64,000 nt of DNA, from assembly GCA_903945325.1 (NCBI GenBank), contig CAJAVE010000131.1, forward strand, positions 1 to 64,000, in the 5' to 3' direction. The translations under genes and the position numbers were made by a program. The notes beneath the pieces were generated by a model, which saw only the letters and a program-made list of their open reading frames with translations, had not been told where the DNA came from and did no database searches. The stretch is from an uncultured beta proteobacterium (GTDB taxonomy: Bacteria > Pseudomonadota > Gammaproteobacteria > Burkholderiales > Burkholderiaceae_C). Positions 1 through 64,000 of this stretch are shown here, one piece after another. The number at the start of each line of letters is the position of its first letter. Within the stretch, counting starts at the first letter, position 1.

Positions 1-10
1 CCACCCTGAC

Positions 11-862
11 GTGAACGTGGGCGAGCGCCTGTATGGCTACTTTCCCATGGCCAACTCCGTGGACCTGACGCCCGCCAAGGTCTCGGCCGGTTCATTCTTT
101 GATGGCGCTCCGCACCGTGCGCAACTGCACAGCGTCTACAACCAGTACACGCGTTGCGCGGCTGACCCGTTCTACACCGCCGACTCGGAAGACGTGCAGG
201 CCCTGTTGCGCCCGCTGTTCATCACCTCGTGGCTGATTGACGACTTTCTGGCCGACAACGACTTCTTTGGTGCCGCCAGCGACCCCGCGCGACCAGGCCT
301 CATGCTGCTGTCCAGCGCATCCAGCAAAACAGCCTATGGCACGGCGTTCCAGCTGGCCCAGCGCAAGGGGATTGAAGTCGTGGGGCTCACCTCGCCCGGC
401 AATGTGGCGTTTTGCGAAAGCCTGGGCTGTTATAACCGCGTGCTGACCTACGACCAGCTCGACCAGATCGGTGCGGATGCACCCGCCATCTACGTGGACT
501 TTGCGGGTAACGCGGCCTTTCGCAAGGCGGTGCACACGCATTGCAGGGGCCTGAAATACAGCAGTTCGATTGGCGCCACCCACGTGTCGGACATGGGTGG
601 CGGCAAAGACCTGCCCGGTCCGAAGCCCATGCTGTTCTTTGCGCCCACACAAATCAAAAAACGCAGCACCGAGTGGGGCGCGCAGGGTTTGGGCCAGCGG
701 CTGGTGCAGTCGTGGCAGGCCTTTGTGGCCACGGTATGCAAGCCACAAAAACCCTGGTTACAGGTGGAACGCCACACCGGGGCCGAGGCCGTGCAAAGTG
801 CCTACCAACAGGTTCTGGGCGGCAAGGGCGACCCGCGGCTGGGGCACATCCTGTCGCTTTAG
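11..862 (+). CDS. DUF2855 family protein (probably 5'-truncated by the window edge)
   Basis: ORF starts at GTG 11 almost at the window edge; sequence VGERLYGYFPMANSVDL...LLSSASSKTAYGTAFQL resembles DUF2855 proteins. Confidence 0.75.
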   Translation: MNVGERLYGYFPMANSVDLTPAKVSAGSFFDGAPHRAQLHSVYNQYTRCAADPFYTADSEDVQALLRPLFITSWLIDDFLADNDFFGAASDPARPGLMLLSSASSKTAYGTAFQLAQRKGIEVVGLTSPGNVAFCESLGCYNRVLTYDQLDQIGADAPAIYVDFAGNAAFRKAVHTHCRGLKYSSSIGATHVSDMGGGKDLPGPKPMLFFAPTQIKKRSTEWGAQGLGQRLVQSWQAFVATVCKPQKPWLQVERHTGAEAVQSAYQQVLGGKGDPRLGHILSL

Positions 863-935
863 GCCCCCACGCTCCACCGCTGCGCGGGTCGCTGCCCCCC
901 CGGGGGGCTCCTTCGCCTTGGGGCGGCCCGGCGGC
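863..935 (+). repeat. Repeat B copy 1 (73 bp, GC-rich hairpin)
   Basis: gcccccacgctccaccgctgcgcgggtcgctgcccccccggggggctccttcgccttggggcggcccggcggc; nearly identical to 62158-62230. Confidence 0.85.
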
Positions 936-1018
936 GAATTCCGGAGTTGCAAAGTTGCCGTCAGGCTGGTGCGGCATGATAGGGGGCGGCCCGCATAAAA
1001 ATAAATTCAGGAGACTCC

Positions 1019-1771
1019 ATGCGCCTTGCCCTGCTGTCCGACATCCACGCCAACATTCAGGCGCTGGACGCCTGCCTGGCCCATGCGCGCGCGCAAAAGG
1101 CGCAGCGCTTCATTTTTCTGGGTGATATGGTGGGCTACGGTGCCGACCCCGTCCCTGTGGTCCAGCGCATCCAGCTGCTCACCGAAGAAGGCGCTGTGGT
1201 CCTGCAGGGCAACCACGACGCCATGGCCATTGCGCCACCCGGCGAGGTCAAAACCTTGGGCGACACCACGGCGGGCTGGACCCACAAACAGCTCAGTGAC
1301 GAGCAACGCGCCTGGATTGGCGCCTTGCCATTGACACTGCAACTCGACAACATCCTGTTCGTGCATGCCAGCGTGAACGAGCCCCACCTGTGGCGCTACG
1401 TGTACGACCAGCGCGCCGCAAAAGCCAGCCTGGATGCAGCCTCAAAGTGGCCCGACGTGCGCTACGTTTTTGGTGGCCATGTGCACATGCAAACGCTGTA
1501 CTACCGTGGCGCAGGCGACGGACTGATGGCGTTCACGCCCCAGCCCGGTATCGCAGTACCGGTACCCAAGCACCGCCAATGGCTGGGTACCGTGGGCTCG
1601 GTGGGTCAACCGCGTGATGGCAACACCCAGGCCATGTACTGCATCTTTGACACCGACCGCTCGCAGCTGACGTTTCACCGCGTAGCCTATGACACCTTCG
1701 CGGCCGCAAGCGCCATCCGCAGCGCCGGCCTGCCCGAATATTTTGCTGACCGCCTGGAGAAGGGACGATGA
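1019..1771 (+). CDS. Metallophosphoesterase (calcineurin-like)
   Basis: Motifs LSDIHAN, GDMVGYG, GNHD, GGHVH; stop overlaps the downstream kinase ATG. Confidence 0.9.
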   Translation: MRLALLSDIHANIQALDACLAHARAQKAQRFIFLGDMVGYGADPVPVVQRIQLLTEEGAVVLQGNHDAMAIAPPGEVKTLGDTTAGWTHKQLSDEQRAWIGALPLTLQLDNILFVHASVNEPHLWRYVYDQRAAKASLDAASKWPDVRYVFGGHVHMQTLYYRGAGDGLMAFTPQPGIAVPVPKHRQWLGTVGSVGQPRDGNTQAMYCIFDTDRSQLTFHRVAYDTFAAASAIRSAGLPEYFADRLEKGR

Positions 1772-3315
1772 AACTGCTGGAACCCGGAGCCGAACTTGAC
1801 GGCTTCACCATCGAAGAATGCATCCACTCTGGCGGCATGGCCCATATCTACCGCGTGCACTACTCGGACGGCCAGCGCAACCCCGGCTTTGCCATGGCGA
1901 TGAAGATTCCGCGCATGACGGCAGGCGACGGCGCGGAAAACATCGTCAGCTTCGAGATTGAATGCCAGATCATGCAGGTGCTGCAAGGCCGCCATGTACC
2001 GCGTTTTGTGGCGGCCGGCGACCTGGACCGGGTGCCCTACCTGGTCATGGAGTATGTCACCGGTGAAACGCTGGAGCATTGGCTGGATGCCGACACGCCC
2101 GCCAGCGTCGAGCAGATCACCTGGCTGGGCACCGCCATGGCTCGCGCCCTGCACGCACTGCACCAGCAAAATACGGTGCACCTGGACCTCAAACCCGCCA
2201 ACGTGCTGTTCAGGGGAGACGGTACCGCCATGCTGCTGGACTTTGGCCTGTCGTGCCACGCGCACTACCCCGACCTGCTGGCTGAGCAGTTGCGCAAGGC
2301 CGTGGGTTCGCCCGCCTGGATTGCGCCCGAGCAGGTGGTGGGCGTACGCGGTGACCCGCGCAGCGACATTTTTGCCGTCGGCGTGATGCTGTACCAGCTG
2401 TGCACCGGTCACCTGCCATTTGGTGCGCCGCAAACCGCCGCCGGCCTGCGCCAGCGCCTGTGGGTCGACCCCATCCCGCCACGCAAGACCAAGCCTGAGC
2501 TGCCGGCCTGGCTGCAGGAGGTGGTGATGCGCTGCCTGGAGCCGGAAGCAGCGCACCGCTATCCGTCAGCCGCGCACCTGGCGTTTGACTTGTCACACCC
2601 CGAGCAAGTGACTGTCACCGAGCGCGGCAACAACGTCACCGGCACCAAATTTCGCACCCACTTCAAGCGCTGGCTCAAGGCGGCGGGCATGCATTACAAG
2701 CCCAGCCCCATGGCCTCGCAACAGATTGACGAGGTGCCCATCGTGATGGTGGCTGTGCCCCATGTCGACGTGACCGATGCCACACTCTATTCACTGCGCC
2801 AGGCGGTGGCCCGCTCACTGGGAACCCGCCCCGGCGCACGCCTGGCCTGCGTAACCGTGATCTCGTCCGGGCTGACCAGTTCGTCTGAAGAAGCCAAGAG
2901 CGAGTCCAATGTGCACCGGCGCTACCTGACCATGCTGCGCCAGTGGGCCCAGCCGCTGGACCATCCCGGGCACCAGACCTCGTTCCACGTGCTGGAAACC
3001 GGCGACGTGGCGCAGGGCCTGCTGGACTATGCGCGGGGCAACCACGTCAGCGTCATCGTCATGGGTGCGGCCACCCACGGCCTGAAAACCCAGCGCTTTG
3101 TGGCCACCGTGCCCATCAAGGTCGCCATGGACGCGCCGTGCACCATCATTCTGGTCAAGCAGTCGCTGCCATTCGAACTGCTGGGCGATGGTGAGTCGGA
3201 CGACGAACCGGCCGGCGCAACCGGGAACGCATCCCAAGGGGGTGGCTATTCGGACTCCGGCTCCGAAACCGTGCGGGTCAGAAAACCCTACGCCGACAAC
3301 GACGTCCCGTTCTAG
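1768..3315 (+). CDS. Serine/threonine protein kinase with C-terminal universal stress protein domain
   Basis: Kinase motifs AMKIPR, HLDLKPANVLF, LLDFGLS; C-terminal VPIVMVAVPHV...VIVMGAATHG...APCTIILVK is Usp-like. Confidence 0.88.
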   Translation: MKLLEPGAELDGFTIEECIHSGGMAHIYRVHYSDGQRNPGFAMAMKIPRMTAGDGAENIVSFEIECQIMQVLQGRHVPRFVAAGDLDRVPYLVMEYVTGETLEHWLDADTPASVEQITWLGTAMARALHALHQQNTVHLDLKPANVLFRGDGTAMLLDFGLSCHAHYPDLLAEQLRKAVGSPAWIAPEQVVGVRGDPRSDIFAVGVMLYQLCTGHLPFGAPQTAAGLRQRLWVDPIPPRKTKPELPAWLQEVVMRCLEPEAAHRYPSAAHLAFDLSHPEQVTVTERGNNVTGTKFRTHFKRWLKAAGMHYKPSPMASQQIDEVPIVMVAVPHVDVTDATLYSLRQAVARSLGTRPGARLACVTVISSGLTSSSEEAKSESNVHRRYLTMLRQWAQPLDHPGHQTSFHVLETGDVAQGLLDYARGNHVSVIVMGAATHGLKTQRFVATVPIKVAMDAPCTIILVKQSLPFELLGDGESDDEPAGATGNASQGGGYSDSGSETVRVRKPYADNDVPF

Positions 3316-3383
3316 CCGCGCCCGCGGGCACCGCAAACCTTGCGACAATGCCCCTTCATTCAATTTCGAGAGAAGGTTTCACC

Positions 3384-3563
3384 ATGAAGGGCAATGTGGC
3401 AGCCATCGTGCTGATCGTGTTCGGGGTTTTCTTTTTGCTGACCAACCTGGGGCTCATCAGCATCAGCCTGGCTGAACTGCTGAAGACCTGGTGGCCGGTG
3501 ATCCTGATTGCAGTGGGGGTGTCCCTGCTGTTTACACCGGGCAACCAGAAGAAAAAGGACTGA
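3384..3563 (+). CDS. Small two-TM membrane protein (LiaI/LiaF-like N-terminal type, DUF5668-like)
   Basis: MKGNVAAIVLIVFGVFFLLTNLGLI...WWPVILIAVGVSLLF. Confidence 0.75.
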   Translation: MKGNVAAIVLIVFGVFFLLTNLGLISISLAELLKTWWPVILIAVGVSLLFTPGNQKKKD

Positions 3564-4592
3564 ATGGCCCACGCCTTTGAGTCGCTCACTCCGGACGTTG
3601 TACTTGACGCACTGGACAGTGTGGGTCTGCGCGGCGACGGCCGCCTGACCGCCCTGTCGTCGTATGAGAACCGCGTCTACCAGGTTCAACTGGAAGACGG
3701 CAGCGCCGTGGTGGCCAAGTTTTACCGGCCAGACCGCTGGAGCGACCTGCAGATTCAGGAGGAGCACGACTTTGCCGCCGAGCTGATGGCCGCCGAGGTG
3801 CCTGCCGTCGGGCCGCTTCAACTACTGGGGGCCACTTTGCACCACTTCGGCGGCTTCACCTTCAGCGTCAGCCCGCGCCGGGGTGGCCGCGCGCCCGAGC
3901 TGGACGATGGCGAAGTGCTGGAGTGGATTGGCCGCTTTCTGGCGCGCATCCACACCGTGGGTGCCAAGAAGCCATTTGCCAGCCGCCCGCGCCTGGACGT
4001 GCAGAGCTTTGGCGTGGAGTCCATGCAATGGCTACTGGAGCATGACAAGGTGCCGCTGGATGTGCAGTCAAGCTGGACCAGGGTCTGCACAAGTGCTATT
4101 GATCTGGTAGCTGGTTACGCAGTATTGACGGGGTCTAGAAGCCAAAAAGACCCTGAAAATTCCGGCATCCGCATTCTGCGCCTGCATGGCGACTGCCACC
4201 CCGGCAATATTTTGTGGACCCCGGCAAACGCGGCAGCAGCTGCCGGACCCGGCCCGCACTTTGTGGACCTGGACGACGCACGGTCCGGCCCCGCCGTGCA
4301 GGACCTGTGGATGCTGCTCAGCGGCGACCGCAGCCAGCGCACCCGCCAGCTCGGCATGCTGATCGACGGCTACGAACAGTTTCGCGACTTTGACCGCGCC
4401 GAGCTGGTGCTGATTGAACCCCTGCGCACGCTGCGCCTGATCCACTACAGCGCCTGGCTGGCCCGGCGCTGGGACGACCCCACCTTCCCGGTCAACTTTC
4501 CGTGGTTTGGCTCCAGCGACTACTGGCAGGGGCAGGTGCAGATGCTGGAGGAACAGGTGGAGGCGATGCAGGAAGAGCCGCTGGTGGTGTAG
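3564..4592 (+). CDS. srkA: Stress response serine/threonine kinase (YihE/SrkA/RdoA family)
   Basis: MAHAFESLTPDVVLDALDSVGL...SYENRVYQV...LHGDCHPGNILW...FVDLDDARSGP. Contains an internal repeat A copy. Confidence 0.88.
   Translation: MAHAFESLTPDVVLDALDSVGLRGDGRLTALSSYENRVYQVQLEDGSAVVAKFYRPDRWSDLQIQEEHDFAAELMAAEVPAVGPLQLLGATLHHFGGFTFSVSPRRGGRAPELDDGEVLEWIGRFLARIHTVGAKKPFASRPRLDVQSFGVESMQWLLEHDKVPLDVQSSWTRVCTSAIDLVAGYAVLTGSRSQKDPENSGIRILRLHGDCHPGNILWTPANAAAAAGPGPHFVDLDDARSGPAVQDLWMLLSGDRSQRTRQLGMLIDGYEQFRDFDRAELVLIEPLRTLRLIHYSAWLARRWDDPTFPVNFPWFGSSDYWQGQVQMLEEQVEAMQEEPLVV
4095..4143 (+). repeat. Repeat A copy inside srkA (sense)
   Basis: gctattgatctggtagctggttacgcagtattgacggggtctagaagcc; same architecture and 49 bp length as 11640-11688. 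Confidence 0.85.
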
Positions 4593-4636
4593 CGTCTGCG
4601 GCGCTTCGCTGCATGAAGTCCAGAGGCAGCCGCCGC

Positions 4637-5125
4637 TTAGCCAGCCACAAAGCTTCCGGACTTGCCTCCGTGCTTCTCCATCAACTTCACGTCGGTCATG
4701 GTCATGCCACGGTCCGCGGCCTTGCACATGTCGTAGATGGTGAGCAGGGCCACCTGAACGGCGGTCAACGCTTCCATTTCCACCCCCGTCGGACCCACGG
4801 TCTCAGCGGTTGCCGAGCACCACACATGCGCAGCTTGCGATGCGCTGGCCTGCACGGTGGCGAATTCCATCGCCACGCGGGTCAGGGCGATGGGGTGGCA
4901 CAGCGGGATCAGGTCACTGGTCCTCTTGGCACCTTGTATGCCAGCAATGCGCGCTATTCCCAGCACATCGCCTTTTTTGGCGTTGCCGGACTCAATCAGC
5001 TCCAGCGTGGCCGGGAGCATTTCAATGCGTCCGCTGGCTACTGCGATGCGGTGTGTGGCGGCTTTGGCGGCCACATCGACCATGTGGGCTTGGCCTTGTG
5101 CGTCAAAATGGGTGAGGGCTTGCAT
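4637..5125 (-). CDS. moaC: Cyclic pyranopterin monophosphate synthase
   Basis: [25 protein letters not shown]...[11 protein letters not shown]...[19 protein letters not shown]. Confidence 0.95.
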
Positions 5126-5195
5126 GGTGCGGTAGTGAAGTGGTAAAAATCGCCCGTAGCGGGCGAACTGCACAACTTTACCTGACGTTCATGTT

Positions 5196-6848
5196 TTGAC
5201 AAACCCGATTCGGTTACGCTTGCACAGCCTCCCCTGCACTGGACCCGTTTTGACCCCATTTTTCAAACAAAAAAGTGCTCTAGCCCTCTCGGTTATTGCG
5301 CAAGCAGCTATATTAATAATAGCAACTTGTGCTGCGTCCGGTGCCACCGCCCAGGCATCGGTCGAGGGTGTGAACACCGCCAATGCCACCTTGCCCAACC
5401 TGGGCGACGGCACGGACATGACTCCGAGTTCCGAACGCAGGCTGGGCGACCGCATCGCTCGCGAGTTGTACCGCGACCCCGACTACGTGGACGACGCCAT
5501 CCTCACCGAGTATGTGCAGGGCATCTGGCAGCCCTTGCTGGCGGCAGCCCGCCAGCGCGGTGACCTGACACCGGAACTGGATGAGGCCTATGCGTGGGAG
5601 GTTTTGCTGGGCCGCGACCGCACCGTCAATGCCTTTGCCCTGCCCGGCGCCTATCTGGGTCTGCACTTGGGACTGGTGGGCGTGGTGACCAGCCGCGATG
5701 AACTCGCCTCTGTTCTGGCGCACGAACTCAGCCATGTCACGCAGCGCCACATCGCCCGCAGGATGACCCAGCAGAGCCAGCAGGCGCCATGGATGATCGG
5801 CGCGATGATTCTGGGGGTGTTGGCAGCCAGCAAAAGCCCGGACGCGGCCAACGCCATGATCGTCGGTGGCCAGGCAGCGGGCGCGCAAAGTCAGCTCAAT
5901 TTCTCCCGCGATATGGAGCGCGAGGCCGACCGCGTGGGCTTTGGTGTGTCTACCCAGGCCGGCTTTGCGCCACAGGGTTTTGTTTCCATGTTTGGCAAGT
6001 TGCAACAAGCGTCACGCCTGAATGATTCGGGTAACTTTCCCTATTTGCGCAGCCACCCACTGAGCACCGAGCGCATGGCCGACATGCAGTCTCGTATTGA
6101 CTTGCCGGATGGCGGTTCTCCAGCGCCAACTGCCGGGCGTAAAAACGTCCCGGAAGTGGACCACGCCATGATTTCGGCACGTGCCCGCGTACTGTCCAAC
6201 GCAACGGTGGACGCCTTACGGACCTGGTCGCGCGAGGTGGATGCCGACCACCGCAAGCGCCAGTCGCCGGTGCAGCAGGCAGCATCCCTTTACGGTGCCA
6301 CCCTGGCCGCTGTCAAATTGCGCGATTTCACCGAGGCGCAGGTCCAGTGGGCGCGTCTGGGTGAGCAGGTGCGGGGTGACAGGGCCGCAGAGCGGTTGGC
6401 GCGACTCTTGGGCGTTGAGTTGATGCTGGCCAAGGGTGACAATGTGCAGGCCCTTCAGTTGCTTGGCAGTGGTGCGGGCATGCAGGCCAAGTCAAACCGG
6501 GCCGAGCTGTTCCTGGCAGCGCAGGCCAGATTGGCCACCAACAATGGCTTGGACACCGTCACCCAGGATTTGCGCGTTTGGGTAGCCGAGCATCCGCGCG
6601 ACGCGCAAGCCTGGCAATTGCTATCGAATGCCTATGCCGCGCAGGGGCGAACACTGAGTTCGATCCGGGCCCAGGCGGAAATCAATATGGCCCATCTGGA
6701 TTACCCGGCGGCTCTCAGCCGTTTCAAGGCGGCACAGGAGTGGGCGCGCAGGGATGGCGCGGGCACCGACCACTTTGAGGCGTCGATTGTCGACACCCGC
6801 ACCCGCCAGGTTGAACTACTGGTTCGGGAACAGGCGCTGGAGCGCTGA
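5196..6848 (+). CDS. M48 family metalloprotease (BepA/YfgC-like, TPR C-terminus); start uncertain, TTG 5196 or TTG 5250
   Basis: HELSHVTQRH zinc motif, EREADRVGF, signal-peptide-like N-terminus. No in-frame ATG near the N-terminus; TTG 5250 gives MTPFFKQKSALALSVIAQAAILIIATCAASGATAQA. Confidence 0.88.
   Translation: MTNPIRLRLHSLPCTGPVLTPFFKQKSALALSVIAQAAILIIATCAASGATAQASVEGVNTANATLPNLGDGTDMTPSSERRLGDRIARELYRDPDYVDDAILTEYVQGIWQPLLAAARQRGDLTPELDEAYAWEVLLGRDRTVNAFALPGAYLGLHLGLVGVVTSRDELASVLAHELSHVTQRHIARRMTQQSQQAPWMIGAMILGVLAASKSPDAANAMIVGGQAAGAQSQLNFSRDMEREADRVGFGVSTQAGFAPQGFVSMFGKLQQASRLNDSGNFPYLRSHPLSTERMADMQSRIDLPDGGSPAPTAGRKNVPEVDHAMISARARVLSNATVDALRTWSREVDADHRKRQSPVQQAASLYGATLAAVKLRDFTEAQVQWARLGEQVRGDRAAERLARLLGVELMLAKGDNVQALQLLGSGAGMQAKSNRAELFLAAQARLATNNGLDTVTQDLRVWVAEHPRDAQAWQLLSNAYAAQGRTLSSIRAQAEINMAHLDYPAALSRFKAAQEWARRDGAGTDHFEASIVDTRTRQVELLVREQALER
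5276..5323 (-). repeat. Repeat A copy in the signal-peptide region of the M48 protease (antisense)
   Basis: tgctctagccctctcggttattgcgcaagcagctatattaataatagc; reverse complement matches the family (GCTATTATTAATATAGCTGCTTGCGCAATAACC...GGGCTAGAGC). Confidence 0.9.
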
Positions 6849-7169
6849 GTCGATGACGATGCCCAGCGCCGAGTAAATCAGCGAGCCGATCAGCGCGGCA
6901 CCAAAGCCGGTGACGTTGAAACCTTCGAGCAATCCGGCAGCCGACCAGAACATCAAGGCGTTGATCACAAACAGAAACAGGCCCAGCGTGACCACGGTCA
7001 CCGGCAGGGTCAAAATCACGAGTATGGGGCGCAGAATCGTGTTGAAAAGGCCGATGATGAACGCTGCAATCAAGGCGGCTGGGAAACTTTTGATCTCTAC
7101 CCCGCTGTACAGGTAGGCGACCGCCAGCAGGGCCGCGGCACTGAGTAACCATTTGGTGATAAGTTTCAT
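6816..7169 (-). CDS. Phage holin family 4-TM small membrane protein (housekeeping-type)
   Basis: MKLITKWLLSAAALLAVAYLYSGVEIKSFPAALIAAFIIGLFNTILRPILVILTLPVTVVTLGLFLFVINALMFW; 3' end overlaps the M48 gene by 33 bp. Confidence 0.85.
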   Translation of the reverse strand: MKLITKWLLSAAALLAVAYLYSGVEIKSFPAALIAAFIIGLFNTILRPILVILTLPVTVVTLGLFLFVINALMFWSAAGLLEGFNVTGFGAALIGSLIYSALGIVIDSALQRLFPNQ

Positions 7170-7193
7170 GAGGGAAGAATAGCACTGTGCCGG

Positions 7194-7658
7194 ATGGTGC
7201 GGGACTATGATGCCCCTCCTTCCTATATGGAGCAACCCGGGCAACACACTTTGGCAAGCATCCACATCACCGACATCGAGGCCGCCATCAACTACTGGCG
7301 TGAGCGCCAGCCTTCGCCCGACGGGCTGGCCTTGCCCGAGCCCACGCGCGCACTGGCCGAGGTGTATGCGCAAATGGTTTATGCCCGATCCGGGCAGGTT
7401 GACCCATCACATATGTCGCCCGCTGCCAGGGTGGCCTGGCTGGACTGGTATGCCACGACGCCTGACACGCCCTGCATCGCCATTTGCTCCACCAGCCAGG
7501 GCGATGAACTCTGCAAGGGCTGTGGCCGGACGTTTCAGGAGGTGCAGTTGTGGACAGAAATGCACCCGGTGGAAAAGCGGGCCATCTGGCGGCGCATCAC
7601 CATGGAGGGTTCCGCCTGGCGCTTTAACAAATACGCCGAGCGCGCCGCTGAAAGGTAG
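7194..7658 (+). CDS. DUF3717/DUF1289 domain protein
   Basis: IHITDIEAAINYWRER (DUF3717-like) and DTPCIAICSTSQGDELCKGCGRTFQEVQLW (DUF1289 Cys motif); exact start uncertain. Confidence 0.8.
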   Translation: MVRDYDAPPSYMEQPGQHTLASIHITDIEAAINYWRERQPSPDGLALPEPTRALAEVYAQMVYARSGQVDPSHMSPAARVAWLDWYATTPDTPCIAICSTSQGDELCKGCGRTFQEVQLWTEMHPVEKRAIWRRITMEGSAWRFNKYAERAAER

Positions 7659-7661
7659 AGA

Positions 7662-8221
7662 CTATTTCCAACGAACAGGCTCGATGTCCACTGTGGTTTT
7701 GTCGTCGCCCAGAGTCAGCGTGTTTTCCTGGATCGTCGCCTGCAGTTGCATGCTGCGCTGCGCCAGTTTGGCCAGCGCTTGCGACGCCTCGGTGGGCACC
7801 CGCCACACTTGCAGGCGGTCCAGCCGGGTCAGCTTGGTTGCAATGCCCTTCCACCAGATGTCGGCGGAATGGGCAAAGCAGTACAGCAGCACTGCATCGG
7901 CCTTGTTGCAAGCCTTGCTGATGGGTTTGTCCTCGGGCTGGCCCACCTCAATCCACAGGCGCTTATGCCCGGTGAAGTCTGTCAACGACACATCCGGGTC
8001 TTCCACATCGGACAAGCCTGCGCCAAAGGCCAGGACGCCGTCGCCGTTGCATTCGCTTTGCAACTTGTAGGCGTTGAACGCCAACGCTGCCAAGCGGATC
8101 ATCATGCGCTCGTCGGTCTCGCTGGGGTGGCGCGCCAGCGTGAGGGCGTGGTCGGCATAGTAGCCATGGTCAATGTCCGCAATCTGCAGATTGACCTTGA
8201 AGATCGTGGATTTGAGGGCCA

Positions 8222-8222
<1 letters not shown>
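7662..8222 (-). CDS. YaeQ family protein
   Basis: [48 protein letters not shown]-like sequence; classic YaeQ. Confidence 0.93.
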
Positions 8223-10324
<2,102 letters not shown>

Positions 10325-10396
10325 CGGTATGCGCCGCACACCGGGTTTTTGACCCTGGCAGCTTTCCCGGATAGTTGCCTGGCCCTGTTAGGGTGC

Positions 10397-10828
10397 TTAG
10401 CTATTGGCTCGGCGCTTGAGCCAGCGCATCAAGCCACCCACAACGGGTAGCTTTTCATACAGTTCCTGTGCTGCATCCCAATAGTCCCGGTGCAATGTCA
10501 CCAGCCCAGTGTCCGAAAACACCAGATGCGTAGCACCACGTATCGTCTGCGGTGTGGCCGTTTGAAAGCGCTTGAATCGGAAATGGAAGTCCCAGGTTAA
10601 AAAGCATTGCTGCCCCTGTAAAACCTGGGTAGTGACAACAAAGCGGGGTTCATCCAGCGCCACAAACATATGCGCAAAGATGTGCTCAATGGCGGCCAGG
10701 CCCTGTACATCGTTGAACGGGTCCACAAACCGCGCCTGTGCGTCGTAATGAACCCCCATCCTGGCCGCGCTCTCGGGCGTCAGGTTTTCAAAAAAGGCGA
10801 TGAGCGCGGTCAGGTTTGGCGGTTGCAT
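10397..10828 (-). CDS. NTF2-like (SnoaL-like) family protein
   Basis: LTALIAFFENLTPESAARMGVHYDAQARFVDPFNDVQG...FVALDEPRFVV; last gene of the minus-strand cluster. Confidence 0.8.
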   Translation of the reverse strand: MQPPNLTALIAFFENLTPESAARMGVHYDAQARFVDPFNDVQGLAAIEHIFAHMFVALDEPRFVVTTQVLQGQQCFLTWDFHFRFKRFQTATPQTIRGATHLVFSDTGLVTLHRDYWDAAQELYEKLPVVGGLMRWLKRRANS

Positions 10829-10837
10829 AAAGAGCTT

Positions 10838-11629
10838 TCAGAGTGCCACGCGGCGAACCAGTTGAAAGAATACCCGGTTCGGCAGAATGCGCAGGGCTTT
10901 GAGCCACAGGGTGAAGCGTTTCGGGAAGTGGATCTCGAAGTTGCCCCGCGCCCAGCCCTTCAGGATGGCCGTGGCCGCCTGCTGCGGTGTCAACAGGGCG
11001 GGCATGGCAAAGTCGTTGTTGGCAGTCAGGGGCGTCTGCACAAACCCGGGGTTGATGATCGACACTCCGATGCCTTTGCCGTGCAGGTCCAGGTACAGCG
11101 TTTCGGCCAGGTTGATCAATGCCGCCTTGGTGGGGCCATAGGCCAGGCTGTTGGGCAAGCCGCGGTAGCCAGCCACGCTGCCCACCAGGCTGATGTGGCC
11201 AGCGCCGCGCGCCAGCAGGGCCGGTAGCACGGCGTCGAGCAGGTAGAGAGCGCCCAGGTAATTGATAGTGACATGGCGCTTCATGTCGGGCACGTCCATC
11301 GCATCGGCACGCATGGCCCGGTAGTGCCCGGCGCAGTACACCACGCAATCCAGGGGTGCCTGCTCCAGAAGCTGGTGGGCGGCGGCAAGCACCGCCTGTT
11401 GATCGGTGGCATCGAGCACCAGCGCCTGGCTGCCCGGGTGTTGCGCCACGAATGCGGTGAGCAGGGCGTCCTGCCGCGCCGACACCACGACCCGCGCGCC
11501 CAGACCGTGCAATGCGGACGCCGTAGCGTGGCCAATGCCGCTGGAAGCGCCGACGATCCACACGGTCTTGCCCCGCCAGTCCGTCTGTGGAGGGTTCAGG
11601 GGTGGCAACAGGGCGCTAAGCAGGGGCAT
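10838..11629 (-). CDS. SDR family NAD(P)-dependent oxidoreductase
   Basis: VWIVGASSGIGHATA, SLVGSVAGYRG...AYGPTKAALINL. Confidence 0.92.
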   Translation of the reverse strand: MPLLSALLPPLNPPQTDWRGKTVWIVGASSGIGHATASALHGLGARVVVSARQDALLTAFVAQHPGSQALVLDATDQQAVLAAAHQLLEQAPLDCVVYCAGHYRAMRADAMDVPDMKRHVTINYLGALYLLDAVLPALLARGAGHISLVGSVAGYRGLPNSLAYGPTKAALINLAETLYLDLHGKGIGVSIINPGFVQTPLTANNDFAMPALLTPQQAATAILKGWARGNFEIHFPKRFTLWLKALRILPNRVFFQLVRRVAL

Positions 11630-11639
11630 GGCTAAATAT

Positions 11640-11688
11640 GCTATTGTTTTTATAGCTGCTTACGCAGTATTCACGGGGGCTAAAGGCC
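11640..11688 (+). repeat. Repeat A copy, intergenic between the DUF3833 and SDR genes
   Basis: gctattgtttttatagctgcttacgcagtattcacgggggctaaaggcc. Confidence 0.9.
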
Positions 11689-11711
11689 AATTTCATTTAA
11701 AAACAGGCCGT

Positions 11712-12248
11712 TCAACGCTTGCTGAACGACAAGGTGACCTCGCCCAGGCGCACGCCAAACTTGGACATCGCGGCCTTGTTCAGCATCACCTTGTCGCTCA
11801 TCAGGTACATCCAGTCATCAAACTGCACCTCAATGACCCTGCCATCCACTGGCAGGCTCAGCGTGTAGGTCCAGTGGAAAGCGTTGCCACTGCTTTCTCC
11901 CAAGGCTTCGCCCACCACATCGTCAGCGCGACCGACAAAGCGGCCCTCGCCGGTCTTGCGCAGCCGCCAGATGCGCTTTTGCCGGGTGCCGTCGGAGTAC
12001 AAGAAATCTTCGTCCAGCACACCCTCGTCGCCGGTCCACGTGCACACCATCACCACGGTAAAGCGTTTGACCACGGCACCCGATCGGTCGGTGAAAACGC
12101 CATAGGCGTCAAGCGTGCCGTTGAAGTACTGCTGCAAATCAAGCACGGGTTTTTCATTGGCATAGAGGGCGATGCCGGGCGAGGCGCAGCCCATGGCCGC
12201 CAGCGTAGAGGCCGCGGCCGTACTGGCCAGGAGGAGTCGTCTTTTCAT
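11712..12248 (-). CDS. DUF3833-like lipoprotein
   Basis: MKRRLLLASTAAASTLAAMGCASPGIALYANEKPVLDLQQYFNGTLDAYGVFTDRSG; lipobox-like LAAMGC. Confidence 0.82.
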   Translation of the reverse strand: MKRRLLLASTAAASTLAAMGCASPGIALYANEKPVLDLQQYFNGTLDAYGVFTDRSGAVVKRFTVVMVCTWTGDEGVLDEDFLYSDGTRQKRIWRLRKTGEGRFVGRADDVVGEALGESSGNAFHWTYTLSLPVDGRVIEVQFDDWMYLMSDKVMLNKAAMSKFGVRLGEVTLSFSKR

Positions 12249-13564
12249 GGTGTTTTACGCAAGATGAGGGAATACAAAAGAAAGGCTGCCAGCAACTTGA
12301 GCGCGCAGGGCAGCACGCAATACGCCAGGCTCAGGGTCTGCAGCGCCTGCGGGTCGCGTGTGCCGGGCACGTATCCCAGGGCAGCCAGCAGTGGCAGTGC
12401 GACCCCGGCGGCCAGGGCCAGATTCAGCTTGGTAGCGAAATTCCACCAGCCAAAGTAGGCGCCTTCGGCTGTACCCCGGTCACCACTGTCGGCAATGGTG
12501 CCGGCCAGCAGTGCGCCGGGCAGGGCCAGGTCGGTTCCAAGCGCCGCGCCCGACAGGGCACAGACCACCAGAAACGCGACACTGTCACCGGCACCCAGGC
12601 TGGCCGCAAAAACAAAAACCGCCACCGACAGCAGCATGCCAACGCCCCATGTGCGGGCCAGGCCAAGAAGAGGGACCAAGCGCAGCCACAAGGGAATGGC
12701 CAGCGCCGCACTCAGGAAATAGCTACCCAGAAACAACGGCTCCCAGCTCGGTGCGACTTGGAGCCGGTCCTGCACAAAAAACAGCAGCAAGGTTGCAGGT
12801 ACGGCGCTGGCAATACCGTTGACCATGAACACCGCCAGCAATGCACGAAAGGCGGGGCGGGCAAATGGCAAAGTCAGACTGACAGGCGGAATACCCGCAA
12901 TGCCCGAATCCGGGACACCCAGCGCGCCACCTGAAGCGAGTTGGGTCTGCCGCGCGGGCGGCGGCAACATGGCACGACTCCAGGCCAACCAACCCACAAG
13001 AAGCGCTATAAAAAAAAGAGCTACCGATGCAGGCAATCCAAAGGCTAGTGGGCTAACGGATGCCAAAATAACGCCGAGCAGGCCCAAGCCCTCGCGCCAC
13101 GCCACTACCCGGCTGCGCTGCACCTCATCACCGCCCAGCCGCGCGCCCCAGGACTGGTGCAACACCGACAAGGCACTGTAGGCCGCGTAGGTCCATGCCA
13201 GCGCGATCACCAGCCAGACCATCAAATCGCTGCTGGCGCTGACCAGCGGGAAAAACAAAAGTGCGAAGCCTATGCCCAGGGCTAGCGCTGCCACTGCGCC
13301 CCAACGCAGCACAGAAAAAGGTGATCGACCAAACAAACGGTCGCTCCAGCGGCCCAGCAGCGGGTCGATGAATGCATCAAACAGACGCGCGCCCAGCAGC
13401 ACCGCACCCAGCGTCGCCAAGGGCATGCCAAACTCGCGCGCATAGTGGTTGGGCAGCAGCACGTAGAGTGGCAACGCCACAAAGGCGAGCGGCAAGCCCA
13501 TCAGGCCGTAGCGCCAACCCTGTTGCCAGTCGAAGGCGGTGACTGATGCAGTGTGTGCACTCAT
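12245..13564 (-). CDS. MFS transporter (GPH-like family)
   Basis: FVALPLYVLLPNHYAREFGMPLATLG...DAFIDPLLGRWSDR; ~12 hydrophobic segments; start/stop overlaps on both sides. Confidence 0.87.
   Translation of the reverse strand: MSAHTASVTAFDWQQGWRYGLMGLPLAFVALPLYVLLPNHYAREFGMPLATLGAVLLGARLFDAFIDPLLGRWSDRLFGRSPFSVLRWGAVAALALGIGFALLFFPLVSASSDLMVWLVIALAWTYAAYSALSVLHQSWGARLGGDEVQRSRVVAWREGLGLLGVILASVSPLAFGLPASVALFFIALLVGWLAWSRAMLPPPARQTQLASGGALGVPDSGIAGIPPVSLTLPFARPAFRALLAVFMVNGIASAVPATLLLFFVQDRLQVAPSWEPLFLGSYFLSAALAIPLWLRLVPLLGLARTWGVGMLLSVAVFVFAASLGAGDSVAFLVVCALSGAALGTDLALPGALLAGTIADSGDRGTAEGAYFGWWNFATKLNLALAAGVALPLLAALGYVPGTRDPQALQTLSLAYCVLPCALKLLAAFLLYSLILRKTP
13015..13053 (+). repeat. Diverged repeat A copy inside the MFS gene
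   Basis: gctataaaaaaaagagctaccgatgcaggcaatccaaaggctagtgggc; keeps the GCTAT...AGAGCTA...GCA.....GGCTA spacing but is diverged. Confidence 0.55.
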
Positions 13565-14181
13565 GCGGCGGCCCCGGCCAGCAGGGCGCTGCGCAGACGG
13601 GGCTCGCTGGTGGTCTCAGCCAGCCAGATGCCAAAGAACAGGCGGCTGAACTCGGCGTCGGGTACATTGGCACGCAGCTGGCCATTGAACCAGAACTGTG
13701 CGCCTGCGGTGGGCTGGTGGACGCCCGTGATGCGATCACCGGTCTGGACATCGGGGAATGCCGCTCGCATCGCAGTCAACCAATTCCTTTCTTGCACCGC
13801 CGAAATGCTTGCGCCACGGCGCATCTCATCCATCGAACGCTCGGCAATGGACTGCCCCTTGAGGCTGCGCAAATAGCTCAGTTCCAGTGCCAGCGCCGAT
13901 TGGGCGTAGCGGCTGGAACGAAAACCCGGTGCCACCCACAGAGCCGCGTCATACACTTCAAAGGCAAAAAAACGCATGCGGGCGGAGCCGCTCCATTGCG
14001 CATCGGGCAATTCGGTTGTGAGGTAGGTTGGAAGCGGTGGCGTGCGCGGTTTCGATGGCGGTGCCGTTACCGACTCCTGTGCCGCTGCCGGGCGCACCAA
14101 GCCCAGGGTCGCGCCGCCCAGCGCCGCGGCGGCACCGGCGGTGAGCAGCATGCGTCGTGCAGGCATCTTGAGGGTATTCAT
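13561..14181 (-). CDS. Chalcone isomerase-like family protein
   Basis: MNTLKMPARRMLLTAGAAAALGG...GSARMRFFAFEVYDAALWVAPGF...YLRSLKGQSIAERSMDEMRR. Confidence 0.82.
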   Translation of the reverse strand: MNTLKMPARRMLLTAGAAAALGGATLGLVRPAAAQESVTAPPSKPRTPPLPTYLTTELPDAQWSGSARMRFFAFEVYDAALWVAPGFRSSRYAQSALALELSYLRSLKGQSIAERSMDEMRRGASISAVQERNWLTAMRAAFPDVQTGDRITGVHQPTAGAQFWFNGQLRANVPDAEFSRLFFGIWLAETTSEPRLRSALLAGAAA

Positions 14182-14200
14182 GGACAGTCCGTTTGCGGCT

Positions 14201-15427
14201 TCAACCGCCCGGCTTGCGCAGGGTGTACTGCACCACGTCGATATTGCTTTCATCGAAAGCGGCTTCGCAATACGCCAGGTAAAACTCCCAGATGTGGATG
14301 AAGCGCTCATCGAATCCGGTTTGAAGCACCTCTGCACGCCGTGCCAGAAACGCCTCGCGCCAGCGCCGGAGTGTCTCGGCATAGTCGTGCCCAAAGGCCA
14401 GTTCTTCCACCACCTCCAGCCCGGCGGCTCGGGCCTGACGGCGGAATTCGCTGGGGCAGGGCAAGCAGCCACCGGGGAAGATGTACTGCTGGATAAAGTC
14501 AGTCGAGCCCACATAGCGCTCAAACAGGGCGTCATCAATGACGATGCTCTGCACACAGGCGTGGCCTCCAGGCTTGAGCAGCCGGGCTACGGTGGCAAAG
14601 TAGGTGGGCCAGTATTCGCGCCCAACCGCTTCCACCATTTCAATGGAGCAGATGGCGTCAAACGGTGCATCGCTGATGTCGCGGTAGTCCTGCAGACGCA
14701 GGTCAGCACGCTCGGTGGTACCCAGACGCTGCATGCGCTCCTGGGCAAACGCCAGCTGCTCGGTGCTCAGTGTCACACCGGTCACATGCGCGGCCATGTC
14801 CACCGTCGCCATCTCGGCCAGTGCGCCCCAGCCGCAGCCGATTTCCAGCACGCGGTCACCCGGTTGTACACGGGCTTGTTCCAGGGCGCGGCGGACCTTG
14901 GCCTTTTGCGCCTGCGGCATGGGCTGGCTCCGGTCTCCATTGAACCAGGCGCTGGAGTAGTTCATGGTCTCATCCAGCCACAGGCGGTAAAACGCATTCC
15001 CCAGGTCGTAGTGGGCGTGGATGTTCTTCTGGCTGTTGGCGCGCGTATTGCGGTTGAGCAGGTGCTTGATGCGGTAGAGCAGCCGTCCGGCCCAGGAACC
15101 GAAGATGACGCTGTCCACTTCGGCGCGGTTTTTCACGAGTACGCGCAGCAGTTCCACCAGATTCGGGGTGCTCCAGTCACCGGCAATATAGGTCTCGGCA
15201 AAGCCGATATCACCCGACTTGAGCGCAGCAGAAAACACGCTCCAGTTGTGCAAGCTCAGTGTCGCGTGCGGCAGGGCTCCCTGACCGAAGCGCTGCATGC
15301 TGCCGTCTGGCAGTTGCAGAGTCAGGCTGCCATGGCGCAAGTTTTGCAACAGGCGCATCACGCTGCGGGCTGCCGCAGGTGTGCCGGGTGGAAGGGTAAA
15401 CGTGGTGGGTGCGGTGGTGCTGTTCAT
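14201..15427 (-). CDS. Cyclopropane-fatty-acyl-phospholipid synthase-like SAM methyltransferase
   Basis: HYDLGNAFYRLWLDETMNYSSAWF, VLEIGCGWGALAEMA, IVIDDALFERYVGSTDFIQQYIFPGG. Confidence 0.93.
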   Translation of the reverse strand: MNSTTAPTTFTLPPGTPAAARSVMRLLQNLRHGSLTLQLPDGSMQRFGQGALPHATLSLHNWSVFSAALKSGDIGFAETYIAGDWSTPNLVELLRVLVKNRAEVDSVIFGSWAGRLLYRIKHLLNRNTRANSQKNIHAHYDLGNAFYRLWLDETMNYSSAWFNGDRSQPMPQAQKAKVRRALEQARVQPGDRVLEIGCGWGALAEMATVDMAAHVTGVTLSTEQLAFAQERMQRLGTTERADLRLQDYRDISDAPFDAICSIEMVEAVGREYWPTYFATVARLLKPGGHACVQSIVIDDALFERYVGSTDFIQQYIFPGGCLPCPSEFRRQARAAGLEVVEELAFGHDYAETLRRWREAFLARRAEVLQTGFDERFIHIWEFYLAYCEAAFDESNIDVVQYTLRKPGG

Positions 15428-15442
15428 GGAGGGCTCCATCGT

Positions 15443-16261
15443 TTAGCGGGTGGTAAAGGTGCCGGGCGGTACCGGTTTGACAAAGAAGGGGGTCTTTTTA
15501 ATGAATAGCTTGAGGGCCTGCCAGTGGATGCGCAGCACCACGCCCAGCGTCATGGCCGGGTACTGCCACAAAGCCCGGCGAATCGCCTGCGGCGTGATGG
15601 GCTCCAGCGTGCCACTGACACTGGTTTGAATCAGGGGGCCACTGGCATCGTCAAAGTCAATTCGCGCCACCGTGCGGTCGCGCTCAGGCGTCACCATGAA
15701 GCGAAAGCGGTAGCCACCCTCCACCGGCGCGAAGGGCGATACATGGAATACTTTTGCCGCACGCTGCTCCACGCCAAACTGCGGTTGGTCCAGCAGGTAG
15801 CAATGGCGTTCGCCAAAGGTGTTGTTCACTTCCACCACAATGGCACGCAGCGAACCGTCCTTGCGGTGGCAATACCAGAAACTGACAGGCTTGAAGGTGT
15901 GGCCCAGCACGCGGGGGTAACAGTGCAGCCAGACCTCGCCGTTGGCCGGGTCCGCGTACCGCCCGTTGGCCACGGTCCCAATACCTTCATCGGCCAGCAA
16001 ATTATCCAGCCAGGCCAGCGCGCCACCGCGCTCCGGGCCGCGCCCGTCGCCATGGTCGATGTCATAAAAGCTCAAAGGCGCAAAGCGGTTAAAGGCCAGC
16101 GCTCCGGATCCGTGGGTGCGCAACCGGCGCATGGGCAGCATCAGGAAGTAGTTACCGTAGGCGAACGCGTTGCGCACCGGTGCAAGCCGTGTGTGCCGCA
16201 CTTGCCCGAACCCGATCAAGGGGCCGAGCGGGTTTACGCGGGTGAATTCGGGTGCTGGCAT
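15443..16261 (-). CDS. DUF1365 domain-containing protein
   Basis: GQVRHTRLAPVRNAFAYGNYFLMLPMRRL...NPVSFWYCH-like segment, EVNNTFGERHCYLL. Confidence 0.92.
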   Translation of the reverse strand: MPAPEFTRVNPLGPLIGFGQVRHTRLAPVRNAFAYGNYFLMLPMRRLRTHGSGALAFNRFAPLSFYDIDHGDGRGPERGGALAWLDNLLADEGIGTVANGRYADPANGEVWLHCYPRVLGHTFKPVSFWYCHRKDGSLRAIVVEVNNTFGERHCYLLDQPQFGVEQRAAKVFHVSPFAPVEGGYRFRFMVTPERDRTVARIDFDDASGPLIQTSVSGTLEPITPQAIRRALWQYPAMTLGVVLRIHWQALKLFIKKTPFFVKPVPPGTFTTR

Positions 16262-16286
16262 GATGGTGTGAAAGTGCGGAAATGGC

Positions 16287-17579
16287 TCAGCGCGGTGTAC
16301 CGATTTCGGCCAGCAGGCGTTTGGCCACGGCCAGACCGGACTTCAGTCCGTCTTCATGGAATCCATAGCCGGTCCATGCGCCGCAAAAGTAGGTGTTGTT
16401 ATGACCCTGCAGCGCCACTACCTGGCGCTGGGCGCGAATAGCAGCCACGTCAAAGACCGGGTGCGCGTAGTCGAAACTGGCGTGTACGTGCGACGGTGCA
16501 ATTTCCACGACCGGGTTGAGTGACACCACCACAGGCTGTGCAAAAGGAACGGGCTGCAGCATGTTGATGAGATAGTGCAGGCAGACTTGGGCCGCGTCCT
16601 GACGCGCGTTGGCCGAGCGCTGGTAATTCCACGCGGCCCAGGCGCGCCTTTTGCGCGGCAGCACCGAGGTGTCGGTGTGCAGCACGGCACGGTTGGCCTG
16701 GTAGCGGATAGCGCCCAGCGTGTCGCGCTCCAGGCCGCTGGCGTCACCCAGCATCGCCAGCGACTGGTCCGAGTGGGTGGCAAAAACCACCTTGTCAAAG
16801 GACTCCGATTGGCCCTGCGCGTGAACGCTCACCCCCTGGGCATTGCGGGTGACCTGCGTGACGGAGGTGTTCAGGCGCTTGTCGGCGATGGATGCCGTGA
16901 TCTTGTCCACATAGTGGCGCGCACCACCGGCGACCGTCCACCACTGCGGCCGGTCGGTGATTTGCAGCAGGCCATGGTTATGGCAGAAGCGGATCATGGT
17001 GGCCACCGGGAATTGCAGCATCTGGTCAGTCGGGCAACTCCAGATGCAGCCCAGCATGGGCAGGAAATACCAGTCTCTGAACTCGGCGGACAGACGATGC
17101 TCGTCCAGGAATCCAGCCAGCGGCTGCATCAGCTCAGCCTCGGCACCGCGCTTGGCAATGTCGGTAGCCAGCTGATTGAAGCGGGTCACATCGCGCAGCA
17201 TGCGCAGAAATCGCGGGTTGATCAGGTTGCGCCTCTGGGCGAACACGGTGTTGAGGGATGAGCCGCTCCACTCCAGTGCCGCTTGCCCCTGAATAGCGGG
17301 CACCTGAACAGAGAAAGACATGTCCGAGCGTTCAGTCGAAACCTGCAGGTCATCAAACAATTGGATGAGCTGAGGGTAGGTGCGCTCATTGAAGACCAGA
17401 AAACCGGTGTCCACACCGTGGGTGATCGAACCCGTTGGCCCCGGCAGCGTCAGATCCACCGTGTGGGTGTGACCGCCGAAATAGTCGCCGGCTTCAAACA
17501 AAGTGATGTCTGCATGGCCGCGCAAAGCGTGGGCGGCGCCCAGACCAGAAATGCCGGATCCAATGATGGCAATTTTCAT
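16287..17579 (-). CDS. NAD(P)/FAD-dependent amine-oxidase-like oxidoreductase
   Basis: MKIAIIGSGISGLGAAHALRGHADITLFEAGDYFGGHTHTV...NNTYFCGAWTGYGFHEDGLKSG. Confidence 0.93.
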   Translation of the reverse strand: MKIAIIGSGISGLGAAHALRGHADITLFEAGDYFGGHTHTVDLTLPGPTGSITHGVDTGFLVFNERTYPQLIQLFDDLQVSTERSDMSFSVQVPAIQGQAALEWSGSSLNTVFAQRRNLINPRFLRMLRDVTRFNQLATDIAKRGAEAELMQPLAGFLDEHRLSAEFRDWYFLPMLGCIWSCPTDQMLQFPVATMIRFCHNHGLLQITDRPQWWTVAGGARHYVDKITASIADKRLNTSVTQVTRNAQGVSVHAQGQSESFDKVVFATHSDQSLAMLGDASGLERDTLGAIRYQANRAVLHTDTSVLPRKRRAWAAWNYQRSANARQDAAQVCLHYLINMLQPVPFAQPVVVSLNPVVEIAPSHVHASFDYAHPVFDVAAIRAQRQVVALQGHNNTYFCGAWTGYGFHEDGLKSGLAVAKRLLAEIGTPR

Positions 17580-17653
17580 GGCTGGTCTCCCGCAGGCAGG
17601 CCTGTTCCCATGCCAGTTGTGAGGGGCCGAAAGTCGAAGAATGTTTTCAAGTT

Positions 17654-17714
17654 CTGAGTTGATAGATTAAACCAGTCGGTAATTTTGCGACTGTTTAGTA
17701 ATTTATCAACTCAG
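17654..17714. promoter_or_regulatory. Candidate operator: 11-bp perfect inverted repeat with nested CAGTC/GACTG upstream of the lipid cluster
   Basis: CTGAGTTGATA (17654-17664) and TATCAACTCAG (17704-17714), 39-bp spacer, in an AT-rich intergenic region. Confidence 0.55.
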
Positions 17715-17783
17715 TAAGTTTTAAACCCCATATTTGATAGGGTTATCCAGCACAGCTTTCAACAAGTGAAGTACCGATACGCC

Positions 17784-19031
17784 TCACCAGGGGCGATCAG
17801 ACGCGGGTGTCGCCGTCAGCGGCAACAGGCGCTCCAGATTGACCTGAACCTTGACTTCCCGGTGCGGAACACTGGCAATGACACGGTAATCCCTGGTGCT
17901 TGTGTCGCGGATAGTGGGCTCCATGATCGGCATACCGCTTCGGCTGATCAGCACAGCCACTCGGGGGGTGCTGGTGTTAAAGCCCCGCTTGATGACGATG
18001 GCCACTTCATCGGTTGCCAGACGCACAAAAGAGCCAGGCTGGTAAATACCGACGGCCTTGATGAGGGCCGCACCCGTTTCGTCGACCTGTTTGTTCTCAT
18101 CGAAGTAACAGGCCTGCATGGCCGCGGCAGGCGAAATGGGTAACCGTCCAGCGCGGGGTGCCAGACGGGCTGCAAACATGTCGGCCCGTTGAATCAGTCT
18201 GGCAATTTGTTGCGCCGGGGTCCGGGTTTGCAGTGGGCCGGGGGTTTGGGTGTGGTGTTCGCGCACCGCGTCTAGCCAGTCGTTATCGGAAACACCCAAC
18301 CCAATCAGCATCTCTGCTGACCGTTCTGGGTGCACGTCGATGGCTTTGCGCTGTGCTGACGTTGGGGCTTCAACTTGTTTGGTCAATTGGTCCTGCAATG
18401 CTGTCATGCCAAGGTTCATGGTCAATGCCGCCATGCTCAATCGCCGCTCCTGCTCTTGTGGCCATTTCAGCACCTCGCGCGCGGCCAATCCACACATCAC
18501 GCTCACCAACATGGCGTGTGTCGCGCTGTACATCTGCACCTCCGTCGCCGATAGGTGGACCAGAGCGAACAGCGTGCCGTCGGGGTTGCGGCGCGAAAAC
18601 TTGTCCAACTGGTTGGTCAACCGATCCAGGCGCTCCATAAACTGGACGGCATGGGCATCCCGCAATATGGCGTTGGCCTGGACCTGTAGGTCCAGCCAGT
18701 CCGGGCGCTCATCGTCCTGCACGCCACGTCCACCCATTAAATCGCCAGTGATCTTGGCGCTGGCAATTTCCCCCAGCGATTTGCCGTCGCGCACCAGTCC
18801 ATGCAAACGCTCAACGTAGGCACGATGGTGTGCTTCCGAGTCAGCGACGTCAATAAACAAGCCTTCGCCACGCTGCTCCATGGCTGCCAGGTCTTCACGG
18901 GAGTCAATGACAAACGACCTTTTGGCCAGCAGGACACCGTTCTTGTCCATCAATGGAAAAGGAAGAGGCTGATGAAGGCGAATGGACTCGCCGCTAATGG
19001 GAACAAGGTGCATGGGTAAACGATTATGCAT
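17784..19031 (-). CDS. HD-GYP-like protein with degenerate catalytic motifs
   Basis: N-terminal LVPISGESIRLHQPLPFPLMDKNGVLLAKRSFVI as in HD-GYP proteins; HD and GYP motifs replaced (TMNLGMTALQDQL; VREHHTQTPGPLQ). Confidence 0.72.
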   Translation of the reverse strand: MHNRLPMHLVPISGESIRLHQPLPFPLMDKNGVLLAKRSFVIDSREDLAAMEQRGEGLFIDVADSEAHHRAYVERLHGLVRDGKSLGEIASAKITGDLMGGRGVQDDERPDWLDLQVQANAILRDAHAVQFMERLDRLTNQLDKFSRRNPDGTLFALVHLSATEVQMYSATHAMLVSVMCGLAAREVLKWPQEQERRLSMAALTMNLGMTALQDQLTKQVEAPTSAQRKAIDVHPERSAEMLIGLGVSDNDWLDAVREHHTQTPGPLQTRTPAQQIARLIQRADMFAARLAPRAGRLPISPAAAMQACYFDENKQVDETGAALIKAVGIYQPGSFVRLATDEVAIVIKRGFNTSTPRVAVLISRSGMPIMEPTIRDTSTRDYRVIASVPHREVKVQVNLERLLPLTATPASDRPW

Positions 19032-19093
19032 GGTGAGATCGACACCTTTGGGACACTCTTGAGCAGGTCATTCGTGCTGCTAGGATTGCAAGC

Positions 19094-19597
19094 ATGCAAA
19101 CCAATGACAAGCCCCCCACTTTTTTGGACAAGATGTGCAACCGCTCTGAGGTACCCCGGAGGTTGGCGGAATTGCCAAAACCCTGGGTGTTTACCAATGG
19201 CGTATTCGACGTGTTGCACCGTGGCCATGTCGTGTACCTGGCGCAGGCGCGTGAATTGGGTGGCAGCTTGATCGTGGCGTTGAACACCGACGCCTCCGTG
19301 CGCCGCCTGGGCAAGGGGGACGACAGGCCGCTGAACCAGGAAATGGACCGCGCCATCGTCATGGCCAGCCAGCAATCGGTGGATTTGGTGACGTGGTTTG
19401 ACGAAGATACACCGGTTCAGCTGATTTCCGAATTCCGTCCCGACATACTGGTCAAGGGAGGGGACTATGACATGTCCACATTGCCGGAAACGGCGTTGGT
19501 GGAGTCATGGGGCGGCCACGCGGTGGCACTGTCGTTTGTGCAAGGCTACTCCACCACGGCACTGCTCAAGAAGATTCGGGAACAACAACCGGTTTGA
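19094..19597 (+). CDS. rfaE2: D-glycero-beta-D-manno-heptose 1-phosphate adenylyltransferase
   Basis: VFTNGVFDVLHRGHVVYLAQARELGGSLIVALNTDASVRRLGKGDDRPLN nucleotidyltransferase motif. Confidence 0.93.
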   Translation: MQTNDKPPTFLDKMCNRSEVPRRLAELPKPWVFTNGVFDVLHRGHVVYLAQARELGGSLIVALNTDASVRRLGKGDDRPLNQEMDRAIVMASQQSVDLVTWFDEDTPVQLISEFRPDILVKGGDYDMSTLPETALVESWGGHAVALSFVQGYSTTALLKKIREQQPV

Positions 19598-22307
19598 ATA
19601 CCCAAGCCCAAAGGGCCAAACCTGCGGTGCGCTCTGCTTCAACGACCGACTGATCGACCTGCGTTGGTTCTTCGTTCAGTCGCGCCCGGTGCTGGATCTG
19701 GCGCAGCGTGCGGTAAGCCTGCGCCGCGTTGTCGCCCACCGGGGCAGGCAACAAGCCGCAGACCTGTGCGCGCTGCAACAAAGCAATATTGCCTGCATTG
19801 GCCAGCAGTTCGGGATGCCGTGAGCCTTGCGACAGCACCAGAAACTGCACTGCAAACTCCACATCCACCATGCCGCCGGGGCTGTGCTTGACGTCAAACT
19901 GATCGCCCCGCACCGAGTGGGCTGCTCGAACCTTTTCCCGCATGCTGCCGATCTCGTCGCGCAGGCCCGCGCAGTCCCGCTCTGCGCTGATCACGGCTTC
20001 CCGCACGGCATCAAAGCGGGCGTGTAAAGCAGCATCACCCAGTACGCACCGAGCACGCGTCATGGCCTGGTGCTCCCAAGTCCATGCGGTGTTGCTACCA
20101 CGCTGCTGCTGGTAATTGGAGTAGGCTGTGAAGCTGGTAACCAGCATTCCAGAATTGCCGTTGGGACGCAAGGCAGTGTCGATCTCGTACAAATCACCCT
20201 CGCCAGTTTTTATGGTGAGCCAGTTGATGAGTTTGCGCACCAATGCACCATAAACCTCGCCCGCGCGCTCGTCGTCATCGTCGTAGACGAACACAATGTC
20301 AAGGTCACTGCCGTAGCCTAGTTCCTTGCCGCCGAGCTTTCCGTAGGCGACGACACCGAAGTGGCAGTCCGGCCGGTGGCGATTCTTCAGGCGGTCCCAG
20401 CACCAGCGGGTCGTGATGCGAAGTACCACTTCGGCCAGTGCACTCAGGTCGTCCGCCACCTGCTCCACCGTCAAGTGGCCCTCAATGTCGCGCGCAAGGG
20501 TCCGGAACACTTCGGCATGATGTGCGCGGCGCAGCAGATTGAGCAGAGATTCGTCATCGTCCTCGCCGCTGTTCTTGAGGGCTTCACGACGGCGTTCCAG
20601 CTCCTGTTCAAAATCCGCCGGATCAAAGCGCTCGTCGAACAGGGTTCCGCCAGCCAACTCGTCAATCACACCGGGGTGCTTGAGCAAGTAGCGTGCGGGC
20701 CAGCGCGCCGCACCAAGCATGTGCAGCAAGCGTTCATGCACACTGGGTCGCTCCAACAGCAGTGCCAGATAGCTTTCGCGGCGCAACAGGGGTTCTATCC
20801 AGTCGGCAATTCGCACGGCCGCTTCTACGCTGACTTTGCCTTCGTTGACCCATTGGGCGGTGCGCAATACCAGACGCACCAGGCGTGACCGCGATTCCTC
20901 GCGCAAGGCCAGCACGCGAGGGTGCTCACGCCAGCTCGCCACACGTTCACGGAATTGCCCGCTCAACTGTCCCAGCATCTCATCAAAATCATTGACGCGC
21001 GGCGTGGATGCAGCCCCTGCGCAGCCCTTGCATTCCTTTTGTTCACCGCCCAGAAGGGCATCAAATTCTTGTGCCACCAGTTCCCGCTGGCTATCGAGTT
21101 CGCTCAGGAATGGGCAGATGCCGTCAAACCCCATGGTTCTTGCGATCCACTCCAGGTCGGCATCCGCAGTTGGCAAAATGTGGGTTTGCTGGTCGTCCAG
21201 GTATTGAATGCGGTGCTCGACCTGGCGCAAGAAAACATAGGCTTTGGACAATGCATCGGCCGTGGCCTTTGGCATCAACCCGGCAACCGCCAGCTTTTGC
21301 AGCGCGCTTTGCGTGGGGCGGGTGCGCAACTCGGGGAATTGGCCGCCTCGCACCACCTGCAGCAACTGCACCGTGAATTCAATTTCGCGAATGCCGCCAC
21401 GCGACAACTTGACATCGTTGGCGCGCTCGGGTTTGCCAGCGCTGCGCTTGGTGGCATGGTCACGAATCTGGCGGTGCAGAACGCGCAGCGAGTCAAAGAC
21501 GTTGTAGTCCAGATAGCGTCGAAACACGAACGGCACCACTACCCCGCGCAGACTTTGCGCGCAGGCGGAACCGAGTGCGTGTGCGGGCGCGACTACACGG
21601 CTCTTGAGCCAGGCAAAGCGTTCCCATTCGCGGCCCTGGACATGAAAATATTCTTCCAACGCACCCAACGACACCACCGGCGGCCCTGAATTGCCGTTGG
21701 GGCGCAAGGCCAGATCGACACGAAACACAAAACCGTGCTCGGTGGAGTCGCCTACCAAGGCAAAAATGGCTCGCACCATCTTGCCGAAATATTCCTGGTT
21801 GGAAATCTTTGCCCGGCCATTAGCGTCGCCTGTTGTGTCGCCATCATGGTCATAGATGTAGATCAGGTCAATATCGCTGGAAACATTCAACTCGCGGGCG
21901 CCCAGCTTTCCCATACCCACAATGCAAAGCTCGGCCCGTAAGCCCTGCGGCGTAAGCGGAGCGCCGTGAATCAGGTCAAGGGTTTTTGCGGCTTCCACAC
22001 AGGCCGTATCGAGGGCGAATTCGGCCAGTTCGGTCATGGCACCCGTAACGGTGGTCAGATTGGCGGCCTCGTTGCAGTCCAGGCACAGCAGGCGCTCTAT
22101 CACCAGTTGGCGCACCGTGCGCAACGCGCTGCCAGTATCCAGACCGCTGGTGCGCAAGGTGTCATAAAGACGTTGCATGGATTGCCCGGTGGGTGCGTCT
22201 GGCGCCAGCCAGTTCAGCTGCTGGGCATAGCGCCTGCGAATGCGCTGACCAAACCGTGAACCCCCGGCCAGGTCCGGGTGTCCGTTGCGGGTCATAATTC
22301 CTGACAT
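19566..22307 (-). CDS. glnE: Bifunctional glutamine synthetase adenylyltransferase/deadenylase
   Basis: Two GSDLDIVFVYD / SSDIDLIYIYD nucleotidyltransferase motifs in 913 aa. Confidence 0.95.
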   Translation of the reverse strand: MSGIMTRNGHPDLAGGSRFGQRIRRRYAQQLNWLAPDAPTGQSMQRLYDTLRTSGLDTGSALRTVRQLVIERLLCLDCNEAANLTTVTGAMTELAEFALDTACVEAAKTLDLIHGAPLTPQGLRAELCIVGMGKLGARELNVSSDIDLIYIYDHDGDTTGDANGRAKISNQEYFGKMVRAIFALVGDSTEHGFVFRVDLALRPNGNSGPPVVSLGALEEYFHVQGREWERFAWLKSRVVAPAHALGSACAQSLRGVVVPFVFRRYLDYNVFDSLRVLHRQIRDHATKRSAGKPERANDVKLSRGGIREIEFTVQLLQVVRGGQFPELRTRPTQSALQKLAVAGLMPKATADALSKAYVFLRQVEHRIQYLDDQQTHILPTADADLEWIARTMGFDGICPFLSELDSQRELVAQEFDALLGGEQKECKGCAGAASTPRVNDFDEMLGQLSGQFRERVASWREHPRVLALREESRSRLVRLVLRTAQWVNEGKVSVEAAVRIADWIEPLLRRESYLALLLERPSVHERLLHMLGAARWPARYLLKHPGVIDELAGGTLFDERFDPADFEQELERRREALKNSGEDDDESLLNLLRRAHHAEVFRTLARDIEGHLTVEQVADDLSALAEVVLRITTRWCWDRLKNRHRPDCHFGVVAYGKLGGKELGYGSDLDIVFVYDDDDERAGEVYGALVRKLINWLTIKTGEGDLYEIDTALRPNGNSGMLVTSFTAYSNYQQQRGSNTAWTWEHQAMTRARCVLGDAALHARFDAVREAVISAERDCAGLRDEIGSMREKVRAAHSVRGDQFDVKHSPGGMVDVEFAVQFLVLSQGSRHPELLANAGNIALLQRAQVCGLLPAPVGDNAAQAYRTLRQIQHRARLNEEPTQVDQSVVEAERTAGLALWAWVFKPVVVPESS

Positions 22308-22322
22308 GGTGCTCCGATAACG

Positions 22323-25300
22323 ATGACTGACCTGACCCCAAACTCTTCCCCTATACGACGGGCGGGTGCATTTGCCATTCGTGCCGCCTTTTGGCTGGTG
22401 GCGTCAGCCTGGTTGGCGTTGATCATGGTCTGGGGTGCGCTGCATTTCATCATTGTGCCGCGAATCGAAGAGTTCCGTCCGGAGTTGGAGCAACAGGTCT
22501 CGCGGCTGGTGGGTGTCACGGTGCGTATCGGTGCCATCGTGGCACGGTCCAATGGTCTGATACCGTCGCTGGAGCTCGACAATGTGCGCCTGCTGGATAC
22601 CCAGGGTCGTGAAGCGCTGAAGTTGCCTTCGGTGTTGGCCGCACTCTCTGCACGCTCCATCCTGAGTCTGGGATTGGAGCAACTGACGATTGACCGGCCA
22701 GAACTTGACGTTCGCCGCTCAAAGGATGGCCGAATCTGGATTGCGGGTTTACCTCTGCCCGCGACGGACAGTACCGACAGCTCCGGTGCAGACTGGGTTT
22801 TCAGCCAGCCTGAACTGGTGATTCGTCACGGCAAGGTGACGTGGACCGATGAAATGCGGGCGGAGCCCCCGTTGGCCCTGACCGGAGTGGACTGGGTTCT
22901 GCGCAACCAGCACCGCACCCATTCCATGCGGCTGGACGCGAATCCGCCCGAGCACTGGGGTGCGCGCCTGAGCGTGTCGGGCATTTTCAAGCAGCCGTTG
23001 CTGTCGCGACGCGCCAGTCTCTGGCGCGAGTGGCAGGGCCAGCTGTACGCAAATTTTGCCCAGGTCGATCTGGCCGAACTGCGGCGCTACGCGGATTTGG
23101 GTGTGGATTTGGCGCAGGGTTCGGGCTCGGTGCGGGCTTGGGTTGATGTCGCCTATGGCCAGGCCACTGGGTCTGTAGCGGACCTCGCTCTGGACAACGT
23201 CAAGCTCACCCTCAACCCCAAGCTGGACGCGCTTGCCCTGCGGGGTGTCACCGGACGTCTGGGCGCAAAGAGACTGGAAAGGGGAGTGGAGTTTTCTACC
23301 CAGGCCCTGCAATTTGAAACACTGGATGGCCTGCGCTGGCCCGGTGGAAATGTGCGCGTCGCGGTGTTTGATGGCGACGCCCGCAAAGTGACCCACGGTG
23401 AGTTTGCGGGGGATAGGCTGGACCTGGAGGCGATGGCGCAAATTGCCGGGCGCCTGCCGCTGGATGATGCATTGCGCAAAACTCTGGCGCAGTTGGCCCC
23501 AAAAGGGCTGATCGAACAGGTACAGGCGTCCTGGGAAGGACCGGTAGAGAAGCCAGGTCGATATACAGTCAAGGGTCGTGGCCGGGAGCTGGAGATTGCA
23601 GCCCGTGCGGCACAGGATGGCGCCCGCCCCGGGTTCAGGGGTGCAGATATTGACTTTGATTTCAACCAGTCGGGCGGTCAAGCCAACTTGGCTATGAAAA
23701 CCGGTTCCATTGACTTGCCCGGCATTCTTGATGATGCACGGGTTTCAGTGGACCAGTTGAGCACCGATGTGCAATGGAAATCCAATGGTGTCCACATCAG
23801 CATCGCGCTGCCCAATCTGCGTTTCGCCAACGCCGATGCACAAGGTGAGGCCCAGATCAAATGGCAAACTGCTGCACCCACTGCCAGCAGCAATGTGGCG
23901 CAAAGTGCAAGTGCAAGTGGCCTCCCCGGCTTGCTGGACGCGCAGGGTGTTCTCAGCCGGGTCGATGGAGCACGGGTGCACCGCTACCTCCCGCTGGGCA
24001 TGCATAAGGAGGTGCGTGACTATGTGCGGGATGCAGTTGTGGCTGGGGCTGCCACCAATGTCAAATTCAAGGTCAAAGGCAATCTGAACGACTTTCCGTT
24101 CAACACTGCCAAACAAGGGGACTTTCGCATTTCAGCGGACTTGAACAACGTCACCTACGCCTACGCGCCCTCCAGCCTGTTGCCTAAGGACAGCCCGCAG
24201 TGGCCTTCGCTGACGCAGGTTGCCGGTGAGCTGGTGATTGACCACGCAGTGTTGCAGGTCAAGGGTGCTCGGGCCACCGTAGTCGCCATGCCGGGCCTGC
24301 GCATTGCCAAGGCCAACGCGGTGATTGACAACCTGTATTCCGGGGCCACCGTGGCAGTCACCGCCGAGGCACAAGGTCCGTTGACCGACTTATTGGACGT
24401 TGTCAATGGCTCTCCATTGGGCCCCATGATGGGGAAGGTACTGGACCGCGCCAGCGCAACCGGGTCGGCGGACTACCGCTTCAAACTGGCGCTTCCGATT
24501 GCCGCCGTGGACCGTGCCACCGTGCGCGGCTCCATCACCCTGGCTGGAAATGATTTGCAGGTAACACCCGATACGCCCCGTCTTTCGCGCACGCGAGGAA
24601 TCATCAACTTTTCGGAAACCGGGTTTTCGGTCGCTGGCGTACAGGCGCGCTCACTGGGCGGAGATGTTCGCATCGATGGTGGTCTGACGTCTGCGTCCTC
24701 GGGTCAACCGGTTGCGGCTAAGGTGGCTGCACCCCAGGTTCTGCGTTTGCAAGGAACCGCCACAGCAGAGGGCTTGCGTCAGGCGCGGGAACTCGGTTTT
24801 GCGGCCAGACTGGCCCAGTATGCCAACGGATCAACTGCCTATAGCGCAACGTTGGGTGTTCGCGGCGGCGTGCCTGAGCTGGCGGTCAGTAGCAATCTGG
24901 TGGGCATGGCGCTGACGCTACCCGCGCCCTTTGCCAAGGCAGCAGACGCGCCCTTACCACTTCGTCTGGAAACTGCCGCCATACGGGCATCGCTGCTGGC
25001 CGGGAGCGATGGAGTGGTGCATGCCCAGGACCAGTTGCAGTTTGAAGTAGGCAAAGCGGTCAGTATTGCGTACGTGCGTGACGTCTCAGGCCCCGATGCG
25101 CGCGTCGTGCGCGGCTCTATTGCGGTCGGGCTGGCGCCTGACGAGACCGCTCCTTTGTCTGCCGACGGTGTGCAAGCCAACGTCAGCATGTCCCATATCG
25201 ATGTGGATGCATGGTCTGATGTGTTGTCCCACGCGGCGGCGACTGATTTATCCCCTGGCGCGGCGGCGTCAGCGGGAATGGGCTATTTGCCCACCAGCCT

Positions 25301-26459
25301 TGCAGTGCGCTCGCGCGAGATTCTGGTCAGTGGGCGCAAGCTGCACAACGTGGTCATCGGCGGCGGGCGCGACGGCCTGCTGTGGCGCGCCAACCTGGAT
25401 GCATCCGAACTCAACGGCTATGTCGAGTATCGCCAGCCATCAGGCTCCGTGGGTGGCCGCGTGTTTGCGCGTCTGGCCCGTCTGAATGTGGCACCCAGCG
25501 CGGCGCAAGACGTTGAAAGCGTGCTCGATGAGCAACCCGCCAGCATTCCCGCACTGGACATCGTGGTGGAGGACCTGGAGTTGCGGGGCAAAAAACTCGG
25601 TCGCATTGAAATTGATGCAGTGAACCTGGGTGCGTCTGCCTCGGTCGCGGCGCGCGATGCGCCTCGCGAGTGGCGCCTCAACCGGTTCAATATCACTACG
25701 CCCGAGGCGGTATTGACGGCCAATGGCAACTGGCTCAACATTGCGGGGGCGACCCCGCCGGCAAGTGGCAGCAGCATCAAAGAGCGTCGGCGCACGGAGA
25801 TGAATTTCAAACTCGACATTGCCGACGCCGGTCAGCTGTTAACCCGCTTTGGTATGAAAGATGTGGTTCGCAAGGGCCATGGCAAGGTCGAAGGCCAAGT
25901 CACCTGGATGGGCTCACCCATCACGCTGGACTACCCCAGCCTGGGCGGCAGCTTCAATGTCAACGTGGAGACCGGTCAGTTTTTGAAGGCAGACCCGGGT
26001 CTCGCCAAACTGCTGGGGGTATTGAGCCTGCAATCGCTACCGCGACGCCTGCTACTGGACTTCCGGGATGTATTCAGCGAAGGCTTTGCGTTTGACTTTC
26101 TCCGGGGTGATGTAACCATTACACAGGGCATTGCCCGCACCAGTAACCTGCAGATGAAGGGTGTCAATGCGGCAGCGTTGATGGAAGGCGAGGCCGACAT
26201 TGCCAAGGAAACCCAAAACATCAAGGTGGTCGTGGTGCCTGAAATCAATGCGGGTAGCGCCTCGCTACTGGCGTCCTACATCAACCCGGTGTGGGGAATC
26301 GGCAGTTTTTTGGCGCAGCTGATCCTGCGTCGCCCGTTGCTGGACGCAGTAACCAAAGAGTTTCTGGTCGATGGCACCTGGGTCGATCCGCGCGTGACCG
26401 AGGTGGCACACAGGTCGGGCACTGCTCCAGATCCGGAAAAACCAAAGGAAACGCCATGA
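22323..26459 (+). CDS. yhdP: YhdP family (AsmA-like, TIGR02099) envelope protein
   Basis: 1378 aa, N-terminal TM, C-terminal GVNAAALMEGEADIAKETQNIKVVVVPEINAGSASLLASYINPVWGIGSFLAQLILRRPL. Confidence 0.92.
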   Translation: MTDLTPNSSPIRRAGAFAIRAAFWLVASAWLALIMVWGALHFIIVPRIEEFRPELEQQVSRLVGVTVRIGAIVARSNGLIPSLELDNVRLLDTQGREALKLPSVLAALSARSILSLGLEQLTIDRPELDVRRSKDGRIWIAGLPLPATDSTDSSGADWVFSQPELVIRHGKVTWTDEMRAEPPLALTGVDWVLRNQHRTHSMRLDANPPEHWGARLSVSGIFKQPLLSRRASLWREWQGQLYANFAQVDLAELRRYADLGVDLAQGSGSVRAWVDVAYGQATGSVADLALDNVKLTLNPKLDALALRGVTGRLGAKRLERGVEFSTQALQFETLDGLRWPGGNVRVAVFDGDARKVTHGEFAGDRLDLEAMAQIAGRLPLDDALRKTLAQLAPKGLIEQVQASWEGPVEKPGRYTVKGRGRELEIAARAAQDGARPGFRGADIDFDFNQSGGQANLAMKTGSIDLPGILDDARVSVDQLSTDVQWKSNGVHISIALPNLRFANADAQGEAQIKWQTAAPTASSNVAQSASASGLPGLLDAQGVLSRVDGARVHRYLPLGMHKEVRDYVRDAVVAGAATNVKFKVKGNLNDFPFNTAKQGDFRISADLNNVTYAYAPSSLLPKDSPQWPSLTQVAGELVIDHAVLQVKGARATVVAMPGLRIAKANAVIDNLYSGATVAVTAEAQGPLTDLLDVVNGSPLGPMMGKVLDRASATGSADYRFKLALPIAAVDRATVRGSITLAGNDLQVTPDTPRLSRTRGIINFSETGFSVAGVQARSLGGDVRIDGGLTSASSGQPVAAKVAAPQVLRLQGTATAEGLRQARELGFAARLAQYANGSTAYSATLGVRGGVPELAVSSNLVGMALTLPAPFAKAADAPLPLRLETAAIRASLLAGSDGVVHAQDQLQFEVGKAVSIAYVRDVSGPDARVVRGSIAVGLAPDETAPLSADGVQANVSMSHIDVDAWSDVLSHAAATDLSPGAAASAGMGYLPTSLAVRSREILVSGRKLHNVVIGGGRDGLLWRANLDASELNGYVEYRQPSGSVGGRVFARLARLNVAPSAAQDVESVLDEQPASIPALDIVVEDLELRGKKLGRIEIDAVNLGASASVAARDAPREWRLNRFNITTPEAVLTANGNWLNIAGATPPASGSSIKERRRTEMNFKLDIADAGQLLTRFGMKDVVRKGHGKVEGQVTWMGSPITLDYPSLGGSFNVNVETGQFLKADPGLAKLLGVLSLQSLPRRLLLDFRDVFSEGFAFDFLRGDVTITQGIARTSNLQMKGVNAAALMEGEADIAKETQNIKVVVVPEINAGSASLLASYINPVWGIGSFLAQLILRRPLLDAVTKEFLVDGTWVDPRVTEVAHRSGTAPDPEKPKETP

Positions 26460-27271
26460 AAGTTGCCGCCATCCAGATGGTTTCGACGGGGGTGTTGTCG
26501 GACAACCTGCTGCAAGCGCGTACGTTGCTGGAACAGGCAGCGCAGGAGGGCGCTGAGGTGGCGGTGTTGCCAGAATACTTTTGTCTGATCGGCCAGCACG
26601 ACGCCGACAAACTCGCCATTCAGGAATCATTCGGCAGCGGCCCGGTCCAGCAATTTCTCTCTGGCGCGGCGCGTGCACTGGGTCTGTGGCTGGTAGGTGG
26701 CACCCTGCCATTGTCGGGCACCAGCCCTGACCGGGTTTACAACAGCTCCCTGGTGTTCAACCCGCTGGGCGACTGCGTAGCGCGTTACGACAAGATCCAT
26801 CTGTTCCGTTTCGACAATGGCACCGAGGCCTACGACGAATCCCGCGTGCTGGACCGGGGCGGCCATCCCCAGCGCTTTGCGTTGCCCTCCAAAGACGGAC
26901 ATGTGTGGCAGATTGGTTTGAGCGTGTGCTACGACTTGCGCTTTCCCGAGCTGTACCGTGCCTATGCCCAAGAAGGTGTGGACCTGATTCTGGTGCCCAG
27001 CGCATTTACCCACACCACGGGACAGGCACATTGGGAGGTGCTGCTGCGCGCCCGTGCCATCGAAAACCTGAGCTTTGTGGTCGCTGCTGCTCAAGGTGGT
27101 GTGCACCCCAATGGCCGGCGCACCTGGGGCCAGTCGCTGCTGATTGACCCTTGGGGCGAGGTGATGGCTCAGCGGGCGCAGGAGCCGGGTGTGGTGTGTG
27201 CCGAGCTGCATGCCGCCAGCCTGAATCAGCGACGCTCCCAATTGCCTGCTTTGCTTCACCGGGTGCTGTAG
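26456..27271 (+). CDS. Carbon-nitrogen hydrolase (nitrilase superfamily, Nit-like)
   Basis: MKVAAIQMVSTGVLSDNLLQA...VLPEYF...YDKIHLFRF...VGLSVCYDLRFPELYR-like; ATGA overlap with yhdP. Confidence 0.93.
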   Translation: MKVAAIQMVSTGVLSDNLLQARTLLEQAAQEGAEVAVLPEYFCLIGQHDADKLAIQESFGSGPVQQFLSGAARALGLWLVGGTLPLSGTSPDRVYNSSLVFNPLGDCVARYDKIHLFRFDNGTEAYDESRVLDRGGHPQRFALPSKDGHVWQIGLSVCYDLRFPELYRAYAQEGVDLILVPSAFTHTTGQAHWEVLLRARAIENLSFVVAAAQGGVHPNGRRTWGQSLLIDPWGEVMAQRAQEPGVVCAELHAASLNQRRSQLPALLHRVL

Positions 27272-27295
27272 GTTGGCAGGGATTTGACTCAATTT

Positions 27296-27344
27296 GCTAT
27301 GAAAATGAGAGCTTGTTACGCACATTTGACGGGGTCTAGGGGGT
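27296..27344 (+). repeat. Repeat A copy supplying the stop codon of the small ORF 27336-27506
   Basis: gctatgaaaatgagagcttgttacgcacatttgacggggtctagggggt. Confidence 0.75.
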
Positions 27345-27506
27345 ATTTTCGTCAGCAATTTCCCCGGTGGATGCAGTTTTGGGGGCATCCAGCGCAGGAT
27401 CGGCTTCCACTATCTCGCCATGCTTGCGGCCTGAAAACATGGTCCACCAAATGATCCCTACGAGAATCAGCCCTGCACCAAGGGCTTCCAGCAATAGCAA
27501 GGTCAT
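27336..27506 (-). CDS. Small single-TM protein (56 aa)
   Basis: MTLLLLEALGAGLILVGIIWWTMFSGRKHGEIVEADPALDAPKTASTGEIADENTP with SD-like AGGAG ~6 nt before ATG; overlaps the mltA 5' end. Confidence 0.6.
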   Translation of the reverse strand: MTLLLLEALGAGLILVGIIWWTMFSGRKHGEIVEADPALDAPKTASTGEIADENTP

Positions 27507-28665
27507 CCGTCGTCTCCTGTTGTTGGGGTGGCTTGGGGTGATTGTAGGAAACCTGGTTGCCTGCGGCAGTGCGCCTCGGGTCAGCCTGCCGCGCTCTGAT
27601 GTAGCGCGGCAGCCGGGTGCACCCGCTGCTGGGCCCATGCCGCCCGCAACCGACATCGCGGGATCGGTGAGCCCAGGCAAAGGGCGATGGGTGAGCGCGC
27701 CATGGGCCGATCTGCCGGGCTTTGCGGCCGACAATTTGTTTGAGGCCTGGAACGCCTGGCTTAAAAGCTGCGAGCGCCCGGTCGGCACTTTTGCGCCCCT
27801 GTGCCCGGATATTCGTCGCCTGAGCATTGGCAGTGCAGAGGAGCAGCGCACCTGGATGCAGGATCGGTTGCAACCCTTCCGGGTGGAGTCGGCGCAGGGC
27901 GAGGCCATTGGTTTGTTGACCGCTTATTTTGAGCCGGTTCTGGAGGCCAGTCGCCTGCCCGCAGCGGGGTTTTCCATCCCGCTCTACCAGCAGCCCGTGG
28001 GATTGGCCCGGCGTAAGCCCTGGTTTACCCGGCAGGAAATGGACACCCTGCCCGAGGCGCAGGCAGCGCTGCGGGGCCGCGCCATTGCGTATTTGGCTGA
28101 CCCGATTGACGCGCTCAGCCTACAGATCCAGGGCTCGGGGCGCGTGCGCATCATTCAGAGCGACGGCAGCCAGCGCTGGGTTCGCCTGTCGTACGGCGGC
28201 ACCAACGACCAACCTTACCGCAGCGTGGGGCGCTGGTTACTCGACCAGGGGTTGGTCAAGGATGCCTCCTGGTCTGGCATCAAGGCCTGGCTGGCGCAAA
28301 ATCCCCAGCGCCAGCAGGAACTGCTGTGGAGTAACCCCAGGGTGACATTTTTCCGCGAAGAAGACATCGCCGAGCGCGACATATCCGAGGGGCCGCGCGG
28401 CGCCCAGGGCGTGGCACTGACGCCGGGGCGCTCCATCGCAGTAGACCCAGTCAATATTCCATACGGCACACCGGTCTGGCTGGCTTCCAGTGGCCCCAAA
28501 ACCAGTCTGCAAAAATTGGTGTTGGCGCAGGACACCGGCAGCGCCATTACCGGTGCGGTGCGGGCGGACTACTTTGTGGGCGGCGGGCCAGAGGCGGGTG
28601 AGTTGGCCGGGCGCCTGCGCCAACCGCTGCAGATGTGGGTTTTGTGGCCAAAGCAGGCCAGATAA
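27451..28665 (+). CDS. mltA: Murein transglycosylase A (MltA) lipoprotein; start uncertain
   Basis: RRLLLLGWLGVIVGNLVACG lipobox; LTAYFEPVLEASR; DPIDALSLQIQGSGRVRI; VLAQDTGSAITGAVRADYFVGGG. Confidence 0.9.
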   Translation: MIPTRISPAPRASSNSKVIRRLLLLGWLGVIVGNLVACGSAPRVSLPRSDVARQPGAPAAGPMPPATDIAGSVSPGKGRWVSAPWADLPGFAADNLFEAWNAWLKSCERPVGTFAPLCPDIRRLSIGSAEEQRTWMQDRLQPFRVESAQGEAIGLLTAYFEPVLEASRLPAAGFSIPLYQQPVGLARRKPWFTRQEMDTLPEAQAALRGRAIAYLADPIDALSLQIQGSGRVRIIQSDGSQRWVRLSYGGTNDQPYRSVGRWLLDQGLVKDASWSGIKAWLAQNPQRQQELLWSNPRVTFFREEDIAERDISEGPRGAQGVALTPGRSIAVDPVNIPYGTPVWLASSGPKTSLQKLVLAQDTGSAITGAVRADYFVGGGPEAGELAGRLRQPLQMWVLWPKQAR

Positions 28666-28716
28666 CGTTACTATGTTCGGTATATTCGGTTCAACCCATT
28701 TTTCGCGGAACTAGCC

Positions 28717-29670
28717 ATGAACACATCCATGCGGGACATTGACGAACGCACCAACCTGGCTGCCAACAGCATGTTTGAATTGCTGCTGTTCCGCTTGGGC
28801 GAAGCGCCCGGCACAACGCGGCGCGAGCTGTTTGGCATCAACGTGTTCAAGGTGCGTGAGATTCTGGTCATGCCCGAGATCACCGCCATGGTCAATATGC
28901 CACCCACCGTCATGGGTGTGGCCAATATTCGTGGTCAGATGATCACCGTGATCAACCTGCCCGCCGTGGTGGGTTGCACACCGAAGCAAGGACTCGGCAT
29001 TTTGCTGGTGACCGAATTTGCCCGCACCACCCAGGCGTTTGCGGTGGAAGAGGTCAACGAAATTGTGCGACTGGAGTGGAAGCACGTGCTGTCGGCTGAG
29101 CACAGTGGTGGTGGCTTGGTGACTAGCATCGCCAGGCTGGATGGCAGCGCCGAAAACACCCGCCTTGCCCAGGTGCTGGACGTGGAGCAGATTCTGCGGG
29201 ACGTGATGCCCAATGAACACAAATCGGACATCGACGAAACCAAGATCGGTGCCGTCAAGATACCCCCCGGCACAGTGGTGCTGGCGGCTGATGACTCTCC
29301 GGTGGCCCGCATGATGATCGAGCAGGGCCTCAAAGCCATGGGCGTTCCCTACGTCATGACCAAAACCGGTCAGGAAGCCTGGAACATGCTGGAGTCGATC
29401 CGTGTCAAGGCCGAGGCGGAAGGCAAAACTGTGCAGGACAAGGTGGCTCTTGTGCTGACCGACCTGGAAATGCCGGTGATGGACGGTTTTACCCTGACCC
29501 GCAATATCAAGCAGGACGGCCGCTTCAAGGGCATTCCGGTCATCATCCACTCCTCGCTCACCGGCACCGCCAACGAAGGCCATGTGAAGAGCGTGGGCGC
29601 GGACGCCTATATCGCCAAGTTCGTGGCCGAAGAGCTGGGTGCCACCATTCGCCAGGTCCTGTCGCGGTAA
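28717..29670 (+). CDS. cheV: Chemotaxis protein CheV (CheW-REC)
   Basis: FELLLFRLGEAPGTTRRELFGINVFKVREILVMPEIT plus receiver domain VLAADDSPVARMMIEQ...LVLTDLEMPVMDGF. Confidence 0.93.
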   Translation: MNTSMRDIDERTNLAANSMFELLLFRLGEAPGTTRRELFGINVFKVREILVMPEITAMVNMPPTVMGVANIRGQMITVINLPAVVGCTPKQGLGILLVTEFARTTQAFAVEEVNEIVRLEWKHVLSAEHSGGGLVTSIARLDGSAENTRLAQVLDVEQILRDVMPNEHKSDIDETKIGAVKIPPGTVVLAADDSPVARMMIEQGLKAMGVPYVMTKTGQEAWNMLESIRVKAEAEGKTVQDKVALVLTDLEMPVMDGFTLTRNIKQDGRFKGIPVIIHSSLTGTANEGHVKSVGADAYIAKFVAEELGATIRQVLSR

Positions 29671-29680
29671 GGTGTTAAAT

Positions 29681-29730
29681 CGGGCTGCAGCCCCCGTGAA
29701 ATGTGCGCAGCTAGCTATAATAATCATAGC
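29681..29730 (-). repeat. Repeat A copy, intergenic between cheV and the indolepyruvate oxidoreductase gene
   Basis: cgggctgcagcccccgtgaaatgtgcgcagctagctataataatcatagc; reverse complement matches the family. Confidence 0.88.
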
Positions 29731-29768
29731 TAAGTCTTCCTTCAAGAATTGGCACCGGAGTCACGCCC

Positions 29769-32700
29769 ATGAATGCACCCCTGCCTGATCACATCCTCAA
29801 GGCGCTTCAAACCGTCACGCTGGACGACAAATACGCGCTGGACTACGGCCACGCCTTCATGAGTGGCGTGCAGGCGCTGGTCAAGTTGCCCATGCTGCAG
29901 CGCCTGCGAGACCAGCGTGCCGGCAAGAACACGGCGGGCTTCATCAGCGGCTACCGCGGATCGCCATTGGGTACGTACGACCAGTCGTTGCAAAAGGCCG
30001 AGAAATACCTCAAGGCCCACCACGTCGTGTTCCAGCCTGGCGTCAATGAGGAACTGGCCGCCACAGCTATCTGGGGCACGCAGCAACTGGGCTTCGCGCC
30101 ACCGGGCTCCAATAAATACGATGGCGTGTTCGGCATCTGGTACGGCAAGGGTCCGGGCGTGGACCGCTGCTCCGACGTGTTCAAACACGCCAACATGGCC
30201 GGTACCACGCCCTGGGGTGGCGTGGTTGCAGTGGCGGGGGATGACCACATTTCCAAGAGTTCCACTGCAGCCCACCAGAGCGACCACATCTTCAAGGCCT
30301 GCGGCACGCCGGTGTTCTTCCCGGCCAACGTGCAGGAGATTCTGGACCTGGGCATCCACGCTTTTGCCATGAGCCGCTTCTCGGGCGTCTGGACCGGCAT
30401 GAAGACGATCCAGGAGATCGTGGAAAGCAGCGCCACCGCCATGATCGATCCGGACCGGGTGCAGATCCAGATCCCCACCGACTTCGTGATGCCACCCGGT
30501 GGGCTGCACATCCGCTGGCCCGACGCCGCGCTGGAGCAGGAAGCCCGCTTGTTTGACTACAAGTGGTATGCCGCACTGGCCTACATCCGCGCCAACCGCT
30601 TGAACTACAACGTCATCGAGGGTCCGAATGACCGCCTGGGACTGATCGCCAGTGGCAAGGCCTACAACGACACGCGCCAGGCCCTGCTGGACCTGGGTCT
30701 GGACGATGCCACTTGCCGGCGCGTCGGCATCCGGCTGCACAAAGTCGGCGTGGTGTGGCCGCTGGAAGCCCAGTTGACCCGTGAATTTGCCACCGGCCTG
30801 CAAGAGATTTTGGTGGTGGAAGAAAAGCGCCAGGTCATTGAATACCAGTTGAAGGAAGGCCTGTACAACTGGCGCGCCGACGTGCGCCCCCGCGTGCTGG
30901 GCAAGTTCAACGAGGCCGAGTCCGATGCGTCGGGCTTTGGCAGCGGTGGCGAGTGGGGCATGGCCAATCCGCATGCCAACACCCTGCTCCGTGCCAATGC
31001 CGATTTGTCGCCCGCCATCATCGCGCGTGCCATTGCCAAGCGCATCACGCTGATGGGTGTGGACAGCGATATCGCAGCGCGCATCGACGCCCAACTGGCC
31101 ATCCTGAACGCCAAGGAAAGCGCCATGCAGGTGCTGGAAGTGAACCGGGCCAAGGCCGAGATCAAGCTGGGGGATCGTCAACCGTGGTTCTGCTCGGGTT
31201 GCCCGCACAACACCAGTACCAAGGTGCCCGAAGGCTCACGCGCCATGGCCGGCATCGGTTGCCACTTTATGACGGTGTGGATGAATCGCTCCACTGTTGG
31301 TTTCACGCAAATGGGTGGCGAGGGAGTGCCCTGGGTGGGGCAGCAGCCCTTCAGCAACGACCAGCACATGTTTGCCAACCTGGGAGACGGCACCTACTTC
31401 CACAGCGGCCTGCTGGCGGTGCGCCAGAGCATCGCGGCGGGCGTCAACATCACCTACAAAATCCTGTACAACGATGCGGTGGCCATGACCGGTGGCCAGC
31501 AAATTGGGGAGCGCCCCGAGGGTCATTCAGTGATGCAAATCGCGCAAAGCATGCGCGCCGAGGGTGCAGTCAGGATTGTGGTGGTGACGGACGAACCTCA
31601 AAAGTACGAGCAGATGGCCTTGGCCGAAGGCGTGACGGTGCACCACCGCGACGATCTCGACACCATCCAGAAAGAGTTTCGCACTATCAAGGGTACTACG
31701 GTCATCATCTATGACCAGACCTGTGCGACCGAAAAGCGCCGCCGCCGCAAGCGCGGCACCCTGGTGGACCCGGCCAGGCGCGTGGTCATCAACGAGTTGG
31801 TGTGCGAGGGGTGTGGCGACTGCGGTGTGCAGAGCAATTGTGTCAGCGTTGAGCCGCTGGAAACCGAATTTGGTCGCAAACGCCAGATCAACCAGAGCAC
31901 CTGTAACAAGGATTTCAGTTGTGTGAAGGGCTTTTGCCCCAGCTTTGTGACGGTAGAGGGCGGGCAACTGCGCAAGAAGGCCAAGGCACAGACGTCGTCA
32001 TCGCCCGATCCAGGTCATTTGCCTGAGCCTTCCATTCCCCGGTTGACCAGCGCCGCGCAGGCTCTGGCAGATCAGTCCCGATCCGGTGCCTGGGGCATCA
32101 TCGTCGCGGGAGTGGGTGGCACCGGCGTCATCACCATTGGCCAGTTACTGGGTGTCGCGGCACATCTGGAAGGCAAAGGCGTGGTCACGCAAGATGCTGG
32201 CGGTCTGGCGCAAAAGGGCGGCGCTACCTGGAGTCATGTGCTGATTGCTGCCGAACAGGCCGACATTCGAACCACCCGCGTCAGTATGGCCTCGGCCGAT
32301 CTGGTGATTGGCTGCGACCCGATTGTGGTGGCGGGCAAGGAGACGGTGTTGCGCATGCGCGAGGGCCGTACCCATGTGGCGCTCAATTCCCATAGTGCGC
32401 CCACGGCCGCTTTCGTCTCCCAGCCCAACTGGACCAACCCGGGCAAGGAATGCCTGGCCGAAATTGTCCGCGTGGTGGGTGAAGAGGGTGTCGGCTGGTT
32501 TGACGCCGATGCCATTGCCACCCAGTTCCTGGGCGACAGTATTTACACCAACCCCATCATGCTGGGCTATGCTTGGCAAAAAGGCTGGATTCCGCTGCAA
32601 CTGGCCTCTCTGATTCGCGCCATCGAGCTCAATGCCGTGGCGGTGGAGAACAACAAGACCGCCTTCGCCTGGGGCCGCAAGGCCGCCTTGGACTGGCCCG

Positions 32701-33422
32701 CCGTGCAACAACTGCTGAACCCGGGTCAGGTAGTGACTTTCACGCCGCGCACCACGCAGTCGGTGGACGACATGGTTGCCAAGCGCGTCGAGTTTTTGAC
32801 CGGCTACCAGAATGCTGCCTACGCGGCCCAATATGTTAGTTTTGTGGCGCTGGTGCGCGGTGCAGAAGAGCGTGTTGCCAGTCCTGCCGCTACGGGCGAT
32901 GCCAAACCGGCAACCCTGCCACTAACCCAGGCCGTGGCGCGCTACCTGTTCAAGCTGATGGCCTACAAGGATGAATACGAGGTGGCTCGCCTGCACACTG
33001 ATGCCGCCTTCCTGGCCAAAATTGGCACCCAGTTCGAAGGTAACTTCAAACTCCACTACCAGTTGGCACCACCGCTGCTGGCAGAACGCAACACGGTGGG
33101 CGAGTTGCAGAAACACGCTTATGGCCCCTGGATGCAGACGGCATTTCGCCTGCTGGCGCCGTTTAAAGTGTTGCGCGGTGGTGTGCTGGACGTGTTCGGG
33201 TACTCAGATGAACGCCGTCACGAGCGCGCGTTGGCGTCTGAGTACCGCGCCGCCATCGAGGCCATGTTGCCCAAGTTGACGACTGCCAACCGGGATGCCG
33301 CAGTGGCTTTTGCCCGATTGCCGGAGCAAATCCGCGGCTTTGGCCACGTCAAGGCGCGCCATTTGACGGCTGCGCGCCTGCAATGGACGGAGTTGGTGAA
33401 GCAGTTTCATAACGGCGGGTAG
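29769..33422 (+). CDS. Indolepyruvate ferredoxin oxidoreductase family protein (fused alpha/beta)
   Basis: 1217 aa; FISGYRGSPLGTYDQ, GCPHNTSTKVPEGSRA, CEGCGDCGVQSNC ferredoxin-like Cys cluster, C-terminal GVGGTGVITIGQLLGVAAHLEGK. Confidence 0.94.
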   Translation: MNAPLPDHILKALQTVTLDDKYALDYGHAFMSGVQALVKLPMLQRLRDQRAGKNTAGFISGYRGSPLGTYDQSLQKAEKYLKAHHVVFQPGVNEELAATAIWGTQQLGFAPPGSNKYDGVFGIWYGKGPGVDRCSDVFKHANMAGTTPWGGVVAVAGDDHISKSSTAAHQSDHIFKACGTPVFFPANVQEILDLGIHAFAMSRFSGVWTGMKTIQEIVESSATAMIDPDRVQIQIPTDFVMPPGGLHIRWPDAALEQEARLFDYKWYAALAYIRANRLNYNVIEGPNDRLGLIASGKAYNDTRQALLDLGLDDATCRRVGIRLHKVGVVWPLEAQLTREFATGLQEILVVEEKRQVIEYQLKEGLYNWRADVRPRVLGKFNEAESDASGFGSGGEWGMANPHANTLLRANADLSPAIIARAIAKRITLMGVDSDIAARIDAQLAILNAKESAMQVLEVNRAKAEIKLGDRQPWFCSGCPHNTSTKVPEGSRAMAGIGCHFMTVWMNRSTVGFTQMGGEGVPWVGQQPFSNDQHMFANLGDGTYFHSGLLAVRQSIAAGVNITYKILYNDAVAMTGGQQIGERPEGHSVMQIAQSMRAEGAVRIVVVTDEPQKYEQMALAEGVTVHHRDDLDTIQKEFRTIKGTTVIIYDQTCATEKRRRRKRGTLVDPARRVVINELVCEGCGDCGVQSNCVSVEPLETEFGRKRQINQSTCNKDFSCVKGFCPSFVTVEGGQLRKKAKAQTSSSPDPGHLPEPSIPRLTSAAQALADQSRSGAWGIIVAGVGGTGVITIGQLLGVAAHLEGKGVVTQDAGGLAQKGGATWSHVLIAAEQADIRTTRVSMASADLVIGCDPIVVAGKETVLRMREGRTHVALNSHSAPTAAFVSQPNWTNPGKECLAEIVRVVGEEGVGWFDADAIATQFLGDSIYTNPIMLGYAWQKGWIPLQLASLIRAIELNAVAVENNKTAFAWGRKAALDWPAVQQLLNPGQVVTFTPRTTQSVDDMVAKRVEFLTGYQNAAYAAQYVSFVALVRGAEERVASPAATGDAKPATLPLTQAVARYLFKLMAYKDEYEVARLHTDAAFLAKIGTQFEGNFKLHYQLAPPLLAERNTVGELQKHAYGPWMQTAFRLLAPFKVLRGGVLDVFGYSDERRHERALASEYRAAIEAMLPKLTTANRDAAVAFARLPEQIRGFGHVKARHLTAARLQWTELVKQFHNGG

Positions 33423-33595
33423 CAATACGCGCCATGGTGCATTGCGGGCGTTTCGGAGTGAAAAAGGTAACAGGTTGTCCAAACGGACAGCAGTTGGCGC
33501 GGCCCATTACAATCGCGGGTTAACCATTTGTGGCTACGCTGCCTGTCTTTGGGCGGTGAGCGGTTTTGTGTCCTTTGTTTTGTGGAGTTCCCTTC

Positions 33596-33928
33596 GTGTT
33601 TATTTCTTCCGCTTTTGCCCAAACCGCCCCCGCAGCAGCAGCCGGAGGCGACATGCAGTCGTCCCTGATGAGCATGCTGCCGCTGGTTTTGATGTTCGTG
33701 GTCCTTTACTTTGTCATGATCCGCCCTCAGATGAAAAAACAGAAGGAGCACAAAGCCATGATTGATGCGATTGCCAAGGGCGACGAGGTGGTGACCGCCG
33801 GTGGGGTGCTGGGCAAGGTCAGCAAGATCGGTGACAGCTATGTCGGCCTGGAAGTGGCCAATGGCGTTGAAATCCAGATCCAGCGCAGCGCCGTGGTGCA
33901 GGTTTTGCCAAAGGGCACTTACAAGTAA
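33596..33928 (+). CDS. yajC: Preprotein translocase subunit YajC (GTG start)
   Basis: FISSAFAQTAPAAAAGGDMQSSLMSMLPLVLMFVVLYFVMIRPQMKKQKEH. Confidence 0.95.
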   Translation: MFISSAFAQTAPAAAAGGDMQSSLMSMLPLVLMFVVLYFVMIRPQMKKQKEHKAMIDAIAKGDEVVTAGGVLGKVSKIGDSYVGLEVANGVEIQIQRSAVVQVLPKGTYK

Positions 33929-33959
33929 GTCATTGCTTTTACCAGTCTGAAGTGCGAAC

Positions 33960-35837
33960 ATGAACCGTTACCCGGTGTGGAAATACGCGATTATTCTGAT
34001 CGCGCTGGTGGTAGGCAGCTTGTACGCTTTGCCCAATCTTTTTGGTGAATCCCCAGCGGTTCAAGTTTCCGTTGCGAAAGCCAGCTTGAAGCTGGAGGCT
34101 GCGACGTTGGCCCGCGTGGAGGACGCACTCAAGGTGGCTGGTATTGCTGCAGATGCCGTCTCGATGGAGGGAACGTCTATCCGCGCCCGGTTTGGTAGCA
34201 CTGACGTACAACTGAAAGCCAAGGACGCAATACAAAAGGCGCTCAATCCTGATGCTGCAAATCCGTCCTATGTTGTAGCCCTGAATCTGTTGTCGCGATC
34301 ACCAGCTTGGCTCACTGGGCTGCATGCTTCACCCATGTACTTGGGGCTGGATTTGCGTGGTGGCGTGCACTTCATGCTACAGGTAGACATGCAGGCGGCG
34401 TTGTCCAAGCGGGCGGAATCATTGGCGGGTGATATCCGTACCACATTGCGCGAAAAGAATGTGCGTCATAGCGGCATCAGTCGCGTCGGGCAAACCATAG
34501 ATATCCGGTTCCGTGATGCAGCAACCGCCGAGTCGGCGCGACGCATCATTCAGGAACAATTTGCCGAGTTGACCACGGTCGAGACGCCGGAGGGCGCCGA
34601 TGTCAAGATGGTTGCTTCAATCAAACCAGTCTCAGCCCGCACCATTCAGGATCAGGCGCTCAAGCAAAACATCACAACACTGCACAACCGTATCAACGAA
34701 CTCGGTGTGGCCGAGCCCGTCATTCAACAGCAGGGTCTGGACCGCATCGTGGTGCAATTACCTGGCGTGCAGGACACGGCCAAGGCGAAGGATATTTTGG
34801 GCCGCACCGCAACTCTGGAGTTGCGTATGGTGGATGAAGGTACAGAAGCGCGTTCAGCGGAAATGGGAACAGGGCCAGTTCCATTTGGGTCCGAACGCTT
34901 TCTGGAACGCAATGGCCAGGCCGTGATTGTCAAGAAGCAGGTTGTTATTACTGGAGACAGCTTGACAGATGCACAGCCAGGGTTTGACTCCCAGACTCAG
35001 CAGCCGAAAGTGGACCTCACTGTAGATGCCAAGGGCGGCCGCATCATGCGGGATGTCAGTCGTGAGAACCTTAAGAAGCGCATGGCGATACTTTTGTTCG
35101 AAAAGGGAAAGGGCGAAGTCTTGACGGCTCCGGTCATCCAGGGTGAACTGGGAAACCGTTTTCAGATTTCGGGCTCCATGACCGTCTCTGAAGCGAGCGA
35201 CTTGGCCCTGCTATTGCGTGCTGGTTCTCTGGCTGCCCCGATGGAAATCATTGAAGAGCGCACCATTGGCCCCAGTCTTGGAGCTGAAAACATCGCAAAA
35301 GGCTTCAACAGTGTGACCTGGGGGTTTCTCGCAGTGGCCCTCTTCATGTGCGTTTATTACATGTTGTTCGGCGTGATTTCCAGCATTGCGCTCGCATTCA
35401 ACCTGTTGCTGCTTGTGGCGGTGCTGTCCATGCTGCAAGCCACACTGACCTTGCCAGGTATGGCTGCCATGGCGTTGGTCTTGGGTATGGCGATTGACGC
35501 CAACGTGCTGATTAACGAGCGGATACGCGAGGAACTGCGCGGAGGCGCTTCACCGCAGGCCGCCATTCACGCAGGTTATGACCGCGCCTGGGCCACCATC
35601 ATTGACTCAAATGTGACAACTTTGATTGCGGGCCTGGCTCTGCTTGCATTTGGCTCAGGTCCGGTGAGGGGATTTGCGGTGGTTCACTGCCTGGGTATTT
35701 TGACCAGCATGTTCTCCGGTGTTTTCTTCTCGCGTGGCGTGGTCAATTTGTGGTACGGTCGCCAGAAGAAGCTTAAGAGCGTGTCCATTGGAACGGTTTG
35801 GCGGCCTGATTCTGACAGTCAGGTCACGACAAACTAA
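33960..35837 (+). CDS. secD: Protein translocase subunit SecD
   Basis: GLDLRGGVHFMLQVDM...GMAIDANVLINERIREELR; follows yajC. Confidence 0.97.
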   Translation: MNRYPVWKYAIILIALVVGSLYALPNLFGESPAVQVSVAKASLKLEAATLARVEDALKVAGIAADAVSMEGTSIRARFGSTDVQLKAKDAIQKALNPDAANPSYVVALNLLSRSPAWLTGLHASPMYLGLDLRGGVHFMLQVDMQAALSKRAESLAGDIRTTLREKNVRHSGISRVGQTIDIRFRDAATAESARRIIQEQFAELTTVETPEGADVKMVASIKPVSARTIQDQALKQNITTLHNRINELGVAEPVIQQQGLDRIVVQLPGVQDTAKAKDILGRTATLELRMVDEGTEARSAEMGTGPVPFGSERFLERNGQAVIVKKQVVITGDSLTDAQPGFDSQTQQPKVDLTVDAKGGRIMRDVSRENLKKRMAILLFEKGKGEVLTAPVIQGELGNRFQISGSMTVSEASDLALLLRAGSLAAPMEIIEERTIGPSLGAENIAKGFNSVTWGFLAVALFMCVYYMLFGVISSIALAFNLLLLVAVLSMLQATLTLPGMAAMALVLGMAIDANVLINERIREELRGGASPQAAIHAGYDRAWATIIDSNVTTLIAGLALLAFGSGPVRGFAVVHCLGILTSMFSGVFFSRGVVNLWYGRQKKLKSVSIGTVWRPDSDSQVTTN

Positions 35838-35848
35838 AGGAATCAGGC

Positions 35849-36802
35849 ATGGAATTCTTCAAAATCCACCGTGACATTCCGTTCATGCGGCATGCATTGG
35901 TGTTCAACTTGGTATCGCTGCTGACATTTCTGGCGGCCGTATTTTTCCTGTTTTCGCGCGGATTGCATCTGTCGGTGGAGTTCACTGGCGGGACATTGAT
36001 GGAGGTTAGCTACTCACAGCCTGCCGATCTCAACACCATTCGCAACAGCGTGGCAGCCCTGGGCATCAATGATGTACAGGTGCAGAACTTTGGCACGGCA
36101 CAGGATGTGCTTATCCGTATGCCCGTACAAAAGGGAAGTACATCAGGCGCTCAAAGTGAGCGGGTTATGGCGACCCTGAAAGCAGGTGACGCCAGCGCCA
36201 CCCTAAGGCGCACCGAGTTCGTCGGACCGCAAGTCGGTGATGAATTGGCTGTAGATGGCCTCAAGGCCTTGGCAAGCGTGATTGTTGGCATCATGCTGTA
36301 CTTGGCGATACGCTTTGAGTGGAAATTCGCCGTGGCAGCCATCATCGCAAATTTGCATGATGTGATTATTATTCTCGGATTTTTTGCTTTTTTTCAGTGG
36401 GAGTTCTCGTTGCCGGTGCTGGCGGCAGTGCTGGCGGTTCTAGGCTATTCGGTGAACGAATCGGTCGTTATCTTTGACCGAATACGTGAAAATTTTCGTC
36501 GCTACCGCAAGATGAATACGGTGCAGATCATCGATAACGCCATCACATCCACCATCAGCCGCACCATCATTACCCACGGCTGCACCCAACTCATGGTGTT
36601 GTCCATGCTGCTGTTTGGTGGCGCGACCTTGCACTACTTTGCGCTGGCGTTGACGATTGGCATTTTGTTTGGCATTTATTCGTCCGTGTTTGTCGCGGCT
36701 GCCATCGCCATGTGGCTGGGTATCCAGCGTGAAGACCTGATCAAAGGCCCGCTCAAAAAAGAAGGGGACCCGACGGACCCCAATGCTGGCGCTTCTGTCT
36801 GA
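35849..36802 (+). CDS. secF: Protein translocase subunit SecF
   Basis: VEFTGGTLMEVSY...GYSVNESVVIFDRIRENFR. Confidence 0.97.
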   Translation: MEFFKIHRDIPFMRHALVFNLVSLLTFLAAVFFLFSRGLHLSVEFTGGTLMEVSYSQPADLNTIRNSVAALGINDVQVQNFGTAQDVLIRMPVQKGSTSGAQSERVMATLKAGDASATLRRTEFVGPQVGDELAVDGLKALASVIVGIMLYLAIRFEWKFAVAAIIANLHDVIIILGFFAFFQWEFSLPVLAAVLAVLGYSVNESVVIFDRIRENFRRYRKMNTVQIIDNAITSTISRTIITHGCTQLMVLSMLLFGGATLHYFALALTIGILFGIYSSVFVAAAIAMWLGIQREDLIKGPLKKEGDPTDPNAGASV

Positions 36803-36816
36803 TTCTTTCCTGATTT

Positions 36817-39354
36817 ATGGCCACAACACCCGGTTCATCCACTCTCACTCCACGGCAGCAATTTGCCCGTGCGGTGCGCGAGCGCTTTCTGGCTGAGGCG
36901 GTACAGGCGATGATTGAAATCAGTGGCGCAGTGCATGAACAGGTCACCACATTGATGGATGAACCCAGCAATGCACGCGAAAGCCAGGAGCGTCGCGATG
37001 TTTGGATGGCCTACAAAAAGTGCCGTCCTTTGTGGGTGGAGGGCACTAAAACGGCGTGGCGCGAATGCCTTGATCCGCCCAAGGTCAAGAAACATGCCAG
37101 CCTCGAGGTCGCAGGCCTTCAACTGGTGGGTACGGAAGTCGTTGAGAACAAGATTCTGGCATCCCGGATGGTGATGGCGGTGATGGACAAAGTGAACAGC
37201 CAGTTTGAAGACCTGAGGCTGCGCATGCAGTTCCTGGAAGGTACTGAAGAGCTTGCAGGACATGATTTGTTGCGCCCTGAAGTACTCGTCCTGCTGCTGG
37301 TTGAGCAATGGGCCAACTCGGGAATGCCGGGCGATTCATGGGCGACGGTCAATGAGGTAGTGCAAAAGCTTTTGATCGAACGCCTCAGGACCGCTTATGC
37401 CAATGCCAATGACGTGATGATCAATAAGGGTGTCATGCCCACGATTGAGCTCAAGGACAGAGTCAAGAGCCCTGCTCGAAGTACGGCTTCTCCCGCTCGG
37501 CCGCGTCACGCACCGATCACACACAACCAATCGCCAGCGGCAGAAAGCGGTCAATCCGGGTACGGTGATGTGGGTCGGAGTAATGCGGGTCAAGCACAGG
37601 GTTCTCAGACATTCGATTCAGTGGACAATGGCTCGGCACAACGACCGACGGGTGGTTTTTTTGGTGGTCGCCTGGGTTGGGGTTCCAAACAACAGGAGCC
37701 TCAAGGCGCTGTCGGTGCACCGGAGCCAGCTTCTGGCCAGAGTAGCGGCTCGTCTTCTTCTGCTACCCCTTTCTGGAAGCAATCCTCCGGAATGCAAAAT
37801 GGCGGAAGCCAAGGTAACTTTGCATCTGAAGAAACACGGATGATGACTGCAGCGACGCCGATGGCGCGGGCTCGCAGTAGGGCACAAGGTGTGATTGGCC
37901 AGATTCGACGGTTGTTTGTCAGCCATGTTGGAGGTGACTTTGGCGATAGCGGGCACCACCCCTCACCCGCGTTGGCGGCAGCCATGGCCCCGCCGTCACC
38001 CGGCCAGTCGCCTGCGTACGCCAGTGGTGGCACGCTCTATGAAGATTACAGTCCTGCGGGGGTTGCCCGTGTGGCGGGGGATTTGCGTGAGAAAACTGCA
38101 GCACTAAAAAAGAAGGCCGAGACCAAGGGTGAAAAGGCAACGATTGAAATCGTTGCTCTCATGTTTCAGGCCATTTTGGCTGAGGAGCGTATTCCTCCAG
38201 GCATTCGGGTGTGGTTTGCCCGCTTGCAGATGCCCGTGCTTCGCATGGCGCTGGAGGATTCTGATTTTCTCGGAACCACGACGCATCCAGCCCGTTTGCT
38301 GATTGATCGAATGGGGTCTTGCGTGATGGGCTTTGACTCCTCCGGTATCCAGGGCAATGCCATGGAGCTGGAGGTCAAACGCATTGTGCAAGTAATCGAG
38401 CAATACCCAGAAACTGGTAAGAAGGTTTATCAGGTTGTTTACGAGGAATTCCAGAAGTTCCTGTCCAAATTTCTGACTGAAAAAGGCTCCACCCAAAAAG
38501 TCGTCAGTGTTGCGCAGCAGGTTGAGCAAAAGGAAACGCTTGCCATTCAGTACACCATTGAAATGCGCAACATGCTCAAAGACATGCCGGTACGCGATGA
38601 GATTCGTGAGTTTCTTTTCAAGGTCTGGGCTGAAGTGCTGGCGGTTGCAGCCGTGCGCAAAGGCCCACAGAACAAAGACACACTGACATTGAAGAAATCT
38701 GCAACCGACTTGGTTTGGGCAGCGAGCGCGAAACCCAATCGCGCAGATCGCGCGCGCGTCATTCAGGATTTACCCAATCTGCTTTTGCGTCTGCGTTCTG
38801 GCATGACGCTCCTGGCGATGGCACCGTCTGAGCAAGACGCACACATCAAGACGGTCAGCGATACGCTGGCGGATGCTTTTCTGTCCAAAACACAGGCGAT
38901 TCCCCAGGCCAAGATTGATGCCATGGCGCAGCGCTTGGGCAACCTGGAGGATTTTGTATCAGAGGATGGCATGGGCGATTTGCCGCTGGATGCCGAGAGT
39001 ATTGAAATGATGCTTGGAATTGATGCCTCAGCCATTGAAGTGGTTGGCAATGGTGGCTCCAAGCCGACCGCAGCCATGACTGCTTGGGCGCAAGAATTGC
39101 AGCTGGGGTCCTGGTTTACGCTGGACCACAACAATCAGATTACCCAGGTGCAGTTTGCCTGGCGCAGTGACCGCAAACACTTGAATTTGTTTGCGTCGAG
39201 TTCAGGTAAGAGCTATTTGATACAAGGTGGGCGTCTGGCGGCATACCTGCAGGCGGGCCTGCTTTTGCCACAAGAGGAAGAGACGCTGACAGTGCGCGCC
39301 ACCCGCGACGCTTTGTCCAAGATCGAAGCCAATCCAGAACGTTTGATGAACTGA
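36817..39354 (+). CDS. DUF1631 family protein
   Basis: 845 aa with N- and C-terminal conserved regions around a Ser/Gly/Gln-rich linker; consistent with DUF1631. Confidence 0.8.
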   Translation: MATTPGSSTLTPRQQFARAVRERFLAEAVQAMIEISGAVHEQVTTLMDEPSNARESQERRDVWMAYKKCRPLWVEGTKTAWRECLDPPKVKKHASLEVAGLQLVGTEVVENKILASRMVMAVMDKVNSQFEDLRLRMQFLEGTEELAGHDLLRPEVLVLLLVEQWANSGMPGDSWATVNEVVQKLLIERLRTAYANANDVMINKGVMPTIELKDRVKSPARSTASPARPRHAPITHNQSPAAESGQSGYGDVGRSNAGQAQGSQTFDSVDNGSAQRPTGGFFGGRLGWGSKQQEPQGAVGAPEPASGQSSGSSSSATPFWKQSSGMQNGGSQGNFASEETRMMTAATPMARARSRAQGVIGQIRRLFVSHVGGDFGDSGHHPSPALAAAMAPPSPGQSPAYASGGTLYEDYSPAGVARVAGDLREKTAALKKKAETKGEKATIEIVALMFQAILAEERIPPGIRVWFARLQMPVLRMALEDSDFLGTTTHPARLLIDRMGSCVMGFDSSGIQGNAMELEVKRIVQVIEQYPETGKKVYQVVYEEFQKFLSKFLTEKGSTQKVVSVAQQVEQKETLAIQYTIEMRNMLKDMPVRDEIREFLFKVWAEVLAVAAVRKGPQNKDTLTLKKSATDLVWAASAKPNRADRARVIQDLPNLLLRLRSGMTLLAMAPSEQDAHIKTVSDTLADAFLSKTQAIPQAKIDAMAQRLGNLEDFVSEDGMGDLPLDAESIEMMLGIDASAIEVVGNGGSKPTAAMTAWAQELQLGSWFTLDHNNQITQVQFAWRSDRKHLNLFASSSGKSYLIQGGRLAAYLQAGLLLPQEEETLTVRATRDALSKIEANPERLMN

Positions 39355-39370
39355 CCCCTTTGTGGTGGTC

Positions 39371-39868
39371 TTAATGTGCGACGCGCTCCAAGTTGTCGTC
39401 GCAGAGTTCATCCAGAACCAGTGCATCGGGTTCTTGACCAAAACTCCAATAAACCATCAGGATGATGATCTTCAAGTCATCCAGAGAAACGGGTTCGCCA
39501 GGCGCAGCCATGGCTCGCTCGATAATCACTTCCCGCATCGACGCAGGCAACACCCCGGCAGATTCCAGAAAGCTGATGAACCCCATGCACTCTTGCCCAA
39601 GATGGTTTTGCTCTCCCAGTGGATAGATGCGGACACTGGTTGGACAAGGCTCACGCAGCCATGGCTCTGGCGGCACAAGTTGTGAGGTGCCTGCAAAACC
39701 ATTGGAGCCTCTGGCGGCGGTATTGAGACCGGTAAGCCAATTCAACGCGTCCTCAATTTCTTCGGAATCAAAACCAACGGCGTTGAGTTTGCGCTCCAAG
39801 TGGGCGGGTTCCGGGCAACTGTCACCGGCGTAGTAGTTTTCGTAAACGAAGACAAGTACTTCAAACAT
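39371..39868 (-). CDS. smg: Smg family protein (DUF494)
   Basis: MFEVLVFVYENYYAGDSCPEPAHLERKLNAVGFDSEEIEDALNWL. Confidence 0.92.
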   Translation of the reverse strand: MFEVLVFVYENYYAGDSCPEPAHLERKLNAVGFDSEEIEDALNWLTGLNTAARGSNGFAGTSQLVPPEPWLREPCPTSVRIYPLGEQNHLGQECMGFISFLESAGVLPASMREVIIERAMAAPGEPVSLDDLKIIILMVYWSFGQEPDALVLDELCDDNLERVAH

Positions 39869-39966
39869 GTCGCCAATATAGCGCAGAAAATCAGGCATCC
39901 CAAGGGGCGTCCGACTTTCCCCTCTATTTCTCGTTTTGCCGCCCCTGGGGCCGTCGAAATCGGGAC

Positions 39967-41139
39967 TTATGCGCGGACCAGGCGTTGGAACAAACCGCCC
40001 GGCAGTCGAGAGAGTTGGTCATGAATTTCAAGTTCCATCAACCTTGCCTGCAAAGTCGCAGTATCCAGGCCGGTACGCGCCTGTAAGGCATCGAGCCCGA
40101 GGGGACCAAACCCCAGCGCGTCAAGCAATGCATCGCCGCTGTCCGGTTGGTCACCGGTTTCCGCATCACCGGAGTCGGCTGCCTCAGAGGAGGTGCTCAT
40201 ATCCGCTCCCAATTCTTCAAGAATGTCCTCTGCACTTTCTACGAGTTTTGCGCCTTGCTTGATCAATGCATGGCAGCCGCGCGCTTGCGTGGAGTGGATA
40301 GAGCCGGGTATGGCGAATACATCCTTGCCCTGTTCGGACGCCGAGCGTGCGGTAATCAGGGAACCCGACTTCAGAGCTGCCTCGACCACCAGAGTGCCCC
40401 GGGATAACCCTGCAATGATTCGGTTGCGTTTGGGGAAATTGGCAGAAATTGGGGGTGTACCCAGCGGGTACTCACTTAGCAAAACGCCACGCTGGACAAT
40501 GCGGTGGGCCAGATCCCGGTGCTGGCTCGGGTACACGCGGTCCAAGCCGGTACCAACGACTGCTATGGTCGCCAACTGGCCATCCAGTGAACCGTCCAGT
40601 GCACCCTCATGGGCAGCCCCGTCAACCCCTAACGCCATACCCGACACGATGGTCAGCCCGGCCTGGGCCAGTGCTTGAGAGAACTGTCGCGCATTGACGA
40701 TCCCTTGCGGAGTCGGATTGCGACTTCCCACCACGGAGATACACCGCGATATGGTGGCTCTCAACCCCTCGTTGCTCCAGATTTCAGCCGCGCCTTTGCC
40801 ATATAAGAGCAATGGCGGATCATCCATATTCAACAGTGACTGCGGATACGCCCGGTCGCCCAGTGTCAATACACGGTGTTGCTCGGGATTCTTCTGAAGC
40901 CATTGCCAAGTGGTTTCCAGCAAGGATGGCAGCAGCGCGGGTTCTTGGTGAAGTGCCGCTCTGAGACGCGAACTGACGACTTGTTCCAGCGAAAGTGACG
41001 ACGCTGCAAAGATCTGCTGTGGCAAACCAAAGGCAGTCAACAGTTGCCGCGCCGTGGAGTTGCCAACGCCGGGAGTCAGCTCCAGACGCAACCAGGCGGA
41101 AAGCTCCTCGCGGTCTATGGACCAGTCCGATGTCGCCAC
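39967..41139 (-). CDS. dprA: DNA-processing protein DprA
   Basis: VVGSRNPTPQGIVNARQFSQALAQAGLTIVSGMALGVDGAAHEGAL...KRNRIIAGLSRGTLVVEA. Confidence 0.95.
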   Translation of the reverse strand: MATSDWSIDREELSAWLRLELTPGVGNSTARQLLTAFGLPQQIFAASSLSLEQVVSSRLRAALHQEPALLPSLLETTWQWLQKNPEQHRVLTLGDRAYPQSLLNMDDPPLLLYGKGAAEIWSNEGLRATISRCISVVGSRNPTPQGIVNARQFSQALAQAGLTIVSGMALGVDGAAHEGALDGSLDGQLATIAVVGTGLDRVYPSQHRDLAHRIVQRGVLLSEYPLGTPPISANFPKRNRIIAGLSRGTLVVEAALKSGSLITARSASEQGKDVFAIPGSIHSTQARGCHALIKQGAKLVESAEDILEELGADMSTSSEAADSGDAETGDQPDSGDALLDALGFGPLGLDALQARTGLDTATLQARLMELEIHDQLSRLPGGLFQRLVRA

Positions 41140-41173
41140 AAAGCCTGTCCGTAGTAGACCAATGCTGGTAACA

Positions 41174-42391
41174 CTAGTGACGCGGGTTGATCAGGCGATC
41201 ACCCACGCGCACGCCGTCGGTTATCTCAAGAATCAAGGCGTAGGAGACGCGTTCAAAGGTTCGAAACACCATGAGAAGACCATTGCGCTCGTCAGGCAAC
41301 TTCATCAAGGGGCGATTGTCATCTGAGCGGTCAACCATGCTGGCACCATCTTTCAAAATGGCCAATACGACGCCCGGCTCCATACCGTCCGCGCTGCCTC
41401 GGCTGATGGCGACAACCTGGTTTTGTGCGGCATTGACCACAGCGCTACCGTAGACAGAGACAATGCGCCCGTCTACTTTTCCAACAGGTGCCCGGGGGGT
41501 GTAGGTTTGAATCTGACGGGGTGGCTCGGGCAACAGGCGATCGCCCACGCGCATTTCTTCCTTGGCGCCTGTAATGTCAATGGTGGCTGGGACCACGGCG
41601 TTGTTCTTGCTGCCATCGCGGCTTTGTACCTCGGTCGCTCCTTCTCCGCGCACCAATATTGCCTTGCCCACGTATTGCGCTTCGAAGCCCAGTACTTCGC
41701 CGGTTATTGGGTGCTTCAAAGGTGTGGCATTGCGAAAGACACGAAACTGCTTTTCGCGTGGCTGGTCGTCCGCCATGGGGGTACCCTCAGGCCCGCGGGC
41801 ATACGCACGGTCACCCTTGGCTATCAATACCCTGCTTTCAAGGGCCGACACGATGCGGGGTGCTGCGCGCAATTCAGCCTCATCCACGACGATCGGTTCT
41901 GCCAGGAAAGCTTCGATGGCGCTGGAGCGAAGGGTCGGCAATGCTGAATCGGACAGCGCTTCGTATCGTGTGCGTGGAGATACTTTGACGGTTGGCGGGT
42001 CGCTTTGCTCGCCCAACAGGCGCAGGCTGGCCAGGCCATTTTTACGCTCAAGCACCAAGATCTGACCGGGATAAATGCGGTGCGGGTTCTTGATATCGTT
42101 CAGGTTCATGCCCCACAACTCGGGCCAGCGCCAAGCGCGTTTGAGAAATATCCCCGATATATCCCACAGCGTGTCACCCGATTTGATCGTATACCGGTCC
42201 GGCGCGTCGTTGGCCAGCTCACTCAGGGGCACGCCTTTTTGCGCCACTTCGTTCGCGGTTTGCTTCTGGGCTGCCGAAATGGGAAAATTTTGCGCCCAGG
42301 CCGGAGCTGTCACGAAAGCACTCGCCAAGGCGGTCAGCGCAGCCAGCTTGGCCATTGCCACGGTGGATTTGGCCATCAGGTGTATCGTCAT
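41174..42391 (-). CDS. LysM peptidoglycan-binding domain protein
   Basis: Signal peptide; YTIKSGDTLWDISGIFLKRAWRWPELWGMNLNDIKNPHRIYPGQIL LysM motif. Confidence 0.92.
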   Translation of the reverse strand: MTIHLMAKSTVAMAKLAALTALASAFVTAPAWAQNFPISAAQKQTANEVAQKGVPLSELANDAPDRYTIKSGDTLWDISGIFLKRAWRWPELWGMNLNDIKNPHRIYPGQILVLERKNGLASLRLLGEQSDPPTVKVSPRTRYEALSDSALPTLRSSAIEAFLAEPIVVDEAELRAAPRIVSALESRVLIAKGDRAYARGPEGTPMADDQPREKQFRVFRNATPLKHPITGEVLGFEAQYVGKAILVRGEGATEVQSRDGSKNNAVVPATIDITGAKEEMRVGDRLLPEPPRQIQTYTPRAPVGKVDGRIVSVYGSAVVNAAQNQVVAISRGSADGMEPGVVLAILKDGASMVDRSDDNRPLMKLPDERNGLLMVFRTFERVSYALILEITDGVRVGDRLINPRH

Positions 42392-42563
42392 ATCGTGTTG
42401 CAGTTCCAGAAAGTAACTTGATAAGTTACGCACGATTTTGCGCTCAAGCCCTTGATTCGGCAACGTTTTTAGCCGTCTGCCTGTGCGCCACCGTCTAAAA
42501 GTGGCGAAAATAGCCACATTTTCGAAATCCGCCGGGTCGAGATCGGCCCGTATCTGGTTCACT

Positions 42564-43073
42564 ATGGCCCTACTTCCTATCCTTTGCTACCCCGATCCCA
42601 AGCTCCACCGCGTTGCCAAGCCGGTGGCTGTCGTGGACTCCCGCATACAAACCCTGGTCGCCAATATGCTGGAAACGATGTATGCCGCCAAGGGCATCGG
42701 TCTGGCGGCTACCCAGATTGACGCGCATGAGCGGGTGATCGTGATTGACGTGTCCGAGGAACACAACGATCCCTTGGTGTTGATCAACCCCGAGTTGGTG
42801 TGGACCAGTGCTGAGACCCATCTCAATGAAGAAGGGTGTCTGTCTGTGCCGGGCATTTACGACGGTGTCCAGCGGTTCGATGCCGTTCATGTGCGGGCAC
42901 TGGATTTGCAGGGACAGGCCCGCGTCATTGAAGCTGACGAGCTGTTGGCAGTGTGTGTTCAGCACGAGATGGATCACCTGATGGGCAAGGTGTTTGTGGA
43001 ATACCTTTCACCCCTCAAACGCAACCGCATCAAGAAGAAAATGCTCAAAGCGCAGCGGGAGGACGCCCAGTGA
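42564..43073 (+). CDS. def: Peptide deformylase
   Basis: [45 protein letters not shown]. Confidence 0.97.
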
Positions 43074-43098
43074 GCGCACCCCTGGCGGGAGCGCAGTT

Positions 43099-44094
43099 GT
43101 GAAAGTCATTTTTGCTGGAACCCCTGAATTTGCGCGTGTGGCGCTGGAGCGCCTGCACGCAAGCGGCCACACCATTGCGCTGGTGCTGACTCAGCCCGAC
43201 CGCCCGGCTGGCCGAGGCCTGAAGTTGCAGTCCTCCAGCGTCAAGCAGTTTGCGCTGGAGCACGGTATCCCAGTGGCCCAACCGCGCAGCCTCAAACTCG
43301 ATGGCAAATTTCCGGAAGATGCTGCCAGCGCACGACAGGCTATCGCTGATGCGCAGGCCGATGTCATGGTCGTTGCAGCCTATGGATTGATCCTGCCGCA
43401 ATGGGTGCTGGACGCTATGGCACCCCCGAGGGCCAAATTCGGCTGTTTGAATATCCACGGCTCACTGCTGCCACGCTGGCGCGGCGCGGCACCGATCCAC
43501 CGGGCCATCGAACTGGGCGACCCCGAGACGGGCGTCACCATCATGCAAATGGATGCGGGGCTGGACACCGGTGACATGCTGTTGATGCACACGATGGCGA
43601 TTGAGCCGACGGACACGACCGCAACGCTGCATGACCGCATGGCCGACCTAGGCGGAAAACTGATCGTGCTGGCGCTGGACCAGGCGGCTGGAGGGCACCT
43701 GAAGCCCATACGTCAGCCAGTCGAAGGTGTCACCTACGCCCACAAGATCGAGAAGCATGAAGCGGCGATTGACTGGATGTTGGATGCGCAAACCATCGTG
43801 CGCCGGGTGCGGGCCTTCAACCCCTTTCCGGTCGCGACTGTGGTACATCAAGGCGAAGTGATCAAGGTATGGTCGGCGCAAGCCGCGCAGGTTCGCCCAG
43901 CTGATTTGACAACTGACCTCGCTCCAAGCCCTTTGCCAGGAACTATTTTGGCAGTAGCCCCTGAGGGTATTGTGGTGACAGCTATGAATTCAATAGCAAT
44001 ATTGACCGAGCTACAGCGACCCGGGGGCAAGCGGCTGGCGGTTGCGGACTTTTTGCGCGGCTTTCCCCTGCAAGTCGGTCAGGTCCTTGCGTGA
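43099..44094 (+). CDS. fmt: Methionyl-tRNA formyltransferase (GTG start)
   Basis: [19 protein letters not shown]...[22 protein letters not shown]-like GGGAG upstream. Confidence 0.96.
43951..43997 (-). repeat. Repeat A-like copy inside fmt (antisense)
   Basis: gcagtagcccctgagggtattgtggtgacagctatgaattcaatagc; GCTATTGAATTCATAGCTG on the reverse strand, same spacing as other copies. Confidence 0.65.
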
Positions 44095-44840
44095 TGGTGC
44101 GCTGGCTGGCTTGGTGGCGCCACCCGGAGTTTCAGCTCGGCTTGCGTGAAATGGCCGCAGTGTCCCCCGGCCTGGCCGCATGGGGTCTGATGACGGGTGT
44201 GGCCATGGTCAAGTCAGGCATGAGCCCACTGGAAGCGGTGGCCATGAGCTTGCTGGTGTTTGCGGGTAGTTCGCAACTGGCTGCCATTCCCCTGATTGCA
44301 GCAGGTGCGCCGGTCTGGGTGATCTGGGCCACGGCTTTTTGCGTGAACCTTCGGTTTGTGGTGTTCAGCGCGCACATGAGGCCATTTTTCATGCACCTGC
44401 CCTTGCGCTGGCGCTTGTTCAACGGCTACCTGACTGCGGACCTCAGCTACGTAATGTTCACCAAACGTTTCCCACACCCCGCTACCGATGCGATAGGGCA
44501 GCGCAATCAGCTGGCTTATCTGGGTGGAGGCAGCTTGTTCAATTGGAGCAGTTGGCAGGCTGCCAGTTTGCTGGGAATTGCGCTGGCCCATTCCATACCG
44601 ACTGAATGGGGTTTGGGGTTCGCCGGGATTCTGGCGCTGTTGGGCGTGGGATGCTCTCTGGCCAGCACGACCTTGCGCCGGGTATCGGCCGGAGTTGCCG
44701 CCATGGCAGCGGTCGCTGCTTTTGCGCTGCCCTTCAAACTCAATATCGTCGTGGCCATTGCGGCGGCTGTCGCTTTGTGTTTGATGCTGGAGCACTTGCC
44801 GCCCACACGTCAGGCCCCGCCTGGCAAAGGTCCGGCATGA
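44091..44840 (+). CDS. azlC: AzlC family branched-chain amino acid permease
   Basis: [57 protein letters not shown]. Confidence 0.93.
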
Positions 44841-45199
44841 ATCCTATGGCCATGAACCTGACTGATGGGTGGACTCTGGGTGTGATCCTGGGGCTGGCGC
44901 TGGTTACCCTGGTCACACGCTGTTTCTTTTTTCTCAGCAGCCAGCCCTGGCAGTTGCCGCACTGGGCACAGCGCGGCTTGCAGTACGCTCCTATCGCCGC
45001 GCTGTCGGCCGTTGTCTTGCCCGAAGTCGTGATGACGCAAGGGCAGTTGATTACCACCTGGCTGGATGCACGCGTGTTTGCCACGATTGCCGGAGCGGCT
45101 TATTTCTTCGCCCGCAAGGGGCAGGGTCAGGCGGTGCTGGGCACCATTGTCACTGGCATGGTCGTTTACCTGCCGCTGCACATCGGCTTGGGCTGGTAA
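44837..45199 (+). CDS. azlD: AzlD domain-containing protein
   Basis: LALVTLVTRCFFFLSSQPWQLPHWAQRGLQYAPIAALSAVVLPEV; ATGA overlap with azlC. Confidence 0.9.
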   Translation: MNPMAMNLTDGWTLGVILGLALVTLVTRCFFFLSSQPWQLPHWAQRGLQYAPIAALSAVVLPEVVMTQGQLITTWLDARVFATIAGAAYFFARKGQGQAVLGTIVTGMVVYLPLHIGLGW

Positions 45200-45211
45200 A
45201 GGTGTAACTCG

Positions 45212-45225
45212 AGCGGCCCGGCGGC
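45212..45225 (+). repeat. Possible repeat B remnant (right end only)
   Basis: agcggcccggcggc downstream of azlD; short match to the repeat B right end. Confidence 0.4.
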
Positions 45226-45312
45226 GAGTCGTGGCCTTCTACAATCCGGGCAGTCAGGCTATGCGCACGATGCGCGGCCCACACCTGTTCCAAACTACCC
45301 GGAGGTCTCACC

Positions 45313-46506
45313 GTGAACTTCATCCGTTTCTCTGATCTGTGCGCCAGCGGCAAAGTCAATGGCAAGCGCGTCTTCATCCGTGCCGACCTGAACGTGCCGC
45401 AAGACGACGCGGGCAACATCACCGAAGACACCCGCATTCGGGCCAGCGTGCCGTGCATCCAGATGGCGCTGGACGCTGGCGCTGCGGTGATGGTGACCTC
45501 GCACCTGGGTCGTCCCACCGAGGGCGACTTCAAGCCTGACGACTCCCTGGCACCCGTGGCCGCGCGCATGGGTGACTTGATGGGGCGCAATATTCCGGTA
45601 GTGGCCAACTGGGTTGACGGCGTACAGGTGCAGGCGGGTGAGCTGGTCATGCTGGAGAATTGCCGTGTCAACAAGGGCGAGAAAAAGAACAACGAAGAAC
45701 TCAGCAAGAAGATGGCGGCCCTGTGCGACATCTTTGTGCACGACGCCTTTGGTACCGCACACCGTGCCGAGGCGTCGACCTATGGCATCGCCCAATTCGC
45801 GCCCATAGCGTGCGCCGGCCCGCTGCTGGCGGCTGAAATGGATGCCATCTCCAAAGCCTTGCTGGCACCCAAGCGTCCGCTGGTGGCCATCGTTGCGGGT
45901 TCCAAAGTGTCAACCAAGCTCACTATTTTGAAGAGCCTGGCCGCCAATGTGGATCAGCTCATTGTGGGGGGTGGCATTGCCAACACCTTCATGCTCGCCG
46001 CCGGTCTGAAGATCGGCAAGAGCCTGGCAGAGCCCGATCTGCTGGCCGAGGCGGTGGCCGTGATTGAAGCCATGAAAGCCCGTGGCGCGGCCGTACCCAT
46101 CCCCACTGATGTGGTCACCGCCAAGACATTTGCAGCCGACGCACCGGCCACAATCAAGGCCGCGACCGACGTACAGGACGATGATTTGATTCTGGACATC
46201 GGCCCACAAACCGCCCAGGTCCTGGCGGATCAACTGATGAAGGCGGGAACCATTGTCTGGAACGGCCCGGTTGGCGTGTTCGAGTTTGCCGCCTTCGAGA
46301 ATGGCACCAAAGTGATCGCACAGGCTATTGCCGCATCCAGCGCGTTTTCCATCGCGGGTGGTGGCGACACGCTGGCCGCCATTGCCAAGTACGGGATCGA
46401 GGCGCAGGTGGGTTACATCAGTACCGGTGGCGGCGCTTTTCTGGAAGTGCTTGAAGGCAAGACGCTGCCGGCTTTTGAGGTGTTATCCCGCCGATTCGCT
46501 GCATAA
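45313..46506 (+). CDS. pgk: Phosphoglycerate kinase (GTG start)
   Basis: [67 protein letters not shown]. Confidence 0.97.
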
Positions 46507-46533
46507 ATATTCATTGTCGGTCAACGCCAACGG

Positions 46534-47499
46534 TCATGCGGCTCGCGCAGCACCCAACTGCGCCCCGCACACACGCCCCCGCCCGCTTTGTTTGGCATCG
46601 TAAAGTTGGGTATCAGCCAATCCAATCAAGGCTGCTGCGTCTTCATTGGAATCAATGTTTCGTGTGGCCACTCCAACACTGACCGTGATAACACCGGTAA
46701 CGCTGGAATGCGCATGGGGAATTGACAGCGCGCGAACCTTGCGCTCCAACTCGTTGGCCAAGGACATCGCGTCATTGAATGACGTTTCGGGCAGGATGCA
46801 GGCGAATTCCTCACCACCGTAGCGTGCCACCAAATCGCCCGGCCGTTTCAGGCAAGTTTTGAGCGTGACTGCGATCTGATGCAGACAGTCGTCGCCCGCC
46901 TGATGACCGTAGTGATCATTGAAAAGTTTGAAGTGGTCTACGTCAATCATGATGGCAGACAGCGGAGAACTGCTGCGCGTTGAGCGTGCCCATTCCACGC
47001 CCAGTTGCTGGTCGAAATAACGGCGATTGAATACGCCGGAAAGGCCGTCGAGAAAGACCAGCTTACGCAGCAAATCTGACTGAAATTTCAAGGTCAGGTG
47101 GGTTTTAACCCGTGCGCGCACCACCGCCGGATTGACCGGCTTGGCAATAAAATCGACCGCACCCAGGCTAAGGCCATGGGTTTCCTGGACAGGATCGGTG
47201 TGAGCGGTGACAAAAATGACGGGGATATTGCAGGTCGCGTCATTCATCTTGAGGTGGGTGCAGACTTCGAATCCGTCCATTCCGGGCATGACGATGTCAA
47301 GGAGTACCAAATCGGGCGGATTGTTTTGGCAAATGGCCAGGGCCTGTGTGCCACAGGTGGCCATGAAAACCTGGTAGTCGCCGCCAAAAATCTGGTGCAT
47401 CACCTGGATGTTGATGTGCTGGTCATCCACCACCAGCAACTTGGGTTTGCCATGGGAGCCGTCCAGCAGCACGTCCATTGGTGTATCAAGTGTGGTCAT
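46534..47499 (-). CDS. Response regulator receiver-GGDEF diguanylate cyclase
   Basis: LLVVDDQHINIQVMHQI...LVLLDIVMPGMDGFEV and YGGEEFACILPET. Confidence 0.93.
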   Translation of the reverse strand: MTTLDTPMDVLLDGSHGKPKLLVVDDQHINIQVMHQIFGGDYQVFMATCGTQALAICQNNPPDLVLLDIVMPGMDGFEVCTHLKMNDATCNIPVIFVTAHTDPVQETHGLSLGAVDFIAKPVNPAVVRARVKTHLTLKFQSDLLRKLVFLDGLSGVFNRRYFDQQLGVEWARSTRSSSPLSAIMIDVDHFKLFNDHYGHQAGDDCLHQIAVTLKTCLKRPGDLVARYGGEEFACILPETSFNDAMSLANELERKVRALSIPHAHSSVTGVITVSVGVATRNIDSNEDAAALIGLADTQLYDAKQSGRGRVCGAQLGAARAA

Positions 47500-47708
47500 G
47501 GGTTGGGCTTAGCTCAGTTTTCAAATCAAGTTGTCCAATTGAACCACACCTTGCGCATGGGTAAAACAAGGTTTTACCCGGGATGGACCGTTGCACTGGG
47601 CGCTGTGGCGCGTGTCAAGCAGGTGATTCCCGCAAGTTGACGTTGTGCTGTAACGGCTGTTTGGGGTATCCGTGTGAAAATGGCCGCATCAATAGAGGAG
47701 ACTGTTTC

Positions 47709-49142
47709 ATGCCACGTCGCGCTACCAAGATTGTTGCCACCCTGGGCCCCGCATCCAGCGATCCCGCATTGCTGGAACAAATGATTCGTGCCGGTGTCAA
47801 CGTGGTGCGACTGAATTTCAGCCACGGCAAGGCGCAGGACCATATCGACCGCGCCAGACTGGTGCGCGAGGCCGCCCAGCGCGCAGGTCGCGAAGTGGCC
47901 ATCATGGCCGACCTGCAAGGCCCCAAAATCCGTGTCGGAAAGTTTGCTGAGGGCAAAGTCTTTCTGGAGCCGGGGCAAAAGTTCATCTTGGACGCCGCCC
48001 GCGCCGAACTGGGTGATATTGACGCCGTGGGGCTGGACTACAAGGCTTTGCCGCGCGAAGTAAAGGCCGGTGACGTACTGCTGCTCAACGACGGCCTGAT
48101 CGTGATCACCGTGGACGCAGTCAAAGGCGAGGCGGTGCACACAACGGTCAAGCTCGGAGGGGAACTCTCCAACAACAAGGGCATCAACAAACAGGGTGGT
48201 GGCCTGACGGCGCCCGCTCTGACCGGCAAAGACATGGAGGACATCCGCACGGCCATGAGCTTTCAAGCGGACTATGTGGCGGTAAGCTTTCCCAAGAACG
48301 CGACTGACATGGAAATGGCGCGCCAGTTATGCAACGTGGCAGCGGCTGAGTACAACCACAAGCCCGGGTTGATCGCCAAAATCGAGCGGGCAGAAGCCAT
48401 TCCCAAATTACTCGAAATTTTGTTGGCCAGCGACGGCATCATGGTGGCGCGTGGCGACTTGGCCGTCGAGGTAGGCAACGCCATTGTGCCGGGTCTGCAG
48501 AAACGCATGATCAAACTGGCCCGCGAGCATGACCGCGTAGTCATCACCGCCACGCAGATGATGGAATCCATGATCACCAACCCGGTACCCACGCGTGCCG
48601 AGGTCAGCGACGTGGCCAACGCCGTGCTGGACGGCACCGACGCGGTCATGTTGTCGGCCGAGACCGCCGCTGGCAAGTACCCGCTGGAAACCATCGTCGA
48701 AATGGCCAAAATTTGCCACGCCGCCGAAGGCCATGAAGACTTTGAGTTGGAAGCGGACTTCACCGGCAAGACCTTCCAGCGCATTGACCAGACCATTGCA
48801 ATGGGTGCGCTGTTTACAGCCCACCACTTGGGCGCCAAAGCCATCGTGGCTATGACGGACAGTGGCTCCACGGCACTGTGGATGAGCCGCCACCTGATTC
48901 GCGTTCCGATCTATGCCCTCACCTCCAAAGTGACCACTCAGCGCAAGATGGCGTTGTATCGCAATGTACGACCCTTGTTCATTGACACCAGCGCTGACCG
49001 CGATACCGCGCTGCGAGAAGCCGAAAATCACCTCAAGGCACGTGGCATTGTGCAAAAAGGCGATGTGTACGCTATTACCTGCGGCGAACCCATGAATTCG
49101 GCAGGGGGTACCAATATGCTCAAAATTTGCCAGGTCGAGTAG
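47709..49142 (+). CDS. pyk: Pyruvate kinase
   Basis: MPRRATKIVATLGPASSDP...VVRLNFSHG...IMVARGDLAVEVG...MLSAETAAGKYP. Confidence 0.97.
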   Translation: MPRRATKIVATLGPASSDPALLEQMIRAGVNVVRLNFSHGKAQDHIDRARLVREAAQRAGREVAIMADLQGPKIRVGKFAEGKVFLEPGQKFILDAARAELGDIDAVGLDYKALPREVKAGDVLLLNDGLIVITVDAVKGEAVHTTVKLGGELSNNKGINKQGGGLTAPALTGKDMEDIRTAMSFQADYVAVSFPKNATDMEMARQLCNVAAAEYNHKPGLIAKIERAEAIPKLLEILLASDGIMVARGDLAVEVGNAIVPGLQKRMIKLAREHDRVVITATQMMESMITNPVPTRAEVSDVANAVLDGTDAVMLSAETAAGKYPLETIVEMAKICHAAEGHEDFELEADFTGKTFQRIDQTIAMGALFTAHHLGAKAIVAMTDSGSTALWMSRHLIRVPIYALTSKVTTQRKMALYRNVRPLFIDTSADRDTALREAENHLKARGIVQKGDVYAITCGEPMNSAGGTNMLKICQVE

Positions 49143-49319
49143 TGAGAATGCCACCTGTAGCCATCCTTGAAGGCCGGACCTTGATCCTTATCAACTTGTG
49201 CCCTACGGTTGCCCCAATCGATTCGACCTGCGGGGCTAAAATCGTTCCAGGGTACTAGTTACCACGTGGTTACCGCACTCGGTAGCCAAAACGGTTTTCA
49301 ACATCACAAGGAAAATCCC

Positions 49320-50384
49320 ATGGCACTCGTTTCAATGCGCGAACTGCTGGACCACGCCGCCGCCAATGGCTACGGCATCCCGGCCTTTAATGTCAACAAC
49401 CTGGAGCAGGTTCAGGCCGTCATGGAGGCTGCCAAAGAAGTGGGCGCTCCCGTCATCCTGCAAGCCAGCGCCGGTGCCCGCAAATACGCGGGTGAAGCCT
49501 TCATCAAGCACCTGATTCAAGCCGCCATTGAAGCCTATCCAAACATTCCCTTGGTTATGCACCAGGACCACGGCCAAAGCCCCGAAATCTGCCAGGGCGC
49601 CATCAACCTGGGCTTCAGTTCCGTCATGATGGACGGCAGTCTGGAAGGCGACGGCAAGACCATTGCCAGCTTTGAATACAACGTGGAAGTCACCCGCAAA
49701 GTGGTGCAAATGGCCCACGCTACGGGCGTTACGGTGGAGGGCGAACTAGGTTGCCTGGGATCGCTGGAAACCATGAAGGGTGACAAGGAAGACGGCCACG
49801 GCACCGACGCCACCATGACCCGCGAACAAATGCTGACCAACCCCGAACAGGCCGCAGACTTTGTCAAGCGTACGCAGCTCGACGCCTTGGCTATCGCCAT
49901 CGGCACCAGCCACGGGGCTTACAAATTCACCCGCAAGCCCACAGGCGACATTCTGGCCATTGACCGTGTCATCGAGATCAACAAGCGCCTGCCCAATACC
50001 CATCTGGTGATGCATGGTTCGAGCAGCGTACCCCAGGATTTGCTGGCCATCATCAACCAGTATGGCGGCAAGATGAAAGAGACTTACGGCGTGCCGGTGG
50101 AGGAGATTCAGAAGGCGATCAAGTTCGGCGTACGCAAGATCAACATCGATACCGACATCCGCCTGGCCATGACCGCCGCAGTGCGTAAGTTCATGTTTGA
50201 GAACCCCGAAAAATTCGACGCCCGCGACTGGCTCAAACCTGCTCGTGAAGCTGCCAAGAGCATCTGCAAGCAGCGCTATATAGAGTTTGGCTGCGAAGGT
50301 CAGGGTGCCAAAATCAAAGGCAACAGCCTGCAAGTGGTGGCGGGCCAATACGCACGCGGCGAACTGGCGCAGACCGTTCAGTAG
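49320..50384 (+). CDS. fba: Class II fructose-bisphosphate aldolase
   Basis: [38 protein letters not shown]...[15 protein letters not shown]. Confidence 0.97.
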
Positions 50385-50401
50385 AGATAGAGCGCCCACA
50401 T

Positions 50402-50425
50402 TGCGCCTTGGGGCGGCCCGGCGGC
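50402..50425 (+). repeat. Partial repeat B copy downstream of fba
   Basis: tgcgccttggggcggcccggcggc matches the right third of repeat B. Confidence 0.7.
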
Positions 50426-50482
50426 GGAACTGCGCCGCGCTCATGCTCTCCGTTCCTTGCGATAATCCACAGGAATAGTTTC

Positions 50483-50513
50483 AGGCCCGTTGACTGTTCA
50501 GCGGGCCTTTTTC
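50483..50513 (+). terminator. Rho-independent terminator-like hairpin between fba and purC
   Basis: AGGCCCG (50483-50489)...CGGGCCT (50502-50508) followed by a T-run (ttttttc region). Confidence 0.75.
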
Positions 50514-50523
50514 AATTGAAATC

Positions 50524-51432
50524 ATGACTGTTACCGTACACACTTCCGCCCTGCACTCCCTGCCACTGCTTGCCCGCGGCAAAGTGCGCGACAACTACGC
50601 CGTGGGCGACGACCGCATCCTGATGGTGGCCAGCGACCGCCTTAGCGCGTTTGACGTCATCATGGGAGAGGCCATTCCGGGCAAGGGCAAGCTGCTCACG
50701 CAGATGGCGCTGTTCTGGTTTGACAAGCTCGGCCCCACAGGGCTGAATCTTTGCCCCATTCACCTCACGGGTGATGTCCCTGAAAGCGTGGTTCAGCTGG
50801 ACGAAGTGGCTCAGGTCGAAGGCCGCTCCATGCTGGTAAAGCGTCTCAAGCCACTGCCGGTGGAGGCCGTGGTGCGCGGCTATCTGGCAGGCAGCGGCTG
50901 GAAGGAATACCAGGAGAGCAGCGCGGTGTGTGGCGTGGCATTGCCAGCCGGTCTAAAAAATGCGTCGAAGTTGCCTGTGCCCATTTACACACCCGCAGCC
51001 AAGGCGGCAGTGGGAGACCACGACGAAAACATCACGTTCGAGAAAACGGTGGAGATGATTGGTTTGGACCTGGCAACCCGTATCCGCGACACCAGCATCG
51101 CCATCTACAAAGCCGCCGCAGAATTCGCTCTGACCAAGGGCATCATCATTGCCGATACCAAGTTTGAATTCGGACTGGATGCCGATGGCACACTGACCCT
51201 GATGGACGAAGTGCTAACCCCCGATTCCTCACGCTACTGGCCCGTGGAGAGTTACCAGGAAGGCACCAACCCACCCAGCTATGACAAGCAGTTTGTGCGC
51301 GACTGGCTGGAGCAGGCACTGGTGGATGGCAAGCCCTGGAGCAAGACACCACCCGCACCGCGTGTGCCCGATGCGGTTATTGCCAAGACAGCAGCCAAAT
51401 ACCAGGAAGCATTGGATCGACTAACGGCTTGA
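50524..51432 (+). CDS. purC: Phosphoribosylaminoimidazolesuccinocarboxamide synthase
   Basis: [52 protein letters not shown]. Confidence 0.97.
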
Positions 51433-53775
51433 CGTTCTTTTTGCGGCCTTCGCAACTTTCTTTACGGGCGCCACTTTTTTAGCGACAACTACCTTCTTTT
51501 GAGCTGCCTTGGCCGCGGGTTTCACCGCTGTCGCAGACTGTTGGGCAGTGGGCGGCTCTTCAAAAGACTCGGTCAGCTGGCGTGCCATCGCGATAACCCG
51601 TTCCGGGTCGACGCCCAGTGTGCCCATCAGGAATTCGATGATTTCCGAGCGCGGGTTGGCCAGCGTAGGTTCAATCATCATTACTGCTGCTGACACGGCT
51701 AGTGCGCGCTCGCGGCTCACCGTGGTGGGTAGCAGTTGCTCCAGGGCGTTGAGGGCTTCAACCGGCGCCACTGCCGTGATGCGGGCCTGCGCCTTGAGCA
51801 GTGTCAGCCAATTGGTTTGAGCGCCGGCGTTGCCCAGCGTGTCGGCGGGCAGTTTGGCGAGCAACCTGGCCAGTCTGAAACTGCGCCGCTCAAACGAGCC
51901 AATCGACACCATGCCGGCCAGCACGATGCGGCAGACCGCTTCGGCAAAACCGCCTTCGGCGAGGTGGGGCAGAACGGCCGCGCGGGCGGCTTCTATTTCA
52001 TGCAGCGCGCGTGCATGGGCCACTTCAGCGTCAGGTGCGTCCGGCTTGAACAGTGCGCCTAACATCTTTGGCCCATACAGGGTGCGGGCCAGCTTCACGG
52101 CTGAAGCATCGCGGTCATCACGGTACTTGTTCAGCGCCTCGCTGATTTGCGCGTCCAGCTTTTTTTCCATTTTGCGCAGTGGGTTTTCATCAGACACCGT
52201 GACCCGGTTGGCGCGCGCCTTGTTGGCTTCTTCGTGAATGATGGATGCAAAGGGGAACGTATCCGAAAACATCTGGCGCTGCATGCGCAAGGGGTGCATT
52301 TTGGTCATGGCATCGGCCATGGGGCGGGTGGCCATCATCTTGATCCAGGGACGCACCAGTGATTTGTAGAGTGTTGCGTTGAGTTCGGACACCTTGCTGA
52401 TGGTGGAAAACAGGGCTTCTTCTTCACGTCCCTCGGGGTTCAAGGCCAGTATGTCTTTCATGGTGCGGTGCTCGTAGTGCACCGTGTAGTCGCCGGGTTC
52501 CAGTTGCTCCCAACGCAAGGACTCCAGTCCATCTTTGGCTTCAAGCTTCATCTCGTACAAACCGGGCGGCAGACTCTCGATGACGTCCAGCGACGTGACC
52601 AACTGGTCATGCTCCTTGCGTGCAATGTCGCCGCCCACAAAAATGCCCAGGTGACCCACGCTCTCGTGCAGCACGTAAATGATGGTGCGCCCGGCCGCAG
52701 CAATAGCGCGCTCGTCACCCCAGGTGTCAATGATCCAGTCCAGTGCCTGTGGCACGGGCGTGATGTTGTCGCCGTGGGAAGCGAACACCACCACGGGGGC
52801 GGTGATGGCACGCAGGTCAATGGCCTTGTCGCCATCCATCACGGTACCGCGGGCGAGGCGGTTGCCGACGAACAGATTTTCGACAATGGCCTCAATCTCG
52901 GCACCCGTCATGCGGAAGAAACCACCCCACCATTTTTCAAATTCCAGAAAGCGCTTGGCCTCAGTGTCGATGTTGGACCACAGTTTGTAATAGCGATTCC
53001 ACAACGTATTGGCCGGGTTGAGCTTTTCGAAATTCTCCACCAGGTGCGCACCATCAAAGCGGTCTGCGCCCATATCTGCGGTCATGGATGCCAGCCACGA
53101 GCCGCCCAATGCTGCGCCCGAGTAGCGCATGGGGTTCAGGGTGGAACTGCCCGCCCAGTAGGACAGCGGTGCACCTACGATCATCAAGGGGCCAAACAGG
53201 TCGGGACGCGTGGCGTTGAGCGCCATCATGGCCCAACCGGCCTGGCAGTTGCCGATGACAACGGGGCGTGCCTTGCAGGCCGGATGGCGGGCAATGACTT
53301 CTTCCATAAACCTGCCTTCAGCGTGCATCACGGTGAATAGCGTCTGGCCTTCTTCGGGTTGCGGACGGAAGGCGATGAAATACACGGCATGGCCGGCGCG
53401 CATGGCCACGCCCACTTCAGAGTCGAATTTAAAACCACCAATGCCGGGGCCATGGCCTGCACGCGGATCCACGACAACGACGGGGCGCAGCTTGGGGTTC
53501 ACCGGCATGCTGTCGGGTGGCAGCAGATGCAGCAACGCGTAGTTGCACGGCTGTGCCAGCTCTCGACCGTCCAGCACCACTTCGGAGTTGAACTTCAAAA
53601 GCGAAGGCGTGCCTTTTTCCAGGTTCTCGATGTAGGAGTTGCCCCGGTTGAGCAGCGTGTCCAGGAACAGCACGGTCCGCTGGGCGGCATCGGTCCAGTA
53701 GTCGCCCAAGTCAACGGCTGTCGCGGGGCCGGTTGATGGGGTGGGTTTTTGATTTTTGGTTTTTCGCTCGGTCAC
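51421..53775 (-). CDS. DUF3141 (PhaC-like alpha/beta hydrolase) protein with Lys/Ala-rich tail
   Basis: [42 protein letters not shown]...[13 protein letters not shown] start 53775 with SD-like AAAGGA; tail [33 protein letters not shown]. Confidence 0.88.
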
Positions 53776-53960
53776 GGTCGTGTCCTTTAAAAATGCCTGA
53801 TCGTCGGCACTGTCCGGTAGAAGAATTGTGAACCTTTGCAAAGTGCATTGTTTGCGCTGGGTCATCGTTTCATGCAAGCCTGTCATTGCAGCATGGCTAT
53901 TGGCAGTGTTCAGTGGCAAACTCAATGCATCAATCAATTGCACCAGGGAAAGACACCGCC

Positions 53961-54821
53961 ATGGAACTTAAAAGCCTGCTCGAACAAACCAACAAGCTAC
54001 CCACTATTCCCAAGGTTGCCCAGCAATTGATTGCCAGCTTCAGCAATGACGATGTGTCTATCGACGACATCTCGCGGCAACTCTCCGCCGACCCCGCCCT
54101 CAGTGCCAAACTGCTGCGCCTGGCGAACTCGGCTTACTTTCACCTCTCGCGCACCATTGGTACCGTGGACGACGCTTTGCGCATGCTGGGCTTTGTCATG
54201 GTGCGCAATCTGGTGCTGGGCAACAGCATGACCGCAGCCTTTCGCAACACCAAGGGCATGGACCTGCAACAGTTCTGGCGCTACAACCTGTACACGGCTT
54301 GCGCATCGCGCTGGCTGGCCGGGCGCGATGGCGTCAACGCCGACCTGGTGTTCACTGTGGGCCTGATGCACGGCATTGGTCAGTTGCACATGCACGCCGC
54401 CATTCCCGAAGCCATGGCGCCCATCGACAAAAAGCTCAATGTGCTGGACGCGGGCCGTGCCGCGCTGGAGCAAGAGACGCTGGGCTTTCACTTCGGCGAT
54501 GTGTCGGGGTCGCTGGCCAAGATATGGAATTTCCCTGAACCCATCATTTTGGCCTTGCAAAGTGTTCCCATTCCGCTGGCTGCAAGCGATTTTTACGAAC
54601 CAGCGGCCTGGGTGCACATGGGTGCGTGGTTGGCGCGTACCGAGGTGTTAAAGACTGCCGCGGAAGATGCATTGGCCAGTTACCCCACGGATGTCGCCAA
54701 GCGATTGAAGCTGTCGCCCGATTGGGCGCCGGTGCACGGTGGCGACGCAACTTGCCCGCTGGAGGATGGAATGCCGCCTTTGAAGGAGTTGACCGACGGA
54801 TTGGAGGCGATGATCAGCTGA
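53961..54821 (+). CDS. HDOD domain-containing protein
   Basis: LLEQTNKLPTIPKVAQQLIASFSNDDVSIDDISRQLSADPALSAKLLRLANSAYF. Confidence 0.93.
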   Translation: MELKSLLEQTNKLPTIPKVAQQLIASFSNDDVSIDDISRQLSADPALSAKLLRLANSAYFHLSRTIGTVDDALRMLGFVMVRNLVLGNSMTAAFRNTKGMDLQQFWRYNLYTACASRWLAGRDGVNADLVFTVGLMHGIGQLHMHAAIPEAMAPIDKKLNVLDAGRAALEQETLGFHFGDVSGSLAKIWNFPEPIILALQSVPIPLAASDFYEPAAWVHMGAWLARTEVLKTAAEDALASYPTDVAKRLKLSPDWAPVHGGDATCPLEDGMPPLKELTDGLEAMIS

Positions 54822-54953
54822 AAAACTTGACTTGCATCAAAATGTGGATGTACAACCCGTCTTCTTGAGTCTTTAGCCTAGGGTTTACCCGCGTTATTTG
54901 GCACAATCGGCTTATTGCTGCGATGCAGCACCCATTGACTGGATATTTTTGCC

Positions 54954-56387
54954 ATGAACATGATCCCAAGTGAAGAATTCATTGAAAACGTCACCTACGA
55001 CGAGTTGAAGGTCGGGCGCAGCGCGCGCATGCTGCGCACCCTGACCTTGGCGGACATTCAGGCCTTTGCAGCCGTATCGGGCGACACCAACCCCGCTCAT
55101 CTCGACCCTGAATACGCCAAGGACAGTTTGTTGCATGGCGTGGTGGCGCACGGCATGTGGGGCGGCACGCTGATCTCGGCTTTGCTGGGTACGCAGTTCC
55201 CCGGTGCGGGCACCATTTACCTGGAACAGGTGTTGCACTTTGTCAAAGCCGTGCGCGTGGGCGATACCCTGGCGGTCACCGTGACGGTGTTGAGCAAGGA
55301 CGACGCCAAGAAGTCCGTTGAAATGGATTGCCAACTGGTCAACCAGCGGGGTGAGCGCGTGTTGCATGGTGTTGCCCGCGTACTGGCACCCACCAAGAAA
55401 GTGCGCCTGCCCAAAGTCAGCCGCCCGCAGATTCAATTGTTTGACCCCGAGGCCCGGTTCAAGGACCTGCTGGCCCTGGGCAATGGCCTGGAAGCTGTGC
55501 GCTGCGCCGTGGTGCACCCTTGCGATATTGGCTCGCTCAGCGGCGCCATCGATTCAGCACGGTATGGCCTGATCATCCCGGTGCTGATTGGCCCCGAAGT
55601 GCGTATCCGCCACCTGGCTGCCGAAGGTGGCATTGACCTCACCGGGGTTGAAATCATCTCCGTGGAGCACAGCCACGCTGCGGCAGAGATGGCCGCCACT
55701 CTGGCCGCCAAGGGTGACGTCGAAGTCATCATGAAAGGCAGTCTGCACACCGACGAGCTCATTCTCGCTGTGCTCAAGCAGCCCACGCTGCGCACCGGGC
55801 GACGCATGTCCCATGTGTTCCGGTTCGACATCCCGCTGTACAGCAAACCGCTACTTATTACCGACGCAGCGCTCAACATCCACCCCACGCTGGCCGAGAA
55901 GGTGGACATCATCCAGAACGCCATCGACTTCGCCCGCATCATGGGTGTCGATGAACCCAAGGTCGCGATTTTGTCGGCCGTGGAAACCGTCAACCCCGGT
56001 ATTCCCTCCACCATCGATGCAGCGGCGCTTTGCAAGATGGCAGACCGCGGCCAGATCACTGGCGGTATCCTGGACGGCCCGCTGGCCTTTGACAATGCCA
56101 TCTCCAGCGAAGCCGCAGAGATCAAGCACATCCACTCCGTCGTCGCAGGCAATGCTGACATCATGGCCGTGCCAGACCTGGAAAGCGGCAATATGCTGGC
56201 CAAACAGCTGGAGTACCTGGCCGGTGCCTCCGGTTCAGGACTGGTGCTGGGCGCCCGCATTCCCATCGCGTTGACCAGCCGGGCCGACGGCCCCACCAAC
56301 CGCGTTTCCTCCGCCCTGCTAGCGCTGCTGGCTGCACACAATGCGCGACGCACCCATGCGCGCAAGGTCTGGAAAGACAAAGAGTAA
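54954..56387 (+). CDS. Bifunctional enoyl-CoA hydratase (MaoC-like)/phosphate acetyltransferase
   Basis: AAVSGDTNPAHLDPEYAKDSLLHGVVAHGMWGG (MaoC) fused to a PTA_PTB-type domain (DGPLAFDNAISSEAAEIKHI). Confidence 0.93.
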   Translation: MNMIPSEEFIENVTYDELKVGRSARMLRTLTLADIQAFAAVSGDTNPAHLDPEYAKDSLLHGVVAHGMWGGTLISALLGTQFPGAGTIYLEQVLHFVKAVRVGDTLAVTVTVLSKDDAKKSVEMDCQLVNQRGERVLHGVARVLAPTKKVRLPKVSRPQIQLFDPEARFKDLLALGNGLEAVRCAVVHPCDIGSLSGAIDSARYGLIIPVLIGPEVRIRHLAAEGGIDLTGVEIISVEHSHAAAEMAATLAAKGDVEVIMKGSLHTDELILAVLKQPTLRTGRRMSHVFRFDIPLYSKPLLITDAALNIHPTLAEKVDIIQNAIDFARIMGVDEPKVAILSAVETVNPGIPSTIDAAALCKMADRGQITGGILDGPLAFDNAISSEAAEIKHIHSVVAGNADIMAVPDLESGNMLAKQLEYLAGASGSGLVLGARIPIALTSRADGPTNRVSSALLALLAAHNARRTHARKVWKDKE

Positions 56388-56402
56388 AGACCGGGAATCA
56401 TC

Positions 56403-57584
56403 ATGGCCATCCTCGCTGTCAACGCCGGTTCATCGACCCTCAAATTCTCCCTTCATCCACGCCACGGCGCGCAGGCGTTGCCCAGCGTGCTGAGTGGCAA
56501 TATCCAGGGTCTGGAGCCTGGTGGCTCGCCCGAGATGGGTTGGTCGTTCAATGGTGTGTCGCACAAGCAAACGCTGGCTGCAGGCGAGGGCAGCCCCTTT
56601 GCACGCGCACTCGTCGCGCTGCGCACGCTACTGGCGACCGAACCCGGCGTGCCTGCCATCGAAGTCGTGGCGCACCGCGTGGTGCATGGTGGGGCGGACT
56701 ACTCGGCCAGTGTCATCGTCACGCCTGAGGTGTTGGCACACCTCACGCAACTGAACTCGCTGGCACCCTTGCACCAGCCGCACAACCTGGAAGGCGTGCG
56801 CGCCTTCCAGCAGGCCTTTCCCGAATTACCGCAGATCGCCTGTTTTGACACGGCCTTTCACGCCACGCTGGCCGAAGTGGACTATGCATTTGCTTTGCCC
56901 CAAGCGCTGGCCGACGAGGGCGTGCGCCGCTACGGCTTCCATGGTTTGTCGTATCAGTTCATCATGGACACGCTGCTGGAGCGCAGCCCGCGCGCCCGTG
57001 GCCGCGTGCTGATGGCCCATTTGGGCAATGGCGCCAGTCTGTGCGCCGCGCGTGATGGCAAAAGTTGCGCCACCACCATGGGTTTCTCGGCGGTCGATGG
57101 GCTGATGATGGGCACCCGCACCGGCGCACTGGACCCCGGCGTCATCCTCTACCTGCTGGAGCAGGGCTGGGACCACAAACGCCTGCAAAACCTGCTCTAC
57201 AAGCAAAGTGGCTTGCTAGGCGTGTCCGGCATTTCGGCTGACATGCGCCGCCTGCGGGCCGAGTCCAACCCTGCTGCGCAAAAGGCCATCGCCATGTTCA
57301 CCCACCGGGTGGTGCGCGAAAGCGGCGCCCTGGTTGCCTGTCTGGGCGGCCTGGATGTACTGGCCTTCAGCGGTGGCATTGGCGAACATGACGCCGTACT
57401 GCGCGCCGATGTCTGCACACAGCTGGGATATCTGGGTGTGCACATTGACCCGGTCCTCAACGCAGCAGCGGTGGGTGATGCGGTCATGCCGGTACACCTG
57501 CCGCAGAGCACAGTTGAAGTGTGGGTCGTGCCCACCGACGAAGGCCGCGTTGCCGCGCGGGATGCTGCGCGACTGATTTTTTAG
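56403..57584 (+). CDS. ackA: Acetate/propionate kinase family protein
   Basis: MAILAVNAGSSTLKFSL, AHRVVHGG, HLGNGASLCA, DGLMMGTRTGALDPG. Confidence 0.95.
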   Translation: MAILAVNAGSSTLKFSLHPRHGAQALPSVLSGNIQGLEPGGSPEMGWSFNGVSHKQTLAAGEGSPFARALVALRTLLATEPGVPAIEVVAHRVVHGGADYSASVIVTPEVLAHLTQLNSLAPLHQPHNLEGVRAFQQAFPELPQIACFDTAFHATLAEVDYAFALPQALADEGVRRYGFHGLSYQFIMDTLLERSPRARGRVLMAHLGNGASLCAARDGKSCATTMGFSAVDGLMMGTRTGALDPGVILYLLEQGWDHKRLQNLLYKQSGLLGVSGISADMRRLRAESNPAAQKAIAMFTHRVVRESGALVACLGGLDVLAFSGGIGEHDAVLRADVCTQLGYLGVHIDPVLNAAAVGDAVMPVHLPQSTVEVWVVPTDEGRVAARDAARLIF

Positions 57585-57590
57585 GCGAAT

Positions 57591-57640
57591 CGGGCTCCAG
57601 CCCTCGTTAAATATGCGCAACCAGCTATAAAATTGATAGC
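57591..57640 (-). repeat. Repeat A copy, intergenic after ackA
   Basis: cgggctccagccctcgttaaatatgcgcaaccagctataaaattgatagc. Confidence 0.9.
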
Positions 57641-57652
57641 GTTTTATCAGAT

Positions 57653-60589
57653 TTATCGCACCCGGTTTCGCCCTTCGAGCTTCGCTCGGTACAGCGCCGT
57701 GTCGGCTTCTGAGACCAGGAAAGTTGGTGATAGGTCGTCCGCTGGAATGCAAGATGCCACACCCAGGCTGATGGTCACCACCGGGCCTGTCGGCGAGTTC
57801 GGGTGTGCAATGGCACGCGCCTCGCAGGCGGACCGCAACGCTTCGGCGATAGACAGGGCGCCAGCATGGTCCGTGCCCGGGATCAGGACGACGAACTCCT
57901 CCCCACCATAGCGTGCTGCCAGGTCACCGGCCCGACCCACTGCCTGCAGGAAAACATCCGCGACTGCCGCCAGGCACTTGTCTCCTTGGGGATGCCCTAG
58001 CGTGTCGTTGTATTGCTTGAAGCTGTCAATGTCGGCCATCACAATGGCAAGCGGCGTTTGTGTGCGGGCGGCGCGGCGCCACTCCTGTTCCAGGGCTTCG
58101 TCAAAACGTCTGCGGTTGGCCAGCCCGGTAGTGGCGTCGCTGAACGACAGGCGCAACAGGTGTTCGTTGGCCAGTCGCAACTCTTCAGTCCGTTGCGCCA
58201 CCAGCCGCTCCATCTCCATCTGCCTGCGGCGAAGGCTGCGCGTACGCAGGTGGAACAAGGCGACGATGCCGCCCATGGTTGCCAGAGCGGCCAGCGCCTG
58301 GAACCAGGTGGTCTGGTAGAGGTAGGGGCGCACGGTGATGGCAAACCCGTCTTTCAGTTCACTCCAACGCCGGCCGTCGATAGTGGCTCCGACGCGCAAG
58401 CGGTATGTGCCGTGCGGCAGGGCAGGGAATGCCGCCTCGCGGCTGCGCCCGGCATCGACCCAATCGCGCGTGAGGCCTTCTACCTGGTACCGAAAACGAA
58501 CCCGGTCCGCGTTGAGTAAAGTCATGGCGGTGTAACGGATGGCCAATGGCGCTGAACCGGGTGGAAGGGTGACGTCCGCCGCGGTGGGTTGACTGACTCC
58601 GTCGACCAAAACGTTTTCGATGGAAACGGCAGGCGGCTCACCCGTGCCGGGCAGGTGCAACGGGTCCACGACGACCAGCCCGTTGGCCGATGGCAGCCAC
58701 AGGTGCCCGCTGGCATCCATGCCTCCGGCGGGCTGCAGGCCGCCGGCAAAGGAGGTGCTGCGCAAGGCGTCGCCCGGGCCATAACCGGTCGAGGTGACTT
58801 TGGCAAGTCGGCCCTCCAAAAAGGCGTCCAGCTCGGCGCGCGGCACGCTGTAGAAGCCGCGGTTGCAGGTCATCCAGAAGTGTCCGGTACGGTCCTCCAG
58901 AATGGTCAAAGCACTGCCGTCCCACAGGCCGTCAGTGGGGCGAACGGAGCCCAGCTTGCCATCGCGCAGGCGATTTAACCCCATTCCACTGGTGCCGATC
59001 CACAGGCTGGACGCTGCATCTTCATGCAGTGACATGATCCAGTTCGACACCAAGCCGTCCGTGGTAGTCAGTGTAGTGAAGTTGCCTTCACGCAAGCGGT
59101 ACAGCCCTTGCCCGGGCGTTCCAAACCACAAGGTCCCGCTGCGGTCCTCCAGTACCGTGGTCACGCCTTCGACGGGCGCCCCCGCCACGCGCACGGCGCC
59201 GAACGCATTTGCATGGAACCGCGCCAACCCCGCGCGCGTGCCGGCCCAAACCACCCCTTTGCCGTCCTGGTAGAGCACACGCACTTCGGAGTGGGGCAGG
59301 CCTTGGGCGGTACCAAAAGACGCGATGCGCCCTGTCTTGTTCAGTCGCGCCACACCGGCTGTGTAGGTGCCTATCCAGATTGAACCGTCCTGGTCCTCCA
59401 TCAGACTGGAGATGTCGTCCGAGGGCAGCCCGTCTTTTTTGCGCAGGGTCTTGACCTGATCGCCTTCGATGCGGCTGAGCCCGCCACCGGCGGTGCCGAT
59501 CCATGTCACACCATTGCGGGCATGTAGCACCGAGCGCGTGTTGTCGCCCGATAGCCCCTCGGGCGTTCCCAGCACCACGAAAGGTCGATTGCGGAGCCGG
59601 TTCAGGCCGCCCACCCAGGTACCGACCCAGACGCTACCCTCCCGGTCTATCTGCAGCGACCAGATGTGTTCTCCGGCAAGGCCACCAGCGGTCGAGATCG
59701 AGGTGAACCGCCCCTCGCTCAAGCGGCTCACGCCGGCGCCCCAGGTGCCAATCCAGAGCGCGCCTTGCGCGTCGCGCGCCAGGGTGGTGAGCTGGTCGGT
59801 GGGTAGCCCGTCTGCCACCGTGTAGGTCTTGATATTGCCGCGCTGTACGTGGGCCAATCCACCCCCGGCCGTTGCCGCCCAGACGCCACCATCCGGATCG
59901 GCCAGCACCGAGCGCACCTCCAGGTGCGGAAATCCGTTGCCCGGGTTGTACACCCGAAATTTCTCACCGGCAAAGGATACGAGTCCGCCCCCGGAAGTGC
60001 CGATCCAGAGCGTGCCCTCCGTGTCGAACGCCAGCGAGCGCAGGCGATTGGTGGGCAGCCCCTGGGCCTGTTGGTAGAGCTTGGTCACGCCCTTGTCCCA
60101 CCGCACCAGACCGTTCTCGGTAGCGGCCCACACAGCGCCGTCCTGCGCCTGGGCAAAGCTCCAGACCCTGCGGCCATTGGTCACCTCGGCCGAAATGGCG
60201 GTCTTGAAGACGCCGTCGCTGTATACCGCAGCGCCCTTGGTGTGTCCGACCCACAACTTGCCCTGTGCGTCCTCCATGAAACCAAAAATGGGCTGCAGGG
60301 CCATTTCCGGCGCGCGGGTGGAGTCAAAGGTGGTGAAACGCACGCCGTCGAAACGCGAAATTCCGCCCGCCGTACCCACCCAGAGGTAGCCATCTCGGGT
60401 CTGAAACAGGGATTGCACCGTGTTCAGCGGTAGCCCCTGCTCGGTCTGCCAGACGTCGACCTTGTATTGGGTGAGCGATGTTTTGGCGGCACCTGGCTGC
60501 GCGTGCCCCGCCAGGGCCGACATGCCCGCCAGCACCGACGCCATGGCGACACTGCACAGCAACCGGGACAGGAGTTTTGACGCAGTCAT
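57653..60589 (-). CDS. Periplasmic beta-propeller sensor (Reg_prop/Y_Y_Y)-TM-GGDEF diguanylate cyclase
   Basis: Signal peptide, many repeated G.LWIGT.GGGL motifs, Y_Y_Y-like region, TM segment, RYGGEEFVVLIPGTD. Confidence 0.92.
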   Translation of the reverse strand: MTASKLLSRLLCSVAMASVLAGMSALAGHAQPGAAKTSLTQYKVDVWQTEQGLPLNTVQSLFQTRDGYLWVGTAGGISRFDGVRFTTFDSTRAPEMALQPIFGFMEDAQGKLWVGHTKGAAVYSDGVFKTAISAEVTNGRRVWSFAQAQDGAVWAATENGLVRWDKGVTKLYQQAQGLPTNRLRSLAFDTEGTLWIGTSGGGLVSFAGEKFRVYNPGNGFPHLEVRSVLADPDGGVWAATAGGGLAHVQRGNIKTYTVADGLPTDQLTTLARDAQGALWIGTWGAGVSRLSEGRFTSISTAGGLAGEHIWSLQIDREGSVWVGTWVGGLNRLRNRPFVVLGTPEGLSGDNTRSVLHARNGVTWIGTAGGGLSRIEGDQVKTLRKKDGLPSDDISSLMEDQDGSIWIGTYTAGVARLNKTGRIASFGTAQGLPHSEVRVLYQDGKGVVWAGTRAGLARFHANAFGAVRVAGAPVEGVTTVLEDRSGTLWFGTPGQGLYRLREGNFTTLTTTDGLVSNWIMSLHEDAASSLWIGTSGMGLNRLRDGKLGSVRPTDGLWDGSALTILEDRTGHFWMTCNRGFYSVPRAELDAFLEGRLAKVTSTGYGPGDALRSTSFAGGLQPAGGMDASGHLWLPSANGLVVVDPLHLPGTGEPPAVSIENVLVDGVSQPTAADVTLPPGSAPLAIRYTAMTLLNADRVRFRYQVEGLTRDWVDAGRSREAAFPALPHGTYRLRVGATIDGRRWSELKDGFAITVRPYLYQTTWFQALAALATMGGIVALFHLRTRSLRRRQMEMERLVAQRTEELRLANEHLLRLSFSDATTGLANRRRFDEALEQEWRRAARTQTPLAIVMADIDSFKQYNDTLGHPQGDKCLAAVADVFLQAVGRAGDLAARYGGEEFVVLIPGTDHAGALSIAEALRSACEARAIAHPNSPTGPVVTISLGVASCIPADDLSPTFLVSEADTALYRAKLEGRNRVR

Positions 60590-60623
60590 TTCAGACTGGA
60601 GTGGCGCGCGCGGTTGGCCGACT

Positions 60624-61580
60624 TCAGTTCAGCGCCATGCTGAGCTTGCGCCGGTAGGTGGCCACCAGCTGAGCCTGCGGGTCCTGCAGGGCGGCGGCCT
60701 TGCCGGCAATTTCGATGCCACCCGCAGTCTTGCCCGCTGCCAACGGGTCCACCTTGGGCTTGGGCGGTGTCAGCAGCTCCAGAATGGCGACATAGGTCTT
60801 GCGCGGCAGGGCATCATTCCAGGTCTTGTCGCGCATGATGATTTCCAGCAGCTCATCCATCGCAGCAGTCCAGTCACCGCTGACCATCAGCACTCGGGCC
60901 TTGGCCAGGCGGGTATCAAAGTCGCGCTTGTTGCTGGCAATCAAAAGGTCAAACTGTTCGGCCGTCCAGTTGCCGCGCGGGTCGCCCACAACGAACTGGA
61001 TCGAGGCCAGGAATTGGCCCAGCGCTTCAAAGCGCAACTGGCGTGGAATTTCAGCCAGCGCCGGGGCCAGCGCCGCTTCGGCGTCGTCGAACAGGTCGTT
61101 TTCGATCAGCAGCTTCACATAGTCGTAGCGCGCATCGTCGTTGCCGGGATTGATGGTCAGCGCCTCGTGCAGCTTGTGCAGGGCCGCTTGCGGGTCGCCG
61201 GCAGCTATCAAAGCCTGCGCGTCTTCGGCATCGGACTGTGCTTCCAGTACCTCGGGTGACGGAACATGCTTGTCCAGAAAGGCCTTGATTTCGCTCTCGG
61301 GTTTGGCGCCCATAAAGCCATCCACCGGCTTGCCGCCCACCATCAGCACGCAGGTGGGGATGGAGCGGATGCCAAACGCCTGGCTGAGCTCCTGCTGCGC
61401 GTCAGAGTCGATCTTGACCAGCTTGAATCGGCCCGCGTAGTCGGTTTCGACCTTCTCAAGGATAGGCCCAATGACCTTGCAGGGGCCGCACCACGGCGCC
61501 CAGAAATCGACCAGAACAGGCACATGGCTGGAAGCGGCAACGACTTCGGCATCGAAGTTTTCTACGGTAACGTTAATCAT
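60624..61580 (-). CDS. Thioredoxin with TPR C-terminus (CnoX/YbbN-like co-chaperone)
   Basis: VPVLVDFWAPWCGPCKVIGPILEKV; TPR-like C-terminal domain. Confidence 0.92.
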   Translation of the reverse strand: MINVTVENFDAEVVAASSHVPVLVDFWAPWCGPCKVIGPILEKVETDYAGRFKLVKIDSDAQQELSQAFGIRSIPTCVLMVGGKPVDGFMGAKPESEIKAFLDKHVPSPEVLEAQSDAEDAQALIAAGDPQAALHKLHEALTINPGNDDARYDYVKLLIENDLFDDAEAALAPALAEIPRQLRFEALGQFLASIQFVVGDPRGNWTAEQFDLLIASNKRDFDTRLAKARVLMVSGDWTAAMDELLEIIMRDKTWNDALPRKTYVAILELLTPPKPKVDPLAAGKTAGGIEIAGKAAALQDPQAQLVATYRRKLSMALN

Positions 61581-61662
61581 GAAGGCAGGCTCGGGGGGAA
61601 AAAGTAAAATTGTGAAACATTGCGGGACAGACCTTTAGCTCTGTCCTCAACCATTCAAGTTT

Positions 61663-62157
61663 ATGACCAATATTCAAATCGGCGTCGTCATGGGCTCCAG
61701 CTCCGACTGGGACACCATGCAGCACGCAGTCCAGATTCTCCAACAGTTTGGTGTCAGCCATGAAGCAAAAGTCGTTTCGGCGCACCGCATGCCAGATGAC
61801 ATGTTTGCGTACGCTGAAGCAGCAGTAGGTCGTGGCCTGCGCGCCATCATCGCCGGTGCGGGCGGTGCCGCCCACCTGCCGGGCATGCTGGCAGCCAAAA
61901 CCACGGTGCCGGTGCTGGGCGTGCCGGTGGCCAGCAAGCACCTGTCGGGCGTGGATTCGCTGCACAGTATCGTGCAAATGCCCAAGGGCATACCCGTGGC
62001 CACCTTTGCCATTGGCGCCGCAGGTGCAGCCAATGCCGCCCTGTTTGCCGTGGCCATGCTGGCGGCAGACCATCCCACATTGCGCCAGAAGCTGGATGAA
62101 TTCCGAGCCCACCAGACCGAAATGGCCCGCAACATGACCGTGCCACCTGTCTTATGA
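61663..62157 (+). CDS. purE: 5-(carboxyamino)imidazole ribonucleotide mutase
   Basis: [26 protein letters not shown]...[11 protein letters not shown]. Confidence 0.97.
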
Positions 62158-62230
62158 GCCCCCACGCTCCACCGTTGCACGGGTCGCTGCCCCCCGAGGG
62201 GGCTGACCTGCCTTGGGGCGGCCCGGCGGC
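62158..62230 (+). repeat. Repeat B copy 2 occupying the purE-purK intergenic gap
   Basis: gagcccccacgctccaccgttgcacgggtcgctgccccccgagggggctgacctgccttggggcggcccggcggc-type; 73 bp like copy 1. Confidence 0.85.
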
Positions 62231-62237
62231 AGGTCTT

Positions 62238-63395
62238 ATGAAAGAGATCACGCTGGGTGTGATGGGTGGCGGCCAGTTGGGCCGCATGTTCGTGCACGCC
62301 GCCCAGCGCATGGGCTACTTCACCGCTGTGCTGGACCCGGACCCGCTGAGCCCGGCCGGGCGCGTCAGCCATCACCACATCCAGACCGCGTATACCGACC
62401 CGGCGGGTCTGCAGCAGCTGTCTGAGCGCTGCGTGGCGGTCACCACCGAGTTTGAGAATGTGCCCGCCCTCGCGCTGGCGCAACTGGCGAAAGCGTGCAC
62501 CGTGTCGCCCGCAGCGAACGGCGTCGCCATCGCCCAGGACCGTGCGCGCGAGAAGTCTCACTTTGAGTCCTGCGGTGTGCCGGTAGCCCCCTACGCAGTG
62601 ATCGAAACCCCGGTGCAACTGGCCGTTGTGTCAGAGGATTTGTTGCCGGGCATTTTGAAAACCGCCAGCATGGGCTACGACGGCAAGGGCCAGGTTCGGG
62701 TGACAACCCGTGCAGAATTGGCTGCCGCCTGGGACGGTCTGAAGCACGTGCCCTGCGTGCTGGAGAAGATGCTCCCCTTGCAACTGGAGTGCTCGGTCAT
62801 CGTGGCCCGTGGTGGGGACGGCGTCTGCGTCAACCTGCCGGTGCAGCGCAACCTGCACCGCGACGGAATACTGGCCGTGACCGAGGTTTATGAAGGAAAT
62901 CTGCCTCCAGCCCTGGTGGAACGTGCGGTAGCAGCCGCAAAATCCATCGCAACCGGCTTGCAATACGTGGGTGTGTTGTGTGTGGAGTTCTTCGTGTTGG
63001 AGCCGGGCTCGGACGAAGCAATCGAGTTGGGTGGCCTGGTGGTGAATGAGATGGCACCCCGCCCGCACAACAGTGGCCACTACAGCCTGGACGCCTGCGA
63101 CGTGTCGCAGTTCGAGCTGCAGGTGCGCACCCTTGCCGGTTTGCCGCTCACGCAACCGCGCCAGCACAGCCCGTCCATCATGCTCAACCTGCTCGGCGAT
63201 ATCTGGCCTGAAGGTGGCGCGCCGCCCTGGGCGGACGTGTTGGCCCTGCCCGGCACGCACCTCCATCTCTACGGCAAAGCCAAAGCCAGCAAGGGACGCA
63301 AGATGGGGCATCTGACGGTGACTGGCGACACAGTCGAACAGGTGCGGGCAAGCGCCTTGCGGGCAGCCGTCAGGCTCGGCATCGCCGCATTTTGA
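62238..63395 (+). CDS. purK: 5-(carboxyamino)imidazole ribonucleotide synthase
   Basis: MKEITLGVMGGGQLGRMFVHAAQRMGY...NEMAPRPHNSGHYSLDAC. Confidence 0.96.
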   Translation: MKEITLGVMGGGQLGRMFVHAAQRMGYFTAVLDPDPLSPAGRVSHHHIQTAYTDPAGLQQLSERCVAVTTEFENVPALALAQLAKACTVSPAANGVAIAQDRAREKSHFESCGVPVAPYAVIETPVQLAVVSEDLLPGILKTASMGYDGKGQVRVTTRAELAAAWDGLKHVPCVLEKMLPLQLECSVIVARGGDGVCVNLPVQRNLHRDGILAVTEVYEGNLPPALVERAVAAAKSIATGLQYVGVLCVEFFVLEPGSDEAIELGGLVVNEMAPRPHNSGHYSLDACDVSQFELQVRTLAGLPLTQPRQHSPSIMLNLLGDIWPEGGAPPWADVLALPGTHLHLYGKAKASKGRKMGHLTVTGDTVEQVRASALRAAVRLGIAAF

Positions 63396-63401
63396 GCGGC
63401 C

Positions 63402-64000
63402 ATGATTCTGCCTGCATCCGCTCCTGAATCCATAGCTGCTTGCGCAATAACCATAAGGGCTGGAGGCCTTTTTGGCATGCCAACCGAGACCGTTTATGGG
63501 CTGGGAGCCGATGCCGACAACGACGCCGCGGTGGCCAAAATTTTTGCCGCGAAGGGCCGCCCGACGGATCACCCGCTGATCGTGCATATCGCGTCCCATG
63601 ATGGCGGCATGTCCGGCGTGGCCCACTATGCAGCCCAGGTGCCGCCGTACGCGCAGCAACTGATGTCGGCCTTCTGGCCGGGGCCGCTGACGCTGATCCT
63701 GCCACGTCGCCCTGGCGTGGGAGCTGCCAGTGCGGGTGGTCAAAATTCCATTGGCCTGCGTTGCCCGGCCCATCCGGCCGCACAAGCGGTACTACGCGCC
63801 TTGCGCGACACGTCCGGCGGCCAGACGCCGGTGTGGGGCATTGCCGCACCCAGTGCCAACCGGTTTGGTCGCGTCAGCCCGACTACGGCGGCCCATGTGG
63901 ACAGCGAGTTGGGACCGGACCTGCTGGTTCTGGACGGCGGGCCCTGTGACCTGGGCATCGAGTCCACCATCATCGACTGCACGCGCGGCGCACCGGTTTT
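63402..64000 (+). CDS. L-threonylcarbamoyladenylate synthase (Sua5/YrdC/TsaC), truncated at window end
   Basis: Manual translation from ATG 63402: MILPASAPESIAACAITIRAGGLFGMPTETVYGLGADADNDAAVAKIFAAKGRPTDHPLIVHIAS. Confidence 0.93.
   Translation, partial: MILPASAPESIAACAITIRAGGLFGMPTETVYGLGADADNDAAVAKIFAAKGRPTDHPLIVHIASHDGGMSGVAHYAAQVPPYAQQLMSAFWPGPLTLILPRRPGVGAASAGGQNSIGLRCPAHPAAQAVLRALRDTSGGQTPVWGIAAPSANRFGRVSPTTAAHVDSELGPDLLVLDGGPCDLGIESTIIDCTRGAPV
63431..63468 (+). repeat. Repeat A copy inside the sua5/tsaC N-terminus (sense)
   Basis: catagctgcttgcgcaataaccataagggctggaggcc; matches the repeat core, left GCTAT arm not preserved. Confidence 0.75.

Follow-up and report, generated by a model that had tools for sequence, protein, structure and literature searches.

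Can a copy of a dispersed DNA repeat supply the signal peptide of a conserved envelope protease? The question is raised by a gene within the 64,000-nucleotide stretch of DNA analyzed here (the window), for which an initial annotation had proposed that the hydrophobic core of the signal peptide of a protease is encoded by a repeat copy and that this copy may have been exapted as an export signal. Few bacterial small repeats are known as working protein parts, and these are found mostly in hypothetical proteins. With a conserved envelope protease in a well-sequenced group, it can be tested directly whether export signals that work are provided by mobile repeats.

A dispersed repeat of about 60 bp

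Copies of the repeat run into the hundreds in this bacterium of the Rhodoferax group. Its 13-bp core, AGCTGCTTGCGCA, occurs 154 times without mismatch in the genome of 4,692,830 bp, compared with 0 for the reversed control. The consensus extends over approximately 60 bp (TT....GtcAAAT.gGCCTCTAGCCCCCGTggAaa.TGCGCAAGCAGCTAT.AAAtt.ATAGCAA). Using an nhmmer profile made without the copy at the 5' end of the protease gene, we recovered that copy with an E value of 7.1e-12 (Table 1), which bears out the central claim that a repeat copy encodes the core of the predicted signal peptide. Its flanks alone (13-mer masked) scored 38.5, whereas the best of 20,000 random 66-mers from the window scored -6.8. 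A scan with a profile from which the exact-core copies of the window had been left out detected the repeat at eight places in the window (E of ≤2e-4), including those listed in Table 1. One of these lies in a kinase gene (ORF 3564-4592), 340 residues of which align to 320 positions of the NCBIfam model PRK11768. Copy numbers per genome obtained with a covariance model, for which no more than 150 scored hits were counted in each genome, represent lower bounds only.

Table 1 Features of the protease locus and repeat copies in the window
Feature	Position	Strand	Remarks
BepA-like M48 metalloprotease gene	5250..6848	+	From TTG 5250; Pfam PF01435, NCBIfam BepA model, PDB BepA 6sar
Putative leader directly 5' of TTG	5239..5249	+	CTGGACCCGTT here, CTGGAYYCRTT-like in relatives (ortholog DNA)
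Proposed signal peptide	5250..5357	+	MTPFFKQKSALALSVIAQAAILIIATCAASGATAQA, with A-Q-A cleavage motif (by sequence)
Repeat-encoded hydrophobic core	5277..5324	+	ALALSVIAQAAILIIA; GRAVY 2.51, no charged residue
Repeat copy at protease 5' end	5264..5325	+	Orientation TGCGCAAGCAGCT on + strand; nhmmer 44.4 bits
Second in-gene repeat copy	4094..4155	-	Antisense, in frame in serine/threonine kinase ORF; nhmmer 33.3 bits
Repeat copy	11639..11701	-	nhmmer 52.5 bits
Repeat copy	27294..27355	-	nhmmer 26.2 bits
Repeat copy	29672..29730	+	nhmmer 38.2 bits
Repeat copy	57579..57641	+	nhmmer 48.9 bits
Repeat copy	63420..63478	-	nhmmer 44.5 bits

The family has no name in the open-licence literature that we searched. 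Judged by eye, it lacks terminal inverted repeats, as the ends of the consensus (TT....GtcAAAT and ATAGCAAt) are not inverted copies of each other. A search of the protease locus against Rfam gave nothing near a gathering score, and a search with a back-translated pattern that assumed GC-rich codons gave no match, as expected because the real DNA is AT-richer. As a possible RAYT link, the genome has one Y1_Tnp gene. The proposal that a hairpin is coupled to the first codons of the protease gene found no support: the family alignment contained no compensatory pairs, a five-pair stem was intact in only 16 of 27 orthologs, and the single-sequence fold gave a modest z of -2.5.

Genomic distribution and reading frame of the repeat

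Ninety stretches around core copies, together with the window, provided 94 distinct contexts. In this sample, which represents stretches of one genome, 54 copies were intergenic and 32 were wholly within genes predicted by a small, purpose-written gene finder trained on the genome's own stretches, a nonstandard caller on which the in-gene counts depend. The description of the repeat as intergenic-type was thus half right, since about one-third of the copies are in predicted genes and nearly all of the sense ones share a frame: 19 of the 21 sense in-gene copies are in one phase, all 19 wholly inside predicted genes. Fully in-gene copies all exceeded the random-DNA null on their flanks alone, with a few scoring low relative to family members. 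The signal frame (i.e., the frame used in the protease) is interrupted by stops in 11 of the 94 copies, and the other two sense frames are interrupted in 30 and 91. The mostly open sense frame reads roughly xNxPLAxVxxAQAAIxxIA.

Host genes that could be named by NCBIfam or Pfam encode LolD, TruB, glucose-6-phosphate isomerase (Pgi), ProA, guanine deaminase, and Kdo transferase. The repeat-type segment of TruB covers a linker whose length is the same as in orthologs that lack the repeat, which hints at replacement. TruB was also considered as a possible source of the repeat family. The same TruB linker (L186 1048-1968; L296-L325) holds a repeat-type segment in many relatives. Four predicted genes (in L011, L143, L171, and L193) terminate within a repeat copy, where a CTAG-like motif supplies the stop in that frame. 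Near the predicted N-terminus of penicillin-binding protein 1C (L010 1-1599, minus strand), an antisense copy reads AKAIAIFLIAACAHSTGSTAQF, which, from its sequence, could be a repeat-encoded membrane anchor.

The protease gene and its start codon

The assignment of the gene to the M48 proteases was upheld by a match to PF01435 (102.3 bits against a cutoff of 20.3; E of 3.7e-29). The protein is closest to BepA, whose NCBIfam equivalog model aligned over most of its length (35-521) with 233.8 bits (E of 3.6e-69). This score is below the cutoff of 570, and we therefore refer to the protein as BepA-like and not as BepA. Homology to the solved BepA chains (6sar, E of 3e-31) starts between query residues 23 and 47. 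BepA itself acts in the periplasm.

From comparisons of orthologous sequences, TTG 5250, the start proposed initially, is well supported and is the best of the candidates. The TTG is the sole upstream start in six relatives: two of them (L063 and L066) have the frame closed two codons ahead of the TTG, and in the other four (L129, L062, L040, and L069), the stretch from the upstream stop to the TTG contains no further start. An equivalent TTG was present in 29 of the 80 named loci. In L045/L067, the left border of the repeat carries a TGA, and translation must therefore begin inside the repeat. TTG 5196 and TTG 5250 had been taken for the only candidates; TTG 5220, GTG 5370, TTG 5391, and ATG 5418 (the first in-frame ATG) are also in frame, and the starts downstream of 5323 are not conserved. 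A TTGACA at 5196-5201, which coincides with the alternative TTG start and lies in the divergent moaC/protease interval, resembles a -35 box; a promoter scan reported no plus-strand promoter at 5196-5201.

A repeat-encoded segment with the properties of a signal peptide core

The predicted N-terminus has the layout of a Sec signal peptide, with a positively charged n-region (MTPFFKQKS), the hydrophobic core ALALSVIAQAAILIIA, and a c-region ending in ATAQA, ahead of the mature domain. The repeat reaches beyond the core on both sides and also encodes the FKQKS just before it, and the c-region lies downstream of the repeat. The core had been correctly recognized as repeat-encoded but was placed one base too early; reading 5276-5323 would give CSSPLGYCASSYINNS.

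The repeat segment is the only long hydrophobic core in the predicted signal peptide. For the 54 intergenic copies, translation in the signal frame yielded a mean GRAVY of 0.89 and a maximum of 2.24, so the protease copy in the window exceeds all of them. Thirty orthologs judged by eye to carry the segment had a mean of 1.75, compared with 0.89 for the intergenic copies (Mann-Whitney p of 2e-8, a value that ignores kinship among orthologs that were chosen by eye and are related to each other), and the segment contained no stop in any of the 30. Because any signal peptide must be hydrophobic, this test shows fit to a role rather than history. Overall, the comparison between species suggests that the repeat has been recruited and tuned as an export signal and is not present by mere chance.

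A second family of exported proteins shows the same arrangement. In this genome and several relatives, a 306-aa protein family without a Pfam or NCBIfam match has repeat-encoded predicted signal peptides (e.g., MKNWPLALVFIAQAAINFVVTAAPAWAANY and MPNWPLAPVRYAQAAIICIASLASVWAADY), whereas its distant orthologs have short ordinary signal peptides such as MQHTFLTWLFTGMAWAAGAQAADY. Together with conservation of the protease locus across species and hydrophobicity above that of the noncoding copies, this family argues for the proposed exaptation as an export signal.

The same locus in related genomes

The protease was matched in 102 of 103 genomes searched at the genus level, with a weak and probably paralogous match in a few; 80 named loci, many titled Rhodoferax, were taken for comparison. 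The same segment is found at the same position in many orthologs of the Rhodoferax group and in two of the Acidovorax clade. In the N-terminal region, 24 of 96 distinct orthologs scored above the best of 960 codon-shuffled controls, in the same register. Where relatives have the segment, their genomes also contain the repeat family; neither this result nor the nonconserved downstream starts contradict the proposed exaptation.

In a quick tree of the mature part, repeat-type orthologs did not group together but occurred in each of the two large clades and in the Acidovorax clade, with intermediate scores between them, and the repeat label changed 17 times. As a pattern in a gene tree, this scatter would fit either one insertion followed by decay or several insertions. 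For an empty-site comparison of the second in-gene copy, the 3 kb around the protease loci was searched for kinase orthologs, and none was found.

The locus copies were also compared with PWMs of individual genomes, with the search-pattern columns masked. In close relatives of the window, they fit the PWM of their own genome best. Those of four clade-2 Rhodoferax loci (L091, L094, L102, and L117) fit the PWM of G107, L091 fitting that of the Acidovorax clade almost equally, and those of two Acidovorax-clade loci (L096 and L109) fit the Acidovorax-clade PWM, which was derived from G103 and G105. Several others were ambiguous or fit no PWM well. Since most locus copies best fit the subfamily of their own lineage, reinsertion or gene conversion at one site is indicated, and the sequence comparison speaks for a locus copy that has been renewed in place more than for one that has simply diverged by itself.

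How the repeat may have become a signal peptide

The most probable explanation, in which we have considerable confidence, is that a repeat at the 5' end of the bepA-like gene was recruited and selected as a signal peptide and has been renewed from its own subfamily. Under this scenario, the approximately 60-bp dispersed repeat would have come to occupy the 5' end of the gene in the Rhodoferax/Acidovorax group, and small changes would have turned its sense frame into the n-region and h-region of a Sec signal peptide. The gene would have retained its own upstream leader and start region, with the c-region provided from downstream of the repeat. Selection would then have kept the frame open and raised hydrophobicity, through Pro-to-Leu changes (CCC to CTC or CTT) and the loss of AAA codons, so that the peptide would drive export. 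Gene conversion or reinsertion would have renewed the locus copy, drawing on the subfamily of the same lineage.

An existing signal peptide may instead have been converted in place by biased, homology-driven recombination, as in the dialects of DNA uptake sequences. This seems a real possibility that falls somewhat short of probable; it concerns the arrival of the copy and does not conflict with a role in export. The match of most locus copies to their own subfamily would be expected from such conversion, as would the equal lengths of repeat-type and ordinary-type TruB segments across aligned orthologs, and lineage dialects are described for Neisseriaceae uptake sequences (PMC3630211). The conserved unit of about 60 bp is, however, far above the 10 to 12 bp of known uptake sequences, and the repeat-type signal peptides of the 306-aa family exceed the ordinary ones by a few residues.

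A stronger version of recruitment, in which the repeat would be a portable signal peptide cassette that spreads through genomes, has provided signal peptides to more than one exported protein, and is replaced at the bepA site by fresh copies of each lineage's own version, appears rather unlikely from the sequences compared. Among 30 sampled G107 copies, 10 have their own in-frame ATG 11 codons ahead of the core, and in 9 of the 30 the ATG-started frame is open through the hydrophobic part.

Still less likely is a tolerated passenger, one of many in-gene copies, that landed in frame in a permissive signal peptide region and is neutral there. The share of sampled copies in predicted genes is in keeping with such tolerance, and LolD, TruB, Pgi, ProA, and guanine deaminase are cytoplasmic enzymes in which a signal role is impossible. 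In the protease, however, the segment is the sole long hydrophobic core, and it has been kept open and hydrophobic across lineages, above every intergenic copy. Finally, an untranslated copy in front of a cytoplasmic enzyme started at GTG 5370 or ATG 5418 is scarcely credible: ATG 5418 is the first in-frame ATG, but this codon falls downstream of the conserved LPNLGD stretch, its Met is absent in several orthologs (e.g., NSITP in L068), the upstream frame is open in orthologs, and the location of BepA speaks against it.

Relation to known repeats

A signal peptide formed partly by a small mobile repeat is already known. In Yersinia, the predicted signal peptide of YPO1552 is partly formed by the RU-2/YPAL sequence (Delihas 2007, PMC2759123; reviewed in PMC2229807), and relatives of YPO1552 in other genera have unrelated signal peptides (PMC2759123; PMC2229807). 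YPO1552 is one putative exported protein in two Yersinia species, whereas the present case involves a conserved BepA-like protease in many species and a second family; RU-2/YPAL measures 168 bp, and the repeat described here measures approximately 60 bp and has lineage-specific versions. Rickettsia palindromic elements (Ogata et al. 2000, as described in PMC2229807) are likewise found both between genes and, in frame, within conserved protein-coding genes. They are 105 to 146 bp long, with long stem-loops and terminal inverted repeats, in contrast to a repeat with little conserved structure that adds no length in TruB. With the uptake sequences of Neisseriaceae (PMC3630211), the repeat shares lineage-specific versions of a dispersed motif. 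The uptake motif is 10 to 12 bp long and has a known role in transformation.

The BRE family (PMC3110155) is similarly dispersed in Bordetella and Comamonadaceae, with some copies inside coding sequences. By its description (PMC3110155), it is set apart by a length of about 90 bp, a GC content of 69% in Bordetella, a copy number of 29 or less (4 in Rhodoferax ferrireducens), and frequent tandem arrangement; the repeat of the protease locus has a smaller length and a visibly lower GC content and occurs in larger numbers. The window also contains a pair of GC-rich 73-bp repeats (863-935 and 62158-62230) that are 88% identical and that, going by the BRE description (PMC3110155), are possibly of that kind.
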